NCBI GenBank assembly: GCA_019456195.1
Contig: VRUK01000003.1
Coordinates: 1-64,000, forward strand
Direction of reading: 5' to 3'
Length of the DNA stretch: 64,000 bases
Origin: Planctomycetota bacterium
GTDB taxonomy: Bacteria; Planctomycetota; Phycisphaerae; Sedimentisphaerales; Anaerobacaceae
Each line of letters begins with the position of its first letter. Position 1 is the stretch's first letter. The notes beneath the pieces were generated by a model, which was given only the letters and a program-made list of their open reading frames with translations, made no database searches and was not told where the DNA came from. Both the position numbers and the translations under genes were made by a program. Below are positions 1 to 64,000 of this stretch, piece by piece.

Positions 1-12
1 CTCTTCCGATCT
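1..12. other. Residual sequencing-adapter sequence
   Basis: The first twelve bases, CTCTTCCGATCT, are identical to the 3' end of the standard Illumina TruSeq-type adapter. The reading frame of the sulfatase fragment that follows makes sense from base 13 onward. This suggests that the window begins at a contig edge and that these bases are not genomic. Confidence 0.8.
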
Positions 13-138
13 GCCGACCGCACAGAGCTGAATGACCTGTCACAAAAATATACACGAACAGTCGAACAGTTAAAAGCGATGTATGAAAAGTGGGCCGCCA
101 GATGTGCCGTTCAACCCTGGCCCGTCAAAAAGAAATGA
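13..138 (+). CDS. Sulfatase, C-terminal fragment
   Basis: Frame 1 is open from base 13 to a TGA at 136-138 and encodes about 41 residues. It begins ADRTELNDLS and ends with WAARCAVQPWP followed by a lysine tail. The DRTELNDL motif followed by a Trp-Ala and Pro-Trp-Pro tail is the usual C-terminus of arylsulfatases of the formylglycine (S1) type. The catalytic part is missing because the contig starts here. The stop lies 17 bases before the next sulfatase start, so three sulfatases stand in tandem and are probably co-transcribed. Confidence 0.75.
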   Translation, partial: ADRTELNDLSQKYTRTVEQLKAMYEKWAARCAVQPWPVKKK

Positions 139-154
139 GAAACGAAAGAGTATT

Positions 155-1717
155 GTGGATACGAATCTAAACAGGCGTGACTTTTTTAAGACAGTAGGTC
201 TGACCGCTGCGGCAATGACGGTACCTGGATGTGTTCGCGCTGCAAGCCGAGTTAACAGCAGGGCTCCCAGGCATCCGAACATTGTCTTTATTATGGCCGA
301 CGATATGGGTTACGGTGATGTAGGTTGTTACAATGCCGAATCAAAGATTCCCACGCCGAATATAGACAGGTTAGCAAAACAGGGCATTCGTTTTACGGAT
401 GCCCATTCGCCGTCGGCGGTTTGCACCCCCACTCGTTACGGTGTATTGACAGGCAGATACTGCTGGAGGACATGGCTCAAAAGCGGTGTCGTGGGCGGTT
501 ATACCAATCCGCTGATAGAACCGAGCCGGACTACGGTTGCTTCATTCCTGCAAAAAAAAGGTTACCAAACGGCCTGTATCGGCAAATGGCATCTGGGAGT
601 AGGCTGGACACGACACAACGGCTATGTGGGTAACGCTGAAGACGGGCGCAAGTATTTTAATGGCTCGTGGCAGGATGGAGACCCTAAGAAGAAAATGAAT
701 GTAGATTTCACAAAGCCCGTTAGCGGCGGTCCGGCGGATTTGGGTTTTGACTACGCATATTTTACCGCTGCCTGTTCGACGATTGACGGCCCGTTTTGCT
801 ATATTGAAAACAAGCGTACAGTCGGGATACCGAACAAGATGATGCCGATAGACAAAAGTGTTCATCCCGACTATCGTCCGCGTCCGGGCTGGGTGGCTGA
901 TGGTTTTGATGTCACCGAGGTTGATACGATATTTACCGGCAAAGCCATCGAGTTTATGGAAGATAATTCTAAAAAACACCCCGTCAGTCCGTTCTTTTTA
1001 TATCTACCACTTTCTTCACCGCATGCTCCATGGCTGCCGCCGGATTTTGTTAAAGGCCACAGCGGGGACGGTGCACGCGGCGATCTGGTTGTATGGACCG
1101 ACTGGTGTGTGGGTCAAATTCTTAATTCGCTCGACCGTCTTGGATTGACGGAAAATACATTGTTAATTGTTACAAGTGACAACGGCCCCCGGCACGGCCG
1201 GGAAGATCATAAATCATCGGGTAAGTTACGTGGATTTAAATCGCATATCTGGGAGGGCGGCCATCGTATTCCTTTCCTTGCCCGCTGGCCTGGAAAGATT
1301 GAACCGGGCGGCACCAGTGATGAGGTTATCTGTTTGACCGACCTGATTGCAACCTGCGCGGCTGTTGTGGGAGCCGAACTGCCTGATGATGCCGGGCCGG
1401 ACAGCTTTAACATCCTTCCTGCTCTTTTAGGTGTCGAGCTTGATGAGCCGATTCGCCCTGCTATCGTTCATCATTCTGTTTTTGGGGTATTCTCTATACG
1501 ACAGGGCAAGTGGAAGTTGATACTTGATACGAAAACGTCCGGAGGGTGGGTTCGTCCGAGAGGAAAGAAACCACAGCCTGAAACTCCCGGGCAGCTTTAT
1601 AATATGCAGGATGATCCTTATGAACGAAATGACCTGTGGGATAAATACCCTAATATAGTGGAACGCCTCACGAAACTGCTTGAAAAATATCTAAAACAAG
1701 GCCATAGCAGATATTAG
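155..1717 (+). CDS. Formylglycine-type sulfatase with Tat lipoprotein signal
   Basis: The protein of about 520 residues belongs to the S1 arylsulfatase family, which hydrolyses sulfate esters. The active-site signature is C-T-P-T-R with the Cys near residue 90, to be converted to formylglycine. The metal-binding start MADDMGYGDVG, an SDNGP motif and a GKWHLG motif are all visible. I prefer the GTG at 155 to the ATG at 83: it lies 17 bases after the preceding stop, has GAAAGAG before it, and yields MDTNLNRRDFFKTVGL, matching the next sulfatase. The twin arginine, hydrophobic stretch and V-P-G-C suggest Tat export followed by lipid anchoring. No formylglycine-generating enzyme is visible in the window. 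The substrate cannot be told from sequence. Confidence 0.93.
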   Translation: MDTNLNRRDFFKTVGLTAAAMTVPGCVRAASRVNSRAPRHPNIVFIMADDMGYGDVGCYNAESKIPTPNIDRLAKQGIRFTDAHSPSAVCTPTRYGVLTGRYCWRTWLKSGVVGGYTNPLIEPSRTTVASFLQKKGYQTACIGKWHLGVGWTRHNGYVGNAEDGRKYFNGSWQDGDPKKKMNVDFTKPVSGGPADLGFDYAYFTAACSTIDGPFCYIENKRTVGIPNKMMPIDKSVHPDYRPRPGWVADGFDVTEVDTIFTGKAIEFMEDNSKKHPVSPFFLYLPLSSPHAPWLPPDFVKGHSGDGARGDLVVWTDWCVGQILNSLDRLGLTENTLLIVTSDNGPRHGREDHKSSGKLRGFKSHIWEGGHRIPFLARWPGKIEPGGTSDEVICLTDLIATCAAVVGAELPDDAGPDSFNILPALLGVELDEPIRPAIVHHSVFGVFSIRQGKWKLILDTKTSGGWVRPRGKKPQPETPGQLYNMQDDPYERNDLWDKYPNIVERLTKLLEKYLKQGHSRY

Positions 1718-1751
1718 TATAAAGACAAAATAAGAAATAGGAGGTTTTTCA

Positions 1752-3191
1752 ATGAACAATAATTTGAACAGACGAGATTTCTTAAAGACGGCAGGCCTTA
1801 CAGCAGCAGCGCTTGTGCTGAACGGTTGTGAAAGTTCTTTTAAGCAGGCTTCGAGCACAGACAAACCGAACGTTATTATTATATTCTGTGATGATGTCGG
1901 TTATGCGGATATCGGTGTTTTCGGGGCCAAAGGATATAAAACTCCCCACCTCGACCGGATGGCGGCTGAAGGTGTGAAGTTCACGGATTTCTACGCCGCT
2001 GCGCCGTCGTGTACTCCTTCGCGGGCGGCTTTGATGACCGGCTGTTATCCGCAGAGGGTTAGCCTGCCCAATGTAATCGGCCCGAGCGCGAAAGTTGGTA
2101 TAAGCAGTGAGGAACAGACCATCGCTGAGGTTCTCAAGCCCATCGGTTACGCTACCGCCTGCTACGGTAAATGGCACCTTGGCCATCATACTGAATTCCT
2201 GCCGATGCGACACGGTTTCGACGATTACTTCGGCCTGCCTTACTCGAACGATATGTGGCCGAAACATCCGACAAGCGATAGATACCCAGACCTTCCGCTT
2301 ATAGAAGGCGAAAGAGCCATAGAATATAATCCCGACCAGACGCAGCTTACTACGTGGTACACTGAGCGTTCTGTTCGATTCATTGAGAAGAATAAGGACC
2401 GGCCTTTCTTCCTGTATCTGCCTCATTCAATGGCGCATGTGCCCTTGTTTGTATCAGACAAATTCAAAGGCAAATCCGAACAGGGCCTGTATGGTGACGT
2501 CATGATGGAAATCGACTGGTCGGCGGGACAGATACTCTCAACACTTAAAAGATTAGGCATTGATAAAAAGACTTTGGTGATATTCAGCTCAGATAACGGG
2601 CCGTGGTTAAGCTACGGCGACCATGCCGGTTTGGCCAAACCTCTGCGCGAAGGTAAAGGAACGACGTTCGATGGAGGCCAGAGAGAGTCAACCATTATGC
2701 GCTGGCCGGGCCGGATACCCGCAGGCACTGTCTGTAAGGAGCCGGCTTCGACGATAGACATCCTGCCCACAGTTGCGAAACTAACCGGCGCAGCATTGCC
2801 TGCTCATACTATCGACGGTAGGGATATCTGGTCTTTGATGTCGGGCAGGCCCGGAGCAAAGAGTCCGCACGAAGCATTCTTCTATTATCGCGGCTATGCG
2901 CTCGAAGCGGTCCGCAGCGGAAAATGGAAACTGCACCTGCCCCATGCTTACCGTACATTGGCCGGACGCGAGGGCGGTACAGGCGGCCAACCGACTAAGT
3001 ATGAACAGGGCAAAATCGATCAGTCGTTATTTGACCTTGAAAAAGATATCGGCGAGCAACACAATGTCTCTGCCCGCTACCCGGATGTAGTCGAGAGGCT
3101 GTTGGGTCTTGCTGAGCAAATGCGCCGCGAGCTGGGCGATTCGTCTAAAAAAATGAAAGGCAGCGGCAGAAGAGAGCCCGGACGAATATAA
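1752..3191 (+). CDS. Formylglycine-type sulfatase with Tat lipoprotein signal
   Basis: This S1-type sulfatase of 479 residues is probably translated from the same transcript as the one before it. A strong AGGAGG lies about seven bases before the ATG. The N-terminus MNNNLNRRDFLKTAGL carries a twin-arginine motif, followed by a hydrophobic segment and L-N-G-C, which looks like a lipobox with Cys 26. The formylglycine motif is C-T-P-S-R with Cys 87. Further motifs are FCDDVGYADIG (metal ligands), YGKWHLGHH and SSDNGPW. It differs from the upstream paralogue throughout, so it probably acts on another sulfated sugar or position. The C-terminus is rich in Lys and Arg. Confidence 0.94.
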   Translation: MNNNLNRRDFLKTAGLTAAALVLNGCESSFKQASSTDKPNVIIIFCDDVGYADIGVFGAKGYKTPHLDRMAAEGVKFTDFYAAAPSCTPSRAALMTGCYPQRVSLPNVIGPSAKVGISSEEQTIAEVLKPIGYATACYGKWHLGHHTEFLPMRHGFDDYFGLPYSNDMWPKHPTSDRYPDLPLIEGERAIEYNPDQTQLTTWYTERSVRFIEKNKDRPFFLYLPHSMAHVPLFVSDKFKGKSEQGLYGDVMMEIDWSAGQILSTLKRLGIDKKTLVIFSSDNGPWLSYGDHAGLAKPLREGKGTTFDGGQRESTIMRWPGRIPAGTVCKEPASTIDILPTVAKLTGAALPAHTIDGRDIWSLMSGRPGAKSPHEAFFYYRGYALEAVRSGKWKLHLPHAYRTLAGREGGTGGQPTKYEQGKIDQSLFDLEKDIGEQHNVSARYPDVVERLLGLAEQMRRELGDSSKKMKGSGRREPGRI

Positions 3192-3279
3192 CCGGCTCAA
3201 AAATAAATTTTCAAGAAAACAGAAGAAATTTGTCGATTTAAAAAAACAAAGTGTTTGTTTTGACGTATGAATGAACAGA

Positions 3280-3372
3280 GACAGGCAGGTTTGAAATTCT
3301 CATTATAATTTTAGCCGTTATCATATTCGCCTTCTTATTTTCATATCTTGAACCTGCCTTGTGAAGAAAAGT
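3280..3372 (+). repeat. Hairpin element, copy 1
   Basis: This is the first of two direct repeats in the 640-base gene-free stretch before the pseudopilin-Hint gene. AGGCAGGTT at 3283-3291 pairs perfectly with AACCTGCCT at 3351-3359. The interior is AT-rich and almost identical to copy 2, and similarity continues a few bases beyond the distal stem arm. In one frame both copies read as a hydrophobic peptide (RFEIL..ILAVIIFAFLF), but copy 1 lacks a start codon in that frame. Confidence 0.7.
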
Positions 3373-3451
3373 TCTTTCGCAGTTTGGCTGGTGATTTTCA
3401 AAGGAGAAAAGTTTTGCGCGCAGCTTTTGCGCCGATATGGAAAACAAGATC

Positions 3452-3545
3452 AACAGGCAGGTTTGAAATACTTTTTATAATTTTAGCCGTCATTATATTC
3501 GCCTTCTTATTTCATACCTCTCGAATCTGCCTTTCAGAGAAACTC
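3452..3545 (+). repeat. Hairpin element, copy 2
   Basis: This is the second direct repeat, with a period of about 172 bases. The left arm ACAGGCAGGTTTGA at 3454-3467 pairs, with one G-U and one mismatch, with TCGAATCTGCCT at 3521-3532. The stem is kept by compensating or wobble changes relative to copy 1, which argues for a folded element. A related element (26194-26278 on the minus strand) lies at the same distance, just under 300 bases, from the start of the second pseudopilin-Hint gene. A shadow ORF from 3348 runs through it and I do not consider it a gene. Confidence 0.65.
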
Positions 3546-3629
3546 ACTTACACGACTGAGCTAAGAGCAGCCTTGAACGTGCAATAGCTGGCCTGCGCGG
3601 AACTTACCGGCAAATTTATAAATATGTTT

Positions 3630-3832
3630 TGAACCGGCCGTTTTTGAGCGAAAAAACAGAACAATGGAGATTCGCAAAAAACGGTGTTTAGTGCTGTGCA
3701 TTACATTTTGACAGGAACTGTCATGATACGTGCCCGGTAATTAGTTGTACTTATTGTTATTAAAGAGATTATCAAAATGTGCTTAAGAATGGTCGGTCGC
3801 GCGAATCTCCGAAAAATTAAAGGAGAAAAAAA
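3630..3832 (+). promoter_or_regulatory. Conserved leader of pseudopilin-Hint gene 1
   Basis: This upstream region is homologous to the one before the second pseudopilin-Hint gene. Shared blocks in order are GGCCGTTTTTGAG (3636-3648), GGAGATTCGC (3666-3675), GTGTTTAGTG, GCATT, TTAAGAATGGTC, GCGAATCTCC (3801-3810) and the ribosome-binding site AAGGAGAA. GGAGATTCGC and GCGAATCTCC are exact reverse complements about 125 bases apart, so they can form a long-range stem that ends just before the ribosome-binding site. A palindrome TGACAGGAACTGTCA at 3709-3723 exists only in this copy. The function is unknown; a folded 5' UTR or a duplicated promoter region is inferred. Confidence 0.6.
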
Positions 3833-5104
3833 ATGAAACGCAAAGGTTTTACATTAGTTGAGCTTCTGGTCGTAATTGCGATCATAGCTCTGTTGATGGG
3901 CATCTTAATGCCCGCACTGTCGAGGGTCAGACAGATTGCCTTCCGCATGGTCTGCGGGACGAACCTGTCCGGCATCGGCAAGGCAATGCTTATCTACAGC
4001 AATGATTACGACGATGAGTTTCCGCGTGCCGGCGGCAGAAACAGCACATGGGGCAGTACATTAGGTGGTGCTAATGGCTGGATGGCCAATAACCGCTTCG
4101 CCGCTTACGGCTTAGGCGCCGACGGCAGCGGTGGTAAGGCCACCATCACATCCAGTTTCTATCTTCTGGTCAAGTACGCCGAGGTAACGCCCAAGTCGTT
4201 CATCTGCAAAGGTGATTCCGGGACAACGGAATTCAAGCAGAGCGATTACCCCGCTGCGGCCGGCTTTGATCTTATCGACCTCTGGGACTTCGGCCCCGAG
4301 TCGATAAACCACTGCAGCTACTCCTACCATATGCCTTACGGCCTGTACTCTCTGACTACATCGAGCGAGCCCGGTATGGCAGTAGCGGCGGACCGGAACC
4401 CCTGGATGACCTCCCCGGCAGCAGAAGCCAAAGATGCGGCATTGTTAAGCTCATACGATCCTACCGGAGGTAGAGAAATGGTCAATATCGGAAACGCCAT
4501 TGCTCACCAGGAAGATGGACAGAACGTATTGTTTATGGACAGCCATGTGACCTTCGAAAAACAACCATTCTGCGCCATCAACGACGACAACATTTACACC
4601 TACTGGGACGGCGGAGATATCCGGCGTGGCGGTTACCCAGTTGCCAACGTTAGTGAGCCGGGTGACAGACTGGACTCGTTTCTCGTAAACGATGGTGAAA
4701 AGGGCAGGTGTTTCCCTGCTGATACACCTGTATGGGTAAACGGCGCACTCGTGCAAATCTCGAAAGTTATCGTAGGCCGGACAGTCGGCTGTCTCGCAAC
4801 AGCCAGACAAATCGAAAAACTTGAAGAGCACCAGGGTTCATTCGAATGCCGCAATATAACGCTCGAAAACGGAAATCGCATCAGCGTCGTTGATACACAC
4901 CGCTTCATGCTCGATTCCGGAAAATGGGTTGCTGCCCCGAATTTGCAAAGTGGTATGAAGCTCAAATCGTTGAAGGGTTCAATTGCGATTAAGAGCGTCG
5001 TAAAAAGACCATTACCTTTCGTTGGCAAGGTCTATAATCTTAAGGTAGCCGGCTCAGAGCAATATTTTGTAGGCAAAGACGGCGTGATTGTGCGAGATTG
5101 GTAA
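3833..5104 (+). CDS. Prepilin-like protein fused to a C-terminal Hint domain
   Basis: The protein has 423 residues. Residues 1-30 form a type IV prepilin/pseudopilin leader, MKRKG|FTLVELL, with cleavage expected after Gly 5 and Glu at position +5, then a helix ending LMPAL. The middle region resembles planctomycete H-X9-DG pseudopilins (HQEDGQ..FMDSHVTF). Cys 293 (codon at 4709) starts a Hint domain of 131 residues: CFPADTPVWVNG, a core His in SVVDTHRF, and the end YFVGKDGVIVRDW. Known Hint domains use the Cys for N-S acyl shift; an intein would end His-Asn, here replaced by Arg-Asp. Cleavage before Cys 293 could release or transfer the pilin part. The start is set by AAAGGAG. A paralogue lies at 24611-25900. 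Confidence 0.85.
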   Translation: MKRKGFTLVELLVVIAIIALLMGILMPALSRVRQIAFRMVCGTNLSGIGKAMLIYSNDYDDEFPRAGGRNSTWGSTLGGANGWMANNRFAAYGLGADGSGGKATITSSFYLLVKYAEVTPKSFICKGDSGTTEFKQSDYPAAAGFDLIDLWDFGPESINHCSYSYHMPYGLYSLTTSSEPGMAVAADRNPWMTSPAAEAKDAALLSSYDPTGGREMVNIGNAIAHQEDGQNVLFMDSHVTFEKQPFCAINDDNIYTYWDGGDIRRGGYPVANVSEPGDRLDSFLVNDGEKGRCFPADTPVWVNGALVQISKVIVGRTVGCLATARQIEKLEEHQGSFECRNITLENGNRISVVDTHRFMLDSGKWVAAPNLQSGMKLKSLKGSIAIKSVVKRPLPFVGKVYNLKVAGSEQYFVGKDGVIVRDW

Positions 5105-5174
5105 GGTTGAAAGCAATTTATTGTTAGATAACCGGGTTGCGTAGAGACAGTTCCTCCTTTTCTGTTCTATTTGA

Positions 5175-5212
5175 GCGGCCTTGTGTGGCGGAGCACAAGG
5201 CCGTTGTTTTTG
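5175..5212 (+). terminator. Rho-independent terminator after pseudopilin-Hint gene 1
   Basis: CGGCCTTGTG (5176-5185) pairs perfectly with CACAAGGCCG (5194-5203) around an eight-base loop, followed by a T-rich tract. It lies about 70 bases after the stop codon. The second pseudopilin-Hint gene has a terminator with the same GCGGCCTT core. Confidence 0.85.
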
Positions 5213-5312
5213 TGTTAAGTGGTGATTATGAGAACATTTAACAAAACATAGGATTTGTCTTAATCTTCTGTTTATGTTAGACTGCGCATTTTGGTTTTCA
5301 AGGAGTTCAAAA

Positions 5313-7286
5313 TTGGGACAAACGCTTACTTACAAGATACTCAGCAATCACCTTATCGAAGGCAAACTCGCCGGCGGTGAGCAGATTGGCATTCGTATCG
5401 ACCAGACGCTTACTCAGGACGCCACGGGAACCACGGCGTTTTTACTGTATGAATCGATAGGGGCCGCTAAAGTCAAAACCGATTTATCGGTCAGCTATAT
5501 CGACCATAATATGGCCGGCTTCGGGCCGGAGAACCATAACGACCATTTATACCTGCAAACAATAGCTGCAAAGTGCGGCGTTTATCATTCGCGAGCGGGT
5601 AACGGCATCTGTCATCAGGTTCATTTAGAGCGTTTCGGAAAACCCGCCGCGATTCTTTTGGGCAGTGATTCGCATACACCTACCGGCGGCGGAATCGGCA
5701 TGTTGGCAATCGGTGCAGGCGGATTGGATGTGGCTGTGGCTATGGCCGGCGGGCCGTTTTATCTGAAATGCCCGAAAGTTTTAGGAGTGAAACTGACAGG
5801 CGAATTGAACGACTGGGTGGCTGCGAAAGATGTCATTCTCAAACTGTTGAGCATCCTCACAACGAAAGGCAACGTCGGCTGGGTCGTCGAATATTTTGGC
5901 CACGGAGCCGAACGCCTGTCTGTACCGCAGCGGGCGACGATAACAAATATGGGAGCGGAATTAGGTGTGACAACCAGCATCTTTCTCAGCGATGAACAGA
6001 CGAAAAAGTTTCTGTCCGCCCAGAAACGAGAAAAGGACTATCAACTGCTGACGGCTGACGAGGATGTCGAATATGACCGCGTCATCGAAATAAATCTGAC
6101 CGAGCTTGAGCCGATGGCGGCGTGCCCATCTTCGCCGGATAACATCAAATCAGTCGGAGAAATCGCCGGTCTTGAAACCGCCCAGGTCGTGATAGGAAGC
6201 TGTACGAATTCCAGCTTTGCCGATTTAATGATGGTTGCGAAGGTATTAAAAGGTCGGCATGTAAGTAATATGGTCGAATTTGCAATCGCTCCTGGCAGCA
6301 GGGAAGTTCTGAATATGTTGGCCCAAAACGGGGCATTGGCGGATATGCTTTCAGCAGGCGCACGGATTTTGGAATCTGGTTGCGGGCCCTGTATAGGGCA
6401 GGGTTTTTCCCCGGCGAATGAGGTGGTGAGCCTGCGGACCTTTAACAGGAATTTTGCAGGGCGAACCGGGACAAAAGGCGATAAAGCCTATCTGGTCAGT
6501 CCGGAAACAGCCGTTGCTTCTGCCTTGACGGGTAAAATTACAGATCCCCGTGATTTGCCGGAATTGCTCGGGGCTGATTATCCGAAAATCGAACCGCCTG
6601 ATGAATTTGTTATTGATGACAGTATGATAGAGCAGCCATTGAGTGATGACGAAGCTGCAAAAGCTGAGGTTTTACGCGGGCCCACAATTTTAGTACCCGA
6701 GTCCCCTGCACCATTACCGCAGAAGCTGACGGGCCAGGTGCTGATTAAATGCGGCCAGAAGATAACCACCGACCACATTATGCCCGCAGGCACTTTTCTG
6801 AAACTCCGCTCGAATGTGCCCGAATACGCAAAGGTTGTTTTCAATTGCTTCAATGAAGAAGGCAAGCCGACTTTTGCCGAACGGGCGCTTCAATTAAAAG
6901 AAAAGGCGATAGCTGGTCTCATCGTGGCTGGCGAAAGCTACGGCCAGGGTTCGTCGAGAGAGCACGCCGCACTTTGCCCGATGTATCTCGGTGTACGGGC
7001 GGTGATTGCCAAAAGTATCGAGCGAATCCACAAGGCGAACCTGATAAATTTCTGCATCGTACCGATAGAATTTGCCGACCCGGCTGACTATGACAAGATC
7101 GAGGACGATGACGAATTAGTGATTGATAATCTGCTCGAAGCAATCAAGGCAAGTGACGAGATTAAGATTGCAAAAGCGGACGACTCATTCGAATTTGTCG
7201 GCAAGCTGGAGCTTTCCGAAAGAGACAGGGAGATTCTGCTGTCGGTCGGTCTTCTCAATTACACGCGCAAAAGAGCGAATGAATAA
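5313..7286 (+). CDS. Aconitate hydratase (Aquifex-type)
   Basis: This 657-residue enzyme interconverts citrate and isocitrate in the TCA cycle using a [4Fe-4S] cluster. Cluster Cys residues are visible in VIGSCTNSSF and SGCGPCIGQG, and the swivel-domain motif in YGQGSSREHAAL. The length and the compact arrangement fit the shorter Aquifex-type aconitases rather than the AcnA type of about 890 residues. The best start is TTG at 5313, with AAGGAG seven bases before it, giving MGQTLTYKIL. The ATG at 5274 would add an unlikely hydrophobic leader. It overlaps the next gene by eight bases, suggesting translational coupling. Confidence 0.9.
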   Translation: MGQTLTYKILSNHLIEGKLAGGEQIGIRIDQTLTQDATGTTAFLLYESIGAAKVKTDLSVSYIDHNMAGFGPENHNDHLYLQTIAAKCGVYHSRAGNGICHQVHLERFGKPAAILLGSDSHTPTGGGIGMLAIGAGGLDVAVAMAGGPFYLKCPKVLGVKLTGELNDWVAAKDVILKLLSILTTKGNVGWVVEYFGHGAERLSVPQRATITNMGAELGVTTSIFLSDEQTKKFLSAQKREKDYQLLTADEDVEYDRVIEINLTELEPMAACPSSPDNIKSVGEIAGLETAQVVIGSCTNSSFADLMMVAKVLKGRHVSNMVEFAIAPGSREVLNMLAQNGALADMLSAGARILESGCGPCIGQGFSPANEVVSLRTFNRNFAGRTGTKGDKAYLVSPETAVASALTGKITDPRDLPELLGADYPKIEPPDEFVIDDSMIEQPLSDDEAAKAEVLRGPTILVPESPAPLPQKLTGQVLIKCGQKITTDHIMPAGTFLKLRSNVPEYAKVVFNCFNEEGKPTFAERALQLKEKAIAGLIVAGESYGQGSSREHAALCPMYLGVRAVIAKSIERIHKANLINFCIVPIEFADPADYDKIEDDDELVIDNLLEAIKASDEIKIAKADDSFEFVGKLELSERDREILLSVGLLNYTRKRANE

Positions 7287-7800
7287 AAAAACAGTAACCA
7301 TATTCGGGACAAGTAAAGCCGGAGAAGGCGATTCTGCTTATATGCTGGCGTACGAAACAGGCAGGCTGCTGGTTCAGGCCGGTTTTACCATCGCCAATGG
7401 CGGATACGGTGGAACAATGTTGGCAGCGGCCAAAGGAGCATCCGAAGCGGGTGGCGAAGTAATCGGCGTAACGTGCTCGGTTTTTAAGAACAGCAGACCC
7501 AACAAATATATCAGCCGTGAAGTTGGTACCGCCTCGCTCGATGAGCGGCTGGATAAGCTGATTCAATTGGGGCAGGCTTATGTGGTACTGCCCGGCGGAA
7601 CCGGAACCCTGCTCGAGCTGGCAAAGGTCTGGGAATTAAAAAACAAGGGCTTTCTCAAAACAGACAAACCGATTATACTTTTAGGCGGATTCTGGAAACC
7701 GCTGGTCGATTCGATTGCAGGCGAAGACCCTGACAGCGGCCGATATATAAAGCTGGCAAATGAGCCGCAGCAGGTTATTAAATTGATTAGTGAATATTGA
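7279..7800 (+). CDS. LOG-family protein (Rossmann fold, PGGxGT motif)
   Basis: The protein of 173 residues belongs to the LOG / TIGR00725-TIGR00730 superfamily, formerly annotated as lysine decarboxylase-like. The family contains nucleotide 5'-monophosphate phosphoribohydrolases. The diagnostic PGGTGTLLEL motif is present, as is GGYGGTM near residue 40. The ATG at 7279 is embedded in the end of the aconitase gene. An upstream in-frame start at 7123 would run through aconitase sequence and is rejected. Whether it really cleaves cytokinin-like nucleotides cannot be told. Confidence 0.85.
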   Translation: MNKKTVTIFGTSKAGEGDSAYMLAYETGRLLVQAGFTIANGGYGGTMLAAAKGASEAGGEVIGVTCSVFKNSRPNKYISREVGTASLDERLDKLIQLGQAYVVLPGGTGTLLELAKVWELKNKGFLKTDKPIILLGGFWKPLVDSIAGEDPDSGRYIKLANEPQQVIKLISEY

Positions 7801-8750
7801 TGATTTGTAATTCAAGAATATCTGATATGGAAAATAAACCGGCAATTTTTATTTTACTGTTCTTTTTAGTTACAATCCCGGCTGCATCGGGATTTTGTGC
7901 TGAGACCCCACGAGAAAATCTGCTCTGGGACGGCTTTGTTCTGACGGGCGTTAATGGTCAAATAACTCCCACAGTTTTGCCTGGCAAAAGTGAAAAAGCA
8001 GTCGATAGTAACGCACCTATCGGGCGCGGCACGAAGCTTAATTCCAGCGAGAGTGGGTGGTTCTTTGAGTTCGAAACGGATGTGAACGATTTAAGAGCTA
8101 AAGCCCCTGCAGGGACCACCTTAAAGCTGCTGCCGTCGTCAACACTGGAGAAGTTGATTTCCGATGTTAACGAGCGTTCTGCCAATACTTACAGGCTCTC
8201 AGGCTGGGTTACAAAATACAAGGGCAGGAATTTTATTTTCCCGAATCATTTTCTGCCCGTTAGTACAATAATTAAACAACAGCCTAAAACAGATCAAAAA
8301 CCGGAAGAAGACATCCAAAGCACGCCTGAAAAAGAAGCTGAACAGCCTTCAGTAATTGAGCCGAACGATGTATTGTCCATGCCGAAGGAAATTATGGAAA
8401 GGCTCAAGACCGGGAGGATTGTCAGGCCCCCGACCCCGAGACGAACGCCGAACAAACAAAAAATAGTGTTAGAGCAGGATTCCATCCTGGCCGACAGGAG
8501 CGCATTTCTGGTCAAAGAGAAAGACGGTCGGCTTGTGTTCATTCTGGATGCCCTTGGCCGCAATACCCGGCCTGTATCGTTGCTGCTGCTGCCCTGCGAA
8601 GCGCTGGAACTGGCCGAACTTACACAATCCGCGATTCCCGAGCCAGTACGGTTTAAAATAGCGGGCCTTGTGACTAAGTATAAAGGCGAAAAATATCTTC
8701 TGTTGCAAAGGGCAACCCGCATCTACAGCCACGGCAACTTCGCAAGATAA
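7800..8750 (+). CDS. Secreted protein with two related domains, function unknown
   Basis: I do not recognise the family. The ATG at 7800 overlaps the stop of the previous gene by one base; ATG 7827 would give a cleaner signal peptide (MENKPAIFILLFFLV, then A-S-G-F-C-A). Two segments look like a duplication: one ends with SGWVTKYKGRNFIFPNHF and the other with AGLVTKYKGEKYLLLQRA. A proline-rich linker of about 60 residues separates them. The gene follows aconitase and a LOG protein with no gap. It is probably periplasmic or surface-located. Confidence 0.7.
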   Translation: MICNSRISDMENKPAIFILLFFLVTIPAASGFCAETPRENLLWDGFVLTGVNGQITPTVLPGKSEKAVDSNAPIGRGTKLNSSESGWFFEFETDVNDLRAKAPAGTTLKLLPSSTLEKLISDVNERSANTYRLSGWVTKYKGRNFIFPNHFLPVSTIIKQQPKTDQKPEEDIQSTPEKEAEQPSVIEPNDVLSMPKEIMERLKTGRIVRPPTPRRTPNKQKIVLEQDSILADRSAFLVKEKDGRLVFILDALGRNTRPVSLLLLPCEALELAELTQSAIPEPVRFKIAGLVTKYKGEKYLLLQRATRIYSHGNFAR

Positions 8751-8761
8751 AGGACTAACAA

Positions 8762-10096
8762 ATGCCCCAAGAACTCGACAAAATCCTTATTTCGCATGAA
8801 CAGCCAGACTTCCCAAACAAGTTGGGTGGGTTTCTCAACTCAAAGTTTGGATTGTCACATTTCGGCATGGGTGCTTCTCATATTAAAAACAGACGAAAAG
8901 TCGAAGAGATTCTTGATGAATTTGTAGAAAACGAAAATAAAGTTGCTGAGGTGTTGGCAAAATACACAAAGATGTTTGATAAAGTTAATTTGACACCTGA
9001 GCAATTTCGTATTTCTAAAGAAGACTTAGAAAAAGCCCACGCTGAAATTAGCCCAGATTTATTGGATTCAGTCCGTAAGGCAATTGGAAATGTACGCAGG
9101 TATCAGAAAGAAGTATTCGTTGGCAATAACAGGGACTGTACCGGATCCACGGGGATAAAATACACACCAATAAAACGAGTTGGCATTTGTGTGCCGGGTG
9201 CTTCAGCGCCACTGCCATCTACCGTGATAATGTGTGCAGTACCTGCGCAGGTAGCAGGGGTGAAGGAGATAGTCGTAGTATCGCCGCCAAGATATAAGGA
9301 TAGCATACATCCAGTAACTTTAGCGGTTTGTCATGAACTTGGCATTGATGAGGTTTATCGAGTCGGCGGTGCACAGGCTATAGCTGTACTTACATTTGAA
9401 AATAAAACAATTAAAGAGGTAGATAAAATTGTTGGGCCGGGTAACCAATGGGTTCAAACAGCAAAGCAATTGGTATTTGGGACAGTTGGTATTGATTCGA
9501 TAGCTGGTCCAAGCGAGGTATTGATAATCGCAAATGACAAAGCCAATCCTGCTTGGGTAGCGGCTGACATGCTCAGTCAGGCTGAGCATAATCCAGGTTG
9601 TGCATTTGTTTTTTCAACTTCCCAGAAAGTGGCGGGTCATGTCCTTGAAGAACTGAAAAAACAGGTGGTGCAGTTAAATCGCTCTAAGGAAACAATCGAA
9701 TGCCTAAAAGCACATAGTGGCATTGCTGTTTTTGCGAACATGGGAGACTTAATTGAAAAGGCTAATGAGTTTACTGCAGAACACTTACAAATCCAATGCG
9801 GCGAGCAAAGCAGAGAAATCGCAGACAAAATCGAAAATGCCGGCGCAATATTTATAGGTGATTACAGCCCTGTTGCAGTGGGTGATTACTGGGCAGGCCC
9901 CAGTCATACCCTTCCGACCGGAACGACGGCAAAGTTTTTCAGCCCTTTAAGTGCCAATGACTTTATCAAGTCAACAAGTATTATCGAATACGATAAGAAG
10001 AAATTGGCCGAAAGCGCCGATGATATTATTCGCCTGGCCGAGGTCGAAGGCCTCGACGCACACGCTAAAAGCATCAGGATAAGACAGCAGGATTAA
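8762..10096 (+). CDS. hisD: Histidinol dehydrogenase
   Basis: HisD (444 residues) catalyses the last two oxidation steps of histidine synthesis, from L-histidinol to L-histidine, with NAD and zinc. Family motifs are clear: CVPGASAPLPSTVIM, VGPGNQWVQTAK, GPSEVLIIAND, SQAEHNPGC and the catalytic EHLQIQ. AAAGGA lies about nine bases before the ATG. The gene stands apart from hisF and hisH at 42-43.4 kb. Its codons are visibly richer in A and T at third positions than those of the aconitase gene upstream, which could mean separate ancestry. Confidence 0.95.
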   Translation: MPQELDKILISHEQPDFPNKLGGFLNSKFGLSHFGMGASHIKNRRKVEEILDEFVENENKVAEVLAKYTKMFDKVNLTPEQFRISKEDLEKAHAEISPDLLDSVRKAIGNVRRYQKEVFVGNNRDCTGSTGIKYTPIKRVGICVPGASAPLPSTVIMCAVPAQVAGVKEIVVVSPPRYKDSIHPVTLAVCHELGIDEVYRVGGAQAIAVLTFENKTIKEVDKIVGPGNQWVQTAKQLVFGTVGIDSIAGPSEVLIIANDKANPAWVAADMLSQAEHNPGCAFVFSTSQKVAGHVLEELKKQVVQLNRSKETIECLKAHSGIAVFANMGDLIEKANEFTAEHLQIQCGEQSREIADKIENAGAIFIGDYSPVAVGDYWAGPSHTLPTGTTAKFFSPLSANDFIKSTSIIEYDKKKLAESADDIIRLAEVEGLDAHAKSIRIRQQD

Positions 10097-10111
10097 TCTC
10101 TTAGCAGAAAG

Positions 10112-11140
10112 TTACACTTCCCAGTTGAGTCTTTCCTGATACCGCCAGTAAAACCGCCCCAGCAAATGAGCTACGACTAAGAAAATGTACATTATGAAGT
10201 AACCGGACAAAAAGGCTACCCATTCACTTTGCAGTAACCGGAGTATGAATATAACGCTCAGCGCAATCGCCCATAAGATGATGACCAATGCAAGGTATAT
10301 GAAATGAGTACGGAAAACTGAGCCGATAAGCAAAAGTGGATTAAGACCGCGAATGGAATCAAACATAGTGACGGCCAATAAACCTATCGGTAGAAAGAAA
10401 ATCGCTAAAGCCAGTAAAGACCAGAAAGTTGCGTCGGTTCTATCGGTCTTGATGTAATAATAACCCACTGGCCCCGCAAAGATGAGTATGCATAAGAGCA
10501 AGCAGAACAGTTGACCTAACAACTCGCCCAAACCCGGGGAATTAGCAAAAGTTTCTGGTGCCCGAATCCCGCCTTCCGCACTGTCACGAATACATTCGGC
10601 AAGGTACCATAAGAAGTACATACTGATGACGAAATTTATAAGCATACTAAACGGCAGTGCAAGAATACCAAAAGGACCCAGTAAGCCTACAAAAATGTTA
10701 ATCAGTAGTGGTATTATGATTATAATTCCCAAAGTTATCTGGCCCGGTGTGCAAATCGGATAAAGGAATATATCGATAAGCCACGGCAGTTTGCGCTCGG
10801 GCGGAAGCTCTGTGTCGTCCGAAGGTTCTTCCTCAGGCTCATGATTGTATTCGGAGGTATTCCCGGAGGTATCAGGATGGCCGGATGGTAGGTCTTGAGT
10901 TTTGTCTTTTTGCGGCATATCCAGCAGGGCCAAATCGTAAGCCGAACTTTTCGAGCCGACTTCGGCAGCTACGGAATCATTGTGATTTATAAGGTCGCCT
11001 GCGGTCTGTATTTCCGGAACGACAACGATATTCTTACACTTGGGGCATTTGCCTTTTTTGCCTGCGTTGTTTTTGTGAACGCTGAACTTGCCGCCGCAGT
11101 TTCCACACCGAAACTTAATCACAGAATCCGCATCATCCAC
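10112..11140 (-). CDS. Zinc-ribbon multi-pass membrane protein (paralogue A)
   Basis: The protein has 342 residues. Residues 10-40 form a zinc ribbon (CGNCGG and CPKC) of the kind found at the N-termini of many planctomycete proteins. An acidic linker of about 90 residues follows, then around six hydrophobic segments and the conserved end GRFYWRYQERLNW. The start is GTG at 11140, preceded by GGGAG. It is the last gene of the minus-strand run and a paralogue of 11284-12291. The function is unknown; a role in membrane organisation or transport is a guess. Confidence 0.75.
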   Translation of the reverse strand: MDDADSVIKFRCGNCGGKFSVHKNNAGKKGKCPKCKNIVVVPEIQTAGDLINHNDSVAAEVGSKSSAYDLALLDMPQKDKTQDLPSGHPDTSGNTSEYNHEPEEEPSDDTELPPERKLPWLIDIFLYPICTPGQITLGIIIIIPLLINIFVGLLGPFGILALPFSMLINFVISMYFLWYLAECIRDSAEGGIRAPETFANSPGLGELLGQLFCLLLCILIFAGPVGYYYIKTDRTDATFWSLLALAIFFLPIGLLAVTMFDSIRGLNPLLLIGSVFRTHFIYLALVIILWAIALSVIFILRLLQSEWVAFLSGYFIMYIFLVVAHLLGRFYWRYQERLNWEV

Positions 11141-11283
11141 TTTTTAATCTCCCTTTTTTCAGCTCTTAAATCCGTCGATCCGGCCGCCGGACGGGCCGGC
11201 AATGCTTTCAAACCGCTCTATCAGATAAGACGCTTTGGAGACGATTTTATTCAACCTAAATTAACTTCGACTATTTTTTTAGC

Positions 11284-12291
11284 TTACAGGTCCCAGTTAA
11301 GTTTATCCTGATACCGCCAGTAGAAACGTCCCAGAAGATGGCCGTCTATTAATGCTGTATAGATAATGACAAAACGAAAGATAATATTCGAAAATAGTGA
11401 CTCCTGAGCTTGTGCGGGTATCATCCGGATTAATAAGACCTGTAAGACGAGTAAAATAGTAAGACCGAGATACGGGTAGAATGTATTGGAGATCGACTTG
11501 GTAAACGTGCGGAAATTAAGACCGCGACCTGAGTCGTGCATAAGAACGGACAACAAAGCCATCGGATAAAAGAAAACGGCAAAGCCCAGCAAAAACCAGG
11601 AGATTATGTTCATTTTTCCGACTGTTATCCTATAAAGAACAAACGGACCCAAAAAAACCGCGAAACAACCAATTATATTTACCACCTGCCCGAACATGTC
11701 GCCTAAAGTGGGAATCCCGCCTAATCCCTGTGGTGCTCGTACCCAGCCGCCGGCACTCTCGCGGACACACTCGGCGAGATACCAGTATATGTATAGAAAT
11801 ATGAGGATCTTCACAAAAAAACCTGCAATACTGAAGAGAAAAGCAAGCAAGTACGGAAGTATGCTCTCCAGAGAATCTATTAACTGTGGTACTAAGATAA
11901 AAATCGCAAGATGTTTCAGGCCCGGCCAATTGAAAGGATACAGAAATATGTCTATTAACCAGGGGGCTTTGCGCAGGGCGGCGGGATCGGTTTCTTGTGG
12001 CGGTTCTTCTTCAATTTCCTCTTCGGATTCGCGGGCCTCCTCGGAGGCGATAGCTTCGACCATTTGTTTGTGCTTGAGAATGTTTTGTTCCTGGATATTC
12101 AAAAGGCTTGAATCATAAGCGGAATATCTGGAGCTGGTTTGTGTTGTGCCCGTGTTCTCTGGTTTTGAAATGAAGATTATGTAATAACAATTGGGGCATC
12201 GAATATTCTTGCCCGCGTAGCTTTCCGAGACGGTGGATTTATAGCCGCAGTTTTCACAGTTAAACCTAACAAAAGGATCCGCCTCACTCAC
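11284..12291 (-). CDS. Zinc-ribbon multi-pass membrane protein (paralogue B)
   Basis: The protein of about 335 residues shares its whole architecture with paralogue A: a zinc ribbon (CENCGY ... CPNC), a Glu-rich linker, about six membrane segments and the end GRFYWRYQDKLNW. The TTG at 12297 also fits the frame, but GTG at 12291 has AGGA at the right distance and gives MSEADPFVRF, aligning exactly with MDDADSVIKF of paralogue A. It lies just downstream of alaS, so it is probably co-transcribed. No function is assigned. Confidence 0.75.
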   Translation of the reverse strand: MSEADPFVRFNCENCGYKSTVSESYAGKNIRCPNCYYIIFISKPENTGTTQTSSRYSAYDSSLLNIQEQNILKHKQMVEAIASEEARESEEEIEEEPPQETDPAALRKAPWLIDIFLYPFNWPGLKHLAIFILVPQLIDSLESILPYLLAFLFSIAGFFVKILIFLYIYWYLAECVRESAGGWVRAPQGLGGIPTLGDMFGQVVNIIGCFAVFLGPFVLYRITVGKMNIISWFLLGFAVFFYPMALLSVLMHDSGRGLNFRTFTKSISNTFYPYLGLTILLVLQVLLIRMIPAQAQESLFSNIIFRFVIIYTALIDGHLLGRFYWRYQDKLNWDL

Positions 12292-12334
12292 TTTCAATCC
12301 TGCCTTTCCGGAGCATTGAAATCAGAATAAGCGA

Positions 12335-15055
12335 TTAAGCACTCGCCAGTTTTTCTTTTATAAGTTCCGATGCTTTTTTGAGAGCATCGTCTATTTTTTT
12401 TGGATTTTTTCCACCGGCCTGTGCTATTTGGGGCCGGCCTCCACCCCCGCCGCCGATTATAGGGGCTGTTTCCTTGACGATGTCACCGGCCTTTAGACCT
12501 TTCTTAATAACATCATCGGTCATACCCGCAAGCAGTGTCGCCTTGTCGCCGTCGCCGAAGCCCAAAACAATAGCGGCTGATTTCGCCTTCTTCTTAAGCA
12601 TATCGACCGCTTCTCGCGCCTGCTCGATCTGTGCTCCCTGCAGTTGGCCGATTATTATGGAAGTCTCGCCGACCTTTTCGCATTTTTGAAGGAGTTCTTT
12701 CGCCTCGGTCATAACGTCCGAGCCCGAAGCCTTTGCCGCCGTCTTTAGTTCCTTCGAAAGTTTTTTATTTTCCTTTATCAACTGGCCGACCCTGTCAATC
12801 AGCCCTTCGGTCGGGACCTTCAAAATTGCCGAAAGCTCATCGACGATGTCACTTGCCTTTTCAAAGTAGCTGTTAAGGCCCGAGCCCGTCAGTGCCGTAA
12901 TCCTGCGAACGCCTGCCGAGATGCTCTCTTCTTTGATTATCTTGAAATCGCCGATGGCTCCGAGTCTGTCAACGTGTGTGCCGCCGCAGAATTCCCGGCT
13001 AAAGGCCTCGGTGATTTGGTCCTTACCCTCTGCGCCGATAGCCACTACCCGGACGTCGTTTCCGTATTTTTCACCGAACAGCGCCATTGCACCCATTTGT
13101 TGCGCCTTTTCTTTGGGCATTACCACCCAGGTTAACGGCAGGTCGGAATTGATTTTTTCTCTTGCCAATTCTTCGACCTTTTTCAGCTCTTTGGAGGTGG
13201 GAGCCTTGGGACAAGTAAAGTCGAATCTCAAATAGTCCGGCCCGACAAAACTGCCCTGCTGGGCTGCGGATTTACCGAGAACCTGCTGCAAAGTCCACTG
13301 GAGCAGGTGGGTCGCGGTATGGTTTTTCTTTATCGCGTCCCTGTCTTTGCTTACGACTGCTTTTACATTTTGGCCCGGGCCAAAAGAACCTTCGACAACT
13401 TTACCTCGATGAATGATACAGTTGGCTATTTTTGCAGTGTCTTCGACGACGAATTTAGCGTTGTCCGATTCTATAACGCCGCAATCACCAACCTGGCCGC
13501 CCGCCTCGGCATAGAAACAGGTTTCATCAAGAATCAGGCAGACCTCTGCACCGGCTTCGATACTGCCCTGGTCCTTAAAGCCGCCGTCGTCAAGCCAGCC
13601 GATTACTTTGCTCTGGCAGCTATTACTATGATATTTGTGGACATCTTCGGTCCTCGGTAATTCGGTATCTGTCAGTGCCGCCGCGAGTGAATCATTTTTT
13701 TGAGCCGCTCTTGCCCGCTGTCGCTGGGCTTCCATTAGTTCGTCAAACTTCGCCGTATCGACCTTCAGGTTACGCTCCATGGCCATAAGCTCGGTCAAAT
13801 CGAGCGGGAAGCCGAATGTGTCATAGAGCTGGAAAGCGTCTTCGCCGTTGACAATTTTCTTTATTGATTCTTGTGCGCGTTGAGCGGCGCCGTTGAAAAT
13901 TTCGATGCCCCTGTCAAGCGTTCTTCCGAAGCTCACCTCCTCGGATTCGATTACCGTTGAGACGTAGTCGGCCCTTTCTCTTATCTCGCCGAACGTATCG
14001 CCCAGGCAATCGACGACCACAGGAACGAGCTTGTACAAAAACGGCTCGTGCATTCCTAATTCTCTGCCGAACCTCGAAGCCCGGCGGAGTATGCGGCGAA
14101 TCACGTATCCCCGACCTTCGTTGGAGGGAATCGCTCCGTCGGTTATCGAAAAGACAAGAGAGCGAATATGGTCGGCTATTACTCTAAAGGCGTTGTCTGT
14201 TTTATTGCCGAGTTTCGATGTATATTTGTGGCCGGTGATACTGCTCGTGTAATCGATTATGGGCATAAATAAATCGGTATCGTAGTTGCTCTGCTTGTTC
14301 TGTAGCACAGCCACAATTCTTTCGAGACCTGCACCGGTGTCAACGTACTTGCGGTTGAGAGGCACCAGCTTGCCGTCAGGCAGGCGATTGAACTGTATGA
14401 AGACAAGATTCCATAACTCGATGTATCTGGCGCAGCCGCTGTTGACCCGACAATCATGGCCCGGAACATTTTTCATATCACACATCTCAGGACCGAGGTC
14501 GATGTGTATTTCGCTGCACGGCCCACAGGGACCTGACTTGCCCATTTCCCAGAAGTTGTCTTTTTTACCGCAGGCAAGCACCCTCTCGGCGGGTATCGAC
14601 GTTACCTTGGTCCATAAGTTCGCTGCCTCTTCGTCTTCAGGCAGACCGTCGGCTCTGTCACCTGCAAAAACCGTCGCCCAAAGGCGCTCCGGTTTGATTC
14701 CCCAAACGTCGGTGAAAAGCTCCCAGGCCCATTGGATTGCCTCGGCCTTGAAATAATCATCGAACGACCAGTTGCCTAACATTTCAAAAAACGTGTGGTG
14801 ATAAGTGTCTTTACCAACTTCTTCGAGGTCGTTGTGCTTGCCGCTTACACGCAGGCACTTTTGAGTGTTCGCTGCTCTCGGATACTCCGGTGGAGTAAGT
14901 CCGAGGAAGATGTCTTTGAATTGATTCATTCCCGCGTTGGCAAAAAGCAGACTCTGGTCGCCGATGGGAACTATGGGCGAGCTGGGGACAAATTCATGGC
15001 CTTTGCTTTTGAAAAAGTCTATAAAGCTGCTTCTTATTTGCTTCGCACTTGACAT
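12335..15055 (-). CDS. alaS: Alanine--tRNA ligase
   Basis: The 906-residue enzyme charges tRNA-Ala and edits mischarged Ser and Gly. The N-terminal class II core (FFKSKGHEFVPSSPIVP), the editing-site zinc ligands in KNHTATHLL and CGGTHVDRLG, and the C-terminal glycine-rich GGGGGGRP segment are all present, so the protein is full length. It lies directly downstream of recA on the same strand, a common arrangement in bacteria. Confidence 0.97.
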   Translation of the reverse strand: MSSAKQIRSSFIDFFKSKGHEFVPSSPIVPIGDQSLLFANAGMNQFKDIFLGLTPPEYPRAANTQKCLRVSGKHNDLEEVGKDTYHHTFFEMLGNWSFDDYFKAEAIQWAWELFTDVWGIKPERLWATVFAGDRADGLPEDEEAANLWTKVTSIPAERVLACGKKDNFWEMGKSGPCGPCSEIHIDLGPEMCDMKNVPGHDCRVNSGCARYIELWNLVFIQFNRLPDGKLVPLNRKYVDTGAGLERIVAVLQNKQSNYDTDLFMPIIDYTSSITGHKYTSKLGNKTDNAFRVIADHIRSLVFSITDGAIPSNEGRGYVIRRILRRASRFGRELGMHEPFLYKLVPVVVDCLGDTFGEIRERADYVSTVIESEEVSFGRTLDRGIEIFNGAAQRAQESIKKIVNGEDAFQLYDTFGFPLDLTELMAMERNLKVDTAKFDELMEAQRQRARAAQKNDSLAAALTDTELPRTEDVHKYHSNSCQSKVIGWLDDGGFKDQGSIEAGAEVCLILDETCFYAEAGGQVGDCGVIESDNAKFVVEDTAKIANCIIHRGKVVEGSFGPGQNVKAVVSKDRDAIKKNHTATHLLQWTLQQVLGKSAAQQGSFVGPDYLRFDFTCPKAPTSKELKKVEELAREKINSDLPLTWVVMPKEKAQQMGAMALFGEKYGNDVRVVAIGAEGKDQITEAFSREFCGGTHVDRLGAIGDFKIIKEESISAGVRRITALTGSGLNSYFEKASDIVDELSAILKVPTEGLIDRVGQLIKENKKLSKELKTAAKASGSDVMTEAKELLQKCEKVGETSIIIGQLQGAQIEQAREAVDMLKKKAKSAAIVLGFGDGDKATLLAGMTDDVIKKGLKAGDIVKETAPIIGGGGGGRPQIAQAGGKNPKKIDDALKKASELIKEKLASA

Positions 15056-15127
15056 TTGGTATTTCGTTTACTCTCTCGATAATTATTTACTTGTTTTTCT
15101 TCGTCGCCTTTACGAAATAACTGCTAA

Positions 15128-16201
15128 TTAATCATCAGTCTCAATAATTAAGCCTTTGGAGACGAGAACTTTATGTTTTATTTCCTCGCACAAATCCTTG
15201 TTTTCGATCAGGAATTTTTTGGCGTTTTCTCTGCCCTGCCCAAGCCGTATTTCACCATAATTCAGCCAGGCGCCGCTTTTATCTACGACATCACAACTGG
15301 CCGCCAAATCGATCAAGTCACCCTCATAGCTGATTCCGCCGTCGAACATAATATCGAACTCGGCGTCACGGAAAGGCGGTGCGATTTTGTTCTTTACCAC
15401 CCTTGCCCTTACTCTCGAGCCTACGGCGCTGGTGGCGTCCTTTATGGTTGTTATCCGCCGCAGGTCGATTCGGACAGAGGTGTAAAATTTCAGCGCCCTT
15501 CCGCCGGGTGTGGTTTCCGGATTGCCGAACATAACGCCGATTTTCATGCGAATTTGATTTATGAAAACAAGGGAGGTTTTGCTTTTGCTGATTATACTGG
15601 TCAGCTTGCGCATCGCCAGGGACATTAACCTTGCCTGCCGTCCCACGTGCATGTCACCCATCTCGCCTTCGATCTCGGCTTTCGGCGTCAGTGCCGCGAC
15701 TGAGTCAACGATTATGACATCGATGGAATTGGACCTTACCAGCATCTCAACAATGTCGAGTGCCTGCTCGCCTGTGTCCGGCTGGCTGACCAGCAAACCG
15801 CTTACATCTACGCCGAGCCTTTTGGCCCAGGTTATATCAAGAGCATGTTCGGCATCGATGAACGCCGCAACCCCGCCCATCCGCTGAGCGCTGGCGATAA
15901 CGTGAAGAGCCAGTGTCGTTTTGCCGGACGACTCCGGACCGAACAACTCGGTAACTCTGCCGCGCGGGATGCCTACACCGCCGAGGGCTAAATCCAGTGA
16001 TATTGAGCCGGTGGGTATACCTTCGATTTTGGCGTAGCAGTGCTCGTCCATCTGCATAATCGCGCCTTGGCCGTATTGCTTTTCTATCTGTGCGATTACA
16101 CGTTCCAGAGCGTCTTCCTTACTTGTTGATTTGGGTTTCAAGGGTTCTACCTTGCCTTTTGGCGATTTGGACGTTGTCTGAGTTCTTTTTGTCTTTGCCA
16201 T
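15128..16201 (-). CDS. recA: Recombinase RecA
   Basis: RecA (357 residues) forms filaments on single-stranded DNA and drives homologous recombination and the SOS response. The Walker A motif GPESSGKT is at residues 88-95, and [19 protein letters not shown] and the DNA-binding loop [18 protein letters not shown] follow. The Lys-rich start [12 protein letters not shown] is somewhat long. GGAGAAAAACAA precedes the ATG. I see no clear LexA-type operator in the short gap before it. Confidence 0.98.
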
Positions 16202-16259
16202 TTGTTTTTCTCCTGTTTCTAATCTCGCTTATGGGTTTATATTCTTTGTCTTAATTTTA

Positions 16260-16826
16260 TTATTGCAGTTTATAATTTCCCAGCACAGTATAAACGGGGC
16301 CTTTCGGTGTCAACTGACTTTGATAAACCGAAACAGAATCAGCCGATACGGTCCCGAGCTTAAAATCCTTGTATCCTTCGGTCATTTGCGCCAGTTTAAC
16401 ACCTGCTTTTGAGTTTCTCACCCTGCATAGAGTTAGATGGCCGGAAAACTTTCTTGTTTCCCCGGGCCAGCCCGCCGAAGCCAGCTCCTGCTCAAGGTCG
16501 CTTTGTAATTGTATCAGATTTTCGCAGTTTTGTCCCGTACCAACCCATAAAACTCTGGCACTTCTGCCTCCGAAATATCCGACCGTTTCCACCTCCAACT
16601 CGAAATCCTCGTGCCTGCTCGCGACCTCTTGCGTTATCTTACATACATCTACGGTCTGTACATCTTTAATTTCACCTAAGAAATTCAAAGTCAAATGCAT
16701 CACATCAGGATTTACCCATTTGACATCGCCTTTTTTTATATCAACTTTGCTGCGCATCTCATTTTGCAGTCTGCTCAGGGCCTTTCTGATTTGCTCGTCG
16801 ATATCTATTGCTATAAATACTCGCAT
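16260..16826 (-). CDS. thpR: RNA 2',3'-cyclic phosphodiesterase
   Basis: This 188-residue protein belongs to the 2H phosphoesterase family, historically called 2'-5' RNA ligase. Both active-site motifs are intact: H-L-T-L with His 44 and H-L-T-L with His 130. It opens 2',3'-cyclic phosphates at RNA ends. The gene is often found close to recA, as here, and lies in the same minus-strand run with 14 bases to the preceding PfkB gene. Confidence 0.92.
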   Translation of the reverse strand: MRVFIAIDIDEQIRKALSRLQNEMRSKVDIKKGDVKWVNPDVMHLTLNFLGEIKDVQTVDVCKITQEVASRHEDFELEVETVGYFGGRSARVLWVGTGQNCENLIQLQSDLEQELASAGWPGETRKFSGHLTLCRVRNSKAGVKLAQMTEGYKDFKLGTVSADSVSVYQSQLTPKGPVYTVLGNYKLQ

Positions 16827-16840
16827 TTAACTGTTGCCGG

Positions 16841-17746
16841 TTAAAAAGTTGTAAGTTTTCGCAGAGTTTCAAATCTCCTGTCAATATCGGCCCTGTCTAT
16901 GGAGGTTAATCCGCTCAGTGAAAAACCTGCAATGGAAAATGAGGCAGCCACGGTGCCGTATGCAATTGCTTTCTTTAGCGTCTCGAAATCTGCTTTGCCG
17001 CTTTGTGCCAGACAGCCCATAAATCCTCCTGCGAAGCAGTCACCTGCTCCTGTCGGGTCTTTAACGTCTGTCGCCGGATAGGCGGGCAGAATAAATTTAT
17101 CTCCACTGGCATTGCACATTATTGAGCCGGATTCGCCTTTTTTAAGAATCACGACACTCGGCCCCATATTCAAAATTATTTCCCCGGCCTTTATCAGGTT
17201 GCTCTGGCCCGCTAACATTCTTGCCTCGTCTTCGTTGATCATCAAACAGTCGATTTTTTTCAAAAGTGCTTTTAAGTCATCCAGGTTGTTTTCGATCCAG
17301 AGGTTCATCGTATCAACAGCTACAAACTCAGGCTCATCGACTTGTTCGAGCAATTGCTCCTGAAGGGCTGGCGCTGTGTTAGCGAGGAAAACGAATTTAC
17401 TGTCTTTAAATTCCCCGGGCACACTCGGCGGCGCCTCGGCGAGAACATTTAGTTCTGTAAAATCCGTGGTTCTGTCGTCCATGTTTTCGTGATAAGTGCC
17501 TGCCCAGCGAAAGGTTTTGCTTTGCTTTCGGACCTCAAGGCCCGTAAGGTCCACGTCTCTGCCGTCAAATACCTTTGTCAGATCAAACGGACAGTCCGCC
17601 CCGACAACACCTACGAACCGGACGGGCGCGAAAAAGCTCGCCGACATACTGAAATAAATAGATGAGCCGCCGAGACAGTTCTCACTCACGCCGTAAGGCG
17701 TCTTAACTGTATCAATTCCTATAGAGCCTGTTACTAATAATGACAT
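16841..17746 (-). CDS. PfkB-family sugar or nucleoside kinase
   Basis: The protein of 301 residues is a ribokinase-type (PfkB) kinase. The C-terminal signature DPTGAGDCFAGG contains the catalytic Asp near residue 236, and NEDEARML is the usual mid-protein motif. N-terminal Gly residues (GGSSIYFS) fit the substrate pocket. The substrate cannot be read from sequence. It stands between gltX and thpR with short gaps on both sides. Confidence 0.88.
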   Translation of the reverse strand: MSLLVTGSIGIDTVKTPYGVSENCLGGSSIYFSMSASFFAPVRFVGVVGADCPFDLTKVFDGRDVDLTGLEVRKQSKTFRWAGTYHENMDDRTTDFTELNVLAEAPPSVPGEFKDSKFVFLANTAPALQEQLLEQVDEPEFVAVDTMNLWIENNLDDLKALLKKIDCLMINEDEARMLAGQSNLIKAGEIILNMGPSVVILKKGESGSIMCNASGDKFILPAYPATDVKDPTGAGDCFAGGFMGCLAQSGKADFETLKKAIAYGTVAASFSIAGFSLSGLTSIDRADIDRRFETLRKLTTF

Positions 17747-17764
17747 TCCTGTATTTTTCTCCTT

Positions 17765-19399
17765 TTAGTTTTCCGATGCAAATTTTTTCAGTGTGGTATC
17801 TATTCTGGCTAAGGTATTCTCTTTACTCAGCATTTGGACTGATTCAAATATAGGCAGACTAACCGTGGTCCCGCAAATAGCTACACGCAAAGGCTGGGCG
17901 ACTTTACCAAGACCTACCTGCTTTTCCTCCGCCAACGAACGCAGCATATCTTCGATCCCCTGCTCTGTCAGTTGCTCCATCGCCGCGAGTTTTTCGCGCA
18001 CGATTGCCAGAACAGCTAATCCGTCACTTTTTAGCAGAACCTTCCTAACTGCTTTTTCGTCGTATTGAATTTCGTTGTTGTCAAAAAAGAGAAATCTGCT
18101 TTTACGCTCCATATCAAATAAGGTTCTCGTTCCTTCGCAGAGTTTAATTATTTTTGAAAGAAGTTCATCATCTGCGGAATTTACCGGAGAGTTGACGGTC
18201 TTCAGGTAAGCTCTGAAATGCTCGAGGACTTTCTCCGGCGGCGTCATCTTTAAATGTTCCATATTGAAAGACAGAAGCTTCTTGCGGTCGAACAGGCTGT
18301 TGGCCTTGCTCAGGCGCGAAAGATCAAAAGACTCGATTAGTTCACCAATCGGCATAATCTCGCGATTGTCACCCGGGTTCCAGCCCAAAAGCGCGAGAAA
18401 ATTGACCATTGTTTCGGGCAGATAGCCGCTTTTGAAAAAATCGACAATATTAATTTCCGGCAGGACGATCCCGAGGTATTCTGCCATCGCGCCAATAGCG
18501 GGCATATCAGGAGTGGCTTTGCCCTTGATAAAAGAATCAAGCTCTTCGGGAGCAATGCCAGCCACCTCGGCGAGCTTTCCGGCCTCGATTTCCGGCCTCG
18601 CCTTAATTGCATTGCGAAGGGCCTTTGGACGCTCGCGCTTGGAAAGTTTTCCTCCTGAATCGCTGATGGTGACGGACATGTGAGCGTACTGAGGCAGTTG
18701 GGCATCGCCGAACAGGGCTTTCCATAGTGCCTGCTGGCCCGGGGTATTCATCAGATGCTCCTGGCCGCGAATAACGTGCGTAATCTTCATCAGGTAGTCA
18801 TCGACTACGCAGGCAAAATTGTACGTTGGAAAGCCGTCGCTTTTCTGAATGATAAAGTCGCCTATTTCACCCGCCGCGAATGTAATTTTATCGCGGACAA
18901 TGTCGGTAATCGCCAGGGGCACATCCTGTGGCACGGCAAAGCGGACCGTTACAGGTCGGCCCTGAGCTTTTACCTTTTCAACATCGCTTTCGCCTGGGAA
19001 TTCTTTGGGACGCGGATAAGAAAAAGACTTTTTTTGAGCTTCAGCTTCTTTGCGAAAAGCGTCAAGCTCTTCGGTGGTATCGAAACAGTAATAGGCCTTT
19101 TTTTCATCGAGCAGCTTCTTTATGTGTTTGTCATAGATGTCCATTCGCTCAGACTGCAGATAAGGCCCGTTCGGTCCGCCTGTTTCCGGCCCTTCGTCCC
19201 ACTGGATTCCGAGCCAGCGCAGGTCGTCCATAACCTGTTGGGCCGCCGTCGGAGTGTTTCGTTTCTGGTCTGTGTCCTCGATACGCAAAATAAATGTACC
19301 GCCCGTCCGTCTGGCAAGGAGCCAGTTGAAAAGAGCTGTACGTGCTCCGCCGACGTGCAGATAACCAGTTGGTGATGGGGCAAAACGTGTTACGACCAT
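17765..19399 (-). CDS. gltX: Glutamate--tRNA ligase
   Basis: The class I synthetase has 544 residues. The HIGH motif is FAPSPTGYLHVGGARTA at residues 6-22, and the KMSKS-type loop is KLSKR in SGGKLSKRERPK. The window also carries glnS, so a discriminating GltX that charges only tRNA-Glu is expected, though this is inferred. It appears to be the first gene of the long minus-strand run down to 10.1 kb. Confidence 0.96.
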   Translation of the reverse strand: MVVTRFAPSPTGYLHVGGARTALFNWLLARRTGGTFILRIEDTDQKRNTPTAAQQVMDDLRWLGIQWDEGPETGGPNGPYLQSERMDIYDKHIKKLLDEKKAYYCFDTTEELDAFRKEAEAQKKSFSYPRPKEFPGESDVEKVKAQGRPVTVRFAVPQDVPLAITDIVRDKITFAAGEIGDFIIQKSDGFPTYNFACVVDDYLMKITHVIRGQEHLMNTPGQQALWKALFGDAQLPQYAHMSVTISDSGGKLSKRERPKALRNAIKARPEIEAGKLAEVAGIAPEELDSFIKGKATPDMPAIGAMAEYLGIVLPEINIVDFFKSGYLPETMVNFLALLGWNPGDNREIMPIGELIESFDLSRLSKANSLFDRKKLLSFNMEHLKMTPPEKVLEHFRAYLKTVNSPVNSADDELLSKIIKLCEGTRTLFDMERKSRFLFFDNNEIQYDEKAVRKVLLKSDGLAVLAIVREKLAAMEQLTEQGIEDMLRSLAEEKQVGLGKVAQPLRVAICGTTVSLPIFESVQMLSKENTLARIDTTLKKFASEN

Positions 19400-19635
19400 T
19401 ATAAACCTCGTTAATTAGGGAAAATACGTAAAAAAGAAGGATAAGTTATACCGGGACTTTTGTCAAGGATGGGGCAACGGTATTAGCAGATTTATATGCT
19501 TGATATACAGGATTTACAAATATCTGCCGACTCGATTTTTGCTGGATTTTGTATTTTTGTCTTAAAGTTATATTTTGGCTGTCCGAGATAAGCATAATCT
19601 GCTAAAATGAGTTATTGATGACAGGGAGATTTATT

Positions 19636-19929
19636 ATGGATAGACAAACGGTTTTAATGCGATTAAAAGAAAATCTCGAACAAATCAGACTGCGGTTTTC
19701 CGTTGAGAGGCTTTCTGTCTTTGGCTCGGTGATTCGTGATAAGGCGAGTGAGGACAGCGACGTGGATGTGCTGGTTGCATTCGAGAAGAAAGCGAATTTA
19801 GATGTCTTTATGGACTTGAAGTTCTATCTGGAAGAGCTGCTGGGAATGGGAGTTGACTTGGTAACCGACAAGGCACTTCGCCCGCAGGTCCGACGAGCGA
19901 TTGAACAGGAGATGGTCGATGTCGCATGA
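19636..19929 (+). CDS. MNT-type nucleotidyltransferase, probable HepT antitoxin
   Basis: This small protein of 97 residues has the minimal nucleotidyltransferase signature GSVIRDKASEDSDVDVLV (G-S with two Asp). Such proteins usually act as antitoxins that AMPylate a HEPN RNase partner encoded immediately downstream. I start at ATG 19636 because GGGAG lies before it. Here the partner is missing: the next overlapping frame ends after seven codons. It is an orphan or the leftover of a toxin-antitoxin module. Confidence 0.8.
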   Translation: MDRQTVLMRLKENLEQIRLRFSVERLSVFGSVIRDKASEDSDVDVLVAFEKKANLDVFMDLKFYLEELLGMGVDLVTDKALRPQVRRAIEQEMVDVA

Positions 19930-19942
19930 CGAAATAATGTAA
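19919..19942 (+). pseudogene. Possible stub of a HEPN (HepT/DUF86) toxin gene
   Basis: An ATG inside the end of the MNT gene, overlapping by 11 bases, reads M-S-H-D-E-I-M and stops. HepT genes typically begin just so, with MS(R/H)D overlapping the antitoxin stop. A remnant after deletion of the rest is therefore likely, but seven codons are not proof. Confidence 0.35.
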
Positions 19943-19957
19943 CGGACTTGCATTGAA

Positions 19958-20975
19958 ATGCCTGATAGCTAATCTAAAGAAATCAATAACCTATTCCTCA
20001 TAGGAGCAGGCTTTACAAAAGCAATCTTTCCGAAAGCACCACTGAATAATGAACTGTTTGGAAAGCTCATAAAATACTGCGAAAAGAAAGATATACCTAC
20101 ACCTCTGAAAAAATATAAATTAGGAATATAAAACAGATGATATTGAAATCATCCTTACAAAATTAGACCTGGAAATAGCGAGTTCCCGCCCAAACACCGC
20201 AAAAAACTTGACAGATGATAGAATCGCCATCGAAAGACATATCGCAGCACACTTTATACCCTTCTCGTTTAATGAAGAGGTTTTTAGCAAAAACAAGTGG
20301 CTAAGTGATTTCGCAAAACTATTCGGCAATAACGATGCAATAGTAAGTCTAAACTATGACTGTTTTTTAGAAGGCCTGCTCGACTACTCCGGGATATGGG
20401 ATCCTATGGGATATGTGAATATAGCAAATCCCCTGTTTAAACCTGAACTACCTAATCCCCAAAATATACTTGTTTATAAAATTCATGGCTCGTCAAACTT
20501 CAGAATTTCCTCTGCTATACTTAGAGAAAAAAACCAGAAAGTTATCGGTTTAATAATAAGTGACGATTTTTTTCCACGCTCAGGAAAATACACAGGATTC
20601 GGTGATAGCAATGAAACACAGTTATATATCATAGTTCCCAGCTTTGTGAAAATTCCTCATGTCCAAATAGCAGGCATGATAAACAAAGCTATTAAAGTCG
20701 CTCCTTATGCCAAAAATATGGTTATTGGCGGCTGTAGTTTAAGGCCGGAAGACAACTCTGTATGGCTTATAATTACCAGTTTCATCAAGAAAGAACTGCC
20801 AACTACCAAAAATCTTATTATAATCGACCCTGACGCTAATAATATTAAGGATAGAGTTGAGAGCTATTGTGTAGGAAGCACCCAGAATCTAAATATTTAC
20901 CCGATACCCGAAAAATTACAAGATGGAATTGAAGAGCTTTTAGAAAGACTAAATAATTATGAGCACAAAAAGTAA
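19958..20975 (+). pseudogene. SIR2-like protein gene, broken
   Basis: The coding remnant begins MPDS, meets a TAA at 19970-19972, continues with NLFLIGAGFTKAIFP (a Rossmann NAD loop) and changes frame near 20124, where KYKLG joins EYKTDDIEII. The rest, open from 20208 to 20975, has SLNYDCFLEGLL and KIHGSSNF, the pattern of SIR2_2-type NADases and deacetylase-like proteins found in phage defence. Two lesions, one nonsense and one frameshift, make it non-functional unless they are assembly errors. The 3' end overlaps glnS by 17 bases. The sequence is AT-rich compared with its neighbours. Confidence 0.7.
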
Positions 20976-22677
20976 CTATAACTCTGACAACATAGAACCA
21001 GCCAATCTTGATTTTATCAGGCAGATTGTGGCTGAAGATCTGAAGACTGGTAAATGGGACGGTCGGGTCGTAACACGGTTTCCGCCGGAGCCGAACGGCT
21101 ATCTGCATATAGGACACGCCAAGAGCATCTGTCTGAACTTTGGCATCGCGGCCGAGAATAAGGGCGGCCTCTGCCATTTACGCTTCGACGATACTAATCC
21201 AGTCAAGGAAGAACAGGAATATATCGATTCCATTATAGAAGATGTTCGCTGGCTTGGCTGGGACTGGAACGAGCATCTGTATTACGCCTCGGACTACTTC
21301 GAGCAAATGTATGAATTTGCTCTTGAGCTTATAAAAAAGGGCTGTGCCTACGTCTGTGACTTGACGGCCGGGCAGACAAGAGAATATCGCGGCTCTCTGA
21401 CCGAACCGGGAAAAGACAGCCCATTTCGCAGCCGTTCTGTCGAGGAAAATCTCGACCTGTTCGGGCGGATGAAGAAAGGCGAATTTCCGGATGGCTCTCG
21501 CACCCTGCGGGCTAAAATCGACATGTCATCCCCCAACATTAATATGCGCGACCCGGTTATGTATCGAATCCTGCACGCGGCGCATCCCCGCACCGACGAT
21601 AAATGGTGCATCTATCCGATGTATGACTGGGCCCACGGGCTTGAAGATTCCGTCGAAAAAATCACCCATTCTATTTGTACCCTGGAGTTCGAGAACCATC
21701 GTCCTCTGTATGACTGGTTCCTTAACGAGCTTGGGGCGTATCACCCACAGCAGATAGAGTTTGCCCGGCTCAATCTGACATATACCGTAATGAGCAAGCG
21801 AAAGCTGCTGCAGCTCGTCCAGGAAAACCACGTCAGCGGCTGGGACGACCCGCGAATGCCGAGCATCTCAGGCCTGCGAAGACGGGGCTACTCACCGCAG
21901 GCCATTCGGGAATTCTGCAGACGCATCGGAGTCAATAAATTCAACAGCACAGTCGATATCGCACTGCTGGAACATTGCCTGCGCGTAGATTTAAACAAGA
22001 CCTCGCCTCGCGTGATGGCCGTGCTAAAACCGCTCAAGGTGGTCATTGACAATTACCCGCAAGGTCAGGTCGAAGAGCTTGAAGCCATTAACAATCCCGA
22101 AGACCCGGATGCTGGCACTCGAAAAGTCCCATTCTCGCGAGAGCTGTATATTGAGCAGGATGATTTTATGGTCGAGCCTGTTAAGAAATTTTACCGCTTG
22201 GCCCCCGGCCGGGAGGTCCGCCTGCGATATGCGTATTTCATCACCTGCACGGATGTAATTAAGGATGAGAACGGCCAAATCGTCGAGCTGCACTGCACTT
22301 ATGACCCCGCCACACGCGGCGGTGATGCTCCCGATGGGCGAAAAGTCAAGTCAACGCTGCACTGGGTTTCTGCCCACAAAGCCCTCGAGGCACAGGTGCG
22401 ATTGTATGACCATTTGTTCACGAAGGAAAATCCAGACAAGACAGCCGAAAGTGAGGATTTCAAATCAAACCTGAATCCGGACTCATGCCAGGTCCTCAAT
22501 TCCTGCCGGATTGAGCCGTCTCTAACAGGTGCCGCACCGCTCAGCCGATACCAGTTCGAAAGATTAGGCTATTTTTGTGTTGACCCGGATAGCTCCGATG
22601 GAAAACTGATATTTAATCGAACGGTAGGATTGCGTGACACATGGGCCAAAATACAAAAAGCCCAAAAGAAAAAGTAA
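20959..22677 (+). CDS. glnS: Glutamine--tRNA ligase
   Basis: The class I enzyme has 572 residues. HIGH is visible in [17 protein letters not shown] and the KMSKS-type loop in [11 protein letters not shown]. The C-terminal anticodon-binding beta-barrels are complete. GlnS makes the indirect GatCAB route to Gln-tRNA unnecessary. Its start lies inside the end of the broken SIR2-like gene. Confidence 0.96.
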
Positions 22678-22727
22678 GCGATTCCTAACTTTTCCTATGG
22701 GCGAGGTTGTATAATCTTATTAGGTCG

Positions 22728-23531
22728 TTAACCAAAAAGCTCGGCAAATTTCTCTTCAATATCAGGATGCTCACACAGCGTCTGGCCGATCAGGACCGCC
22801 CTTACACCGACGGACTTTAGCTTTTCTACATCGGCCCGCGTCTTTATCCCACTTTCAGCGACAAGCTCATTTTTGTCGTCGATAAATTCAGCTAATCGGC
22901 TGGTCGTGTTCAAATCGACCTGCATCGTTGTCAAATTGCGGTTGTTGATTCCGAGAACGCTGTATCCTTTTTCAGGAAAACCAATCATGCTTCGAACAGC
23001 CATTAACGTATCGGCGTGGTGGACTTCGAGAAGAACCGTTAGAGTAAGCTCGGCCGCTGCTATCATCATGTCCATCAGTTCGCCGGGCTTGAGTGCTTCT
23101 GCTATTAATAGTATCGCGTCGGCGCCGGCGGCGCGGGCTTCATAAACCTGCCAGGGCTCGATGATAAAATCCTTTCGCAAAACGGGTAAATCTACCGCCC
23201 GGCGTATCTGATTTATATATTCGAGACGACCTTGAAAATATTTTTCGTCGGTAAGAACGCTGATTGCGTCGGCGCCGCATTCCTTGTAGGTTTGCGCAAT
23301 CGCCACAGGCTCGAAATCCTCGCGGATGATCCCTGCAGATGGCGAGGCCTTTTTGACCTCTGCTATAACGTTTATGCCCCGACTGTTGGCTTTGGTGATG
23401 GCCTTGTAGAAGTTCCGGCACTTCGGCATTGTGCGAACCTGCTCTTTAAGCTCCTCAATACTTGTCTTTTCTTTTCGAGAGCGCACTTCATGCCTTTTGT
23501 CGGCGATTATTTTGTCTAATATATTTGCCAA
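22728..23531 (-). CDS. trpC: Indole-3-glycerol phosphate synthase
   Basis: This TIM-barrel enzyme of tryptophan synthesis (267 residues) closes the indole ring. Family motifs are IAEVKKASPSAG with the catalytic Lys, LTDEKYFQG, LRKDFII and GINNRNL. The start is TTG at 23531; an AGGA within the end of the DUF1844 gene is at the right distance, so the two are probably coupled. No other trp gene is present. Confidence 0.95.
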   Translation of the reverse strand: MANILDKIIADKRHEVRSRKEKTSIEELKEQVRTMPKCRNFYKAITKANSRGINVIAEVKKASPSAGIIREDFEPVAIAQTYKECGADAISVLTDEKYFQGRLEYINQIRRAVDLPVLRKDFIIEPWQVYEARAAGADAILLIAEALKPGELMDMMIAAAELTLTVLLEVHHADTLMAVRSMIGFPEKGYSVLGINNRNLTTMQVDLNTTSRLAEFIDDKNELVAESGIKTRADVEKLKSVGVRAVLIGQTLCEHPDIEEKFAELFG

Positions 23532-23536
23532 TGTAC

Positions 23537-23929
23537 TTATCCTGCGACCCTGACATAGCCCATATGAAGCTCGTTGAGGGTATTGGACAGGACCGTTTCT
23601 TCCTCTGGAGTTAAATTGCCTTTGGTTTTTTCCTGGATGGTTTCGAGTATATCGATATGGTATTTTGCCATCTCCAGGTCCGGCTCCTTTTCTTCCTGGC
23701 CCTTCACATGCAGCAGGCCCAATGCAAACAGTGACTGCGTGGTGAGCATGCTGACCAATGCGGCAAAATTACCCTCCGGTAAAGGCCCGCGGTCCGGCTT
23801 TACTTCCTCCTTCTTTTCCTTCTCGGCTTCTTCCTGTGCAGCTAATATCTCCTTTTCTTTTTGCGCCTCGGCTTTCCAGTCCTCATCGACTATGATTTTT
23901 TTCTCTTCTTTCTTTTCCTCTTTGGACAT
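23537..23929 (-). CDS. DUF1844 protein
   Basis: The protein of 130 residues has a charged Lys/Glu-rich first half, probably coiled or disordered, followed by the DUF1844 core (FAALVSMLTTQSLFALGL and LNELHMGYV). The role of the family is unknown. It lies five bases from trpC and 25 bases from smpB on the same strand. Confidence 0.85.
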   Translation of the reverse strand: MSKEEKKEEKKIIVDEDWKAEAQKEKEILAAQEEAEKEKKEEVKPDRGPLPEGNFAALVSMLTTQSLFALGLLHVKGQEEKEPDLEMAKYHIDILETIQEKTKGNLTPEEETVLSNTLNELHMGYVRVAG

Positions 23930-23954
23930 AGCTTAAACCCTCTGAATATTCTTC

Positions 23955-24440
23955 TTATCTTCGATATTTTTTCATGCTTCTATCGACGTCACGTTTCTGG
24001 TCGCGTTCGGTAATTGTTTTTCTTTTATCGTATTGCCTTTTACCTCTGGCCAATGCTAATTCTATTTTTGCATAACCCCTGTCGTTGAAGTAAATTCGCA
24101 GTGGAACAAAGGTAAAACCTCGCTGTTCGAGCTTTGTTCTTATTTTGTGTATTTGTGATTTATGCAGCAATAGCTTTCTTTTTCTCGTCGGTTCATGCTG
24201 GTTCACCCCCGCCTGCTGGTACTGCGCAATCGATGCCCCAACGAGCCAGCATTGCCCGCTGTCGATTCTCGCGTACGAACCGTTCAGGTCGGCGGTGCCG
24301 GTCCGCAGTGACTTGACCTCGCTGCCGAGCAGTCCAAGGCCGGCCTCGAACTTCTCGACAAGCTCGAAGTTTCTGTAGGCCTTTTTATTAACTGCCACAG
24401 GACCTTCTTTACCCTTATCCTTTTGTGATTTTGCTGCCAT
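23955..24440 (-). CDS. smpB: SsrA-binding protein SmpB
   Basis: SmpB (161 residues) binds tmRNA and brings it to stalled ribosomes. Typical motifs are NKKAYRNFELVEKFEAG, GSEVKSLRTG, NLxGSYA-like LNGSYARI and the basic C-terminal tail KRDVDRSMKKYRR. I start at ATG 24440, giving MAAKSQKDKGKEG, instead of the upstream in-frame ATG at 24506, which would add a non-conserved leader. No tmRNA gene is visible in the window. Confidence 0.95.
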   Translation of the reverse strand: MAAKSQKDKGKEGPVAVNKKAYRNFELVEKFEAGLGLLGSEVKSLRTGTADLNGSYARIDSGQCWLVGASIAQYQQAGVNQHEPTRKRKLLLHKSQIHKIRTKLEQRGFTFVPLRIYFNDRGYAKIELALARGKRQYDKRKTITERDQKRDVDRSMKKYRR

Positions 24441-24511
24441 TCCAACTATAATAGCGAAAGGAAAGGATTTTTGCAAGAACTGCCCTGCGTGTATTCCCGG
24501 GCGCACACCAA

Positions 24512-24551
24512 TAAAAAAAGCGGCCTTATGCGATTGTGCATAAGGCCGCTT
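24512..24551 (-). terminator. Rho-independent terminator after pseudopilin-Hint gene 2
   Basis: AAGCGGCCTTATGC at 24519-24532 pairs perfectly with GCATAAGGCCGCTT at 24538-24551, and on the minus strand the stem is followed by a T tract. It ends the transcript from 25900 and insulates it from smpB. The core GCGGCCTT also occurs in the terminator of the first pseudopilin-Hint gene. Confidence 0.88.
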
Positions 24552-24610
24552 GTGAATAACCGAAGCAGGAATAATCTGTGCTCTATCAACGACTGTATTG
24601 AAACGCCGTC

Positions 24611-25900
24611 TTAGAAATCACGTACGACTACTCCGTCTTTGCCTACATTGTACTGATCTGAGTTGCTGATCTTGAGGTTATAAACATTGCCTACGAAAGG
24701 CATTGCTCTGGTTACAACGCTCTTGATTGCAACTGTGCCGTTTAATGTCTTAAGGCTCATGCTGCTTTCCAGGTTCTGGGCTGCTACCCATTTGCCTGAA
24801 TCAAGCATGAAGCAGTGTGCATCCACGACGCTGATGCTGTTGCCGTTTTCGAGTGTGATGTCGCGGCATACCCAGGAACCCTGATGTACTTCGAGTTTCT
24901 CTAAGCTTGCTGCTGCAAGACAGTTGGCTTTGCCGATTGTCTGGCCTGCGGCTACTTTCGAGATTTTCACCATTGTGCCGTTTACCCATACTGGTGTATC
25001 AGCAAGGAAGCATCCTCTGCCCTTTGGTGGTGGTGCTGCTCCGCCTTCGGCATCGTTTACGAGGAATGAATCCAATCTGTCCGTAGGCTCACTTACCCCA
25101 GGCATTGGTAATCCACCTCGTCGGATGTCTCCGCCGTCCCAGTAGGTGTAAATGTTGTCGTCGTTGATGGCACAGAACGGCTGTTTTTCGAAGCTAACAT
25201 GGCTGTCCATAAACAGTACGTTTTGTCCTTCTTCCTGGTGAGAAATAGAGTTTCCAATATTGACCATTTCTCTGCCACCGAGAGGATCGTATGAGCTCAA
25301 CAGGGCCGGATCTTTGGCTTCGGCCGCCGGAGAGGTGATCCATGGGTTACGATCCGCTGCCACTGCCATACCGGGCTCGCTCGATGTAGTCAGAGAGTAA
25401 AGACCGTAAGGCATATGGTAGGAATAGCTGCAGTGCTCATTTCCTAAGGGGCCGAAGTCCCAGAGGTCGATAAGATCTCTGTCACCTGCTGCGTAGTCCG
25501 TGGGCTTGAATTGTGTAGTCCCGGAATCACCCTTGCAGATGAATGACTTGGGCGTTACCTCGGCGTACTTGACCAGAAGATAGAAACTGGACGTGATGGT
25601 GGCGTTTCCACCGCTGCCGTCGGCGCCTAAGCCGTAAGCGGCGAAGCGGTTATCAGCCATCCAGTTAGCTAAGCCAAAACTCCAAACGCTGTTTCTGCCG
25701 CCGGCACGCGGAAACTCATCTTCGTAATCGTTGCTGTAGATGAGCATTGCCTTGCCGATACCGGACAGGTTTGTCCCGCAGACCATACGGAAGGCAATCT
25801 GCCTTACCTTGGCCAGAGCAGGCATCAGGATACCCATCAGCAGCGCGATAATCGCGATGACGACAAGTAACTCAACTAATGTAAAACCTTTTTTCCTCAT
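24611..25900 (-). CDS. Prepilin-like protein fused to a C-terminal Hint domain (paralogue)
   Basis: The protein of 429 residues is a close paralogue of 3833-5104. MRKKG|FTLVELL is the prepilin leader, and the same H-X9-DG-like middle region follows. A Gly/Ala/Pro-rich linker (GGAAPPPKGRG) precedes Cys 297, which opens a 133-residue Hint domain: CFLADTPVWVNG, core His in SVVDAHCF, end YNVGKDGVVVRDF. The terminal His-Asn of inteins is again Arg-Asp, and the Thr of the TxxH motif is Val in both copies. The start at ATG 25900 follows AAGGAGAA and matches paralogue 1; the ATG at 25933 is rejected. The linker is the main difference between the two proteins. Confidence 0.85.
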   Translation of the reverse strand: MRKKGFTLVELLVVIAIIALLMGILMPALAKVRQIAFRMVCGTNLSGIGKAMLIYSNDYEDEFPRAGGRNSVWSFGLANWMADNRFAAYGLGADGSGGNATITSSFYLLVKYAEVTPKSFICKGDSGTTQFKPTDYAAGDRDLIDLWDFGPLGNEHCSYSYHMPYGLYSLTTSSEPGMAVAADRNPWITSPAAEAKDPALLSSYDPLGGREMVNIGNSISHQEEGQNVLFMDSHVSFEKQPFCAINDDNIYTYWDGGDIRRGGLPMPGVSEPTDRLDSFLVNDAEGGAAPPPKGRGCFLADTPVWVNGTMVKISKVAAGQTIGKANCLAAASLEKLEVHQGSWVCRDITLENGNSISVVDAHCFMLDSGKWVAAQNLESSMSLKTLNGTVAIKSVVTRAMPFVGNVYNLKISNSDQYNVGKDGVVVRDF

Positions 25901-26067
25901 TTTTGTTCTCCTTTTCCATTTCGAGATTCGCAAAATTAGACCGTTCTTAAATACGCTTCGGTTTACTTTGTAATTTATAAATGCTTACTGCCACATGAAT
26001 GCCGGACACTAAACACTCTTCCGTAGGCGAATCTCCTCGAGTTAATGTTGTTTACTTAAAAACGGCC
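25901..26067 (-). promoter_or_regulatory. Conserved leader of pseudopilin-Hint gene 2
   Basis: Read on the minus strand this region has the same ordered blocks as the leader of gene 1: GGCCGTTTTTAAG (26055-26067), GGAGATTCGC (26027-26036), GTGTTTAGTG, GGCATTCAT, TTAAGAACGGTC, GCGAATCTC (25923-25931) and AAGGAGAA. The two arms GGAGATTCGC and GCGAATCTC are complementary while sequence between them has diverged. This pattern supports a selected pairing or two protein-binding sites. Confidence 0.6.
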
Positions 26068-26193
26068 AGTCCAACCTGGTTAAACCATTTAAAAACAGAG
26101 TTTATACGCTTAAATTTACATACTTCCAGAATAGCTGCTAATTCGAGGTGCCCAGCCAAACCGTAAAACGCCTCTTCAATATGCCTCATCCTG

Positions 26194-26278
26194 ACAGGTT
26201 GGTTTTCCGATATGAAATTTTGAACCAAATATGATGACGGTTTTTATTATGATAACAGTACTTTCCAAACCTACCTGT
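26194..26278 (-). repeat. Hairpin element, copy 3 (divergent)
   Basis: On the minus strand ACAGGTAGGTTT (26278-26267) pairs, with one mismatch, with AAACCAACCTGT (26205-26194). The interior shares CCGTCAT(C/T)ATATT with the two copies before gene 1 but cannot encode the same peptide. Its distance to the start of the Hint gene is just under 300 bases, as at the first locus. Confidence 0.5.
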
Positions 26279-26416
26279 TTCAGATATAATCGTAACACAG
26301 GGCGTCTTCCCTGTCAAATAAATTTCGGCGAATTTTACAGGTTTCTTGATAAAAAATTAAAAATAGTGTAATATCCCTGTTTTTAGCTCGAAATCGTGGA
26401 TGTGGGTACTCAACAA

Positions 26417-27820
26417 ATGTACGAAGATATAAAAAATGTGCTCAAAAAGCACCGCCAGAGCCATCTTTTGGCATTCTGGGACCAGTTGGATACAGTTCAA
26501 AGACAGCGTTTGCTTTCGCAAATCCGCCAGCTTGACCTTGCGAAAATAGACGGTTGGGTGGCTGATTATGTCAAAAAACCGTCTTCTGACGCAATCAGAG
26601 GCGATTTGCTTCCTGCTCCTTTTTATAGCCTTAGGCCGTCCGATAACAAGCAAAAGCGAAAGTACGCCGAAGCTGTAAAATTGGGCCAGCACCTGATACG
26701 ACAGGGAAAAGTTGCTGCTTTTGTTGTCGCGGGCGGACAGGGAACAAGACTCGGATTCGACGGCCCAAAGGGGGATTTTCCTATCAGCCCCGTCAAAAAC
26801 AAAACACTGTTTCAAATCTTTGCTGAGTACATCGCAGCGGCCTCAAAAAAATACAATACCGTCTGCCCATGGTATATCATGACCAGCCCCTTGAACCGCG
26901 CAAGGACCGAGGAGATCTTTCGTTCAAATAACTATTACGGCCTGGACGAAAAGGATGTCTTTATATTCCAGCAGGGCACAATACCCAACTTCAGCCCCGA
27001 CGGCAAGGTACTGCTGGCAGACAAAGCCAACCTGAGCAGCTCACCAGACGGACACGGTGGAAGCCTTAAGGCGCTTTACCAAAGCGGCGCGATAGACGAT
27101 ATGAAAAGACGAGGCGTCGAATTTATCAGCTACTTCCAGGTAGATAATCCTCTGATAAATATTTTCGACCCTCTCTTTATCGGACTGCACGCCCTCGACA
27201 AAGCCGAGATGTCTTCAAGAGCGGTTATTAAAACCGGGCCTTACGAAAAGGTCGGCAATTTCTGTTTGGCTGACGGCAGGCTGAACATCATCGAATACAG
27301 CGATTTGCCTGACGAGCTGGCAGAAAGACAAAACCCGGATGGTTCGTTGACCTTTAAACTCGGTAGCATCGCTATCCACATCATAAACCGCGCCTTCGCC
27401 GAAAGACTAAACACCGATGGTTTTTCTTTGCCCCTGCACAGGGCACTTAAAAAAATTCTGCACATTGATGAGCATGGAGAACCTGTCGAGCCAAACGGTG
27501 TGAAGTTAGAGACCTTTGTTTTTGATGCTGTGCCGCTGGCCTCGAAGTCGATAATCTTAGAGACGCTCCGGCCTGAAGAATTTGCGCCCACTAAAAATGC
27601 CGCAGGTGTCGACAGCGTTGTAACCGCCAGAAAGATGATGGTTGCCCGCGCTGCATCCTGGCTCGAATCGGCTGGCCTGACCGTTCCGAAAAAGCCGGAT
27701 GGTTCGATTGATTGTGTAATTGAAATCGCCCCTGGTTTCGCCCTCGGTAAAGAGGACATCAAAGAAAAGCTCAATCAGATACCACAAATCAATCCGGATG
27801 ACGAAATCTATCTCACCTGA
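26417..27820 (+). CDS. UDP-sugar pyrophosphorylase (UDPGP/UAP1-like)
   Basis: The protein of about 467 residues belongs to the UTP-dependent sugar-1-phosphate uridylyltransferase family that includes eukaryotic UDP-GlcNAc pyrophosphorylase. The nucleotide loop GGQGTRLGFDGPKGDFPI and the substrate motifs DGHGGSLKAL and YFQVDNPL are clear. I prefer ATG 26417 (MYEDIKNVLKKH), although GTG 26396 is also in frame; neither has a good ribosome-binding site. It makes either UDP-GlcNAc or UDP-glucose for envelope polymers; sequence alone does not decide. Confidence 0.88.
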   Translation: MYEDIKNVLKKHRQSHLLAFWDQLDTVQRQRLLSQIRQLDLAKIDGWVADYVKKPSSDAIRGDLLPAPFYSLRPSDNKQKRKYAEAVKLGQHLIRQGKVAAFVVAGGQGTRLGFDGPKGDFPISPVKNKTLFQIFAEYIAAASKKYNTVCPWYIMTSPLNRARTEEIFRSNNYYGLDEKDVFIFQQGTIPNFSPDGKVLLADKANLSSSPDGHGGSLKALYQSGAIDDMKRRGVEFISYFQVDNPLINIFDPLFIGLHALDKAEMSSRAVIKTGPYEKVGNFCLADGRLNIIEYSDLPDELAERQNPDGSLTFKLGSIAIHIINRAFAERLNTDGFSLPLHRALKKILHIDEHGEPVEPNGVKLETFVFDAVPLASKSIILETLRPEEFAPTKNAAGVDSVVTARKMMVARAASWLESAGLTVPKKPDGSIDCVIEIAPGFALGKEDIKEKLNQIPQINPDDEIYLT

Positions 27821-27868
27821 GATACCGGCCTATCTCTCGACTCTCACCTCTCGCCGCCTCCACCATAC

Positions 27869-29020
27869 TTACCGCCTGGAGAATTTATGCACGGTTTCGG
27901 ACGTGAACTTTTGGCCCGGGAGCAAAACAACTGTAGGAAAATCAGGTTTATTGGGCGAATCCGGGAAGTGCTGCGTTTCCAGGCAGAATCCATAGTGCTT
28001 CTTATATACTTTGCCTTCCTTGCCTGTTATCAAGCCGTTCAGGAAATTACCGGTATAGAGTTGAACGCCCGGCTCGGTGGTATGTATTGTCATAACTCGA
28101 CCGCTGCTTGGCTCATACACCTCGGCGCACAAAGCGAGCGTACCGCCACCGCCGTTGAGGACATAATTGTTGTCGTAGCCGCTTCCAACCTGCCTGATTC
28201 GAGCACCAATGGTCGTCGGTGAAGTAAAGTCCAGCGGTGAACCTGTGACGCTTTTAATTTCGCCCGTGGGTATCAGCTCTTCATCGAATACGGTGTACTT
28301 GTCTGCGTTGATCATAAGCTCATGCCCAAGAACGTCCCCTGTCCCCTGGCCGGCAAGGTTGAAGAAGCTGTGATTCGTCAGGTTTAATATGGTGGTTTTG
28401 TCCGTCTCGGCCTCGTAGCTTATCTTCAGCTCATTATCTTTTGTCAGAGTATAGGTGACGGTGCACGCCATATTGCCGGGGTATCCTTCTTCGCCGTCCT
28501 CGCTGACATAGCTCATCTTCACCAGCGATTGCTGGCCCTCGGCCCTTACGTCCTCGGGCTTCCAGACTACTTTGTCAAAGCCTTTTCTGCCGCCGTGTAT
28601 ATGGTTCTGTCCATTATTCTTAATCAGATTATACTCGGTACCATCGAGCATAAATTTCGCGCCGCCGATACGATTAGCGTATCGGCCGACAGTAGCGCCG
28701 AAAAAAGCGCCGCGTTCGATGTAGTCTGGCAGATTATCATAACCGAGTGCAATATCAGCAAGATTACCCTCGCGGTCAGGGACCTCCAGCGAAACCAGAA
28801 TAGCACCGTAATTGGTAATCCTGGCTCTAATGCCGCTGGTATTAGTCAATGTGTATAAAACAATCTGCCTGCCGTCGGGAGTTTGCCCAAAAGGCTCTTC
28901 ATTAGCACTCATTAATCTTGCCTCCTTAGCTTCCGGTTCTTTCGGAGTTTTCTTTTTACAGCCGGGCATACAAACAGTAGTTAATGCCAGAACATATATA
29001 AGACAAAATTCCTTCTTCAT
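27869..29020 (-). CDS. galM: Aldose 1-epimerase, lipoprotein
   Basis: This 383-residue galactose mutarotase family protein interconverts alpha and beta anomers of free sugars. Family motifs are GATVGRYANRIGG, the catalytic His region NHIHGGRKGFDKV, LTNHSFFNLAG and the Glu base in TEPGVQLYTGN. The N-terminus (MKKEFCLIYVLALTTVCMPGCKKK) ends in a lipobox-like M-P-G-C, so the enzyme is probably anchored outside the cytoplasm, fitting breakdown of external sugars. It converges with the UDP-sugar pyrophosphorylase gene. Confidence 0.93.
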   Translation of the reverse strand: MKKEFCLIYVLALTTVCMPGCKKKTPKEPEAKEARLMSANEEPFGQTPDGRQIVLYTLTNTSGIRARITNYGAILVSLEVPDREGNLADIALGYDNLPDYIERGAFFGATVGRYANRIGGAKFMLDGTEYNLIKNNGQNHIHGGRKGFDKVVWKPEDVRAEGQQSLVKMSYVSEDGEEGYPGNMACTVTYTLTKDNELKISYEAETDKTTILNLTNHSFFNLAGQGTGDVLGHELMINADKYTVFDEELIPTGEIKSVTGSPLDFTSPTTIGARIRQVGSGYDNNYVLNGGGGTLALCAEVYEPSSGRVMTIHTTEPGVQLYTGNFLNGLITGKEGKVYKKHYGFCLETQHFPDSPNKPDFPTVVLLPGQKFTSETVHKFSRR

Positions 29021-29162
29021 CTTTTTTTCTCCCTGCTTGAAATTATATAAGTTTTTATGAATTGTAAAACCATTCTTGAAATATACCGCTGGCGAAATAA
29101 ATTGTCAAAAAATTTCTTTTCCATCTTGGGTATCATCGAACATTGTAACGGAATTTTCGAAC

Positions 29163-29190
29163 TTGACAACATATTAAATTGTTGTAATTT
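29163..29190 (+). promoter_or_regulatory. Sigma-70-type promoter of the fluoride operon
   Basis: TTGACA at 29163-29168 and TAATTT at 29185-29190 are separated by 16 bases. The expected start of transcription, around 29197, lies just before the riboswitch, which supports the assignment. Confidence 0.6.
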
Positions 29191-29203
29191 ATCGATATAT
29201 TTA

Positions 29204-29281
29204 AAGGGGATGGAGTTCCCCGTATAACCGCCCAAAAAGCTGATAACTCCTACTGTGGATCAGACTATGGGAGTTGTTTCT
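29204..29281 (+). ncRNA. Fluoride riboswitch (crcB motif) with terminator platform
   Basis: The conserved aptamer parts are present in order: AGGGGATGGAGTTCCCC (29205-29221), AACCGCC, then AAAGCTGATAACTCCTACTG (29236-29255). This matches the crcB RNA consensus, including the pairing of GGAGTT with AACTCC. Downstream, AACTCC (29245-29250) can instead pair with GGGAGTT (29269-29275), followed by a T-rich GTTTCTT. That is a switchable terminator: fluoride binding would hold AACTCC in the aptamer and allow transcription of crcB. Confidence 0.88.
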
Positions 29282-29353
29282 TACTCGAAAATCTTTCACG
29301 CCTGATCTTTCTCAAATGAAATGTATTATATAACTTGATGCTGGAGAGTGTAA

Positions 29354-29731
29354 ATGTGGCAGAAGTTTGTATATTTAGGCCTTGCAGGGGCCGCCGGAAC
29401 AATCGCCCGTTATTTGCTGTCAGGAGTAATTCAGAGAAATGTAACGGCCGTATTTCCATTGGGAACGGCAGCCGTTAATATTATTGGCTGTCTGTTGTTC
29501 GGTCTGTTGTGGGCCTTTGTGGAAAACAGACTTTCAATCACCGCCCAGATGCGAATGATAATTTTTGTTGGATTCTTTGGTGCTTTCACCACTTTTTCTT
29601 CTTTTGTTTTTGAGACCGCTCAATTACTCGACGAATCACAGTGGCTCTGGGCGGCAGGTAATATCCTGTTTCAAAATGTAATTGGCATAGCATGTGTTCT
29701 GACGGGTTTGGCCGTTGGGAAATTGATTTGA
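29354..29731 (+). CDS. crcB: Fluoride ion channel CrcB/Fluc
   Basis: The protein of 125 residues has four membrane segments and forms a dimeric fluoride exporter. GGAAGTIARYLLSG-like GAAGTIARYLLS, the NIIGC Asn motif and GFFGAFTTFSSF with the fluoride-lining Phe residues are visible. It lies directly downstream of a fluoride riboswitch, which settles the function. The next gene encodes a DUF190 protein, a common partner. Confidence 0.95.
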   Translation: MWQKFVYLGLAGAAGTIARYLLSGVIQRNVTAVFPLGTAAVNIIGCLLFGLLWAFVENRLSITAQMRMIIFVGFFGAFTTFSSFVFETAQLLDESQWLWAAGNILFQNVIGIACVLTGLAVGKLI

Positions 29732-29750
29732 TAAGAAATGGAGGTTTTTT

Positions 29751-30095
29751 ATGAAACTGCCGTCAGAAGCAGAACTTTTGCGTATATTTATCGGAGAAGC
29801 GGACAAATTCGAAGGTAAACCGCTTTATGAAGTAATTGCAAACCTTGCCCGCCAAAAAGGAATGGCCGGGGCTACTGTAATCCGCGGCCTTATGGGTTTC
29901 GGCGCTCACAGCAGAATGCACACAGCTAAGATACTTCGCCTTGCGGAAGACCTGCCGATAATTATCGAAATCGTCGATGAGCCTCAAAAAATCGAAGCCT
30001 TGCTGCCTGAGCTTGATAAGATGATCACCGAAGGATTAGTGACTCTCGAGAAAATCCGTGTCATCGCGTACCGTTATAATTCCACCGGTAATTGA
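29751..30095 (+). CDS. DUF190 (PII-like) protein
   Basis: The 114-residue protein has the DUF190 pattern: LLRIFIGEADKFEGKPLYE, then GMAGATVIRGLMGFG and a final beta strand. The fold resembles PII signalling proteins. Genes of this family often follow crcB, and this one starts 20 bases after it with AGGTTTTTT before the ATG, so it is probably under the same riboswitch. Its biochemical role in fluoride resistance is not known. Confidence 0.88.
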   Translation: MKLPSEAELLRIFIGEADKFEGKPLYEVIANLARQKGMAGATVIRGLMGFGAHSRMHTAKILRLAEDLPIIIEIVDEPQKIEALLPELDKMITEGLVTLEKIRVIAYRYNSTGN

Positions 30096-30185
30096 AACTC
30101 TACTTTGAAGCGGTTGCTTTTTTGGCGTGAATGATATATCGTTATAATAGGCTTCCTAAAAGAAACTGTACACAGAAGGCTAAAA

Positions 30186-30925
30186 ATGCCGGATTATACT
30201 CCAATAAATTTTAATCGCCAAAACGATGGCCGGTTTGCAACCACACACTGGAGCGTAGTCTTAGCTGCTGGTAGGCCGAAATCTGCCAGTTACCAACAAC
30301 CCTGTGCCAAACATACTGGTTTCCACTTTATGCATATCTGCGGCGCCATGGAAATGACAGTCACCAGGCACAGGATTATACCCAGGCCTTCTTCACAGCC
30401 CTGTTGGACAAAGGCGGACTGGGTCTGGCCGACCCGAAACGCGGTAAATTCCGTTCGTTTCTCCTTGCCTCGCTGAAACATTTTCTCTCCAACGAGCGTG
30501 CCCGTGCTCGTGCTAAAAAACGCGGCGGAGGCAGAAAAGTACTTTCTCTTGATTTCGAGAACGCTGAGAGCCAGTATGCCCTTGAGCCGCGCGATGAATT
30601 GTCGCCGGAAAAGCTCTTCGAACGCTCCTGGGCACTTACTGTCCTGGACCGAACGATGACTCGCCTGCAGGCCGAAGCAATCAGGACAAATAAACAGAAG
30701 TTATTTGATTTTTTAAAGGTTCACCTCACCGCAGAGGAAGGCTCTGTCCCATACCGCGATGCGGCTGTCGAATTAGATATGACTGAAGGTGCTGTGAGGA
30801 TTGCTGTACACCGCCTCCGCAAGCGCTATAGGGAGCTGTTACGGGACGAAATAGCCCAGACCGTTACTTCTGATGACCAGATTGATGAGGAAATCCGCAA
30901 CCTTTTTACCGCCTTGGGAAGCTGA
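30186..30925 (+). pseudogene. RNA polymerase sigma factor (ECF type), frameshifted
   Basis: The N-terminal part (RFATTHWSVVLAAGRPKSASYQQ) reads in one frame. From about 30293 the homologous continuation, TTLCQTYWFPLYAYLRRHG and onward through RGKFRSFLLASLKHFL, lies in another frame up to 30925. Restoring the frame would give a planctomycete-type ECF sigma factor of roughly 245 residues whose C-terminal region 4 (YRDAAVELDMTEGAVRIAVHR) is intact. One indel near 30290 explains the break. Such genes usually stand just before a zinc-ribbon Ser/Thr kinase gene, as here, and that gene is broken too. Confidence 0.8.
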
Positions 30926-31030
30926 ATATTGTTAATTATGCCTAAAAAAGTATTCGATATCGAGTAACCTTTCTACCGTTTTGCTTTAGTAATAATAGAA
31001 GCATCCGGTATTATGAAAGGAGATGTTATT

Positions 31031-33166
31031 ATGACTGAAGAAAATCATTGTCCTGATTGTGGAGCCGAGTTACCGGCTGGTACGCCCCAGGGGCAGTGTC
31101 CGCAATGCCTCATGAAGCTTGGACTGCCAACCGGTGCCGAAGTTGACAGGGCGAATGTCTCTAAACCTGCCAGTGATGTTCCTACCTGCGCTACACCGCC
31201 AGGTGGTTTTATACCGCCGGGGCCGTCCGTATTAGCCGCGCAGTTTCCACAGCTTGATATCATCGAACTTTTGGGCCAGGGTGGTATGGGCGCAGTGTAT
31301 AAGGCACGCCAAAAGCAGCTCGACCGCATTGTGGCCCTGAAGATTCTGCCGCCGGAAGTTGGACGGACCGAGGCATTTGCAGAGCGTTTTACACGTGAGG
31401 CTCGCTCACTGGCTAAACTCAATCATCCACGAATCGTCTCGGTTCACGACTTTGGGCATACTGAAGCTGGACTGTACTACTTCATCATGGAATTTATAGA
31501 TGGAACGGATTTGCGCCGTGTGATTCAGTCTGGTGCACTTTCATCCGACGATGCGTTGGCGATTGTACCCCAGGTTTGTGATGCCCTGCAGTTCGCCCAC
31601 GAAGAGGGCATAGTACACCGGGATGTCAAACCGGAAAATATTCTGATAGATAAAAAAGGCCGCGTGAAAATCGCCGACTTCGGCCTTGCCAAACTCTTGG
31701 ATAGACCCGCAACCGTATATACCCTCACGCAGGCCGGGCAGAGAATGGGGACACCGCATTATATGGCCCCCGAATAAATCGAACATCCCGGCCAAGTGGA
31801 CCACCGCGCAGACATTTACTCCTTAGGTGTTGTCTTCTACGAGATGCTCACAGGTGAGCTGCCTCTCGGTATGTTTGCACCCCCGTCTCAAAAAGTGCAG
31901 GTGGATGTTCGCCTGGATAAAGTGGTCCTGCATTCTCTGGAAAAAGAGCCCGAACGCCGTTACCAGCACGCAAGCGAAGTTAAATCCGGCGTTGAGATAA
32001 TCTCCGCCGAACCCAAAGCACCGATACAACCTACCACCAGAGCGCCTGCCCCTGTCAGTCCGATGGAAAAACACATCTCCATCGTCTCAGCGCTACGCAT
32101 CGGGTTCGGTATCATCGGAGTGTTGATTGCAGTTATCATTTTCGCAGCTCTTGTTGGAGGTGGACGTCTTTCCGATGACCCGGAAGTAATACGCATCACT
32201 TCAATTATCGGCCCTGCAGTAAGCATGTTATTAATTGTAGTGTCCGTGCCGGGTATTATCTGTGGCGTTGGTCTTCTTAAACGCAAAGGTTGGGCCAGGA
32301 TTTTAGCCCTGATCCTTGCCATTCCGGATTTGATTACTAACATCCCAATCGGGCCTATGATTGCTATTTACACTATATGGGTCTTACTTAACAAAGAAAC
32401 CGCCCGGTTGTTTGCGGACGCTTCTGCCGAAAGGAAGAAACAACAGGCTGCTCAGACCAAACCGAACCGGCGGGGATTGCTTATTGGACTGGTCGTGGCC
32501 GGGATCGTTATTGTCATAACGGCGTTACTGACTCTGCCGATTATACTCCCTGCCCTTTTCCTGATAACATCCCCTTCATTGATGCGCCAAAGCCCACGTG
32601 TTTCCGTCGAATCCTATTCGGTTTCTGAACGGCTCGCACAGTTGGGCTTTCCATACGGAACACCGGAGGACCTGATATTCGGTTCGGAAGGCCCGACACT
32701 GAGCGACCAGTGCATCCAGACCTTGGAGCTTGAGTTGTCGGAGGCAGCTCAGGTGCACATAATCCTCCGCAGGGCCTACAGGCAATACCTTGAGCTGGAA
32801 AGGCGGAACACACAGCAGCACCGCAGAGAGGACGGCTTGACGGTGACTATCTCTCCGTTCCCCGAAGAGGCGGAGCGTTTTCTGGAGCAACTGTGGGCTG
32901 ACCTCGACAGCGGACTGGATGAGCTAAAGCGCACCCTCGCCCGCAGGCACCTGCCGTTAGGTCAAATGTTCGGGACATTCCAGTTCGGCGGACCCACAGT
33001 TACAATCTCGGTTTCGAAGGAAAACGGCATGTTTTCCTATTACACCACTTACAAGTGGCCGAAGGGAAGTGGCAAGAGCGACAAAGGGACGTCGAGCGGC
33101 GGCGGTAGTACACTCCCGCCCAAGTATCGCCGATTCTGGGAAGAACCTGCGACGACGGACAAGTAA
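31031..33166 (+). pseudogene. Zinc-ribbon Ser/Thr protein kinase, interrupted by a stop codon
   Basis: The reading frame is continuous except for TAA at 31775-31777, where relatives have Gln (GTPHYMAPE-stop-IEHPGQVDHRADIY). A single C-to-T change from CAA explains it. Upstream: a zinc ribbon (CPDCG..CPQC), the P-loop GQGGMGAVYKA, VALKIL, catalytic HRDVKPENIL and DFGLAKL. Downstream: subdomains IX-XI, then four to five hydrophobic segments and an extracytoplasmic domain of about 200 residues. The truncated product of 248 residues lacks the C-lobe end and should be inactive. I start at ATG 31031 because AAAGGAGA precedes it. TAA is an ordinary stop elsewhere in the window, so recoding is unlikely. 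Confidence 0.82.
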
Positions 33167-33229
33167 ACAACTGCTTTCGGCGGATAAATTTTCTCTTGGT
33201 TTGTTTAAGTGGTTACCAGCTTGGAGACG

Positions 33230-33622
33230 TTACAGCGTCAGCTCTTCACCTTTTCTGCCGTAGTCGTCCTCGTATCGGCTCTGGTCTTCGGCCTCCCACT
33301 TGCCGAAGGACACAACGAGCATGCGAAAGGCTTTGTCCTCGGCCCAAAACCTGTGCCTGACGCCGGGCCTGATAAGAAACTCATCATGTGTATTGGGATG
33401 ATGGATTTGCCCGTCCAGCTCCAGATGGGCGCCGTCATCGAGAAAATGAAAAAGCTCATATCTGATTTGGTGCGAATGTAAACTGGCACGCTCACCCGGC
33501 CGGACAAATGTCAAATCCACCGAGCACTTCTGGTTGCGGACCACCATATAAACATCACCCCAGGGACGCTCCGACTTGATTGTTTGTTTTACCTGCCGGG
33601 GATCGGCGTCGGAAGTTTTCAT
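33230..33622 (-). CDS. Cupin protein like the C-terminal domain of mannose-6-phosphate isomerase type II
   Basis: The protein of 130 residues is a single double-stranded beta-helix. KSERPWGDVYMVV at the start, ASLHSHQIRYE with metal-binding His residues, GVRHRFWA and the ending RYEDDYGR match the isomerase domain of bifunctional ManC-type proteins, found here as a stand-alone domain. It could act as a phosphomannose isomerase or be a sugar-binding cupin. It shares the strand with the ftsW-like gene but not obviously an operon. Confidence 0.8.
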   Translation of the reverse strand: MKTSDADPRQVKQTIKSERPWGDVYMVVRNQKCSVDLTFVRPGERASLHSHQIRYELFHFLDDGAHLELDGQIHHPNTHDEFLIRPGVRHRFWAEDKAFRMLVVSFGKWEAEDQSRYEDDYGRKGEELTL

Positions 33623-33728
33623 TATATAGTACTCTCGGTTGAAAATTCCCGCTTGTGCGCGGGTAAGTAGCTTTACAGTAATATTTTATAATTTTACTCG
33701 CGGTAATTTACTACCCTTCAAGGGTATA

Positions 33729-34910
33729 TTATTCCAGTTGGTCGGAATTTGAGGTTGATTTCTTGGCAATGTTCAACAACACACCGACCGCCGCCGCTGA
33801 CAGCAGCATGCTTGTCCCGCCCGCACTTACGAACGGAAGTGGCAGGCCCTTTGTCGGCAGAACAACCGTCACCACCCCGATATTAAGAGCTGCCTGAATC
33901 GCGATTGTCAGAACTATCCCGCCGGCCAGAAGCTCGCCGAACCGGTCTTTGCACCGCGCGACCACTAAAATACCCAGCCACACAAACAAGATGAACAATC
34001 CGATGACCGCTGCGTTTCCCATAAAGCCAAGCTCTTCGCCGATAATTGCGAAGATAAAATCAGTCGTATCTTCCGGCAGATGTCCGTATTTACATATCCC
34101 CTTACCTAAGCCTTTTCCCCAAAGCCCGCCGGAACCAAGGGCAATCAGCGACTGGTTCGGCTGATAATTAATCCCATCCACCCATTTATCAGGATTCAAA
34201 AAAGCAATAATCCGATCCCATCGCCCGGGAGAGTATTTGATCGCTATATAAAAAAGGATTGCTCCAGGCACAAGAGGTGGCAGGATGTGCCGCAGTTTTA
34301 CCCCGGCGATGATTAGCATCAAAAAAGCCAGAAGCGATATCAGCGCCGCTGTGCCGAAGTCTTCGACAATAATAAGTACAACTACAAGGCACACGACCGA
34401 GCAGATGGGAACAAACCTTTTCCAGAACAATCTGATTTTATCGCCGAACTTATCACACACCGCGGCTAAAAAGAAAACAACACCCCACTTCGCCATCTCG
34501 GAAGGTTGAAAACTCATAGATATCGACCCAAGGGGGATTTTTAGCCAGCGATAGTGCCGATTAATCTCAGGAACTAATCGTGGGAAAAATCCGAAAAATT
34601 TCTGTGATAAAATGATTATCAGCAGCACTATGCTGGTAACCAAAAAATAACAGGTTGGCGATTTAAACCAGCCGTCGGCAAGACTTAACCTGCGATAATT
34701 AACCGAAGAGACGGTGAACATAATCAAACACGCCAGAGGGAAAAACAGCAACTGTCGCAGGCCCGGGTAGTCATAGAATCTCTGCAAGTCAAACTCCTGG
34801 CCTATATTGGCACTGGCCGAAAAGACAAAAACCGTACCGATGGCCATCAAAACAACGACAACCATTGCGATGCAGTCGGCGACCGGATTATCACTTGAGG
34901 TAGTAATCAT
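33729..34910 (-). CDS. ftsW: FtsW/RodA/SpoVE-family glycosyltransferase
   Basis: The protein of 393 residues has about ten membrane segments and belongs to the SEDS family, which polymerises lipid II into peptidoglycan. Motifs are YQPNQSLIALGSGGLWGKGLG, EDTTDFIFAIIGEELGF and the C-terminal FVSAGGTSMLLSAAAVG. The choice of FtsW over RodA is tentative because no division cluster surrounds it. Just after its stop, TACCCTTCAAGGGTA at 33712-33726 is a perfect palindrome that may help end the transcript. Confidence 0.85.
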   Translation of the reverse strand: MITTSSDNPVADCIAMVVVVLMAIGTVFVFSASANIGQEFDLQRFYDYPGLRQLLFFPLACLIMFTVSSVNYRRLSLADGWFKSPTCYFLVTSIVLLIIILSQKFFGFFPRLVPEINRHYRWLKIPLGSISMSFQPSEMAKWGVVFFLAAVCDKFGDKIRLFWKRFVPICSVVCLVVVLIIVEDFGTAALISLLAFLMLIIAGVKLRHILPPLVPGAILFYIAIKYSPGRWDRIIAFLNPDKWVDGINYQPNQSLIALGSGGLWGKGLGKGICKYGHLPEDTTDFIFAIIGEELGFMGNAAVIGLFILFVWLGILVVARCKDRFGELLAGGIVLTIAIQAALNIGVVTVVLPTKGLPLPFVSAGGTSMLLSAAAVGVLLNIAKKSTSNSDQLE

Positions 34911-35036
34911 TGAACTTTATTGTGCTAAGAGAAAAAAACGGTTTTTTCCCGACAGCTCGAATTTAGCCTGTTTAAGTTTATATTCGGCGTTCTTCGGCTG
35001 TTAACAATAAATATTTTGTAATTAAAGGAGATAAGT

Positions 35037-35105
35037 TTGAAACAAAACGTTGACTGCTGGTTGTATGTACTGTCCCGCCGCCCGAAAGTAGATTTTCCGC
35101 CGTGA
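35037..35105 (+). CDS. Possible 22-residue leader peptide
   Basis: In the 361-base gap before the next sulfatase, an AAAGGAG lies six bases before a TTG that opens 22 codons (MKQNVDCWLYVLSRRPKVDF and two Pro). About 57 bases after the stop a hairpin with a T run follows. The arrangement resembles transcription attenuation, but the peptide has no clear run of regulatory codons, and it may equally be the remnant of a lost gene. Confidence 0.3.
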   Translation: MKQNVDCWLYVLSRRPKVDFPP

Positions 35106-35161
35106 TTGACGGACATTTGTTATTTACTAATTACGATTTATTATTTACTATTATTATCCTT

Positions 35162-35182
35162 ACGGCCGACCGCCGTTTTTTT
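35162..35182 (+). terminator. Short hairpin with T run before sulfatase gene
   Basis: ACGGC at 35162-35166 pairs with GCCGT at 35172-35176 and is followed by seven T. It is a short but GC-rich stem, oriented to stop transcription coming from the left, about 90 bases before the sulfatase start. Confidence 0.45.
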
Positions 35183-35271
35183 ATAAACGACGTATCCATT
35201 GTTCCGCCGGAGGATAAAAATAGTAAATACCGTATGCCCGCCTGTGGCGGAATAAATAATCGAAGGGAGCA

Positions 35272-36720
35272 ATGATGGACAAAAGAACCCGAAGAGACTT
35301 TCTTAAAATGACGGGCTTTGCGGCCGCTTCGCTTGGGACAGCTTCACTGCTGCCGAGCTGCGCTTCTGAAAGCCGAACAGCCGGGATAAAAGGAAAACGC
35401 CCTAATATTATTTTTATACTTGCCGACGACCTGGGCTATGGAGACCTCGGCTGCTTTGGGCAAAAGACTATCCAAACGCCGAATATAGACCGGCTGGCCG
35501 CCGAAGGCATGCGCTTCACCGACCACTACGCCGGAAGCACTGTCTGTGCGCCGTCCCGCTGCTGTTTAATGACGGGTCTGCACTCCGGACACGCCCTGGT
35601 TCGCGGTAACGCAAATGTGCCGCTGCGGCCTTCCGATGTTACCGTTGCCGAGTTGCTCAAACAGGCCGGCTACACCACCGGTATCATCGGCAAATGGGGT
35701 CTGGGTGAAGCTGACAGCACCGGCATCCCAAACAGGCAGGGCTTCGATTACTGGTTCGGATATCTCAATCAGAGACATGCACATAACTACTACCCGAAGT
35801 ACCTCTGGCGCAACGAACAAAAGGTCGAGCTTAACAACGAGGTCAATCACATTATCGCCGGGCGCGACCGAACTCCGGGCGGCGTCGCGACAAAACGCGT
35901 TGACTATTCACACGATTTGTTTGCCGAAGAGGCCCTGCGATTTGTCCAAAAGAACAAGGACAATACTTTCTTCTTATATTTACCCTTTACAATTCCGCAT
36001 GCAAACAACGAGGCCGGAAATAAGGGCATGGAAGTCCCTTCGCATGGGCCGTACACCAACAGAGATTGGTCCGAGCCCCGGAAAGGCCACGCCGCGATGA
36101 TAACGCGAATGGACGGCGATATCGGCAGGCTGATGGCCAAACTTAAGACACTTGGCCTGGATGAAAATACGTTCGTGTTCTTTTCGAGCGACAACGGCCC
36201 GCATAAAGAAGGCGGAGCAGACCCGGTTTTCTTTAAGAGCTCCGGCCCACTGCGAGGCTACAAGCGCGCACTCTATGAAGGCGGAATTCGTGTTCCCACG
36301 ATTGCACGCTGGCCGGGCAAAATAAAAGCCGGCTCGAAGACCGACCATATCTCGGCATTCTGGGATTTCATGCCGACCTGTTGCGACCTGGCTGGCGCAA
36401 AAAGCCCGGATGGCATCGATGGAATCTCTATGCTTCCAACGCTGCTCGGTCAAAGCTCAAAACAGAAAAAGCACGAGTTTCTTTACTGGGAATTTCACGA
36501 GCAGGGCAAAAGGCAGGCTGTTCGCATGGGCGACTGGAAGGGCATTCGCCAGAACGTGGCAAAGAAACCAAACTCACCCGTAGAGCTTTACTATCTGAAA
36601 ACCGATATCGCCGAACAGCACAACGTCGCCAAACGGCATTCGCAAATCGTAGCAAAGATTGAAGATTTAATGAAGTCTGCTCGAACACCGTCGGAGAACT
36701 GGCCCCTGCCCGGACAATAG
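35272..36720 (+). CDS. Formylglycine-type sulfatase with Tat lipoprotein signal
   Basis: The protein has 482 residues. [16 protein letters not shown] carries a twin-arginine motif, followed by a hydrophobic stretch and L-L-P-S-C at 30, resembling a lipobox. The active site is C-A-P-S-R with Cys 92; further motifs are [25 protein letters not shown] and [12 protein letters not shown]. Relatives of this kind are usually called arylsulfatase A-like. GGGAG precedes two adjacent ATG codons, of which the second has better spacing. It is followed by another sulfatase after a gap of about 200 bases, which holds only A-rich sequence. Confidence 0.94.
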
Positions 36721-36928
36721 ACACACAACCCGCAGGTAAAAAAAGGCAAGGAAGAAAAAAGGCAAGAGTACAAAAAAAGATAAATTGACACCAACGCCCA
36801 CAAATTCACATTTGAAAAAATTGAGACTGCGTAGGCAAATTTCTCGATGAATGTTCTTAACTACAGATGGCAAATTGTGTATCCTATGGCTGCAAATGAA
36901 TTTTATATTGTAGTTAAGGATGTTTACA

Positions 36929-38347
36929 GTGAACCGCAGACAATTTCTCAAATCAACAGTCTTTAGTGCGGCGGCGTTGGCAATACCCGGTTGTTCATCA
37001 GAAATTACGAAAGCCGGTAAAGATGGCAAATCGAAGCCGAATTTTCTATTTATCCTCGCCGATGATTATGGCTGGTCTCAATTGGGCTGTTATGGCAGTC
37101 AATACTATGAGACTCCCTATATAGACCGGCTGGCCCGGCAGGGTATGAAATTTACCGATGCCTATGCCGCCTGCCCGGTTTGCTCGCCGACCCGCGCCAG
37201 CATTATGACCGGAAAGTATCCCGCCCGCCTGCACCTGACCGATTTTATAGCAGGCGGCAGCTTCCCCTACGATAAATATAAACAGCCTGCCTGGCAAAAA
37301 TTCCTGCCGCTTGAGGAAATAACTTTTGCCGAGGTCCTCAAAACAGCCGGCTATACAACCGCCAGCTTCGGAAAATGGCACCTGAGCATCGCCAAAAAAC
37401 CACCGCAGTCCCTGCCCTATAATCCCGAAAGGCAGGGCTTCGATGAATCCTTTGTTACTTACAAACCATCTTCGAAACACGACCCTGAAAGTGATGCCCA
37501 CAATGTGGAAATAATAACGGAAAAATCGCTTGAGTTTCTTCAAAACAATAAAGACACCCCCTTTTTCCTGTATGTCACCCACAACACCATACACTCGCCG
37601 ATTCTCGCAAAGAAAAAGCTCCTCGAAAAATATAAAAACAAACCCGGCGCAAATTTACCTCAGAACAACCCAATAGTCGCAGCAATGATTGAGGACCTCG
37701 ATAACAGTGTTGGTAAGTTACTTGCAAAGCTCGATGAACTGAAGATAGCCGACAAAACCATTGTCGTTTTCTTCGGCGATAACGGCGGCCTGGAAAAGGC
37801 GGCAAAGCAGACCCCTCTACGCAGCGGCAAGGCGAATTTGTATGAAGGAGGCATAAGAGAGCCTCTAATCGTGCGCTGGCCCGGGGTAGTACAGCAGGGC
37901 AGCTCTTGCAGTGAACCTGTAACAAGTGTGGATTTCTTCCCGACCTTTCTGGATATCCTCGACCTGAAGAACAAGGCCACAAACACAATCGACGGACTCA
38001 GCCTGCTGCCCCTTCTGCGGCAAACCGGCCCCCTGAACGCCCGCGCGATTTACTGGCACTATCCCCATTATCACTCCAGCAGTATCGGCCCCGGCGGAGC
38101 TGTCCGTATGGGCGATTATAAACTGCTCGAATGGTTCGATGAAACTATCTGCGGCCCTTCCAACAGGTTCGAGCTTTACAATCTAAAACACGATATCGGC
38201 GAGAAAAATAACCTTGCCAAAAAGCTGCCGCGAAAAACCAGACAACTAAAAGAGCTGTTAGCGAACTGGCGACAAAAAGTAGGCGCACAGATTATGACGC
38301 GGAATCCCGGCTACGACCCCCAAAAAGCCAAAAAATCAAAAATTTAA
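36929..38347 (+). CDS. Formylglycine-type sulfatase with Tat lipoprotein signal
   Basis: This S1-type sulfatase has about 472 residues. The active site is C-S-P-T-R with the Cys near residue 85; the metal-binding region is FILADDYGWSQLGCYG, with ASFGKWHLS and FFGDNGGLE further on. An ATG at 36920 is in frame, but the GTG at 36929 is better spaced from AAGG and gives MNRRQFLKSTVF, like the N-termini of the other sulfatases. A-I-P-G-C is a lipobox-like end of the signal. The four sulfatases with intact N-termini share this Tat-lipoprotein layout. The substrate is unknown. Confidence 0.93.
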   Translation: MNRRQFLKSTVFSAAALAIPGCSSEITKAGKDGKSKPNFLFILADDYGWSQLGCYGSQYYETPYIDRLARQGMKFTDAYAACPVCSPTRASIMTGKYPARLHLTDFIAGGSFPYDKYKQPAWQKFLPLEEITFAEVLKTAGYTTASFGKWHLSIAKKPPQSLPYNPERQGFDESFVTYKPSSKHDPESDAHNVEIITEKSLEFLQNNKDTPFFLYVTHNTIHSPILAKKKLLEKYKNKPGANLPQNNPIVAAMIEDLDNSVGKLLAKLDELKIADKTIVVFFGDNGGLEKAAKQTPLRSGKANLYEGGIREPLIVRWPGVVQQGSSCSEPVTSVDFFPTFLDILDLKNKATNTIDGLSLLPLLRQTGPLNARAIYWHYPHYHSSSIGPGGAVRMGDYKLLEWFDETICGPSNRFELYNLKHDIGEKNNLAKKLPRKTRQLKELLANWRQKVGAQIMTRNPGYDPQKAKKSKI

Positions 38348-38408
38348 TATTTTCGGCAGAGATAATATTGAAAAAGGATAATTATTAACGGACAATAGGC
38401 TTGCCGAC

Positions 38409-38858
38409 ATGATTGAGATTCGTAAAGGAAAATTGAGTGATACCGAACGTATCGTCGAGCTGCAACTGCAGATGGCCCATGAGACAGAAGGGCTTCGACT
38501 GGATAAACAAGTCGTAACAAAGGGAGTCCGCGGTGTTTTCCAGCAGCCGCAGCGGGGCAGCTATTGGGTGGCAGAAGAAGATGGCAAGTTCCTCGCGGTC
38601 TTCCTGGCAATACCCGAATGGAGCGACTGGAGGAATGCGACGGTTCTGTGGATACATTCACTTTATGTAATCCCACAGGCCCGCAAAAAAGGTGTATTCA
38701 GTAAGCTGTACAGCAATTTGAAACAACAGGTGGAGCAGTCACCTGATCTGGCGGGCCTGCGCCTTTATGTGGATAAGCAGAACGAGCCCGCACAGAAAGT
38801 ATATGAAAAACTGGGCATGAACAAGCACCACTACGAGCTTTACGAATGGCTCAAGTGA
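38409..38858 (+). CDS. GNAT-family N-acetyltransferase
   Basis: The protein of 149 residues has the GNAT fold: beta-alpha start MIEIRKGKLSDTERIVELQ, the acetyl-CoA loop VIPQARKKGVFSKLY (Q/R-x-x-G-x-G/A type) and the C-terminal GLRLYVDKQNEPAQKVYEKLG followed by MNKHHYELYEW. The substrate is not known. It lies between a sulfatase and the GH106-like gene, 22 bases before the latter. Confidence 0.85.
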   Translation: MIEIRKGKLSDTERIVELQLQMAHETEGLRLDKQVVTKGVRGVFQQPQRGSYWVAEEDGKFLAVFLAIPEWSDWRNATVLWIHSLYVIPQARKKGVFSKLYSNLKQQVEQSPDLAGLRLYVDKQNEPAQKVYEKLGMNKHHYELYEWLK

Positions 38859-38880
38859 ACAACATTTTGGGAGACATAAA

Positions 38881-41800
38881 ATGATTCGAGGAAAAGCTGT
38901 ATCAATGGTCATGCTAACGGCGATGGTTGTGTTCCTAACTTCTTGTGCCGAACCGAAAGCACAACAACTGAAAAGTTCCGCTCAGCATGCGCAAACTGCC
39001 AATTCGGCCCAGGTCAAAGCCCTGTTCGCCGACCCGCCCCGCGAGTACAGCTCCGCCCCGCTCTGGGTCTGGAACGATATGCTCACCGAAGAGCAAATCG
39101 TTTCCACCATGCGCGACCTGGCCGGGCAAAAGGTAAAGCAGGTCTTCGTACATCCGCGACCGGGCCTTATGACGCCATATCTCTCGGACGACTGGTTTCG
39201 GCTCTGGAAAGTCGCCTTAAAAGAGGCCGAGCGGCTTGACATGAACGTATGGATATACGACGAAAACTCCTACCCATCCGGATTCGCCGGCGGACTTGTG
39301 CCTGAGGCCATGCCCGAATCACGGGGTCTCGGACTCCACTTTTCCCATGTAAAGAATCCGCCAAAGCCGGATGAAAATACCCTGGCCGTCTATCGTTTGA
39401 CCGACGACGGCTTCGAAAATGTTACTGATAAGGCAAAAACATCCCAGTCCCTGCCCGAAGGCCGATACCTCGTAGGCTCGATTCGGCAGGCGCCATCAGG
39501 CGGATGGTTTGGCGGAAAATATTACGTCGATCTTCTCGCCCCCGGCGTTACAGAAAAATTCATAGCGATAACCCTGGATGCGTATCGCAGAGAGCTGGGC
39601 GAACATTTCGGAAAGCGCATACCAGGCGTCTTCACCGACGAGCCTCACCTGGCACCCGCCGGAGGTATCCACTGGTCTCGCCGCCTGCCCGGTGACTTCA
39701 AAAAACGCTGGGGATACGACCTGATAGACCACCTGCCCAGCCTCATCCGCCCGATTGGTGACTACAAAAAAGTCCGCCACAACTTCTACCAGCTTCTGCT
39801 CGAACTCTTCATCGAACGCTGGGCAAAACCATGTTACGAATATTGCGACCGGCACGGTCTCGAATTCACCGGCCACTACTGGGAGCACGGCTGGCCCGGC
39901 GCAGGCCATGGCGGTGACAATATGGCAATGTACGCATGGCATCACAGGCCGGCAATCGACACCCTTATGAATCAGTATAGCGAGGACACCCACGCCCAGT
40001 TCGGCAACGTCCGCGCAGTGAAAGAACTCTCCAGCGTAGCAAATCAGCTCGGTCGCACTCGAACTCTCTGTGAAGCCTATGGCGCGGGCGGCTGGGACCT
40101 CCGATTCGAGGACATGAAACGCATCGGGGACTGGCTCTATGTCCTTGGCGTCAATACCCTCGATGAACACCTTTCCTATATCACGATTCGCGGCGCCAGA
40201 AAACGAGACCACCCACAATCCTTCTCATACCACGAACCATGGTGGCAGGCCTACAACGTCATGGCCTCCTACTTTACACGCTTGTCCGCGGCACTATCGA
40301 GTGGCCGACAGATAAATACTGTACTGCTTATCGAGCCGACAACTACCGCCTGGATGTACCAGCCCGACTCGAGCCATCGAGATAATCTAAATAAAATAGG
40401 AAACGAATTTCAGCAAATGGCCACGGCCTTGTCAAAGGCCCAGGTTGAATATGATATCGGCTGCGAGGATATTATTGCTCGAAATGGCTCGGTTGAAGAG
40501 GCCCTGTTCACAGTTGGACAGCGCCAATACGAAATCGTGATTATACCCCCCTTGACGGAAAACCTGAACTCGAAGACGATGAATCTGCTCGAAGCCTATG
40601 TCGAAAACGGAGGTACAGTCCTTTGTTGTGACTCGCCGCCGGGCCTTATAGATGGCAAGCCCTCGAATCGAGCTCAACTAACATCGCAAAATTCATCCTG
40701 GAAGCAAATCGACCCGGCCGCTGTCACCGCAATCCTTACCGAACGTTCAAAAGATGGCCTGGCCGTACATCGCGACGATAATGACAAGGGAATTCTGTTC
40801 CACCACCGCCGCCGGCTGGATGATGGCGAAATTCTCTTTTTGGTCAACACCAGTATTGATTCTTCAAGCTCCGGCTCAATAGAATCGGCCATGAAAGGCC
40901 TCGAACAATGGGACCTTGAGACCGGAGATGTCGAATCATATCCCTTTGTCAACGCTTCGGGAGGTATCAGGGCCAACTTCAAACTTCCTCCATGCGGCAG
41001 TCTTTTGCTGTTTCTATCCAAACAGCGCGGCCGGCCGGCTCCCCCGGACCTGCCGAAAACCTCGAAAGTCCGGCCCGCCGGAAAACTGAATACTAAACGC
41101 GTTGACTTGAACGTTCTGACTCTTGACTATGTTGACATCAAGGCCGGTGGACAAACGAAAGAAGACCTCTACGTCTATCAGGCAAATCAATTCGCCTTCC
41201 AGAAAAATGGAATGGACCGCAATCCATGGGACAGCGCAGTTCAGTTTCGTGATGAATTGATAATTAAGAAGTTCGAAGCCGACAGCGGTTTCGAAGCGAC
41301 CTATCACTTCACTATTGAACAGCGCATCCCGCATCCACTGTATATTGTTATCGAACGAGCGGACCTCTATACGATTACATGCAACGGCAAAAAAGTTTCA
41401 GCTCAAAAAGGTTCGTGGTGGCTCGATAAGGCCTTCGGAAAAATAAACATCACCTCAGCCGCCAGAGTGGGCGAAAACACCGTAACTATCAAGGCCTCGC
41501 CGATGACTATCTATCATGAGCTTGAATCGGCCTATGTCCTCGGTGACTTTGCGCTCAAAGACGCCGATTCCGGTTTCACTATCGTTCCGGAAAATTCGCT
41601 GAAACTCGGAAAATGGAACCAGCAGGGCTATCCGTTTTATGCCGCCGGCGTCTCATATAAACAGCGTTTCCGTATATCACGAACCTCGGGCCGATACTTT
41701 GTTTCCCTGCCCGACTGGTACGGCAGTGTCGCCGAAGTCCTCGTCAATAGCAAATCCGCCGGATACATTTACCGCCGGCCCTGGGAATGTGATGTCACCA

Positions 41801-42009
41801 AATCAATATCTGCGGGTGTAAATAATATTGAGGTCGTGGTCATCGGCACGCTGAAGAATACCCTCGGCCCACACCACGGAAATCCGTCTCTGGGCACCGC
41901 CTGGCCGGGAATGTTCCACAAAGCCCCCAACCCAGGCCCGCCGCCGGGCCAACAGTATAGCAACGTCGGTTATGGATTGCTTAAACCCTTTGAACTTAAT
42001 CAGCGGTAA
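38881..42009 (+). CDS. GH106-like glycoside hydrolase, lipoprotein
   Basis: The protein has 1042 residues. A lipoprotein signal (MVVFLTSC, Cys 22) is followed by a region like glycoside hydrolase family 106, the alpha-L-rhamnosidases: YSSAPLWVWNDMLTEEQI, VWIYDENSYPSGFAGG, FTDEPHLAPAG and FTGHYWEHGWPG, the last two with likely catalytic acids. A beta-galactosidase trimerisation-like domain (VIIPPLTENLNSKTMNLL) and C-terminal beta-sandwich domains follow. It probably removes rhamnose from external polysaccharide and fits the nearby sulfatases, as in ulvan- or fucoidan-type degradation. GGGAG precedes the ATG. The family is confident, the substrate is inferred. Confidence 0.8.
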   Translation: MIRGKAVSMVMLTAMVVFLTSCAEPKAQQLKSSAQHAQTANSAQVKALFADPPREYSSAPLWVWNDMLTEEQIVSTMRDLAGQKVKQVFVHPRPGLMTPYLSDDWFRLWKVALKEAERLDMNVWIYDENSYPSGFAGGLVPEAMPESRGLGLHFSHVKNPPKPDENTLAVYRLTDDGFENVTDKAKTSQSLPEGRYLVGSIRQAPSGGWFGGKYYVDLLAPGVTEKFIAITLDAYRRELGEHFGKRIPGVFTDEPHLAPAGGIHWSRRLPGDFKKRWGYDLIDHLPSLIRPIGDYKKVRHNFYQLLLELFIERWAKPCYEYCDRHGLEFTGHYWEHGWPGAGHGGDNMAMYAWHHRPAIDTLMNQYSEDTHAQFGNVRAVKELSSVANQLGRTRTLCEAYGAGGWDLRFEDMKRIGDWLYVLGVNTLDEHLSYITIRGARKRDHPQSFSYHEPWWQAYNVMASYFTRLSAALSSGRQINTVLLIEPTTTAWMYQPDSSHRDNLNKIGNEFQQMATALSKAQVEYDIGCEDIIARNGSVEEALFTVGQRQYEIVIIPPLTENLNSKTMNLLEAYVENGGTVLCCDSPPGLIDGKPSNRAQLTSQNSSWKQIDPAAVTAILTERSKDGLAVHRDDNDKGILFHHRRRLDDGEILFLVNTSIDSSSSGSIESAMKGLEQWDLETGDVESYPFVNASGGIRANFKLPPCGSLLLFLSKQRGRPAPPDLPKTSKVRPAGKLNTKRVDLNVLTLDYVDIKAGGQTKEDLYVYQANQFAFQKNGMDRNPWDSAVQFRDELIIKKFEADSGFEATYHFTIEQRIPHPLYIVIERADLYTITCNGKKVSAQKGSWWLDKAFGKINITSAARVGENTVTIKASPMTIYHELESAYVLGDFALKDADSGFTIVPENSLKLGKWNQQGYPFYAAGVSYKQRFRISRTSGRYFVSLPDWYGSVAEVLVNSKSAGYIYRRPWECDVTKSISAGVNNIEVVVIGTLKNTLGPHHGNPSLGTAWPGMFHKAPNPGPPPGQQYSNVGYGLLKPFELNQR

Positions 42010-42067
42010 TTGGAAATATAAGCAGCGGTAACATTCAGATTTGAATATTTCAGGGACCTTGGGGTTT

Positions 42068-42832
42068 TTATAAATTTACAGCTATGTCCTTGTCTCTGAG
42101 GTATTCTTTCATTTGTCGTATGGTGTAATTCCCGAAGTGTGTGATTGAAGCCATAAGGACCGCGTCTGCACCGCCGTCAACAATGGCATCGTAAAGATGT
42201 TCGAGTGTGCCCGCTCCGCCCGATGCGATTACCGGGATATTGACCGCGTCGGTAACGGCTTTGTTCAGTTCGTTATCGTAACCTGCTTTGGTCCCATCGG
42301 CGTCCATACTGGTCAGCAATATTTCGCCGGCGCCTAACTCTTCGCCTTTAGCGGCCCATTCGACCACGTCGATATCGGTAGGCTCCGAGCCGGCCTTGAT
42401 GCATACCTGCCATTTGCCGGGCCGCTCTTCCGAACGCCGCGCGTCAATAGCAAGAACAACACACTGGTTCCCGAAACGCTGTGCCGATTCGGTAAGCAGC
42501 TCAGGATTAGCAACCGCGGCAGTGTTTACTGAAACCTTTTCGGCCCCGCTTCGCAGAAGCTCGTCGATTTGCTCGACTGTCTGTATCCCCCCGCCGACCG
42601 TAAAAGGTATAAAAATATTTTCCGCAACCTTTTCGACAAGCTCGATAATCGTTTTCCGCGACCGAATAGTGGCCGTAATATCGAGGAACACCAGCTCGTC
42701 GGCTCCCATGTCACTGTACCTAGCGCCTAACTCCACCGGATCTCCCGCATCGCGGAGATTCAGAAAGTTGATACCCTTAACTACGCGGTTATCTTTAACG
42801 TCCAGACAGGGAATAATTCTTCTCGTCAGCAT
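42068..42832 (-). CDS. hisF: Imidazole glycerol phosphate synthase, cyclase subunit
   Basis: HisF (254 residues) forms the imidazole ring of histidine with ammonia from HisH. TIM-barrel motifs are [19 protein letters not shown]-like [16 protein letters not shown] and [14 protein letters not shown]. The start is ATG 42832, inside the last codons of hisH, an overlap of seven bases; the ATG at 42853 is too far upstream. Translational coupling with hisH is expected. Confidence 0.96.
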
Positions 42833-43443
42833 GTAAGAGCTTCCCGTGTACAAATGTCATAGAAATTTTGCAAAATCTTCAATCCGGCTTCCCCGCTCTT
42901 TTCAGGGTGGAATTGAGTACCGTATATATTCATCTTTTGGACCGACGCTGGCATTTCAAATCCGTAGTCGGTATATGCTGTTTTGGCCCGGCGGTCCGCC
43001 GCTTCGGCATAGAAAGAATGCGCAAAATAGAAATGCTTTTCACTTCCTATACCCGCTAATAATTCCATATCCGCCGGCAGCTTCACCATGTTCCATCCCA
43101 TATGCGGGATCACCCGACCGGCAGGAATTGGTACGACGTTTCCCTCGATTAATCCAAGACCGTTGTGCTGGCCGTATTCACTGCTTGTATCGAAAAGCAT
43201 CTGAAAGCCCACGCAAATACCCAAAAGCGGCTTGCCCCCCAGGGCAACCTCTTTTATCAGTTCGGCAAGAGGACCTAAAGCGCTGATGGCATATCCGAAA
43301 GCCGCCACCCCGGGCAAAACAATCCCCGTGGCATTTTCAACCGCCTCAGGTGCGCAGCTAAGCTGTACCTCGCAGCCGATATGCCTGAATGCATTACATA
43401 CGCTCTTGACATTTCCAACATTGTAGTCGATAACAACTATCAT
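42826..43443 (-). CDS. hisH: Imidazole glycerol phosphate synthase, glutaminase subunit
   Basis: HisH (205 residues) releases ammonia from glutamine for HisF. The class I amidotransferase nucleophile is in [12 protein letters not shown] and the His-Glu pair in [10 protein letters not shown]. It starts divergently from glmS, about 100 bases away, with no clear ribosome-binding site. Confidence 0.95.
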
Positions 43444-43542
43444 AATTTAATGTTTGACTATTCACTTTCGGAACAGGACAATAGATGACCGTAAATCACA
43501 AAAAACTATAATAAAGGATAAATAGTAAATAGTAAATAACGA

Positions 43543-45411
43543 ATGTGTGGCATAGTAGCTTATCTTGGTAAAAAACTCGCCCAGCCGATCCTCATAGAAG
43601 GTCTCAAACGCCTGGAATATCGAGGCTATGATTCGGCCGGTGTCGCCCTGTTGGGCGGCGGCTCGATAAGAATTAAAAAAGCCAGCGGGCGAATCAGTGC
43701 CCTCGAAGACGTTCTCGATGAACCGGTTGCCGCAGAAACTTTCGGTATAGGCCATACTCGCTGGGCAACGCACGGACAGCCGAACACTGTTAATGCGCAT
43801 CCGCATCTGGACTGCACCGGAAAAATAGCGGTCGTTCATAACGGAATCATAGAAAACTACGGCACCTTAAAGACCTGGCTCCAAAATGAGGGAGCCCACT
43901 TTGCCAGCCAAACCGATACCGAAGTGATAGCAAATTTAATCGGTTATTTTTACGCCAAACCTGACAGCTTTGAAGAACCGATGAATTCCGAGCCGCAGAC
44001 AAAGTTCGAATGGGCCGTGCAGAGAGCACTTCAGGAACTCTCCGGCACCTTCGGCCTCGCGATTGTCTGCTCGGACTTTCCCGATATACTCATCGGGGCA
44101 AAAAAGGGCAGCCCCCTGATCTTAGGAGTCGGCGATAACGAATTCATTATGGCTTCGGATGCCTCCGCTATCATAGAGCATACCGCTCAGGCGATATACT
44201 TTGCCGACAATGAGATGGTGACAGTCACCCCGGATGGCTTCCATACGAAAACAATTGACAATATCACAATCAGCAAAGAACTCAGTCAGATTGAATTTTC
44301 GCTGGAACAGATCGAGCTGGGCAGCTTCTCCCATCACATGCTCAAGGAAATTTTTGAGCAGCCCAAAGCTCTCACTACCTGTATGGGCGGTAGAATCGAC
44401 CGTCAAAAAAACAAAATTAAACTTGGCGGCATAAATTCTTACCTGCGCGATTTGACACGCACCAAACGGCTCATCCTCACCGCATGTGGAACCGCGTTTC
44501 ACGCAGGTTTGGTTGGAGAGTTTTTGTTCGAACATTTGGCGCGTATCCCCGCCGAAACCGAATACGCCAGCGAATTTAGATACCGAAACCCAATCATCGA
44601 AGACGGCACTTTAGTTATAGCGATAAGTCAGTCCGGCGAGACTCTCGATACCCTCTCAGCGGTGGAGGAAGCAAAAGAACGGGGAGCAACGGTGCTCGGT
44701 ATTGTCAACGTAGTCGGCTCTTCAATCGCCCGAGCCACCGACGCGGGAGTATATTTACACGCCGGGCCAGAAATCGGAGTCGCAAGCACAAAAGCATTTA
44801 CCACCCAGGTTGCGGTCCTGACAATGCTGGCAATAGAATTAGGCCGAAGAAGACACATCCGCAGCGACCAGGCAAGCAAATACATCGAGGAGCTCTCACA
44901 AATACCGGACAAGATAAGCCAAATACTCTCGCAGTCCGACCATATCAAACAAATCGCCGCCGAAAATATCGACCAGGAAAATTGGCTTTTCCTCGGCAGA
45001 GGCTTTAATTATCCCGTTGCTCTCGAAGGGGCACTGAAGCTAAAAGAGATAAGCTATATTCACGCCGAGGGCCTGCCCGCCGCAGAGATGAAGCACGGCC
45101 CGATTGCTTTGATTGTGGACGGTATGCCAGCGGTTTTCATCGCTACCGCCGGGCCGCAGTATGACAAAATTATGGGCAATATCGCTGAAGTCAGGGCACG
45201 AGGAGGAAAAACTATCGTTGTCGCCACCGAAGGTGACGAAAATATAAAACAGCACGCCGACCATTTGATTACTGTCCCCTTTACCCCCGAGATTCTCCAG
45301 CCTTTGCTCACTGTTGTACCGCTTCAGCTTTTGGCATATCACGCTGCCGTACTCCGTGGACACGATGTTGACAAACCGCGAAACCTCGCAAAAAGTGTTA
45401 CCGTTGAATAG
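43543..45411 (+). CDS. glmS: Glutamine--fructose-6-phosphate aminotransferase
   Basis: GlmS (622 residues) makes glucosamine 6-phosphate, the first step to UDP-GlcNAc. The N-terminal nucleophile Cys 2 (MCGIVAYLG), GHTRWATHG, the two SIS isomerase domains (SQSGETLDTL and LGRGFNYPVALEGALKLKE) and the end KSVTVE are intact. The leader has no ribosome-binding site close to the ATG and contains AT-rich AGTAAATA repeats. I see no glmS ribozyme signature before it. Confidence 0.97.
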   Translation: MCGIVAYLGKKLAQPILIEGLKRLEYRGYDSAGVALLGGGSIRIKKASGRISALEDVLDEPVAAETFGIGHTRWATHGQPNTVNAHPHLDCTGKIAVVHNGIIENYGTLKTWLQNEGAHFASQTDTEVIANLIGYFYAKPDSFEEPMNSEPQTKFEWAVQRALQELSGTFGLAIVCSDFPDILIGAKKGSPLILGVGDNEFIMASDASAIIEHTAQAIYFADNEMVTVTPDGFHTKTIDNITISKELSQIEFSLEQIELGSFSHHMLKEIFEQPKALTTCMGGRIDRQKNKIKLGGINSYLRDLTRTKRLILTACGTAFHAGLVGEFLFEHLARIPAETEYASEFRYRNPIIEDGTLVIAISQSGETLDTLSAVEEAKERGATVLGIVNVVGSSIARATDAGVYLHAGPEIGVASTKAFTTQVAVLTMLAIELGRRRHIRSDQASKYIEELSQIPDKISQILSQSDHIKQIAAENIDQENWLFLGRGFNYPVALEGALKLKEISYIHAEGLPAAEMKHGPIALIVDGMPAVFIATAGPQYDKIMGNIAEVRARGGKTIVVATEGDENIKQHADHLITVPFTPEILQPLLTVVPLQLLAYHAAVLRGHDVDKPRNLAKSVTVE

Positions 45412-45416
45412 GTTAC

Positions 45417-45444
45417 TTGTCATTCCCGCGAAAGCGGGAATCCA
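45417..45444. repeat. REP-like palindromic repeat
   Basis: TTGTCATTCCCGCGAAAGCG followed by GGAATCCAC is a well-known type of dispersed palindrome (TTCCCGC / GCGGGAA). It begins five bases after the glmS stop and may form a hairpin in the transcript end. A longer in-frame start of the next gene at 45417 lies within this repeat and is not credible. Confidence 0.75.
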
Positions 45445-45458
45445 CAAGCGTTAACGCC

Positions 45459-46274
45459 ATGTTGTGGCCAAACATTACTGACAAATTCAAAACTGACGGA
45501 TTAGAAGTGAAAAATAAAAATTCGAAAATTGAAAATTCATTCTTCAAAGTGGTATTGCTGTCGGGAAAGAATCCAAAATCAAATCACACCGCCTTTACCC
45601 TCGTTGAATTGCTCGTTGTCATAGCAATCATTGCCCTTTTGCTTTCCATTCTAATGCCTTCGCTTAGAAAAGCCAAATCTATGGCCGCACGTCTTACCTG
45701 CGCCCACAACCTAAAGCAGATTAGCCTGGCCGTGGACTTCTACCTCAATGAAAATGATCATTTTTATCCCAGCGCGCAGGACCCTGTCTCGATTGAACCG
45801 CCCTACTGGCTGTGGATGGGTCGTGGCTGGCGGTTCCTTGTCGAGCCGTATATCGGCGTCAAAATCGATCCGAATAATCCTTCAATTCTGTTCTGTTCGC
45901 AGGACAGAACTTCCAAACAAAAATTCGAGTCCACCAGTTACGCCTATTCGATGGCATTTTACCATAGCCCTGAGCAGATTGACGATATGAACAGCCCTGC
46001 CGACACCTACGCAACTCCTGTGCCCTCGATACCCCAGCGAAACCTGGATGTATTAAATCCCGCCGGAAAAATTCTCATCGGCGAATGGCTCAGCAGTCAT
46101 GCCCCCGTCGCTAACGACCCCGGATGGTGGACCTGGGAAGGAAGCAGGAATTTCCTTTTCGCAGACGGCCACATACGTTACCTCAAAGCAAAAAAAATCC
46201 GCCCCGCACAGGACGAGCTCCCCGACGCAAACCTAACAATCCACGGAATAAAAGGCACCGACTACCCACCGTAA
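45459..46274 (+). CDS. Prepilin-like protein without Hint domain
   Basis: The protein of about 271 residues has the helix FTLVELLVVIAIIALLLSILMPSL typical of planctomycete pseudopilins, then RKAKSMAARLTCAHNLKQI and a late FLFADGHI motif of H-X9-DG proteins. The leader is unusually long, and the residue before the cleavage site is Ala (SNHTA|FTLVE) where prepilin peptidases normally need Gly. The start is uncertain: ATG 45459 or GTG 45507. Its pilin part is clearly different from the two Hint-fused paralogues. Confidence 0.8.
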   Translation: MLWPNITDKFKTDGLEVKNKNSKIENSFFKVVLLSGKNPKSNHTAFTLVELLVVIAIIALLLSILMPSLRKAKSMAARLTCAHNLKQISLAVDFYLNENDHFYPSAQDPVSIEPPYWLWMGRGWRFLVEPYIGVKIDPNNPSILFCSQDRTSKQKFESTSYAYSMAFYHSPEQIDDMNSPADTYATPVPSIPQRNLDVLNPAGKILIGEWLSSHAPVANDPGWWTWEGSRNFLFADGHIRYLKAKKIRPAQDELPDANLTIHGIKGTDYPP

Positions 46275-46322
46275 TAGCATCTAAAACTGTAAATGCAACA
46301 GGTGACACCTATTTAAAACAAT

Positions 46323-46422
46323 TGTCATTGCGAGCACCTCACCTGATTCTCAGGATGTATGCAAAAGAAAATATGCAAAGAATGTCATTGCGAAGGAGCG
46401 AAGCGACTGCGGCAATCTCAAA
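46323..46422. repeat. Two copies of a TGTCATTGCGA palindromic repeat
   Basis: TGTCATTGCGAG begins at 46323, and a fuller copy, TGTCATTGCGAAGGAGCGAA and on to GGCAATCT, occupies 46383-46418, with ATTGC at 46387-46391 matching GCAAT at 46412-46416. This is a REP-like dispersed repeat common in environmental bacteria. It fills the gap between the prepilin-like gene and dapB, which converge. Confidence 0.7.
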
Positions 46423-46455
46423 CCTAACTCAAAACTCAAAACTAAACACTCAATT

Positions 46456-47247
46456 CTAAATTCCCAAAACATCACCCATTGAATACAGCCCCGGCTCTTT
46501 CCCCACAAGCCATTTCGCCGCCCGCAGCGCCCCTCTCACAAAAGTATCTCTACTGTTGGCCGTATGATTGACGGTAACCGTCTCGCCCAACGTCCCGAAT
46601 ATTACAGAGTGATCGCCGATGATGTCACCTGCCCGCACCGCGTGCATACCGATAGTGCCCTTTTGCCGAAGGCTCTCTCCGCTTCTGCCGTGGGTTAGTG
46701 TTGTCTCGATGTCCCTTCCTGTCGCCTCGCAGATATTCTCAGCCAGCGTAAGAGCACTGCCGCTCGGCGCGTCTTTCTTAAAGCGATGATGCTGCTCTGT
46801 TATCTCTATATCATATTCATCGCCGAGCATCGTTGCGACCTTCCCGACAAGATTGAAAAGAACATTCATTCCAACACTCATATTGGTGCCGTATATAATA
46901 GGAATTGTTTTAGATGCCGCTGTAAACTTCTCCCGCTGCGAACTGCTCAGCCCCGTAGTCCCCGATACCAAAGCCAATTTATTCTCAAGGCAGTAATCCA
47001 GCGTCTCATCCGCTGCTTCAGCTAACGAAAAATCAATAGCCACCTCACTACCAGTTGGAAAAGTATCAGTCAGCTTAATATCAATAGCCCCCGCCCCAGC
47101 CAGAATACCCGCATCTTTACCTACATCCGGATGACCCTGTCTTTCCACCGCCCCGGCTATATCAAACTGACCCGACTCGACCGCTAAAGCAACAATCCGC
47201 CTGCCCATCCTACCGGCCGCACCCACAACCACAAGCTTAGTCTTCAT
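46456..47247 (-). CDS. dapB: 4-hydroxy-tetrahydrodipicolinate reductase
   Basis: DapB (263 residues) acts in the lysine/diaminopimelate pathway. VVGAAGRMGRRIV is the NAD(P)-binding loop and EITEQHHRFKKDAPSGSAL the catalytic signature. VSGTTGLSS and the ending are also typical. It stands alone, without other dap genes. Confidence 0.96.
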   Translation of the reverse strand: MKTKLVVVGAAGRMGRRIVALAVESGQFDIAGAVERQGHPDVGKDAGILAGAGAIDIKLTDTFPTGSEVAIDFSLAEAADETLDYCLENKLALVSGTTGLSSSQREKFTAASKTIPIIYGTNMSVGMNVLFNLVGKVATMLGDEYDIEITEQHHRFKKDAPSGSALTLAENICEATGRDIETTLTHGRSGESLRQKGTIGMHAVRAGDIIGDHSVIFGTLGETVTVNHTANSRDTFVRGALRAAKWLVGKEPGLYSMGDVLGI

Positions 47248-47456
47248 TTCTAAAAACTCCTTACAAATCCTGACTACAAAATATGATAAAAAATATACCC
47301 CCCGTTTTGTTTAATTACAAGCCTAAACCGTTATTCTGCTTACCCCGATCTGATTGGAATAATTCCTGAGTATTGGTTTTATTGAAACCGCAGTTTATTG
47401 CCAATTGAAATAAAAAGATAGGAAGAAGGGATATCAGACATTCTTTAAGATTCACA

Positions 47457-48032
47457 CTAAAAGATATTTCTTACGTTTGTAGCGAACGGCCTGAATCCTG
47501 ATTGGCATCGGTTACACAAGATGTCTATATTAATCTTACTTGACACTCTTGCATACATTTCCCTCTGTGATATCTTGATTTGACTGTTTGCGAGCAGTTC
47601 TTCACATACTTGTTTTGGATTGCGTATAGTCTCTGGGTTGGCCTGTCTATCGATATTATAATCAAGAACTTCGGCCAATGCCTTCTCATCTGCCAGCATC
47701 CAGGCATCGAACATTCTTATCGCTACCCCCATCGCACGGGGAAATCGCGATAGTGAAGAATCCTGTGCTTCCTGAATCTGTTCAATCCTCTCCATTTCAC
47801 CATCTTCGTCGATCAGCAGTATTAATGCATCTGCGCCTCTTTTCTCAGCTTCTTTTAGCCAACGGAATGCCCTCTTAAAATAACCACTTCCTTTGCCATG
47901 AACGGCGTGAATATTCTTGTTAGATACTCGATCGAATTCGAAAACCGCATTATCTCCGCCGAGTCTTTTCAGAAGACTCTCCAGGACACCCGATAACTCA
48001 TGTTTACCCTCCGCTACAACCAGGACCCTCAT
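47457..48032 (-). CDS. TOPRIM-like DUF4276-type protein, partner of AAA ATPase
   Basis: The protein has 191 residues. The acidic pattern resembles a TOPRIM nuclease domain: VVAEGKHE with a Glu after the first strand, then ILLIDEDGE with the D-x-D type motif, and RMFDAWMLADEKAL, typical of DUF4276 proteins. It is encoded directly after an AAA ATPase with an ATGA overlap. This split ATPase/TOPRIM arrangement resembles OLD-type and AbiL- or PARIS-like defence modules. The assignment to defence is inferred. Confidence 0.7.
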   Translation of the reverse strand: MRVLVVAEGKHELSGVLESLLKRLGGDNAVFEFDRVSNKNIHAVHGKGSGYFKRAFRWLKEAEKRGADALILLIDEDGEMERIEQIQEAQDSSLSRFPRAMGVAIRMFDAWMLADEKALAEVLDYNIDRQANPETIRNPKQVCEELLANSQIKISQREMYARVSSKINIDILCNRCQSGFRPFATNVRNIF

Positions 48033-49228
48033 TCTCTGGCCCTCTCTTTTTGATCTCCCGATTCGGCGATTTTCATATCACCTTCAGAAGTCCAAATTTC
48101 ACCAAGAGTAAAGACATTAAGTTGTTGCATTACCGTAAGACTATCGGACAATCTGGTAGTCTTTATTTCGCCGGTTTCCATCTTAGTGCAGAGAGTAACT
48201 TCTTCGGGTTTGAACAAATCAAGTCCATAAGGCGAATGGGTCGTAAGGACTACCTGTGTGTGCGGCTGTTCATGTACTAAATTACGCAGAATTTCAAGGA
48301 TATCACGTAACCGCTTCGGATGAATGCCATTCTCCGGTTCTTCAACAAGCAGTAACCTCGGCGGTTTCGGAAGGTAGAGGATTGACAGATAGGCTAAGAC
48401 AAGGAGAGTACCATCGGACGCTTGAGAGGCTGGCACTAATTGGCCACTCCCTTTCAACTCGAAATATAATCCCTTGCCATCCGTCTTATTTAACATTGTC
48501 ACCTGTTCAGGATCATCGACAGGGGCACGATAAGCCTTTTCCGGTATGAGCTTAATTGATTTGATATGAGGAAATACCTTTTTGAATCGTTCTTCAAGTT
48601 TAACGAATCGGTCTCGGTCGAAACTCCATATCTCATCTAAACATAAAGTTAAGCCGAAACCATTAGGTTCCATCCTAAATCGACGCTTGGAGTCGGGCGC
48701 AACCGGCAACGCCAGAAATGAGGGATCAAAACGATAATAATGCACTCCACTTAGGAGTTCTTGAACACGTTTAAGTTCGTCACTATTAGGGTGAGACTTA
48801 GATGGTCTATCTAAATGGCGCTTTACAAAGGTACTGTTCGATTGATTGCCTAAGTCTATATGTCCTGCTTGATTGCCCAATTCGAGACGTTCCACTCCTA
48901 TGACAAATTCCTTCATTATCACCGCTTGTCTATCACGCATTCCAAACTGAACACTTATTCCATAACCAGTTATGGCATCATCATCAAAATCCACGTCGAT
49001 TTCTACAGGTAAATCCGAATGTCCATTCCAGACGAGTTCTTTATCTTTCCATGAACCTAAAAACGCTTGGGCTAGCCCGTGATCCACACTTCGACATAAT
49101 GCAGCGAGCACATCGAGTACGCTTGTCTTGCCTGAATCATTTGGTCCAATCAAAACATGGATAGGTGTCAACTCTATCTCAATCTCTCGGAGCGCCTTAA
49201 AGTTCTTGACTCTTAATCTCTTAATCAT
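48029..49228 (-). CDS. AAA ATPase (OLD/AAA_21-like), candidate defence module
   Basis: The protein of 399 residues is an ABC/SMC-like ATPase. Walker A is GPNDSGKTS near residue 30, Walker B LLLVEEPENGIHP and the switch His is in VLTTHSPYGLDLF. The first line, MIKRLRVKNFKALREIEIEL, is typical of the RecF/OLD group. It lacks its own nuclease domain, which is encoded by the overlapping downstream gene. About 950 bases upstream hold no gene, only repeats and low-complexity sequence. Confidence 0.88.
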   Translation of the reverse strand: MIKRLRVKNFKALREIEIELTPIHVLIGPNDSGKTSVLDVLAALCRSVDHGLAQAFLGSWKDKELVWNGHSDLPVEIDVDFDDDAITGYGISVQFGMRDRQAVIMKEFVIGVERLELGNQAGHIDLGNQSNSTFVKRHLDRPSKSHPNSDELKRVQELLSGVHYYRFDPSFLALPVAPDSKRRFRMEPNGFGLTLCLDEIWSFDRDRFVKLEERFKKVFPHIKSIKLIPEKAYRAPVDDPEQVTMLNKTDGKGLYFELKGSGQLVPASQASDGTLLVLAYLSILYLPKPPRLLLVEEPENGIHPKRLRDILEILRNLVHEQPHTQVVLTTHSPYGLDLFKPEEVTLCTKMETGEIKTTRLSDSLTVMQQLNVFTLGEIWTSEGDMKIAESGDQKERARE

Positions 49229-50185
49229 CTCTTTTGCTCTTTGCGAAAAATATATGGATATTTATACAAAATTTATCTTTTTGTGCCGCTACAATCTCAA
49301 GTTACATTTCTGTTTCAGTGCTGATTATCATTAATATTCCTGCTAATGTCAAACTTTATGACCTAAATTGTTTGGAATTCCGCAGTAAAACAGAAGGGGT
49401 AGTTTCTCCAGTCCATAGTGAATTAAAGGGTGAAAATAAGACATCCTCATAGCCGCCTATTTTTTGAGATCACCACACACAATGTTATTATCCCACATTC
49501 ACCACCGTATCCACTCCTTCAACTCATCCATACCTCGAAAAATCTTGCAATTTTCAGTCAAAAACGCTCACTCTCAAAAACAAAAATAAAATATTTCAAA
49601 ATTTTTTATCTCCTTTTTCCACATCGAGTTACAAGAATACAGCATCGAAATTCGAGACTTTTTTCGACTCAAAAGTGCACACTCCTCTAATTATAGAGGC
49701 GCTCTTTTTCTGCCCTCACTAAATAGTCAATAATTAATATTAATTAGAAAGGCATGGCCATTTCGCACATAAACTTAGAGTTTATCCAAATGACCGTCTC
49801 GTTAAGAGGCCGAGCGAAAAGTTCGAGGCCAGGGCGGCAGGTCAAAAAGGCTCGCAAGCGTAGCCTAAGCTACTCTGAGAACGTTTTTGCACCGACAACG
49901 CAGGCATCGGGCTTTGCAGCTGGCCGCAATAGAGAGGGGTATTTGGATACACTCTACAACTGTAGAGATAGCTCTACAAATCAGACCCTTTTATGCAAAA
50001 CAAACCCAATTTCGGAAATGATAAAATGAACATAAACACTTTTATAACAATGAGATATGCAAATTTGAACGCTTGGCGGGGGTGCAAAAACAAACCCAAT
50101 TCAAAGCCAATAAAGCCAAAAACAAACCCAATTCAAACCCAATTAAAGCCAAAACAAACCCAATTCTAATTGGCATTTAATCTTA
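49229..50185. other. Gene-poor, AT-rich stretch with palindromes
   Basis: I see no convincing gene here. Short palindromes are CCTCTAATTATAGAGG at 49684-49699, before a T-rich tract, and GTAGCCTAAGCTAC at 49860-49873. An ORF at 49754-50029 runs through the latter and has no recognisable features. The last 200 bases hold the AAACAAACCCAATT repeats described separately. Confidence 0.6.
49993..50169 (+). repeat. AAACAAACCCAATT low-complexity repeat with open frame
   Basis: AAACAAACCCAATT or close variants occur about five times between 49997 and 50166, mixed with AAAGCCAAT. One frame from ATG 49993 is open for 58 codons and reads N-K-P-N and K-T-N-P-I repeats. I recall similar tails on predicted planctomycete proteins, which suggests a dispersed repeat family, but that is memory and not a search. 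I do not regard it as an ordinary gene. Confidence 0.5.
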
Positions 50186-51481
50186 TCAAAGTCTCCACGG
50201 TGCGCGCAAAGCTCTCGCTCTCATCTTGTCCGCTTCCGGGTCATTCAAAAATCGTTCTTTTTCAGGGTCCCACTTCAGCGGCCGTTTCAGCCAGTACGCG
50301 ATATTACCCAAATGACAGACCGTAATAGATCGACACCCAACCTCGGCGTCGCTGGCCGGCCTTTTGCGCGTTTTAATGCACTGCAGAAAATTATCCGGAT
50401 GATTTATACTTTCGTACAGATGTATTTCATCCCGGCCGATTTGTTGTCTGAGAAGACTCTCCGGCTTCGTTATCAAATGGTCCCGGCTGACCTCAATCAT
50501 CCCCTTGGTCCCCGTAAACAAAACACCCGGCACGTTCTTGCTAATCGGGCCGCGTGTCATAATTGTACCGTTGGCATATTTATAGGTGAGCACCTTGTAA
50601 TCCTTGCCGTCCGGCGGAATAATCTCTACCGGCCCGCTTTCATCCATCCCCATCGCCCACTGAGCCGTATCGAACATATGAGCACCCCAGTTGGTCATCT
50701 CTCCGCCAGAATAATCTCGATAGCCCATCCATCCCCCAGGCGCAATCTTCGATGTGTAAGTCCTCCACGGTGTCGGCCCGAGCCACATATTCCAGTCAAG
50801 CCACTCCGGCTCCGGCTCACCCGGTGCATTACACGACCACGCAGGCGGCCCGCCGACATTGACCGTTATCGATTTTATATCTCCGATATACCCGTTACGA
50901 ACCAGCTCGCCAGCAACCCGAAATTCCCGCCACGAGCGCTGCTGAGTACCCGTCTGGAATATCCGCCCGTATCTTTTGACCGTATCGGCCATCTCTCTGG
51001 CCTGCCTGATAGTAAGCGACATCGGCTTCTCGCAGTAAACGTCCTTCCCCGCCTTGACCGCCGCGATGGATGTCAGAACGTGCCAGTGGTCCGGCGTAGC
51101 AACCAATACCGCGTCGATATCACTCCTCGCCGTAAGCTCCCTGAAATCATTATAACTCGCGCAGTTGTCGTTGCCGTAATGTTTATTGACAATACCGACG
51201 CCGCGATTGCGATTGTTGGCGTTAACATCACAGATAGCGACAAACTGCACCTCTGGCTTACTCAGGAAACCGCCGCCCTGCACCCATATTCCCCCGCCGA
51301 CGTGCCGTGTCCCCTGTCCTCCGACACCGATAGCGCCCATCACAATCCTGTTACTCGGCGCAACCGCCCCCGCATTGCCCATCGCCGAAGATGCTACCAA
51401 ATAGGGAAAGCCGATCGCTGCTGCGGACGTTCCCGCTGCTTGCTTCAAAAATTGACGTCGATTAATTCCTCTTGCCTTCAT
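50186..51481 (-). CDS. Gfo/Idh/MocA oxidoreductase with Tat signal
   Basis: The protein has 431 residues. MKARGINRRQFLKQAAGTSA is a twin-arginine signal ending around V-A-S-S-A. The nucleotide-binding start GAIGVGGQGTRHVG and the catalytic CEKPMSL follow, with GWMGYRDYSGGEMTNWGAHM typical of the planctomycete/Bacteroidetes GH109-like or sugar-dehydrogenase group. These enzymes act on sugars with NAD, often tightly bound. It lies downstream of a paralogue on the same strand with 45 bases between them. Confidence 0.92.
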   Translation of the reverse strand: MKARGINRRQFLKQAAGTSAAAIGFPYLVASSAMGNAGAVAPSNRIVMGAIGVGGQGTRHVGGGIWVQGGGFLSKPEVQFVAICDVNANNRNRGVGIVNKHYGNDNCASYNDFRELTARSDIDAVLVATPDHWHVLTSIAAVKAGKDVYCEKPMSLTIRQAREMADTVKRYGRIFQTGTQQRSWREFRVAGELVRNGYIGDIKSITVNVGGPPAWSCNAPGEPEPEWLDWNMWLGPTPWRTYTSKIAPGGWMGYRDYSGGEMTNWGAHMFDTAQWAMGMDESGPVEIIPPDGKDYKVLTYKYANGTIMTRGPISKNVPGVLFTGTKGMIEVSRDHLITKPESLLRQQIGRDEIHLYESINHPDNFLQCIKTRKRPASDAEVGCRSITVCHLGNIAYWLKRPLKWDPEKERFLNDPEADKMRARALRAPWRL

Positions 51482-51512
51482 AAAAAATGCTCCGTTTTTC
51501 TCTTACTATTAA

Positions 51513-51529
51513 TCAATAATCATTTATCA
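51513..51529. repeat. 17-base AT motif repeated after a stop codon elsewhere
   Basis: TCAATAATCATTTATCA here includes the stop codon of the minus-strand gene ending at 51527. The identical 17 bases occur at 56670-56686, just beyond the end of ppdK, and a partial copy (GATAAATGATTATTTG) near 60193. It may be a dispersed 3' UTR element or just AT-rich drift. Confidence 0.4.
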
Positions 51530-52816
51530 GAATTTCCACGGCGCCCGCATGGCCCGCGTAAGCATATTGTTTGCCGCCGAATCATTAATAAAACGTTCGG
51601 CCTTCGGGTCCCATTTAAGTTTTCGCCCCAATTTCATCGCAATATTACCCAGGTGACAAACACTGGCCGAACGGTGCCCGATCTCCGCCGTGCAAATTGT
51701 GTCCTTGCGGCTCTTAATGCAATCCAGGAAGTTCTGCTTGTGGTCTTTGCTCTCGTACAGGTGAATCTCATCCGGCCCGATTACGCTCGTCAGAAGCGAC
51801 TTCGGCTCGGCGTTTATCTTGTTGCGTGTTACATCAACCCAGCCTTGTGTCCCTTCGAAACGTGTATGCCCGCTGCCGCTTTTAAGAAACAATTTTACGC
51901 CGTTAGCGTATGTGTACTCGATGTCCTCGTTCTGAGCGGTCGTAAACAATCCCGTCTTTGGAAAATCGCCGCGCCCGACAATCTCGACTGGCCCGGTATC
52001 GTCCGCTCCGTTGCCCCACTGTGCAATATCGAGATAATGAGCGCCCCAGTTGGTCATCTGGCCCTCGGAATAGTCCAGAATAAAACGGAACTGATAGTGA
52101 CATCGCTGCGTCGTATAAGGCTCCCGCGGCGCAGGCCCAAGCCACATATCATAATCGAATCCTTCCGGCACCGGCTCGGCCTCCCACGTCGGCGGGCATT
52201 TACGATTATTACCGTGAATCCCGACCCTCATAGTATGCAGCTTGCCGATCCGGCCGTTGCGCACCAGCTCGCACGCGAAACGAAACTCACTGCCCGAACG
52301 CTGCTGAGAGCCCGTCTGAAAAACACGCCCGTATCGCCTGGCCTCATCGGCAAGGACACGCCCTTCGCCTATGGTCAAAGTCAAAGGTTTCTCACAAAAC
52401 ACATCCTTACCACTCCGCACCGCCGCAATCGAAATCGGCACGTGCCAGTGGTCTGGCGCCGCGACTGATACCGCGTCGATATCATCCCGGGCCAATACTT
52501 CACGAAAGTCTGTGTAAGAAAAGGCCGGAGCAAGACCAGCTATCTGACGTGCTCTTTCCCGGTGTCCGGCATCTGCATCGCACACCGCAACAACCTCGCA
52601 GCCCGATTTGCCTCTGAATCCCTTCATATTGCCCGTTCCCTGACCTCCCAGACCAATACAACCCATCGTGATGCGGTTGCTCGGCGCCCCTGCTCCGAAC
52701 ACGGAAGAAGGAACGATTACAGGCCACGCTATGGCCGCCCCCGCAGCAGCCGCTGAACTCTTCAAAAATTCCCTGCGGCTCACAGTTGCAGCCCGTTTGC
52801 TTCGTCTGCTGTTCAT
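51527..52816 (-). CDS. Gfo/Idh/MocA oxidoreductase with Tat signal
   Basis: This paralogue of the neighbouring gene has 429 residues. A Tat signal (RRSKRAATVSRREFLKSSAA) leads into GCIGLGGQGTGNM and the catalytic CEKPLTL, followed by YSEGQMTNWGAHYLDIAQW. It probably converts a sugar or sugar derivative outside the cytoplasm together with the double DUF1080 protein encoded just upstream, which is how such genes are commonly grouped in planctomycetes. A 718-codon ORF on the opposite strand spans both genes but is only a shadow. Confidence 0.92.
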   Translation of the reverse strand: MNSRRSKRAATVSRREFLKSSAAAAGAAIAWPVIVPSSVFGAGAPSNRITMGCIGLGGQGTGNMKGFRGKSGCEVVAVCDADAGHRERARQIAGLAPAFSYTDFREVLARDDIDAVSVAAPDHWHVPISIAAVRSGKDVFCEKPLTLTIGEGRVLADEARRYGRVFQTGSQQRSGSEFRFACELVRNGRIGKLHTMRVGIHGNNRKCPPTWEAEPVPEGFDYDMWLGPAPREPYTTQRCHYQFRFILDYSEGQMTNWGAHYLDIAQWGNGADDTGPVEIVGRGDFPKTGLFTTAQNEDIEYTYANGVKLFLKSGSGHTRFEGTQGWVDVTRNKINAEPKSLLTSVIGPDEIHLYESKDHKQNFLDCIKSRKDTICTAEIGHRSASVCHLGNIAMKLGRKLKWDPKAERFINDSAANNMLTRAMRAPWKF

Positions 52817-52854
52817 TGCGTCTTCCCTTTGAGCTTTGCCTGTTTCTCGGAAAA

Positions 52855-54177
52855 CTATTTAAGAGTTTTTATTCTCAAATTGCGAAATGCCAGCTTGTCG
52901 CCGTGCCCGCAAAAAGCGATAAAACCCTTCTTCCGTTTCAGACCCGGATGTTCGTTTCCATCCATAGTCTTGGGCGTACTCGCTTCCTTGATGTTCGCAT
53001 CGACAATCGTCGTGCCATTGAGCTTGATCGTTATCTGCTTGCCTTTGGCGATTACTTCCTCGTAATTCCAGTCGCCAACGGGCTTGAGATATCCGACCTT
53101 CGCCGGAACAACACCATAAATTGACCCATGAAACTGATAAGGCTTAAGGTTCTTATACTTAGCCGCCGTATTATCCAATATCTGCAGTTCCATCCCATGG
53201 TACGCCGCATTTTCCCCCAGCGGCGCGCGAATACCAAGCCCGTTATTCGCCCCTGGTGTAAGCTTAAACTCGAACCGCATTATGAAATTGCCGTACTCTT
53301 TCGCCGTATAAAGATTACCGCCGCCAAGCTCCGGCTCAACGGAAATCGTGCCGTCCTTAACCACGTAACCTTTCGTATTACCCTGCCAGCCTGTCAGGTT
53401 CTCACCGTTAAACAGCGTCACAAAGCCGTCCGCCTCTTCCTGCTCGGTAAGTTCGTTCGTTATCTCACGAATAAACACATTCCTGAAATAAAGTCGGCTG
53501 CCGTGCGATTGAAGCTCTATCTGCTCGCTCGGATAAATCGGCTTGTCCCGCTCCCAGTAATTGTCCATCACCACGTTATTCACCACCTTCACGCCGTTCA
53601 GATACACCGTCACCTTTTCTCCCCTCATAACAATCCTGAACGTGTTCCACTGGCCGACCGGCCTGTCCGCGACTCTATCCGGCTTGCTTGGGCCCTTTTT
53701 GTTATTATACAATCCGCCCGAACCGACCTGCGCGCCGACTCTTCTGAGCGATGTGTCCCATATCTGTACCTGTGGTGATCCACGAAGATATATCCCGCTG
53801 TCGCCGCCCTTCTCTATCTTCCAATCGACTAACATCTCGAAATCGCTGTAGTCCCTTGCAGTACAAAGGCTGTGTCCTTTCCCATCAAAGAAAAGCGCAC
53901 CATCGACCACCTTCCAGTTTGCCCGCATTTCCTCATCCGCCTTGGCCTGTGCCTTTGCCAATTCTTCCCGGCTCATTTCACGCCGGCTTTTCGGACTGCC
54001 GACCAGCCCCTTCCAGCCCGTAAGGTCCTCGCCATTAAACAGAGCCACGAAACCCTTTGGCGGCTTGTTCAATTCACGCCCCTCTACGCTCGTTGCTCCG
54101 TACCCGAGGCAAACCAAAACAGTCAAAAGTAAAAGAGTACTTAACATTAGGTTTGATTTAGACTTGCTTTTCATCAT
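52855..54177 (-). CDS. Secreted protein with two DUF1080 domains
   Basis: The protein has about 440 residues. A signal peptide (LMLSTLLLLTVLVCLGYG) is followed by two copies of the DUF1080 / 3-keto-disaccharide hydrolase domain, each with the LFNGEDLTGW or LFNGENLTGW motif (near residues 45 and 255). DUF1080 proteins bind or hydrolyse oxidised disaccharides and often travel with Gfo/Idh/MocA proteins that make the keto group, as here. I start at ATG 54177 because AAGGAAAG precedes it; the ATG at 54195 is an alternative. Confidence 0.9.
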   Translation of the reverse strand: MMKSKSKSNLMLSTLLLLTVLVCLGYGATSVEGRELNKPPKGFVALFNGEDLTGWKGLVGSPKSRREMSREELAKAQAKADEEMRANWKVVDGALFFDGKGHSLCTARDYSDFEMLVDWKIEKGGDSGIYLRGSPQVQIWDTSLRRVGAQVGSGGLYNNKKGPSKPDRVADRPVGQWNTFRIVMRGEKVTVYLNGVKVVNNVVMDNYWERDKPIYPSEQIELQSHGSRLYFRNVFIREITNELTEQEEADGFVTLFNGENLTGWQGNTKGYVVKDGTISVEPELGGGNLYTAKEYGNFIMRFEFKLTPGANNGLGIRAPLGENAAYHGMELQILDNTAAKYKNLKPYQFHGSIYGVVPAKVGYLKPVGDWNYEEVIAKGKQITIKLNGTTIVDANIKEASTPKTMDGNEHPGLKRKKGFIAFCGHGDKLAFRNLRIKTLK

Positions 54178-54317
54178 TTTTGCTTTCCTTTCCATAATAT
54201 GCTTATTCTTATTGATGTCATGAAATGAAAATTACCTTCCATCCTTCACTTCGCCCGAACTCTCCTCATAACTTCGATAGCACCAGGCGCTTGACCAAAA
54301 TCGCGCTCGTAAAAAAG

Positions 54318-54392
54318 GGTGAAAGAGGGGACTCGAACCCCCGACCCCTGGATCCACAATCCAGTGCTCTAACCACCTGAGCTACTCTCACC
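54318..54392 (-). tRNA. tRNA-His (anticodon GTG)
   Basis: On the minus strand the acceptor is eight pairs, GGTGAGAG with CTTTCACC (one G-U), including an encoded G at position -1 opposite C73, the identity mark of tRNA-His. The anticodon loop sequence GGATTGTGGATCC gives GTG. The T arm is GGGGGTTCGAGTCCCCT. CCA is not encoded. The flanking gaps (54178-54317 and 54393-54664) hold no gene I can support. Confidence 0.95.
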
Positions 54393-54664
54393 ATTACTCT
54401 TTCCCCCCCGCCCAAAAACCAATTATATCATCCTTGCCCTCTTACGTCAATGCCCGTCTTTGTCGGTTTTTCTCGCAAAATCTCTTGAAAAATTGCCCAA
54501 TTTATGTCATAATACACCCAAAATGGAGTTTTAACGTGATACATCTAATAAAACCTGACCTGTAATCTCTTAAAGTTGCTATCACCCACGGCAGTTCTGA
54601 GCGAGGAGAAACCAAGTACGGCAATTTTGCTCTTTGCATTTTGATTTTTAATTTGTTTCTTACC

Positions 54665-55426
54665 TCACTCCTCCGTCCTATCACGAATCAGATTTTTTCG
54701 CACCGCCTGCTGAATGTCCCGTCCGATTCCTCGATTACTCAGGAATACTTCAATACCCCCTTCGTCTTCCACCTGCTCTAAGGCGGCTTGCATCCATTCT
54801 GCTTTGACTTCTTTGCCTGCTCTACGGGACAGAAGATAATCAGCCATTATATCATCACGATTAACACCCAATAGAAGCTGGACCAGCGCACTCATCCCTC
54901 CGACACGGTCCTTTCCGCCCGAGCAGTGAATAATAACCGGCAGGTTATCACGTTCGGCTAAAATACTGAGTATAGCAGATATCGAAGCGGAAATCTCCGC
55001 ATCTAAAGCGAACGCCTTATAAGCTTCTTTGCGGGATGAAGCGTTAACTACAATAGGTAAGGATTTATACTCAGCAAAATCAAACAGGCACTCCACATCC
55101 GGCGCCGACTGCCTTTCTCCATCACTTCGCAAATCGATAATAGTCTTAATCCCTGCCCTCTGAATAACGTCGCATTCTGTTTCTGTGATTTCCGATAACT
55201 TACCGGAACGGTACAGCAGCTTCCTGCCCATAATCATCCCATCCATTGCAGGATAGCCGCCGGTATCCCGTGCGTTGGGAGCGTTTTTCAAATTCAGCGA
55301 CCTTTCTATTGGGATACCCCCCGGCCCGCATCCACCCGCCGGCCCCATCATAGCTGCGCACACTAAAACCCAGAAACACCACTTGAACACCAATAAGAAT
55401 CGTCTATCTCCGACTATTGTTTCCAT
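54665..55426 (-). CDS. Tyrosine-phosphatase-like lipoprotein
   Basis: The protein has 253 residues. A hydrophobic start ends in P-A-G-G-C, resembling a lipobox. The fold is that of the Y_phosphatase3 / dual-specificity family: NARDTGGYPAMDG, IDLRSDGE and the active-site loop HCSGGKDRVGG (C-x5-R). Known relatives remove phosphate from protein tyrosine or from phosphoinositides. AAGGATTTAG precedes the ATG. Function in this cell is not evident. Confidence 0.87.
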   Translation of the reverse strand: METIVGDRRFLLVFKWCFWVLVCAAMMGPAGGCGPGGIPIERSLNLKNAPNARDTGGYPAMDGMIMGRKLLYRSGKLSEITETECDVIQRAGIKTIIDLRSDGERQSAPDVECLFDFAEYKSLPIVVNASSRKEAYKAFALDAEISASISAILSILAERDNLPVIIHCSGGKDRVGGMSALVQLLLGVNRDDIMADYLLSRRAGKEVKAEWMQAALEQVEDEGGIEVFLSNRGIGRDIQQAVRKNLIRDRTEE

Positions 55427-55535
55427 CTAAATCCTTCCCAAATCTTAAACTTCAAAAAACCATTCTCATCTTCTGAGAGTTCAATTACAAAACTTTCAGC
55501 GAAAAGATGAATGACTAACAACTGCGTAACAGTTT

Positions 55536-55733
55536 TTAGTTCGTTCTATCGATTGGTTTGCCGATATATTTTCTGTACACCTCAAATAGATAATATGGGC
55601 CTGGCTCCCATTTCCCTTTTTCAATTTCTATACAACAGTTATAAGCATCCTCTATTTTATCAATCAAGCAGTATTGGTTTACAGTATAAACTTCACATGC
55701 ATTATTGCAGGATAAAATGAGACTGTAGTAAGA
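55536..55733 (-). pseudogene. Coding remnant, unrecognised
   Basis: The minus strand reads about 65 codons without a start codon, ending with VYTVNQYCLIDKIEDAYNCC and on to IGKPIDRTN before TAA at 55536. The composition looks like real protein (charged, aromatic) and not random sequence. It is one of three fragments in this 1.3-kb stretch and may be the C-terminal part of a decayed gene. Confidence 0.35.
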
Positions 55734-55778
55734 TTACAGAGTATTTTATTCGGTCGAAGTATTCTACTCGCAGCCGAA

Positions 55779-55889
55779 TCATGGTGGAAATTCAAGTTTA
55801 TCGTTTGGATTCGCTACAATAGCAATTCTGGAGCTGCCCTCGGCCAACCCAAGCCTTGCATAAGTGTTTGATTCCAAAAATGTTAAGTC
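55779..55889 (-). pseudogene. Coding remnant, unrecognised
   Basis: This fragment of about 36 codons on the minus strand reads DLTFLESNTYARLGLAEG and ends IVANPNDKLEFPP before TGA. It lacks a start and any family I recognise. With its neighbours it suggests a graveyard of small accessory genes, perhaps immunity-type, but that is a guess. Confidence 0.3.
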
Positions 55890-55909
55890 TTATTTGCTCT
55901 GTAAAGCTA

Positions 55910-56322
55910 CTACAGTCTCGATAAAGGTGAACATTCAAAAAAATCAGCTTTAGACCGACTAACAATATCAAAGCCAAGAAAATTATAGTCAGAAAGAATT
56001 GTTTTCAAGTTAAGTGATATTTTATAATCCTTTGCTGCTCCGTCGATAAATATTAAAGGGTATAATTTGTAAGCAAAGAAATCATATTTCCCTGGAGACC
56101 TTGTTAATAACTGTAGCATTATTTCTTCACTGTTATAAAATCCTATATCATTATGCTTCCATTTATCTATCCAATTTTCAGGCCCTTCAGATATACACTT
56201 ACTCGCACTGCAGATTTCTTTAACGGTATCGTTTTTTATCCATCAGGTTTTGGACATATAAGCTTTGGAAAGAAACCTACAAGTTTTGGTTCAGGTATAT
56301 TCATATTTTTTATACGTCTCAT
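55910..56322 (-). pseudogene. Small protein gene with frameshift, unrecognised
   Basis: From ATG 56322 the minus strand reads MRRIKNMNIPEPKLVGFFPK, then LICPKPDG and a stop. A one-base shift in an A run (near 56240) restores a frame that continues IKNDTVKEICSASKC, NWIDKWKHNDIGFYN and on through 69 more codons to SPLSRL at 55910. Joined, it would be about 138 residues. I recognise no family. The restored protein is soluble and Lys/Asp/Phe-rich, like small immunity proteins. Confidence 0.5.
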
Positions 56323-56450
56323 TATCTATATATGTTTCCGGATAACATCCCAAGCCTTTCTTCGGTTTAAGGGAGTCTATAGAAATAATAAAAAACTAAG
56401 AGCAGTAACCTACCTCTTATTCTGCCCAATATACACATAATAGTATTTTT

Positions 56451-56499
56451 CGTTTATCTCACGCCACAGTGATTAACACAAAACAACAGAAAGCACAAA
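56451..56499 (-). repeat. 49-base dispersed repeat, copy A
   Basis: This segment, read on the minus strand, matches 62224-62272 on the plus strand at 48 of 49 bases. It contains GCTTTCTGTTGTTTTGTGTT and GTGGCGTGAGATAAACG. Both copies lie outside genes. No terminal inverted repeats or transposase are near, so it is not an insertion sequence. Confidence 0.8.
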
Positions 56500-56697
56500 T
56501 GAAAACATCTCTGTACTTTTCAGTCTCTTCCCCCAAAGAATACGGGCTTCAGCCTCCATAGAAGGCTGAAGCCCTTTTCCCGGTTAACTGCTATCCGCCA
56601 AACACAAAAAGTGCTCAGCGGCTCTCCTCAATTATCATTAATCAATTGTAACCGATAAATCGTCAAAAGTCAATAATCATTTATCAATAATCATTAA

Positions 56698-59406
56698 TCA
56701 TTTGCGGATTGCCGCCTGGGCCGCCGCTAATCTTGCAATCGGCACTCTAAACGGCGAACAGGATACGTAATTCATCCCGACCCTGTGACAGAAGTCGATA
56801 CTGTTCGGCTCGCCGCCGTGCTCGCCGCAGATACCGACCTTCAGTTTCTTCCTGGTCTGCCTGCCGAGTTTGGTACCCATCTCCACTAACTTACCGACGC
56901 CGACCTGGTCGAGCTGCTGGAACGGGTCCGCCGCATAAATACCCTTTTTGACGTATTCGCCTAAGAACTTACCGGCATCATCCCGCGAAAATCCCATCGT
57001 CATCTGCGTCAGGTCATTCGTCCCGAAGCTGAAGAACTCCGCCTCGGTGGCTATTTCGTCGGCCGTCAAAGCCGCCCTCGGCACCTCAATCATCGTCCCG
57101 ATCATGTACTTGATTTTGGCCTTCTTTTCCTTAAAGACCTTATTGATTTCATCGATAACATCATCCTTGACCAGCTTCAGTTCCGAAACAGCACCGGCCA
57201 GCGGAATCATGATCTCAGGAAGAACAACCTTACCCATTTTTTTCACTTTCAGAGCCGCCTCGATTATCGCCCTTGCCTGCATACGGCAAATCGGAGGATA
57301 CGTCACCGCCAAACGGCACCCGCGATGACCGAGCATGGGATTGAACTCGTGCAATTGGTCAACCTTTGCCTTAACCACGGCCGGCTTGACCCCGAGCCGC
57401 AAAGCCATCTCCGCCTGACTCGCCCTGTCCTGCGGCAGAAACTCATGCAGCGGCGGATCAAGCAATCTAATCGTAACAGGAAGACCCGCCATCGCCTTGA
57501 AGATACCAACGAAATCATTGCGCTGATAAGGCAGCAGTTTCTTCAATGCACCTTCGAACTGCTTCTTGGCAACGATATTTTCCTTTTCAATTGCCTTTTT
57601 CTCTTTGGCGGTCTCGGCCGCTTCAATCTGTTCGACCATCAGGGCATAATCATCGGCCGCTAAAATTATCTGCCGCACAGGCCATATCCGATCGCCCTCG
57701 AAGAACATATGCTCGGTCCTGCAAAGTCCGATGCCTTCGGCTCCGAAGTCCCTTGCCCTCTTTGCGTCGCCCGGCGTATCGGCATTCGTGCGAACTCCCA
57801 GCTTTCGCACGCTATCGCAAATCTTCATAAACTTTTCGAAATCGCCGCTCATCTTTGGCTCCACTGTAGCCAGTTGGCCCGTCATAATCTCACCCTTCGA
57901 GCCATCCATACTGATCCAGTCGCCTTCCTTGACGGTCAGTTTGCCTATGGTAAGTTTATTGGTTTTATAATTGATATTCAAAGCACCGACGCCTGCGACA
58001 CAGCATTTACCCATACCGCGTGCGACAACAGCCGCGTGACTTGTCATGCCGCCGAAAGCTGTCAGAATACCTTCTGCCGCGTCCATTCCACCGATGTCTT
58101 CCGGGCTGGTCTCTTTCCTGACGAGAATGACCTTCTTGCCCTTGTCTCTCCAGGCCTCTGCGGTGTCGGCGGTAAATACAACCTGCCCGACCGCCGCTCC
58201 GGGTGATGCCGGAAGACCATTTGCGATTACATTGCGCTTGGCCTTTGGGTCGAAGTGAGGATGCAGCAGCCTGTCCAATTGCTCCGGCTCGACACGGTTA
58301 ACCGCCATTTTTTTCGATATGAGTTTTTCGTTAACCATATCTACGGCTGTCTTTACCGCGGCCTCGGCAGTCCGCTTGCCCGTTCGCGTCTGAAGAATAT
58401 AAAGCTTCTTGTTCTGGATGGTGAACTCCATATCCTGCATATCTTTGTAATGCTTCTCCAGCCGGCTCATAAGCGCCGTAAGTTGCTTGTAAGCCCTCGG
58501 CAGCTTCTTGTTCAATTTCGTTAACTCCATCGGCGTCCTTATCCCGGCCACGACATCCTCGCCCTGGGCGTTCATCAAAAACTCACCGTAGAATTCCTTC
58601 TTGCCCGTACTCGGATTACGCGTAAAGCAAACGCCCGTCCCGCAGTCGTCCCCCATATTGCCGAATACCATCGCCTGAACATTCACCGCCGTCCCCAACA
58701 GGCCGGTAATATTATTAAGCTCCCGATACCTAATCGCTCTTGGTATCATCCACGAGCCAAACACCGCGTCGATGGCATGTCTTAGCTGAACTCTGCCGTC
58801 CTGCGGAAATAATTCGCCGACGTGTTTTTTATAGACATTCTTATATTTATCGACGACTTCCTTCAATTGTTCCGCACTCAGCTCGTTATCGAGTTCGACC
58901 CTGGCTTTCTTCTTCGCGGTATGAAGTACCTCTTCGAAGTGCTCATGCTCGCATCCCATAACAACATCGCCGAACATATCGATAAACCGGCGATAAATAT
59001 CGTAAGCAAACCGCGGGTTCCTGGTCTTTTTAATAATGCCTTCGATAACATCGTCGTTCAACCCTAAATTAAGAACTGTGTCCATCATACCGGGCATCGA
59101 TACGGCCGCTCCGCTTCGGACGCTGACAAGCAGCGGGTTTTTGGGGTCGCTGAGTTTGGCGTTCATTGCCTTTTCGAGCTTGGCAAGATTTTTATCGACT
59201 TCCGCCTGAAGTCCGGCCGGCCATTTGCCCCCGGATTTATAATATTCGCTGCATACCTTCGTACCGATGGTAAAGCCGGGCGGGACCGGCACTCCTATTT
59301 TTGTCATCTCGGCGAGATTGGCGCCCTTACCGCCCAGTAATTCCTTCATCTTAGTATTACCGTCGGCCTTGCCGCCGCCGAAAAAATACACCCTTTTTTC
59401 TGCCAT
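56698..59406 (-). CDS. ppdK: Pyruvate, phosphate dikinase
   Basis: PPDK (902 residues) interconverts pyruvate, ATP and phosphate with phosphoenolpyruvate, AMP and pyrophosphate. The N-terminal ATP-grasp part (GGKGANLAEMTKIGVPVPPG), the phosphorylated His in GGMTSHAAVVARGMGK and the C-terminal PEP site (FGTNDLTQMTMGFSRDD and GICGEHGG) are complete. It can serve gluconeogenesis or a pyrophosphate-saving glycolysis. GGAGAATTTTAGA precedes the ATG. The 295 bases upstream hold no gene that I can support. Confidence 0.97.
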   Translation of the reverse strand: MAEKRVYFFGGGKADGNTKMKELLGGKGANLAEMTKIGVPVPPGFTIGTKVCSEYYKSGGKWPAGLQAEVDKNLAKLEKAMNAKLSDPKNPLLVSVRSGAAVSMPGMMDTVLNLGLNDDVIEGIIKKTRNPRFAYDIYRRFIDMFGDVVMGCEHEHFEEVLHTAKKKARVELDNELSAEQLKEVVDKYKNVYKKHVGELFPQDGRVQLRHAIDAVFGSWMIPRAIRYRELNNITGLLGTAVNVQAMVFGNMGDDCGTGVCFTRNPSTGKKEFYGEFLMNAQGEDVVAGIRTPMELTKLNKKLPRAYKQLTALMSRLEKHYKDMQDMEFTIQNKKLYILQTRTGKRTAEAAVKTAVDMVNEKLISKKMAVNRVEPEQLDRLLHPHFDPKAKRNVIANGLPASPGAAVGQVVFTADTAEAWRDKGKKVILVRKETSPEDIGGMDAAEGILTAFGGMTSHAAVVARGMGKCCVAGVGALNINYKTNKLTIGKLTVKEGDWISMDGSKGEIMTGQLATVEPKMSGDFEKFMKICDSVRKLGVRTNADTPGDAKRARDFGAEGIGLCRTEHMFFEGDRIWPVRQIILAADDYALMVEQIEAAETAKEKKAIEKENIVAKKQFEGALKKLLPYQRNDFVGIFKAMAGLPVTIRLLDPPLHEFLPQDRASQAEMALRLGVKPAVVKAKVDQLHEFNPMLGHRGCRLAVTYPPICRMQARAIIEAALKVKKMGKVVLPEIMIPLAGAVSELKLVKDDVIDEINKVFKEKKAKIKYMIGTMIEVPRAALTADEIATEAEFFSFGTNDLTQMTMGFSRDDAGKFLGEYVKKGIYAADPFQQLDQVGVGKLVEMGTKLGRQTRKKLKVGICGEHGGEPNSIDFCHRVGMNYVSCSPFRVPIARLAAAQAAIRK

Positions 59407-59701
59407 TCTAAAATTCTCCTTCTAACTACAATTTCGCATTAAAATAATCCTTAAAATAGGATTATATCCAATATTTCTAAACATCCGCTCGCGACTTCGC
59501 AGAGCAGGTAGTAAGCATTACACAAAGCAGCAACTCCACAGGGAAAAATAAGATTGGTTAGTATATTCACCTAAGCTGATTTTGTCAACCTTATAAGAAA
59601 TTTCTTTGTCTTTTAGCAATTAAATCCCGTTGCTCCGCCTGCTGTCTGTGCATGCCAAATCGTAGAAGACAGAGGAAAGAAAATGTGCGATGGATAATGG
59701 G

Positions 59702-60085
59702 TTAATGTATGTGGCCGGATGCCAGGTGCGCCAAATTTAACCAATAGGCAATGAGTACGGCCAGCGAAACAATAACACCTTCTGAGGCAAACATTATACT
59801 CCATAGTTTTCTGCGGCCGCGGAGCATTCGTTTAAGGGCCACGACACCGGCAATAAGTGCGCCTGTCGGAAGGATGGTACATAGACTGTGAACAACTCTA
59901 AAGCCTGGTGTTTCAGCTATGAGGCAGCCTGGGAGGCTTTGTACGGCCTCGACTCTGCGGATTGACAAAATCACAGCGATAATCGCCAGAATACTCAGAA
60001 TAAGTGATGCTGCGGCCAGTATGCCTGTGTGCGGTATTTGGCCGATAGTATTGTTATCTATTTCACTCATACTTTCTTCGTCCAC
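59702..60085 (-). CDS. Small membrane protein, DUF4190-like
   Basis: The protein of 127 residues has three hydrophobic segments (ILAAASLILSILAIIAVIL, a middle one around residues 65-85 and VIVSLAVLIAYWL), as in DUF4190-type proteins. The start is GTG 60085 with AAGG before it, or ATG 60070. It is divergent from the DUF4838 gene. Function unknown. Confidence 0.6.
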   Translation of the reverse strand: MDEESMSEIDNNTIGQIPHTGILAAASLILSILAIIAVILSIRRVEAVQSLPGCLIAETPGFRVVHSLCTILPTGALIAGVVALKRMLRGRRKLWSIMFASEGVIVSLAVLIAYWLNLAHLASGHIH

Positions 60086-60307
60086 ATTACCTTCTTTGAT
60101 TAGAGCCTTCTAATAACTACTATACTGTTAACTCAACTGCGATGTTCGGACAGTTTATTTACTCTATCAAACAACGCCGGATTTTAGATACCGATAAATG
60201 ATTATTTGCCGATAGACTTTGGACAAAGGAGTGTTATACTGACACTCGGAGAGTTCAGGAGTTGTATTCCGAAACCATATAAACAATAGTTCACACTGGA
60301 GAGTATG

Positions 60308-62158
60308 ATGATCTCAGTAAAGAAGATGATGGCTGCGATTGTGACATTCGGATTTTGTGTGAGTATGTCGGTCGCAGAAGGAAGACCATTAGTGGAAATA
60401 ACGCTGGTTAATGAAGGCAGGCCCAGCGCATCAATTGTTGTTGCACAGAATCCAACACCTTCAGCCAGGTTGGCCGCCCTGGAGCTTCAGTATCATTTCC
60501 GGAAAATCACGGGGGCCATCGTGCCTATAAGGACGGATCGTGAAGAGATAACAGGCCCCCGTATCCTTGTTGGCCAAAGCAAGCAGACAAATGCCCTGGG
60601 CATTAAGGGGGCCGACTTCAAGTCACTGGAATACCTCATACAGTTCCGGCCGGATACTATTATCCTGATCGGTCGCGACTGGCAGGACACGCAGGAGAAC
60701 CGGAAGGAACTGGGCAGGGACACCTATGGCCGCACGATTCAGTCAAGCCGACACCAAATTGATTATCATAAAGCTACAGGGCAAGCCGGACAAGGCGCCA
60801 AACCCATCACACTGCCCGGCTTTTTCGATGACCAGGGCACCTGTTACGCCGCCTATCATTTCCTGGAGAAGTTCTGCCAGGTCCGCTGGTATGGTCCGGC
60901 GGAACTTAACGTTGTGATGCCCTCTCAAAAGACTCTGACCGTGCGTGGAGGCGAGATCCGGCGATCGCGAGACCTGAAGCATATCCATGCCTTGGGTGGT
61001 GGCTGGCCCATTATCAAGGTTCAGTGGGACAGCCCGAACGGCGACGAATTGAATCTATACTGGCGGCGCTTGCGCATAGGCGGTGAGAAATGGGCTGGCA
61101 ACCACGCAATCTGGACCAAGACGGTACGTGAAGTCTTCAACAATCCGGAATATCAAGCCAAGGGCAGGGGCAGTGGAAGCCAGCTTTGCTACACCAACCC
61201 GAAGCTTGTGCAGGATGTCGCGCGTGTGGCACGTGATTATTTTGACGGAAAAGAACTGCGCGACGGATTCAAAGCAATGGGCGATTACTTTGCCGTCGTC
61301 CCCGATGACAACTACTCATGGTGCAAGTGTGAGAAGTGCCGGCGAATTCTTGACATCAGCGAAGAAGACAAGCGGGGAGAAGGATTATTCAGTAATGCCC
61401 GCAACAGCTACTACATCTTCAATTTCGTCAACGAAGTGGCTAAGGAGGTAAGGAAGACTCACCCGCACAAGTTCATTGTCGCCCTTGCTTATTCCTCATA
61501 TACCTACCCTCCGAAAGGCCTGGAACTGGAGCCCAATATCTGTGTTGCTCCTTGTCTCCAGATCTGCTATGGCTACGATAAGAAGACGTACTATGAAAAC
61601 GACCTGGCTATCTACCGGGCCTGGCTTGAGGAGGGAGACCGTCCGCTGTATCTGTGGAATTACTTCCATCATCCCATGGAGCCGGCGGTGATCGGCAAGT
61701 GGAACTGTTTCCCATGCTTTATGCCGGATGTGATATCGCGCGAAATAAAGCGTTACTACAAAGACGGGATTCGCGGTGTGTTCCTCTGCGGGATCGGGCA
61801 GCAGCTCGACTATTACCTGTACACGCAGACCGCCTTCGACGTCGATACCGATTATAAGGAACTCGTGGACGAGTTTTTCACTCTGTATTTCGGCGGTGCC
61901 TCCAAACCTATGAAGACGTTTTACTACCGCATTTCCGAGATCAACCGTGAGGAAGCAGTCGTGGGCACAAGTCGCGAGAAATCATGGGCAATGCTGGGAA
62001 CTCCGGAACGGATGAAAGAGCTTGGAGTTTACATCGATGAAGCTGTAAAGCTTGCCGGGACGGATATTGAGAAAAGGCGCGTTGAGACCTGGAAAAAGGG
62101 TGTGTGGGAATATATGAAAGCCGGCCATCATCAGTTCTATCTTCGCGAGAACCAGTAG
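60308..62158 (+). CDS. Secreted DUF4838 protein (uronidase-like)
   Basis: The protein of 616 residues has a signal peptide (MISVKKMMAAIVTFGFC..SVAEG). The N-terminal part (ARLAALELQYHFRKITGA and RILVGQS) resembles the alpha-glucuronidase N-domain, followed by a (beta/alpha)8-like DUF4838 core with WYGPAELN and SYTYPPKGLELEPN. Such proteins are probably glycoside hydrolases of polysaccharide loci. Between two adjacent ATG codons, 60308 is better spaced from GGAG. DUF4838 has no firmly assigned reaction that I know of. Confidence 0.85.
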   Translation: MISVKKMMAAIVTFGFCVSMSVAEGRPLVEITLVNEGRPSASIVVAQNPTPSARLAALELQYHFRKITGAIVPIRTDREEITGPRILVGQSKQTNALGIKGADFKSLEYLIQFRPDTIILIGRDWQDTQENRKELGRDTYGRTIQSSRHQIDYHKATGQAGQGAKPITLPGFFDDQGTCYAAYHFLEKFCQVRWYGPAELNVVMPSQKTLTVRGGEIRRSRDLKHIHALGGGWPIIKVQWDSPNGDELNLYWRRLRIGGEKWAGNHAIWTKTVREVFNNPEYQAKGRGSGSQLCYTNPKLVQDVARVARDYFDGKELRDGFKAMGDYFAVVPDDNYSWCKCEKCRRILDISEEDKRGEGLFSNARNSYYIFNFVNEVAKEVRKTHPHKFIVALAYSSYTYPPKGLELEPNICVAPCLQICYGYDKKTYYENDLAIYRAWLEEGDRPLYLWNYFHHPMEPAVIGKWNCFPCFMPDVISREIKRYYKDGIRGVFLCGIGQQLDYYLYTQTAFDVDTDYKELVDEFFTLYFGGASKPMKTFYYRISEINREEAVVGTSREKSWAMLGTPERMKELGVYIDEAVKLAGTDIEKRRVETWKKGVWEYMKAGHHQFYLRENQ

Positions 62159-62223
62159 GCATCATATATACCCACAAAGGAATACATGAAGCATCGGAAC
62201 TACCCACGCAGGGATTTTTTTCG

Positions 62224-62272
62224 TTTGTGCTTTCTGTTGTTTTGTGTTAATCTCTGTGGCGTGAGATAAACG
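62224..62272 (+). repeat. 49-base dispersed repeat, copy B
   Basis: This is the plus-strand partner of the repeat at 56451-56499, with a single difference (T instead of A). It lies in the 195-base gap between the DUF4838 and TcmP genes, which otherwise holds nothing that I recognise. Confidence 0.8.
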
Positions 62273-62353
62273 GGAAATTTCGTTATGAAAAGTAGATGTT
62301 TATAGTTTTCCCTGATACAAAGTCAAAAAAGCAATCATTTTGGGAGTTTCTCT

Positions 62354-63175
62354 ATGGCGGTTAGATTCGATGAAATTGGATACTGGTCAGAGATCAAGTT
62401 AGATATAATCAAAAAATATGCTGCTGCTTATTCAGTGATAATGAATAAGCAATCCTTTATTAACAATTATTATTATATAGACGGATTTGCAGGCGCAGGA
62501 AAACATATTTCAAAGAATACTAAAGAATTTATCCTAGGAAGCCCTGCAATTGCATTAAATGTAAATCCTCCGTTTAGTGAGTATCACTTTATCGACCTCA
62601 ATGGGGATAAAGCAGATATGCTGAGAAGAGAACTGGGAAGAAACAATCCTAAAGTAAAGGTACATGAGGGAGACTGTAATAAGATTTTGATTGATAAAAT
62701 TTTTCCTCTTGTTAGATTTGAGAATTATAATCGTGCCCTTTGTCTTCTTGATCCGTATGGGATTCATTTAAAATGGGAAGTATTATACGCTGCTGGTAAA
62801 TCTGAAGCGATAGAGGTTTTTCTTAACTTCTCTGTAATGGATATGAATATGAATGTACTACGGAGCGATCCGGAAAAAGTTGACAAAAAACAAATCAATA
62901 GGATGAATGCTTTCTGGGGAGATGAAAGCTGGCGTGAAGCTGCATATGAAGAACAAGCTGGCCTTTTTGGAAAATATGAAGAAAAAACGTCGAATCAGGC
63001 AATGGCCAAGGCTTTTCGTAAAAGACTAAAAACAAAAGCTGGTTTTAGTTATGTACCAGAACCATTGCCAATGAGGAATACAACAGGATCTATTATTTAT
63101 TATCTTTTCTTTGCATCACCTAAGAAAACAGGAAAGGATATTTTTGCGAAATACAAAAATAAAGGATTGGTGTAA
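62354..63175 (+). CDS. tcmP: Three-Cys-motif partner protein TcmP
   Basis: The protein of 273 residues matches the TcmP family, with YYIDGFAGAGKH, the acidic FIDLNGDKADMLR and LCLLDPYGIHLKW, a layout like DNA methyltransferase Rossmann folds. TcmP genes stand next to genes for a three-Cys-motif protein, exactly as here: the stop overlaps the start of the next gene in TAATG. GGGAG lies seven bases before the ATG. The sequence is AT-rich against the surrounding genes, suggesting recent acquisition. The role is unproven; defence or phage-related modification is discussed for such pairs. Confidence 0.88.
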   Translation: MAVRFDEIGYWSEIKLDIIKKYAAAYSVIMNKQSFINNYYYIDGFAGAGKHISKNTKEFILGSPAIALNVNPPFSEYHFIDLNGDKADMLRRELGRNNPKVKVHEGDCNKILIDKIFPLVRFENYNRALCLLDPYGIHLKWEVLYAAGKSEAIEVFLNFSVMDMNMNVLRSDPEKVDKKQINRMNAFWGDESWREAAYEEQAGLFGKYEEKTSNQAMAKAFRKRLKTKAGFSYVPEPLPMRNTTGSIIYYLFFASPKKTGKDIFAKYKNKGLV

Positions 63176-63906
63176 TGGCGGAAAAATCTGCGATTGAATG
63201 GACGGAATCGACTTGGAATCCGGTAACGGGTTGTACGAAAATAAGTTCCGGCTGCCTTAATTGCTATGCCGAACGTATGGCGAGAAGATTAAGGGCGATG
63301 GGCCAGAAAAATTATCGTAACGGCTTTAGGGTTACATGTCACCGGCATACGCTTGATATGCCTTTGAAATGGAAAAGGCCGCAGATGGTTTTTGTCAATT
63401 CAATGAGCGATCTTTTTCATAAAGATGTACCGGATGATTTTGTTCTGGACATATTTTCCACTATGCGACAAGCACAACGACATCAATATCAAATTCTGAG
63501 CAAAAGAGCTGAAAGACTAGCGAAGTTGTCGCCTGGATTGCCGTGGAGGGAAAATATATGGATGGGTGTTACCGTAGAATCCGCGGATTATAAATACCGG
63601 ATTGATTACCTGAGATACTCAGGAGCAAATATTAAATTCTTATCGCTTGAGCCGTTGTTGGGTGACTTGGGAGAACTTAATCTCGATGAGATTGACTGGG
63701 TAATTGCCGGTGGAGAATCGGGGCCGGGGGCGAGACCAATGGAAATCGGCTGGGTCAGAAATATAAGAGAACAATGCCTTGCTCAAAAAGTACCATTTTT
63801 CTTCAAGCAATGGGGTGGTGTAAACAAGAAGAAAGCCGGCAGACTATTAGACGGTGAAACCTGGGATGAAATGCCAATTGGTTTTCGAGATAATATGTAT
63901 GCCTGA
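63175..63906 (+). CDS. DUF5131 / phage Gp37-Gp68 family three-Cys-motif protein
   Basis: The protein has 243 residues. Near the start WNPVTGC, SSGC and LNCYAERMARR give Cys 20, Cys 27 and Cys 30, the three-Cys motif that probably binds an iron-sulfur cluster. FVNSMSDLFH, NIWMGVTVE and FLSLEPLLG and WVIAGGESG follow the DUF5131 pattern, similar in outline to radical-SAM barrels. It overlaps tcmP by one base and is complete. The reaction is unknown. Confidence 0.9.
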   Translation: MAEKSAIEWTESTWNPVTGCTKISSGCLNCYAERMARRLRAMGQKNYRNGFRVTCHRHTLDMPLKWKRPQMVFVNSMSDLFHKDVPDDFVLDIFSTMRQAQRHQYQILSKRAERLAKLSPGLPWRENIWMGVTVESADYKYRIDYLRYSGANIKFLSLEPLLGDLGELNLDEIDWVIAGGESGPGARPMEIGWVRNIREQCLAQKVPFFFKQWGGVNKKKAGRLLDGETWDEMPIGFRDNMYA

Positions 63907-63933
63907 TGTTATTTTTGAGGCTATCTATTTCGT

Positions 63934-63951
63934 TCCTTAATAAATTAAGGA
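63934..63951. other. Inverted repeat after the three-Cys pair
   Basis: TCCTTAAT and ATTAAGGA form a perfect eight-base inverted repeat with two bases between. It begins about 28 bases after the DUF5131 stop and may be the transcript end, but no T tract follows. The remaining bases to 64000 hold nothing I can support. Confidence 0.4.
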
Positions 63952-64000
63952 TCTAAATATCTGTTGAGGAGGCGAGTGATATTTCCGCCGAGAACCATTT

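What the first reader, a model, noticed from the sequence alone, without database searches (positions are those of the whole stretch)
3630..3832. Duplicated leader with conserved long-range inverted repeat before both Hint genes
Seven blocks occur in the same order before both Hint genes. Among them GGAGATTCGC and GCGAATCTCC are complementary, about 125 bases (gene 1) and about 95 bases (gene 2) apart, and sit just before the ribosome-binding site, while the sequence between has diverged. This could be a structured regulatory RNA or a pair of binding sites for one regulator.
Basis: seen in the sequence. Interest (0 to 1): 0.62.

Follow-up and report, generated by a model that had tools for sequence, protein, structure and literature searches.

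The report
Two-part structured RNA leading pilin mRNAs
The inverted repeat is one helix of a previously undescribed RNA pseudoknot that sits just before the start codon of one particular pilin gene in a whole order of planctomycete bacteria, inside a mRNA leader whose front part is also used before other secreted-protein genes; this looks like a new RNA-based control of a cell-surface gene.

Summary
A longer complementary pair (A/A', 15-18 bp) crosses them: A-B-A'-B'-SD-ATG, an H-type pseudoknot. A covariance model finds it in 83 of 161 genomes of the order and in no other order sampled, 1-2 copies per genome. Apart from marginal hits it always abuts the start codon of one pseudopilin family, mostly without a Hint domain. 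Both helices covary: 72 and 11 paired compensations on a protein tree, against control means of 14.8 and 1.3. Two hundred bases upstream lies a second element, domain I, starting just after a conserved TTGACA-N17-TAATAT promoter in most leaders. It has a closing helix and conserved AU-rich modules. Gene 1 has two copies, gene 2 one. In related genomes domain I also precedes secreted proteins (beta-helix, GLUG, subtilase, macroglobulin, RCC1). Rfam knows neither part. Most likely this is a bipartite cis-regulatory leader whose pseudoknot, about 10 nt before the Shine-Dalgarno, controls pilin translation; structure and linkage are shown, regulation is inferred. A DNA-operator reading is disfavoured.

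The parts
3281..3361 (+). Domain I, first copy, gene 1 (closing strands GGCAGGTTTGA / TTGAACCTGCC; core TTATAAT, GTTATCATA, TTTCATATC)
   Evidence: 60-nt direct repeat with copy 2; alignment of 86 copies and closing helix
3453..3535 (+). Domain I, second tandem copy, gene 1
3633..3650 (+). Helix A, 5' strand ACCGGCCGTTTTTGAGCG (pseudoknot stem 1)
3666..3675 (+).
3780..3797 (+). Helix A, 3' strand TGCTTAAGAATGGTCGGT
3801..3810 (+).
3819..3825 (+). Shine-Dalgarno AAAGGAG
3833..5104 (+). Gene 1: pseudopilin with C-terminal PT-HINT domain (423 aa)
26289..26317 (-). Promoter before gene 2: TTGACA-17-TACGAT with TG before the -10; conserved at this place in most relatives
26193..26278 (-). Domain I, single copy, gene 2 (ACAGGTAGGTTT ... 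AAACCAACCTGT)
26053..26067 (-). Helix A, 5' strand, gene 2
26027..26036 (-). Helix B, 5' strand GGAGATTCGC, gene 2
25939..25953 (-). Helix A, 3' strand, gene 2
25923..25931 (-). Helix B, 3' strand GCGAATCTC, gene 2
25908..25915 (-). Shine-Dalgarno AAAAGGAG, gene 2
24611..25900 (-). Gene 2: paralogous pseudopilin with Hint-like C-terminus (429 aa, 83% identical to gene 1)

Best explanation
The mRNA of this pseudopilin carries a structured 5' untranslated region (about 380 nt in gene 2) with two separate RNA domains. Domain I lies at the predicted 5' end: about 85 nt closed by a roughly 11-bp helix around three conserved AU-rich modules (UAUYAUAA, GUCAUCAUA, UUUCAUAUC). Domain II is an H-type pseudoknot: stem A (15-18 bp) and stem B (9-10 bp) cross, and stem B ends about 10 nt before the Shine-Dalgarno. 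The pseudoknot, its private link to one pilin family and the two-domain layout are shown by comparison. Inferred: the pseudoknot sets how readily the 30S subunit loads on the pilin start site. The B' strand (GCGAAUCUC) can pair either with B, leaving the Shine-Dalgarno free, or weakly with the Shine-Dalgarno itself, so formation of B:B' would be the ON state, or the folded pseudoknot would be the target of a repressor. Because domain II marks only this gene, 1-2 copies per genome, gene-specific control (autogenous or by a dedicated factor) fits better than a widely used metabolite aptamer. Domain I, shared with other exported proteins, would add a signal common to the secretome.
For: Crossing helices in both leaders; RNAalifold finds helix A unaided. 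Family alignment A4 of 88 matches: 89.8% of cells paired against 26-47% when slid; all 18 A pairs and 6 of 8 core B pairs show two-sided changes; B core 98% paired. Independent set of 17 leaders from other families: 88.6% against 34-41%, B 98-100% paired. Parsimony on a protein tree of 71: 72 (A) and 11 (B) kept double changes, controls 14.8 (max 27.6) and 1.3 (max 5.6). Distribution: 60/89 family, 83/161 order, only this order in class and phylum samples. Position: helix B ends a median of 10 nt before the SD, the RNA abuts the ATG of the same pilin family. Promoter and domain I upstream. B' to SD: at least 4 Watson-Crick pairs in 73 of 103 leaders, 29 expected with shuffled SD letters. No terminator in the window leaders, so translation rather than attenuation.
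Against: No transcript, probing or expression data. The B'-SD pairing is only 4-5 bp and is not supported by covariation: six leaders whose SD drifted from GGAG keep UCUC in B'. The loop between B and A' varies in length (median 78, roughly 18-155 nt) and only part is conserved (GYAYUYAU in 49 of 96, 1.3 expected), so a fixed ligand pocket is not evident there. No promoter was recognised before gene 1.
Confidence: 0.55

Rival explanations
1. Constitutive mRNA stabiliser or translation enhancer: the two folded domains protect the 5' end and keep the start site open for a highly made pilin, without any signal.
For: Domain I lies at the predicted 5' end right after the promoter; stem A is long and stable; no terminator or obvious alternative fold; each leader serves a single gene.
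Against: The sequence of stem B, the AU modules of domain I and a GYAYUYAU motif are conserved beyond what pairing needs, which suggests recognition by something.
Confidence: 0.23
2. A two-domain riboswitch: domain I is the aptamer for a small molecule such as a surface-life second messenger, and the pseudoknot is the pilin's expression platform; other exported genes use domain I with other platforms.
For: Domain I precedes many different exported proteins in related genomes (103-105), has a closing helix with a strongly conserved core (97-99), and is tandem in type-1 leaders, as in some known tandem riboswitches.
Against: No similarity to any Rfam riboswitch, c-di-GMP classes included. Inner helices of domain I could not be shown. 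The AU-rich repeated core could as well be a protein site.
Confidence: 0.18
3. DNA-level operator: the two arms are binding sites for one transcription regulator.
For: Inverted repeat near the gene; the sequence of B is strongly conserved.
Against: G-U pairs are frequent (191 of 1306 paired cells in A) and act as intermediates; the partner strand compensates changes; two crossing helices; fixed spacing to the SD; it lies downstream of the conserved promoter.
Confidence: 0.02
4. Recent duplication only: the leaders resemble each other because the genes were copied, and the complementarity is accidental.
For: Two paralogous genes 20 kb apart; the arm pair alone is not above chance in one sequence.
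Against: Both paralogous leader types occur in several species of the genus, and the structure is kept with compensatory changes across the order.
Confidence: 0.01

Closest known systems
rpsO (ribosomal protein S15) leader pseudoknot of E. coli and mycobacteria
   Same: A pseudoknot in the 5' UTR at the translation start of one gene; in mycobacteria it lies upstream of the start codon and is required for translational autoregulation (PMC8470358).
   Different: Different gene, no sequence similarity known, a much longer loop between the stems, and the Shine-Dalgarno lies outside the pseudoknot; no protein partner known.
c-di-GMP-I / cGAMP (GEMM) and c-di-GMP-II riboswitches
   Same: From general knowledge: structured leaders, sometimes tandem, before pilin and surface-protein genes.
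   Different: No match at any threshold tried; different fold and core; no ligand known here.
preQ1 and other pseudoknot riboswitches acting on the Shine-Dalgarno
   Same: Pseudoknot close to the ribosome-binding site; control at translation would work alike.
   Different: Those aptamers are small and usually involve the SD; here stem A is 15-18 bp, the inserted loop about 78 nt, and the element serves one pilin gene.
Orphan structured RNA motifs from comparative genomics (e.g. PMC2864571; Rhodopirellula-1 listed there for planctomycetes)
   Same: Conserved leader or intergenic RNA without known function.
   Different: Rfam 15 has no match; the Rhodopirellula-1 alignment was not at hand and could not be compared; three later discovery papers mention no planctomycete or pilin motif in their main text.

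Membership tests
Conserved cis-acting structured leader RNA (general kind) | Secondary structure supported by covariation in homologues | tested here: met
Conserved cis-acting structured leader RNA (general kind) | Constant association with one gene family, same strand, between promoter and start codon | tested here: met
   the promoter is predicted, not mapped
Conserved cis-acting structured leader RNA (general kind) | Change of expression that depends on the structure | not testable with these tools
   needs reporters or RNA-seq
c-di-GMP-I, c-di-GMP-II or any other Rfam riboswitch | Match to the family covariance model | tested here: not met
   pseudoknot; domain I
rpsO/S15 translational operator | Lies before the gene for ribosomal protein S15 | tested here: not met
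   downstream gene is a pseudopilin
H-type RNA pseudoknot (structural class) | Two helices in the order a-b-a'-b' | tested here: met
Upstream open reading frame / leader peptide | Conserved short reading frame over the arms | tested here: not met
   ATG at arm B in 9 of 103 leaders only, with products of 4 to 25 residues

The most novel reading that the evidence does not exclude
Planctomycetes of this order run an RNA-based cell-surface regulon: domain I is a new aptamer or protein-binding RNA at the very 5' end of many exported-protein mRNAs, and the pilin adds a private second domain, the pseudoknot, so that one mRNA integrates a shared secretome signal with a pilin-specific signal.
Probability: 0.3. 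Interest if true: 0.87.

Novelty: new variant of a known kind. Interest (0 to 1): 0.72.

Why it matters
It adds two undescribed structured RNA elements in a bacterial order known mostly from metagenomes: a covarying pseudoknot tied to one pilin, and a 5'-terminal element shared with other exported proteins. If regulatory, it is an RNA-level control of pilus and secretome genes in planctomycetes, where surface biology is poorly understood, and an orphan RNA with a clear gene context from which to look for the signal. It is directly testable with short reporter constructs and RNA probing.

Tried and rejected
Third copy in the own genome by blastn: none. Rfam at permissive thresholds: only chance matches. 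uORF at arm B: not conserved. Upstream hairpin just before helix A: shuffle z of -0.4, not supported. Inner hairpin P3 pairing GUGUUUA with UAAGCAUU: clear in the gene-2 subgroup (8-10 bp) but not general. Hairpin around the first AU module of domain I: no better than shuffled flanks. Alternative pairing of A with AAAAACGG just after arm B: seen by eye in gene-1-type leaders but not in gene-2-type ones. RNAalifold gave no fold for my trimmed domain I alignment, so its closing helix was judged by pair counts with slid controls instead. Anti-SD pairing of B': possible, not covarying. Intrinsic terminator: none in the window leaders; a T5 run after B' in 2 of 103.

Full report
CHECK OF THE OBSERVATION. 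Gene 1 has GGAGATTCGC at 3666-3675 and GCGAATCTCC at 3801-3810; gene 2, on the minus strand, has GGAGATTCGC at 26036-26027 and GCGAATCTCG at 25931-25922, so nine pairs there and not ten. On its own this pair is unremarkable: 13% and 33% of dinucleotide-preserving shuffles of the two leaders contain a helix at least as good. ACCGGCCGTTTTTGAGCG (3633-3650) pairs over 18 bases with TGCTTAAGAATGGTCGGT (3780-3797); gene 2 keeps 15 pairs (26067-26053 with 25953-25939). The order is A, B, A', B', Shine-Dalgarno, ATG: an H-type pseudoknot. Both helices together, crossing, occurred in 0 of 1000 shuffles of either leader.

COMPARATIVE TEST. A protein search of the genus gave eleven orthologous or paralogous leaders, falling into a gene-1 type and a gene-2 type. 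RNAalifold recovers helix A without help. A covariance model built from these (helix A plus sequence) finds the leader in 60 of 89 genomes of the family, with E-values down to 1e-20 and better outside the genus. On the 88 aligned matches (A4) 89.8% of the cells are paired; sliding the partner by 1-3 columns gives 26-47%. All 18 pairs of A and 6 of the 8 core pairs of B have changes on both sides; the B core is 98% paired. The alignment was fitted to A, but B entered the model as sequence only. A broader model finds it in other families of the order; seventeen such leaders, counted apart, are 88.6% paired against 34-41% when slid, with B at 98-100%. To count events and not sequences I mapped changes by parsimony on a tree of 71 downstream proteins: 72 paired compensations in A and 11 in B, against means of 14.8 (max 27.6) and 1.3 (max 5.6) when the partners are permuted within the helix. 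G-U pairs make up 191 of the 1306 paired cells of A in A4, as expected for RNA and not for a DNA operator.

DISTRIBUTION AND GENE CONTEXT. With the best model 83 of 161 genomes of the order have it, 1-2 copies each as a rule. Samples of the class (397 genomes) and of the phylum (392) contain no match outside this order (stricter filters were used there, so weak cases may be missed). Named records of genomes with this pilin are MAGs labelled Planctomycetota, Phycisphaerae and Sedimentisphaerales. Wherever the contig reaches far enough, the RNA ends at the start codon of the same pseudopilin family (N_methyl, Pfam PF07963; N-terminus GFTLVELLVVIAIIALLMGILMPAL-RVRQ-A-R--CGTNL). The exceptions are a few marginal hits (E about 1e-3 or worse: L157, L158), consistent with chance, and one decayed copy (L100:402-600). 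The own genome has 66 places matching the query protein at E<=1e-10 and only two with the leader. So the leader belongs to the pilin and not to Hint.

ANATOMY OF THE PSEUDOKNOT. Over 103 leaders the median loop lengths are 18 nt (A to B), 78 nt (B to A') and 2 nt (A' to B'), and B' ends a median of 10 nt before the Shine-Dalgarno, which is AAGGAG in nearly all. The short A'-B' linker and the 18-nt first loop are compatible with the two stems stacked end to end (inference). The long loop holds a motif GYAYUYAU in 49 of 96 leaders against 1.3 expected; in the gene-2 subgroup it pairs with an upstream GUGUUUA, but this inner hairpin is not general. The B arm reads like a Shine-Dalgarno (AAGGAGAUU is the commonest form) and B' like its complement; B' could pair with B or, by 4-5 bases, with the Shine-Dalgarno. 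That offers a switch, but the second pairing shows no covariation: six leaders with a drifted Shine-Dalgarno keep UCUC in B'.

A SECOND DOMAIN UPSTREAM. Reading further upstream showed that the conserved leader is longer. In most leaders a promoter TTGACA-N17-TAATAT, often with TGTG before the -10, lies about 210-260 nt before the pseudoknot (gene 2: 26317-26289). Right after it comes an element of about 85 nt, here called domain I: GGYAGGUUU ... UAUYAUAA ... GUCAUCAUA ... UUUCAUAUC ... AACCYRCC. Its ends pair: 88% of cells against 26-49% when slid, with two-sided changes at 10 of 12 pairs. Gene 2 has one copy (about 26278-26193); gene 1 and other gene-1-type leaders have two in tandem (3281-3361 and 3453-3535), which explains the 92% direct repeat. 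In the own genome a strict pattern for domain I occurs only at these two genes. Elsewhere in the order the pattern also turns up away from the pilin, several times in some genomes. Of the twenty such loci fetched, about fifteen show the same element with a closing helix, mostly just after a promoter-like sequence. Those with a readable gene downstream encode proteins with apparent signal peptides: right-handed beta-helix, GLUG, RCC1 with a lectin-like domain, alpha-2-macroglobulin, subtilase and PKD-type proteins. So domain I is not private to the pilin, while the pseudoknot is. Rfam 15 has no match for either.

MECHANISM. Shown by comparison: a conserved pseudoknot on the transcript, next to the start site of one pilin gene, and a conserved 5' element before it. 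Predicted: the transcription start just before domain I (gene 2; a 5' UTR of about 380 nt). Inferred: control of translation initiation, since the pseudoknot abuts the ribosome-binding site and there is no terminator. The restriction of domain II to a single gene family recalls autogenous or factor-specific operators, such as the S15 pseudoknot of rpsO (PMC8470358), more than a metabolite aptamer. Domain I, shared among exported proteins, is the better candidate for a general signal. A purely stabilising or enhancing role is the main rival and cannot be excluded.

KNOWN OR NEW. Structured leader RNAs are a known kind; this family, its pseudoknot and the two-domain arrangement were not found in Rfam 15 or in the papers that could be searched. 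The held library lacks most subscription journals and preprints, and the Rhodopirellula-1 motif of PMC2864571 could not be compared.

Noticed in passing
L225-L243 (e.g. L230:389, L242:434), genomes G010, G024, G025, G037, G064, G066, G068: Domain I occurs at the 5' end of mRNAs for several unrelated exported proteins; some of these leaders (L232, L235, L242, L243) also share a stretch CCGUCAUAA...UUUAUCAUA... shortly before the ribosome-binding site.
   Followed up: partly
L100:402-600 (G001:C325:5201-5399): A decayed leader copy that keeps helix A and the first B arm but has lost B' and the Shine-Dalgarno, 3.5 kb upstream of an intact leader.
   Followed up: no
window 3833-5104 and 24611-25900; L022, L027, L035, L036: Pseudopilins with a C-terminal PT-HINT domain and nothing behind it; the same Hint domain lies in much larger open frames elsewhere in these genomes. 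Self-cleavage would release the pilin part.
   Followed up: no
window 29197-29259 (+): Fluoride riboswitch (RF01734, 53 bits) upstream of a CrcB-like ORF (29354-29731); already known kind.
   Followed up: partly
window 1-12: The window begins with CTCTTCCGATCT, the end of the Illumina adapter: probably an assembly leftover.
   Followed up: no
window 83-3191 and 35272-38347: Two pairs of sulfatase-like genes with twin-arginine-like N-termini (NRRDFFK, NRRQFLK).
   Followed up: no
L142, L145, L213, L214, L216, L217, L221 (other families): In other families of the order the long pseudoknot loop often holds a hairpin with the conserved sequence CCCUGCGURGGG.
   Followed up: no

Follow-up and report, generated by a model that had tools for sequence, protein, structure and literature searches.

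A divergent HEC-01-type pair of an OLD-like ATPase and a predicted TOPRIM protein in a planctomycete genome

In the PARIS system, the AriA subunit restrains its partner AriB before activation. Once AriA has detected the phage protein Ocr, it activates AriB (PMC12839542), and activated AriB cuts host tRNAs (PMC12839542; PMC12409363). With its split genes, PARIS has been proposed as class 4 of the OLD family (PMC10568477). OLD nucleases cleave DNA with a TOPRIM domain that uses two metals; the ligands in the B. pseudomallei enzyme are E400, D455 and D457 for metal A and E404, T506 and E508 for metal B, and E508 is part of the helical domain, in its first helix (PMC6755086).

The catalogued system closest to the locus described here is the defence candidate HEC-01. 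HEC systems were reportedly defined in a preprint by Payne et al. The abbreviation stands for 'Hma-embedded candidates'; HEC-06 is the one among them named as active (PMC12988326), and HEC-01 is listed among the DefenseFinder predictions in Desulfovibrio piger (PMC12724379). Like the pair reported here, HEC-01 consists of two adjacent genes, for an AAA_21/OLD ATPase and a DUF4276 protein. Pfam lists DUF4276 among its domains of unknown function, and a literature search found no paper with the term DUF4276.

The gene pair and its relation to HEC-01

The pair lies in a 64,000-nucleotide stretch of DNA (the window) on contig C157 of a planctomycete assembly of 5.8 Mb in 217 contigs. Both genes are on the reverse strand: the ATPase gene (48029..49228, 399 aa) is followed by the DUF4276 gene (47457..48032, 191 aa), and the stop codon of the former and the start codon of the latter share the sequence ATGA (48029..48032, reverse strand), suggesting translational coupling. 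The ATPase matches Pfam AAA_21 (E = 3.1e-34) and AAA_15 (E = 3.5e-25), both above cut-off, with no nuclease domain among its Pfam matches, and the 191-aa protein matches DUF4276 (E = 1.9e-10, 41.8 bits against a cut-off of 30.2). Coordinates and Pfam matches agree with the initial annotation, which had described an ATPase without nuclease domain overlapping a DUF4276 frame by ATGA. A consensus scan placed a sigma-70-like promoter match (TTGACA-17-GATAAT, 11/12; 49324..49352, reverse strand) approximately 100 bp before the ATPase start; the scan gave 8 promoter-type sites where shuffled sequences had 5.7 on average (sd 2.3), so the match is weak evidence alone.

Each protein was assigned to its best family in PADLOC-DB 2.0.0, rather than by PADLOC's own score and coverage thresholds, which gave HEC-01A for the ATPase (E = 1.1e-45, 154.3 bits) and HEC-01B for the DUF4276 protein (E = 3.5e-10, 38 bits). 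With both an HEC-01A-type and an HEC-01B protein recognised, and their genes adjacent on one strand, the window copy is a divergent member of a catalogued candidate system (PADLOC, 2023) and is not new in kind. The initial annotation, which had proposed a candidate defence pair, had the biochemistry largely right, but did not recognise the combination as the catalogued HEC-01A/B. Since HEC-01, the best named system for both proteins, is itself a defence candidate, the assignment supports the candidacy of the pair.

The genome contains another pair (G000:C48, locus L077, 6243-7975), which is a typical HEC-01, scoring 432 bits with HEC-01A and 241 bits with HEC-01B; it is located between acyl-CoA-dehydrogenase-like and phosphatase-like genes, named by eye only. 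Its DUF4276 protein matched 12 plasmid records, 9 of them with an AAA ATPase annotated under the match, and no phage record. Set against these scores, those of the window pair (38 against 241 bits, and 154 against 432) identify it as an outlying branch.

In a midpoint-rooted tree that took 27 of the 37 available other DUF4276 loci, the 25 members from the window's group formed one clade apart from the 27 other proteins (support 0.83). All 25 rows of the clade alignment match HEC-01B models, and one lacks a Pfam DUF4276 match at E 0.1. By its sequence, the window copy thus belongs to a divergent, mainly planctomycete branch of HEC-01. It differs from typical HEC-01 in its low scores, its separate clade, an Asp for Glu at position 109 of the DUF4276 protein, and its surroundings, where no Hma system was found (0/8 scanned neighbours match PADLOC).

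Other described systems are less similar. Like PARIS, the pair has split ATPase and TOPRIM-type genes; unlike AriB, which carries DUF4435, the small protein has no DUF4435 Pfam match, nor does it match the AriB model (PADLOC, E up to 1), and for the ATPase the best AriA model scores below HEC-01A. Both proteins weakly match the MAD3/MAD4 models of MADS, with 132.7 and 23.6 bits where the NCBIfam cut-offs are 420 and 160, and no MADS model matched any of the 8 scanned window neighbours. AbiL is also not indicated: AbiLi gave 82.6 bits for the ATPase, below HEC-01A, and AbiLii did not match the small protein. Pfam RloB matched the clade with a best E of 0.0056, and 5/25 members at E up to 0.1.

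Predicted folds and conserved residues

The ATPase contains a Walker A (GPNDSGKT), a Walker B (LLLVEEPEN), an H-loop (TTHSPY), a signature-like SQASDG and a C-terminal LGEIW motif. The same or near forms are present in 18/18 aligned clade members; this alignment omits eight loci that are fragmentary or whose starts are unsure (L101, L102, L103, L105, L110, L115, L116 and L120). The AlphaFold model of the ATPase (pLDDT 87.4) was re-aligned with VIA to Rad50/SMC heads, PtuA and the Thermus OLD nuclease with Z of 18.3-20.6, and its closest PDB relative by sequence is also the Thermus OLD nuclease (6p74). On the basis of the motifs, the re-alignment and the sequence match, the 399-aa protein is an OLD/Rad50-like ABC ATPase that lacks a nuclease domain.

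It shares the ATPase head fold (6p74, Z 19.1) with single-chain OLD nucleases such as class 1 and Gabija GajA, which the pair also resembles in its TOPRIM constellation; unlike class 1 and 2 OLD, where ATPase and TOPRIM are on one chain, the two are on separate ORFs here. The similarity to the PtuA of Septu and retrons is also in the ATPase fold (Z 18.3-19.8). The partner distinguishes the two: PtuB is an HNH nuclease, and the small protein here is TOPRIM-type.

For the DUF4276 protein, a confident AlphaFold model (pLDDT 89.8, pTM 0.86) was obtained from a 25-sequence clade alignment, comprising the window and 24 of the 25 other loci (L120, with a frame of 106 aa, was left out). Searches of PDB sequences with this protein or its profile matched unrelated chains weakly, and no TOPRIM was named among them. 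With Foldseek alone, the model had no match that reached E 0.001, and none of the best 50 rows was a TOPRIM structure. When the top 1000 Foldseek chains were re-aligned with VIA, the highest-ranking one was the PARIS chain 8ux9_A (Z 8.6, 5.2 A, 164 residues aligned), which from its size is probably AriB, and the OLD C-terminal regions 6nk8, 6njv, 6njx and 6njw aligned with Z of 7.8-8.5 (4.2-4.6 A, 150-158 residues). The alignments to TOPRIM structures have 12-13% identity. Unrelated folds occupy rows 7-18, starting from Z 6.7 with 94-117 residues, and the guide of the tool notes that models with no clear match still reach a best Z of 7-8, which makes the present values middling. The remaining one of the six best rows is the uncharacterised Pyrococcus protein PH0156 (2p62; Z 8.3, 4.0 A, 162 residues). 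As this is about as good as the alignments of the OLD TOPRIM domains, 2p62 may be a solved structure of the DUF4276 fold.

Five acidic residues, E8, E12, D75, D77 and D109, are invariant in 25/25 rows of the clade alignment; L081, a phylum-sample protein with 49% identity, carries an Asp at position 8 in another alignment of 7 rows. Of the 27 other DUF4276 proteins, 27 have E/D at position 8, 25 have E/D at position 12 and 25 have D at position 75, while D77, the second aspartate of the DxD, is kept in 10/27. Position 109 is Glu in 27/27 of these proteins, compared to Asp in the window's clade. In the model, strands span residues 2-7, 69-75 and 99-104, and D109 is located in a helix (108-113) following the third of these. 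The glutamate after the first strand and the DxD that characterize TOPRIM nucleases are both present in the clade (E8, and D75/D77).

These residues occur in the same order as the metal ligands of OLD and with the same E-x3-E (4-residue) spacing, and their order and secondary structure suggest a one-to-one correspondence. E8, E12, D75, D77 and D109 are thus predicted metal ligands. Given that Foldseek alone showed no TOPRIM, assignment of the fold rests on the VIA alignments at middling Z together with the conserved residues, and we consider the case for a TOPRIM fold in the modelled protein to be of moderate strength. The reading of the locus as a split OLD-type ATPase and TOPRIM pair hinged on a TOPRIM match for the smaller protein. 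Such a match is found with VIA, and the folds and conserved residues back this reading, moderately so as regards the TOPRIM fold.

Linkage, genomic context and mobility

The ATPase gene is directly upstream of the DUF4276 gene in 24 of the 25 other clade loci, and the remaining one (L105) starts at a contig end. The two genes overlap by 4 bases in 16 of the 25 and by 1 base in 8. Partner genes are cut by the contig start in L102 and L110, and frames are shortened in L103 (ATPase, 261 aa) and L120 (DUF4276, 106 aa), two loci that look broken. Among 61 relatives, 25/29 DUF4276 loci have an upstream ATPase, and the 4 misses are all at contig ends; this count includes the window's own locus and its two orthologues and leaves out L071 (a second piece of the L053 frame) and the matches G012:C503 and G012:C500. 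In the phylum sample, an ATPase adjoins 14/15 matches other than the window's own. The exception, L092, was matched neither by Pfam DUF4276 at E 0.01 nor by PADLOC, and is perhaps not a DUF4276 protein. The divergences of the two partners correlate over 18 loci (r = 0.88; 0/2000 permutations as high), which in part reflects shared descent. The pairing is more than chance.

A variant arrangement was observed in L094 (79-3177), where a second ATPase ORF directly follows the DUF4276-like gene, giving the order ATPase, DUF4276-like, ATPase. Two interrupted pairs, with a TAG in the ATPase gene (G048:C1:2446342-2447392) and a TGA in the DUF4276 gene (G012:C568:7243-7872), are possibly decaying copies. 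In the window both genes appear to be under purifying selection, since the dN/dS values relative to the copy in the same-genus relative G002 are 0.19 (ATPase) and 0.25 (DUF4276).

In the window, dapB is located downstream of the pair, with two Gfo/Idh oxidoreductase genes upstream past a gene-poor stretch, and a glutamine-amidotransferase/SIS gene farther away (43543-45411). The G002 copy, on a 98,899-base contig, is in another place, after an HflX-type GTPase gene and before an HNH/AP2 gene; blastn against this locus (L072) defines a common block of 88% identity (47444..49429, reverse strand) that includes the promoter match and is probably the mobile unit. A same-family relative, G023, contains a pair with 72-78% identity to that of the window on a 20,892-base contig in a third context, flanked by two small ORFs with a radical-SAM gene beyond them on one side, and by a sigma-54 regulator on the other. 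A fixed housekeeping context was rejected given dapB beside the pair in the window, the HflX-type GTPase in G002 and the sigma-54 regulator in G023. Besides the pair, no gene family is common to more than 3 of the 26 loci (25 and the window), so there is no fixed housekeeping locus in which homologues reside, the circumstance that would have weighed against the initial annotation. For the same reason the pair has no fixed helicase or reverse transcriptase partner, which distinguishes it from Gabija and single-chain OLD systems.

A related genome without the pair at the corresponding site is G003 (L076), where similarity to the window extends beyond dapB to 47327 and resumes at 51523. The intervening 1.4 kb contain no pair, and two ORFs that by eye resemble a Y1 transposase of G005, in which the dapB flank is followed by that Y1 transposase and a 261-aa ORF. 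A match of 49549-49714 in L074 was considered as the far flank of the G005 slot and rejected, as this stretch is a dispersed repeat; the pair-less site is accordingly taken from G003 only. An ATPase orthologue of at least 68% is present in 3/61 genomes, and any match to the small protein in 16/392 phylum-sample genomes, the window's own included in both counts. As close relatives carry the pair at other loci and the G003 flanks are present without it, we conclude that the pair is a mobile module rather than a housekeeping one, its movement being deduced from the changing contexts. No mobile element was identified as carrier in the contexts compared, and the window's clade had no phage, plasmid or viral contig matches.

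The initial annotation had seen a sign of defence genes in the repeat-rich, gene-poor stretch beside the pair. The stretch is real (49229-50185), and contains two dispersed repeats that each match tens of other places in this genome; since these are spread genome-wide, they do not mark a defence island. The repeats at 49549-49714 and approximately 49987-50169 have 40 and 46 listed matches, the window's own included, and the two families are found a few hundred bases apart on several contigs. They are possible REP-like elements, given the Y1 transposase in the matching slot of G005 and the similar ORFs in G003. A 32-bp tandem repeat (50085-50166, 2.5 copies of CAAACCCAATT-like units) directly adjoins the Gfo/Idh gene.

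The oxidoreductase genes (50186-51481 and 51527-52816) are tandem members of the Gfo/Idh/MocA family. G003 has a single such gene at the matching place, which resembles the second of the two, and the first may therefore be an insertion or duplication. A 718-codon open frame (50312-52468, forward strand) antisense to both is probably a by-product of their codon usage.

Neighbouring genes likewise gave little indication of defence. None of the 8 window neighbours scanned matched PADLOC at E up to 1e-5. Among 112 flanking genes of the other clade loci (L096-L120; genes of at least 100 aa and not cut by the locus end), PADLOC matches at E up to 1e-10 fell into 28 families; in the best 25 of the 28, mad3 and mad2 were matched in two members each and the other 23 in one each, and the matches were often to generic models (Cas12f-type, RtcR, DndA/SspA). 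No clear defence-island signal was found in these 112 genes, which is an absence of signal and not a test, as there is no background set for comparison. With dispersed repeats, no matching neighbours and no clear signal in the flanks, the argument for defence from the neighbourhood does not hold.

A candidate conflict module and alternative functions

The linkage of the genes, their predicted folds, the conserved ATPase and metal-ligand residues, purifying selection and several chromosomal contexts together describe a mobile module of HEC-01 type. We consider it probable that the pair is a conflict module, most likely directed against phages or mobile elements, and that it functions in the manner of PARIS, like a split OLD nuclease. 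By analogy with PARIS and OLD, the two proteins would form a complex with the ATPase as sensor-switch and the DUF4276 protein as effector. The ATPase protomers would dimerise and bind ATP like Rad50/SMC heads and hold the TOPRIM subunit inactive, until a trigger made by the invader changes the ATPase and switches the TOPRIM subunit on. The active subunit would then cut nucleic acid by two-metal catalysis, with DNA as a candidate substrate, as in OLD, or tRNA, as in AriB. Weighing against this reading are the absence of recognised defence genes in the scanned surroundings, the middling Z of the TOPRIM alignments, the poorly kept D77 in other DUF4276 proteins, the two clade loci that look broken, and the finding that no phage, plasmid or viral contig matched the clade.

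A more specific version of this proposal is that the mainly planctomycete clade is a distinct split-OLD branch, with Asp for Glu at the predicted second-metal position and its own trigger and target, for example a PARIS-like, tRNA-cleaving abortive effector from an independent TOPRIM lineage. This is tentative, and we regard it as rather unlikely.

The pair could instead be an accessory of DNA repair or recombination, in which a RecF/RecR-like or SMC-like ATPase works with a TOPRIM protein on host DNA outside defence. The ATPase model fits Rad50/SMC heads as well as it fits PtuA and OLD, the neighbours are not recognised defence genes, and an archaeal OLD-family ATPase is described with a role in the cell cycle and apparently none in antiviral defence (PMC12796447). 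Such a function is nevertheless unlikely in view of the patchy presence of the pair among relatives and in the phylum, its changing chromosomal context, and the full set of predicted catalytic residues on a separate small subunit.

The two overlapping genes and their mobility would also suit a toxin-antitoxin-type addiction pair, in which the ATPase controls a toxic TOPRIM nuclease and defence is a mere side effect. Pfam names AAA_21 a 'putative AbiEii toxin, Type IV TA system', which is a label and not a test, and AriB offers a precedent for a TOPRIM subunit that cuts tRNA once activated (PMC12409363). The pair is found on chromosome-like MAG contigs, however, and the clade has no plasmid or phage match, and we consider this explanation quite improbable. 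It overlaps the conflict-module reading in mechanism and differs mainly in what maintains the pair. That the pair is a degenerate, inactive remnant, as the interrupted copies and short frames in relatives might suggest, is hardly credible for the window, where both genes are open, the key residues are kept and dN/dS is low.

The present evidence points to a likely fold for DUF4276, predicts its active site and pairs it with a nearly constant partner. The HEC-01 candidate thereby becomes directly testable by point mutants (E8, D75, Walker A/B), and the logic of an ATPase combined with a TOPRIM protein recurs in OLD, Gabija, PARIS and HEC-01.
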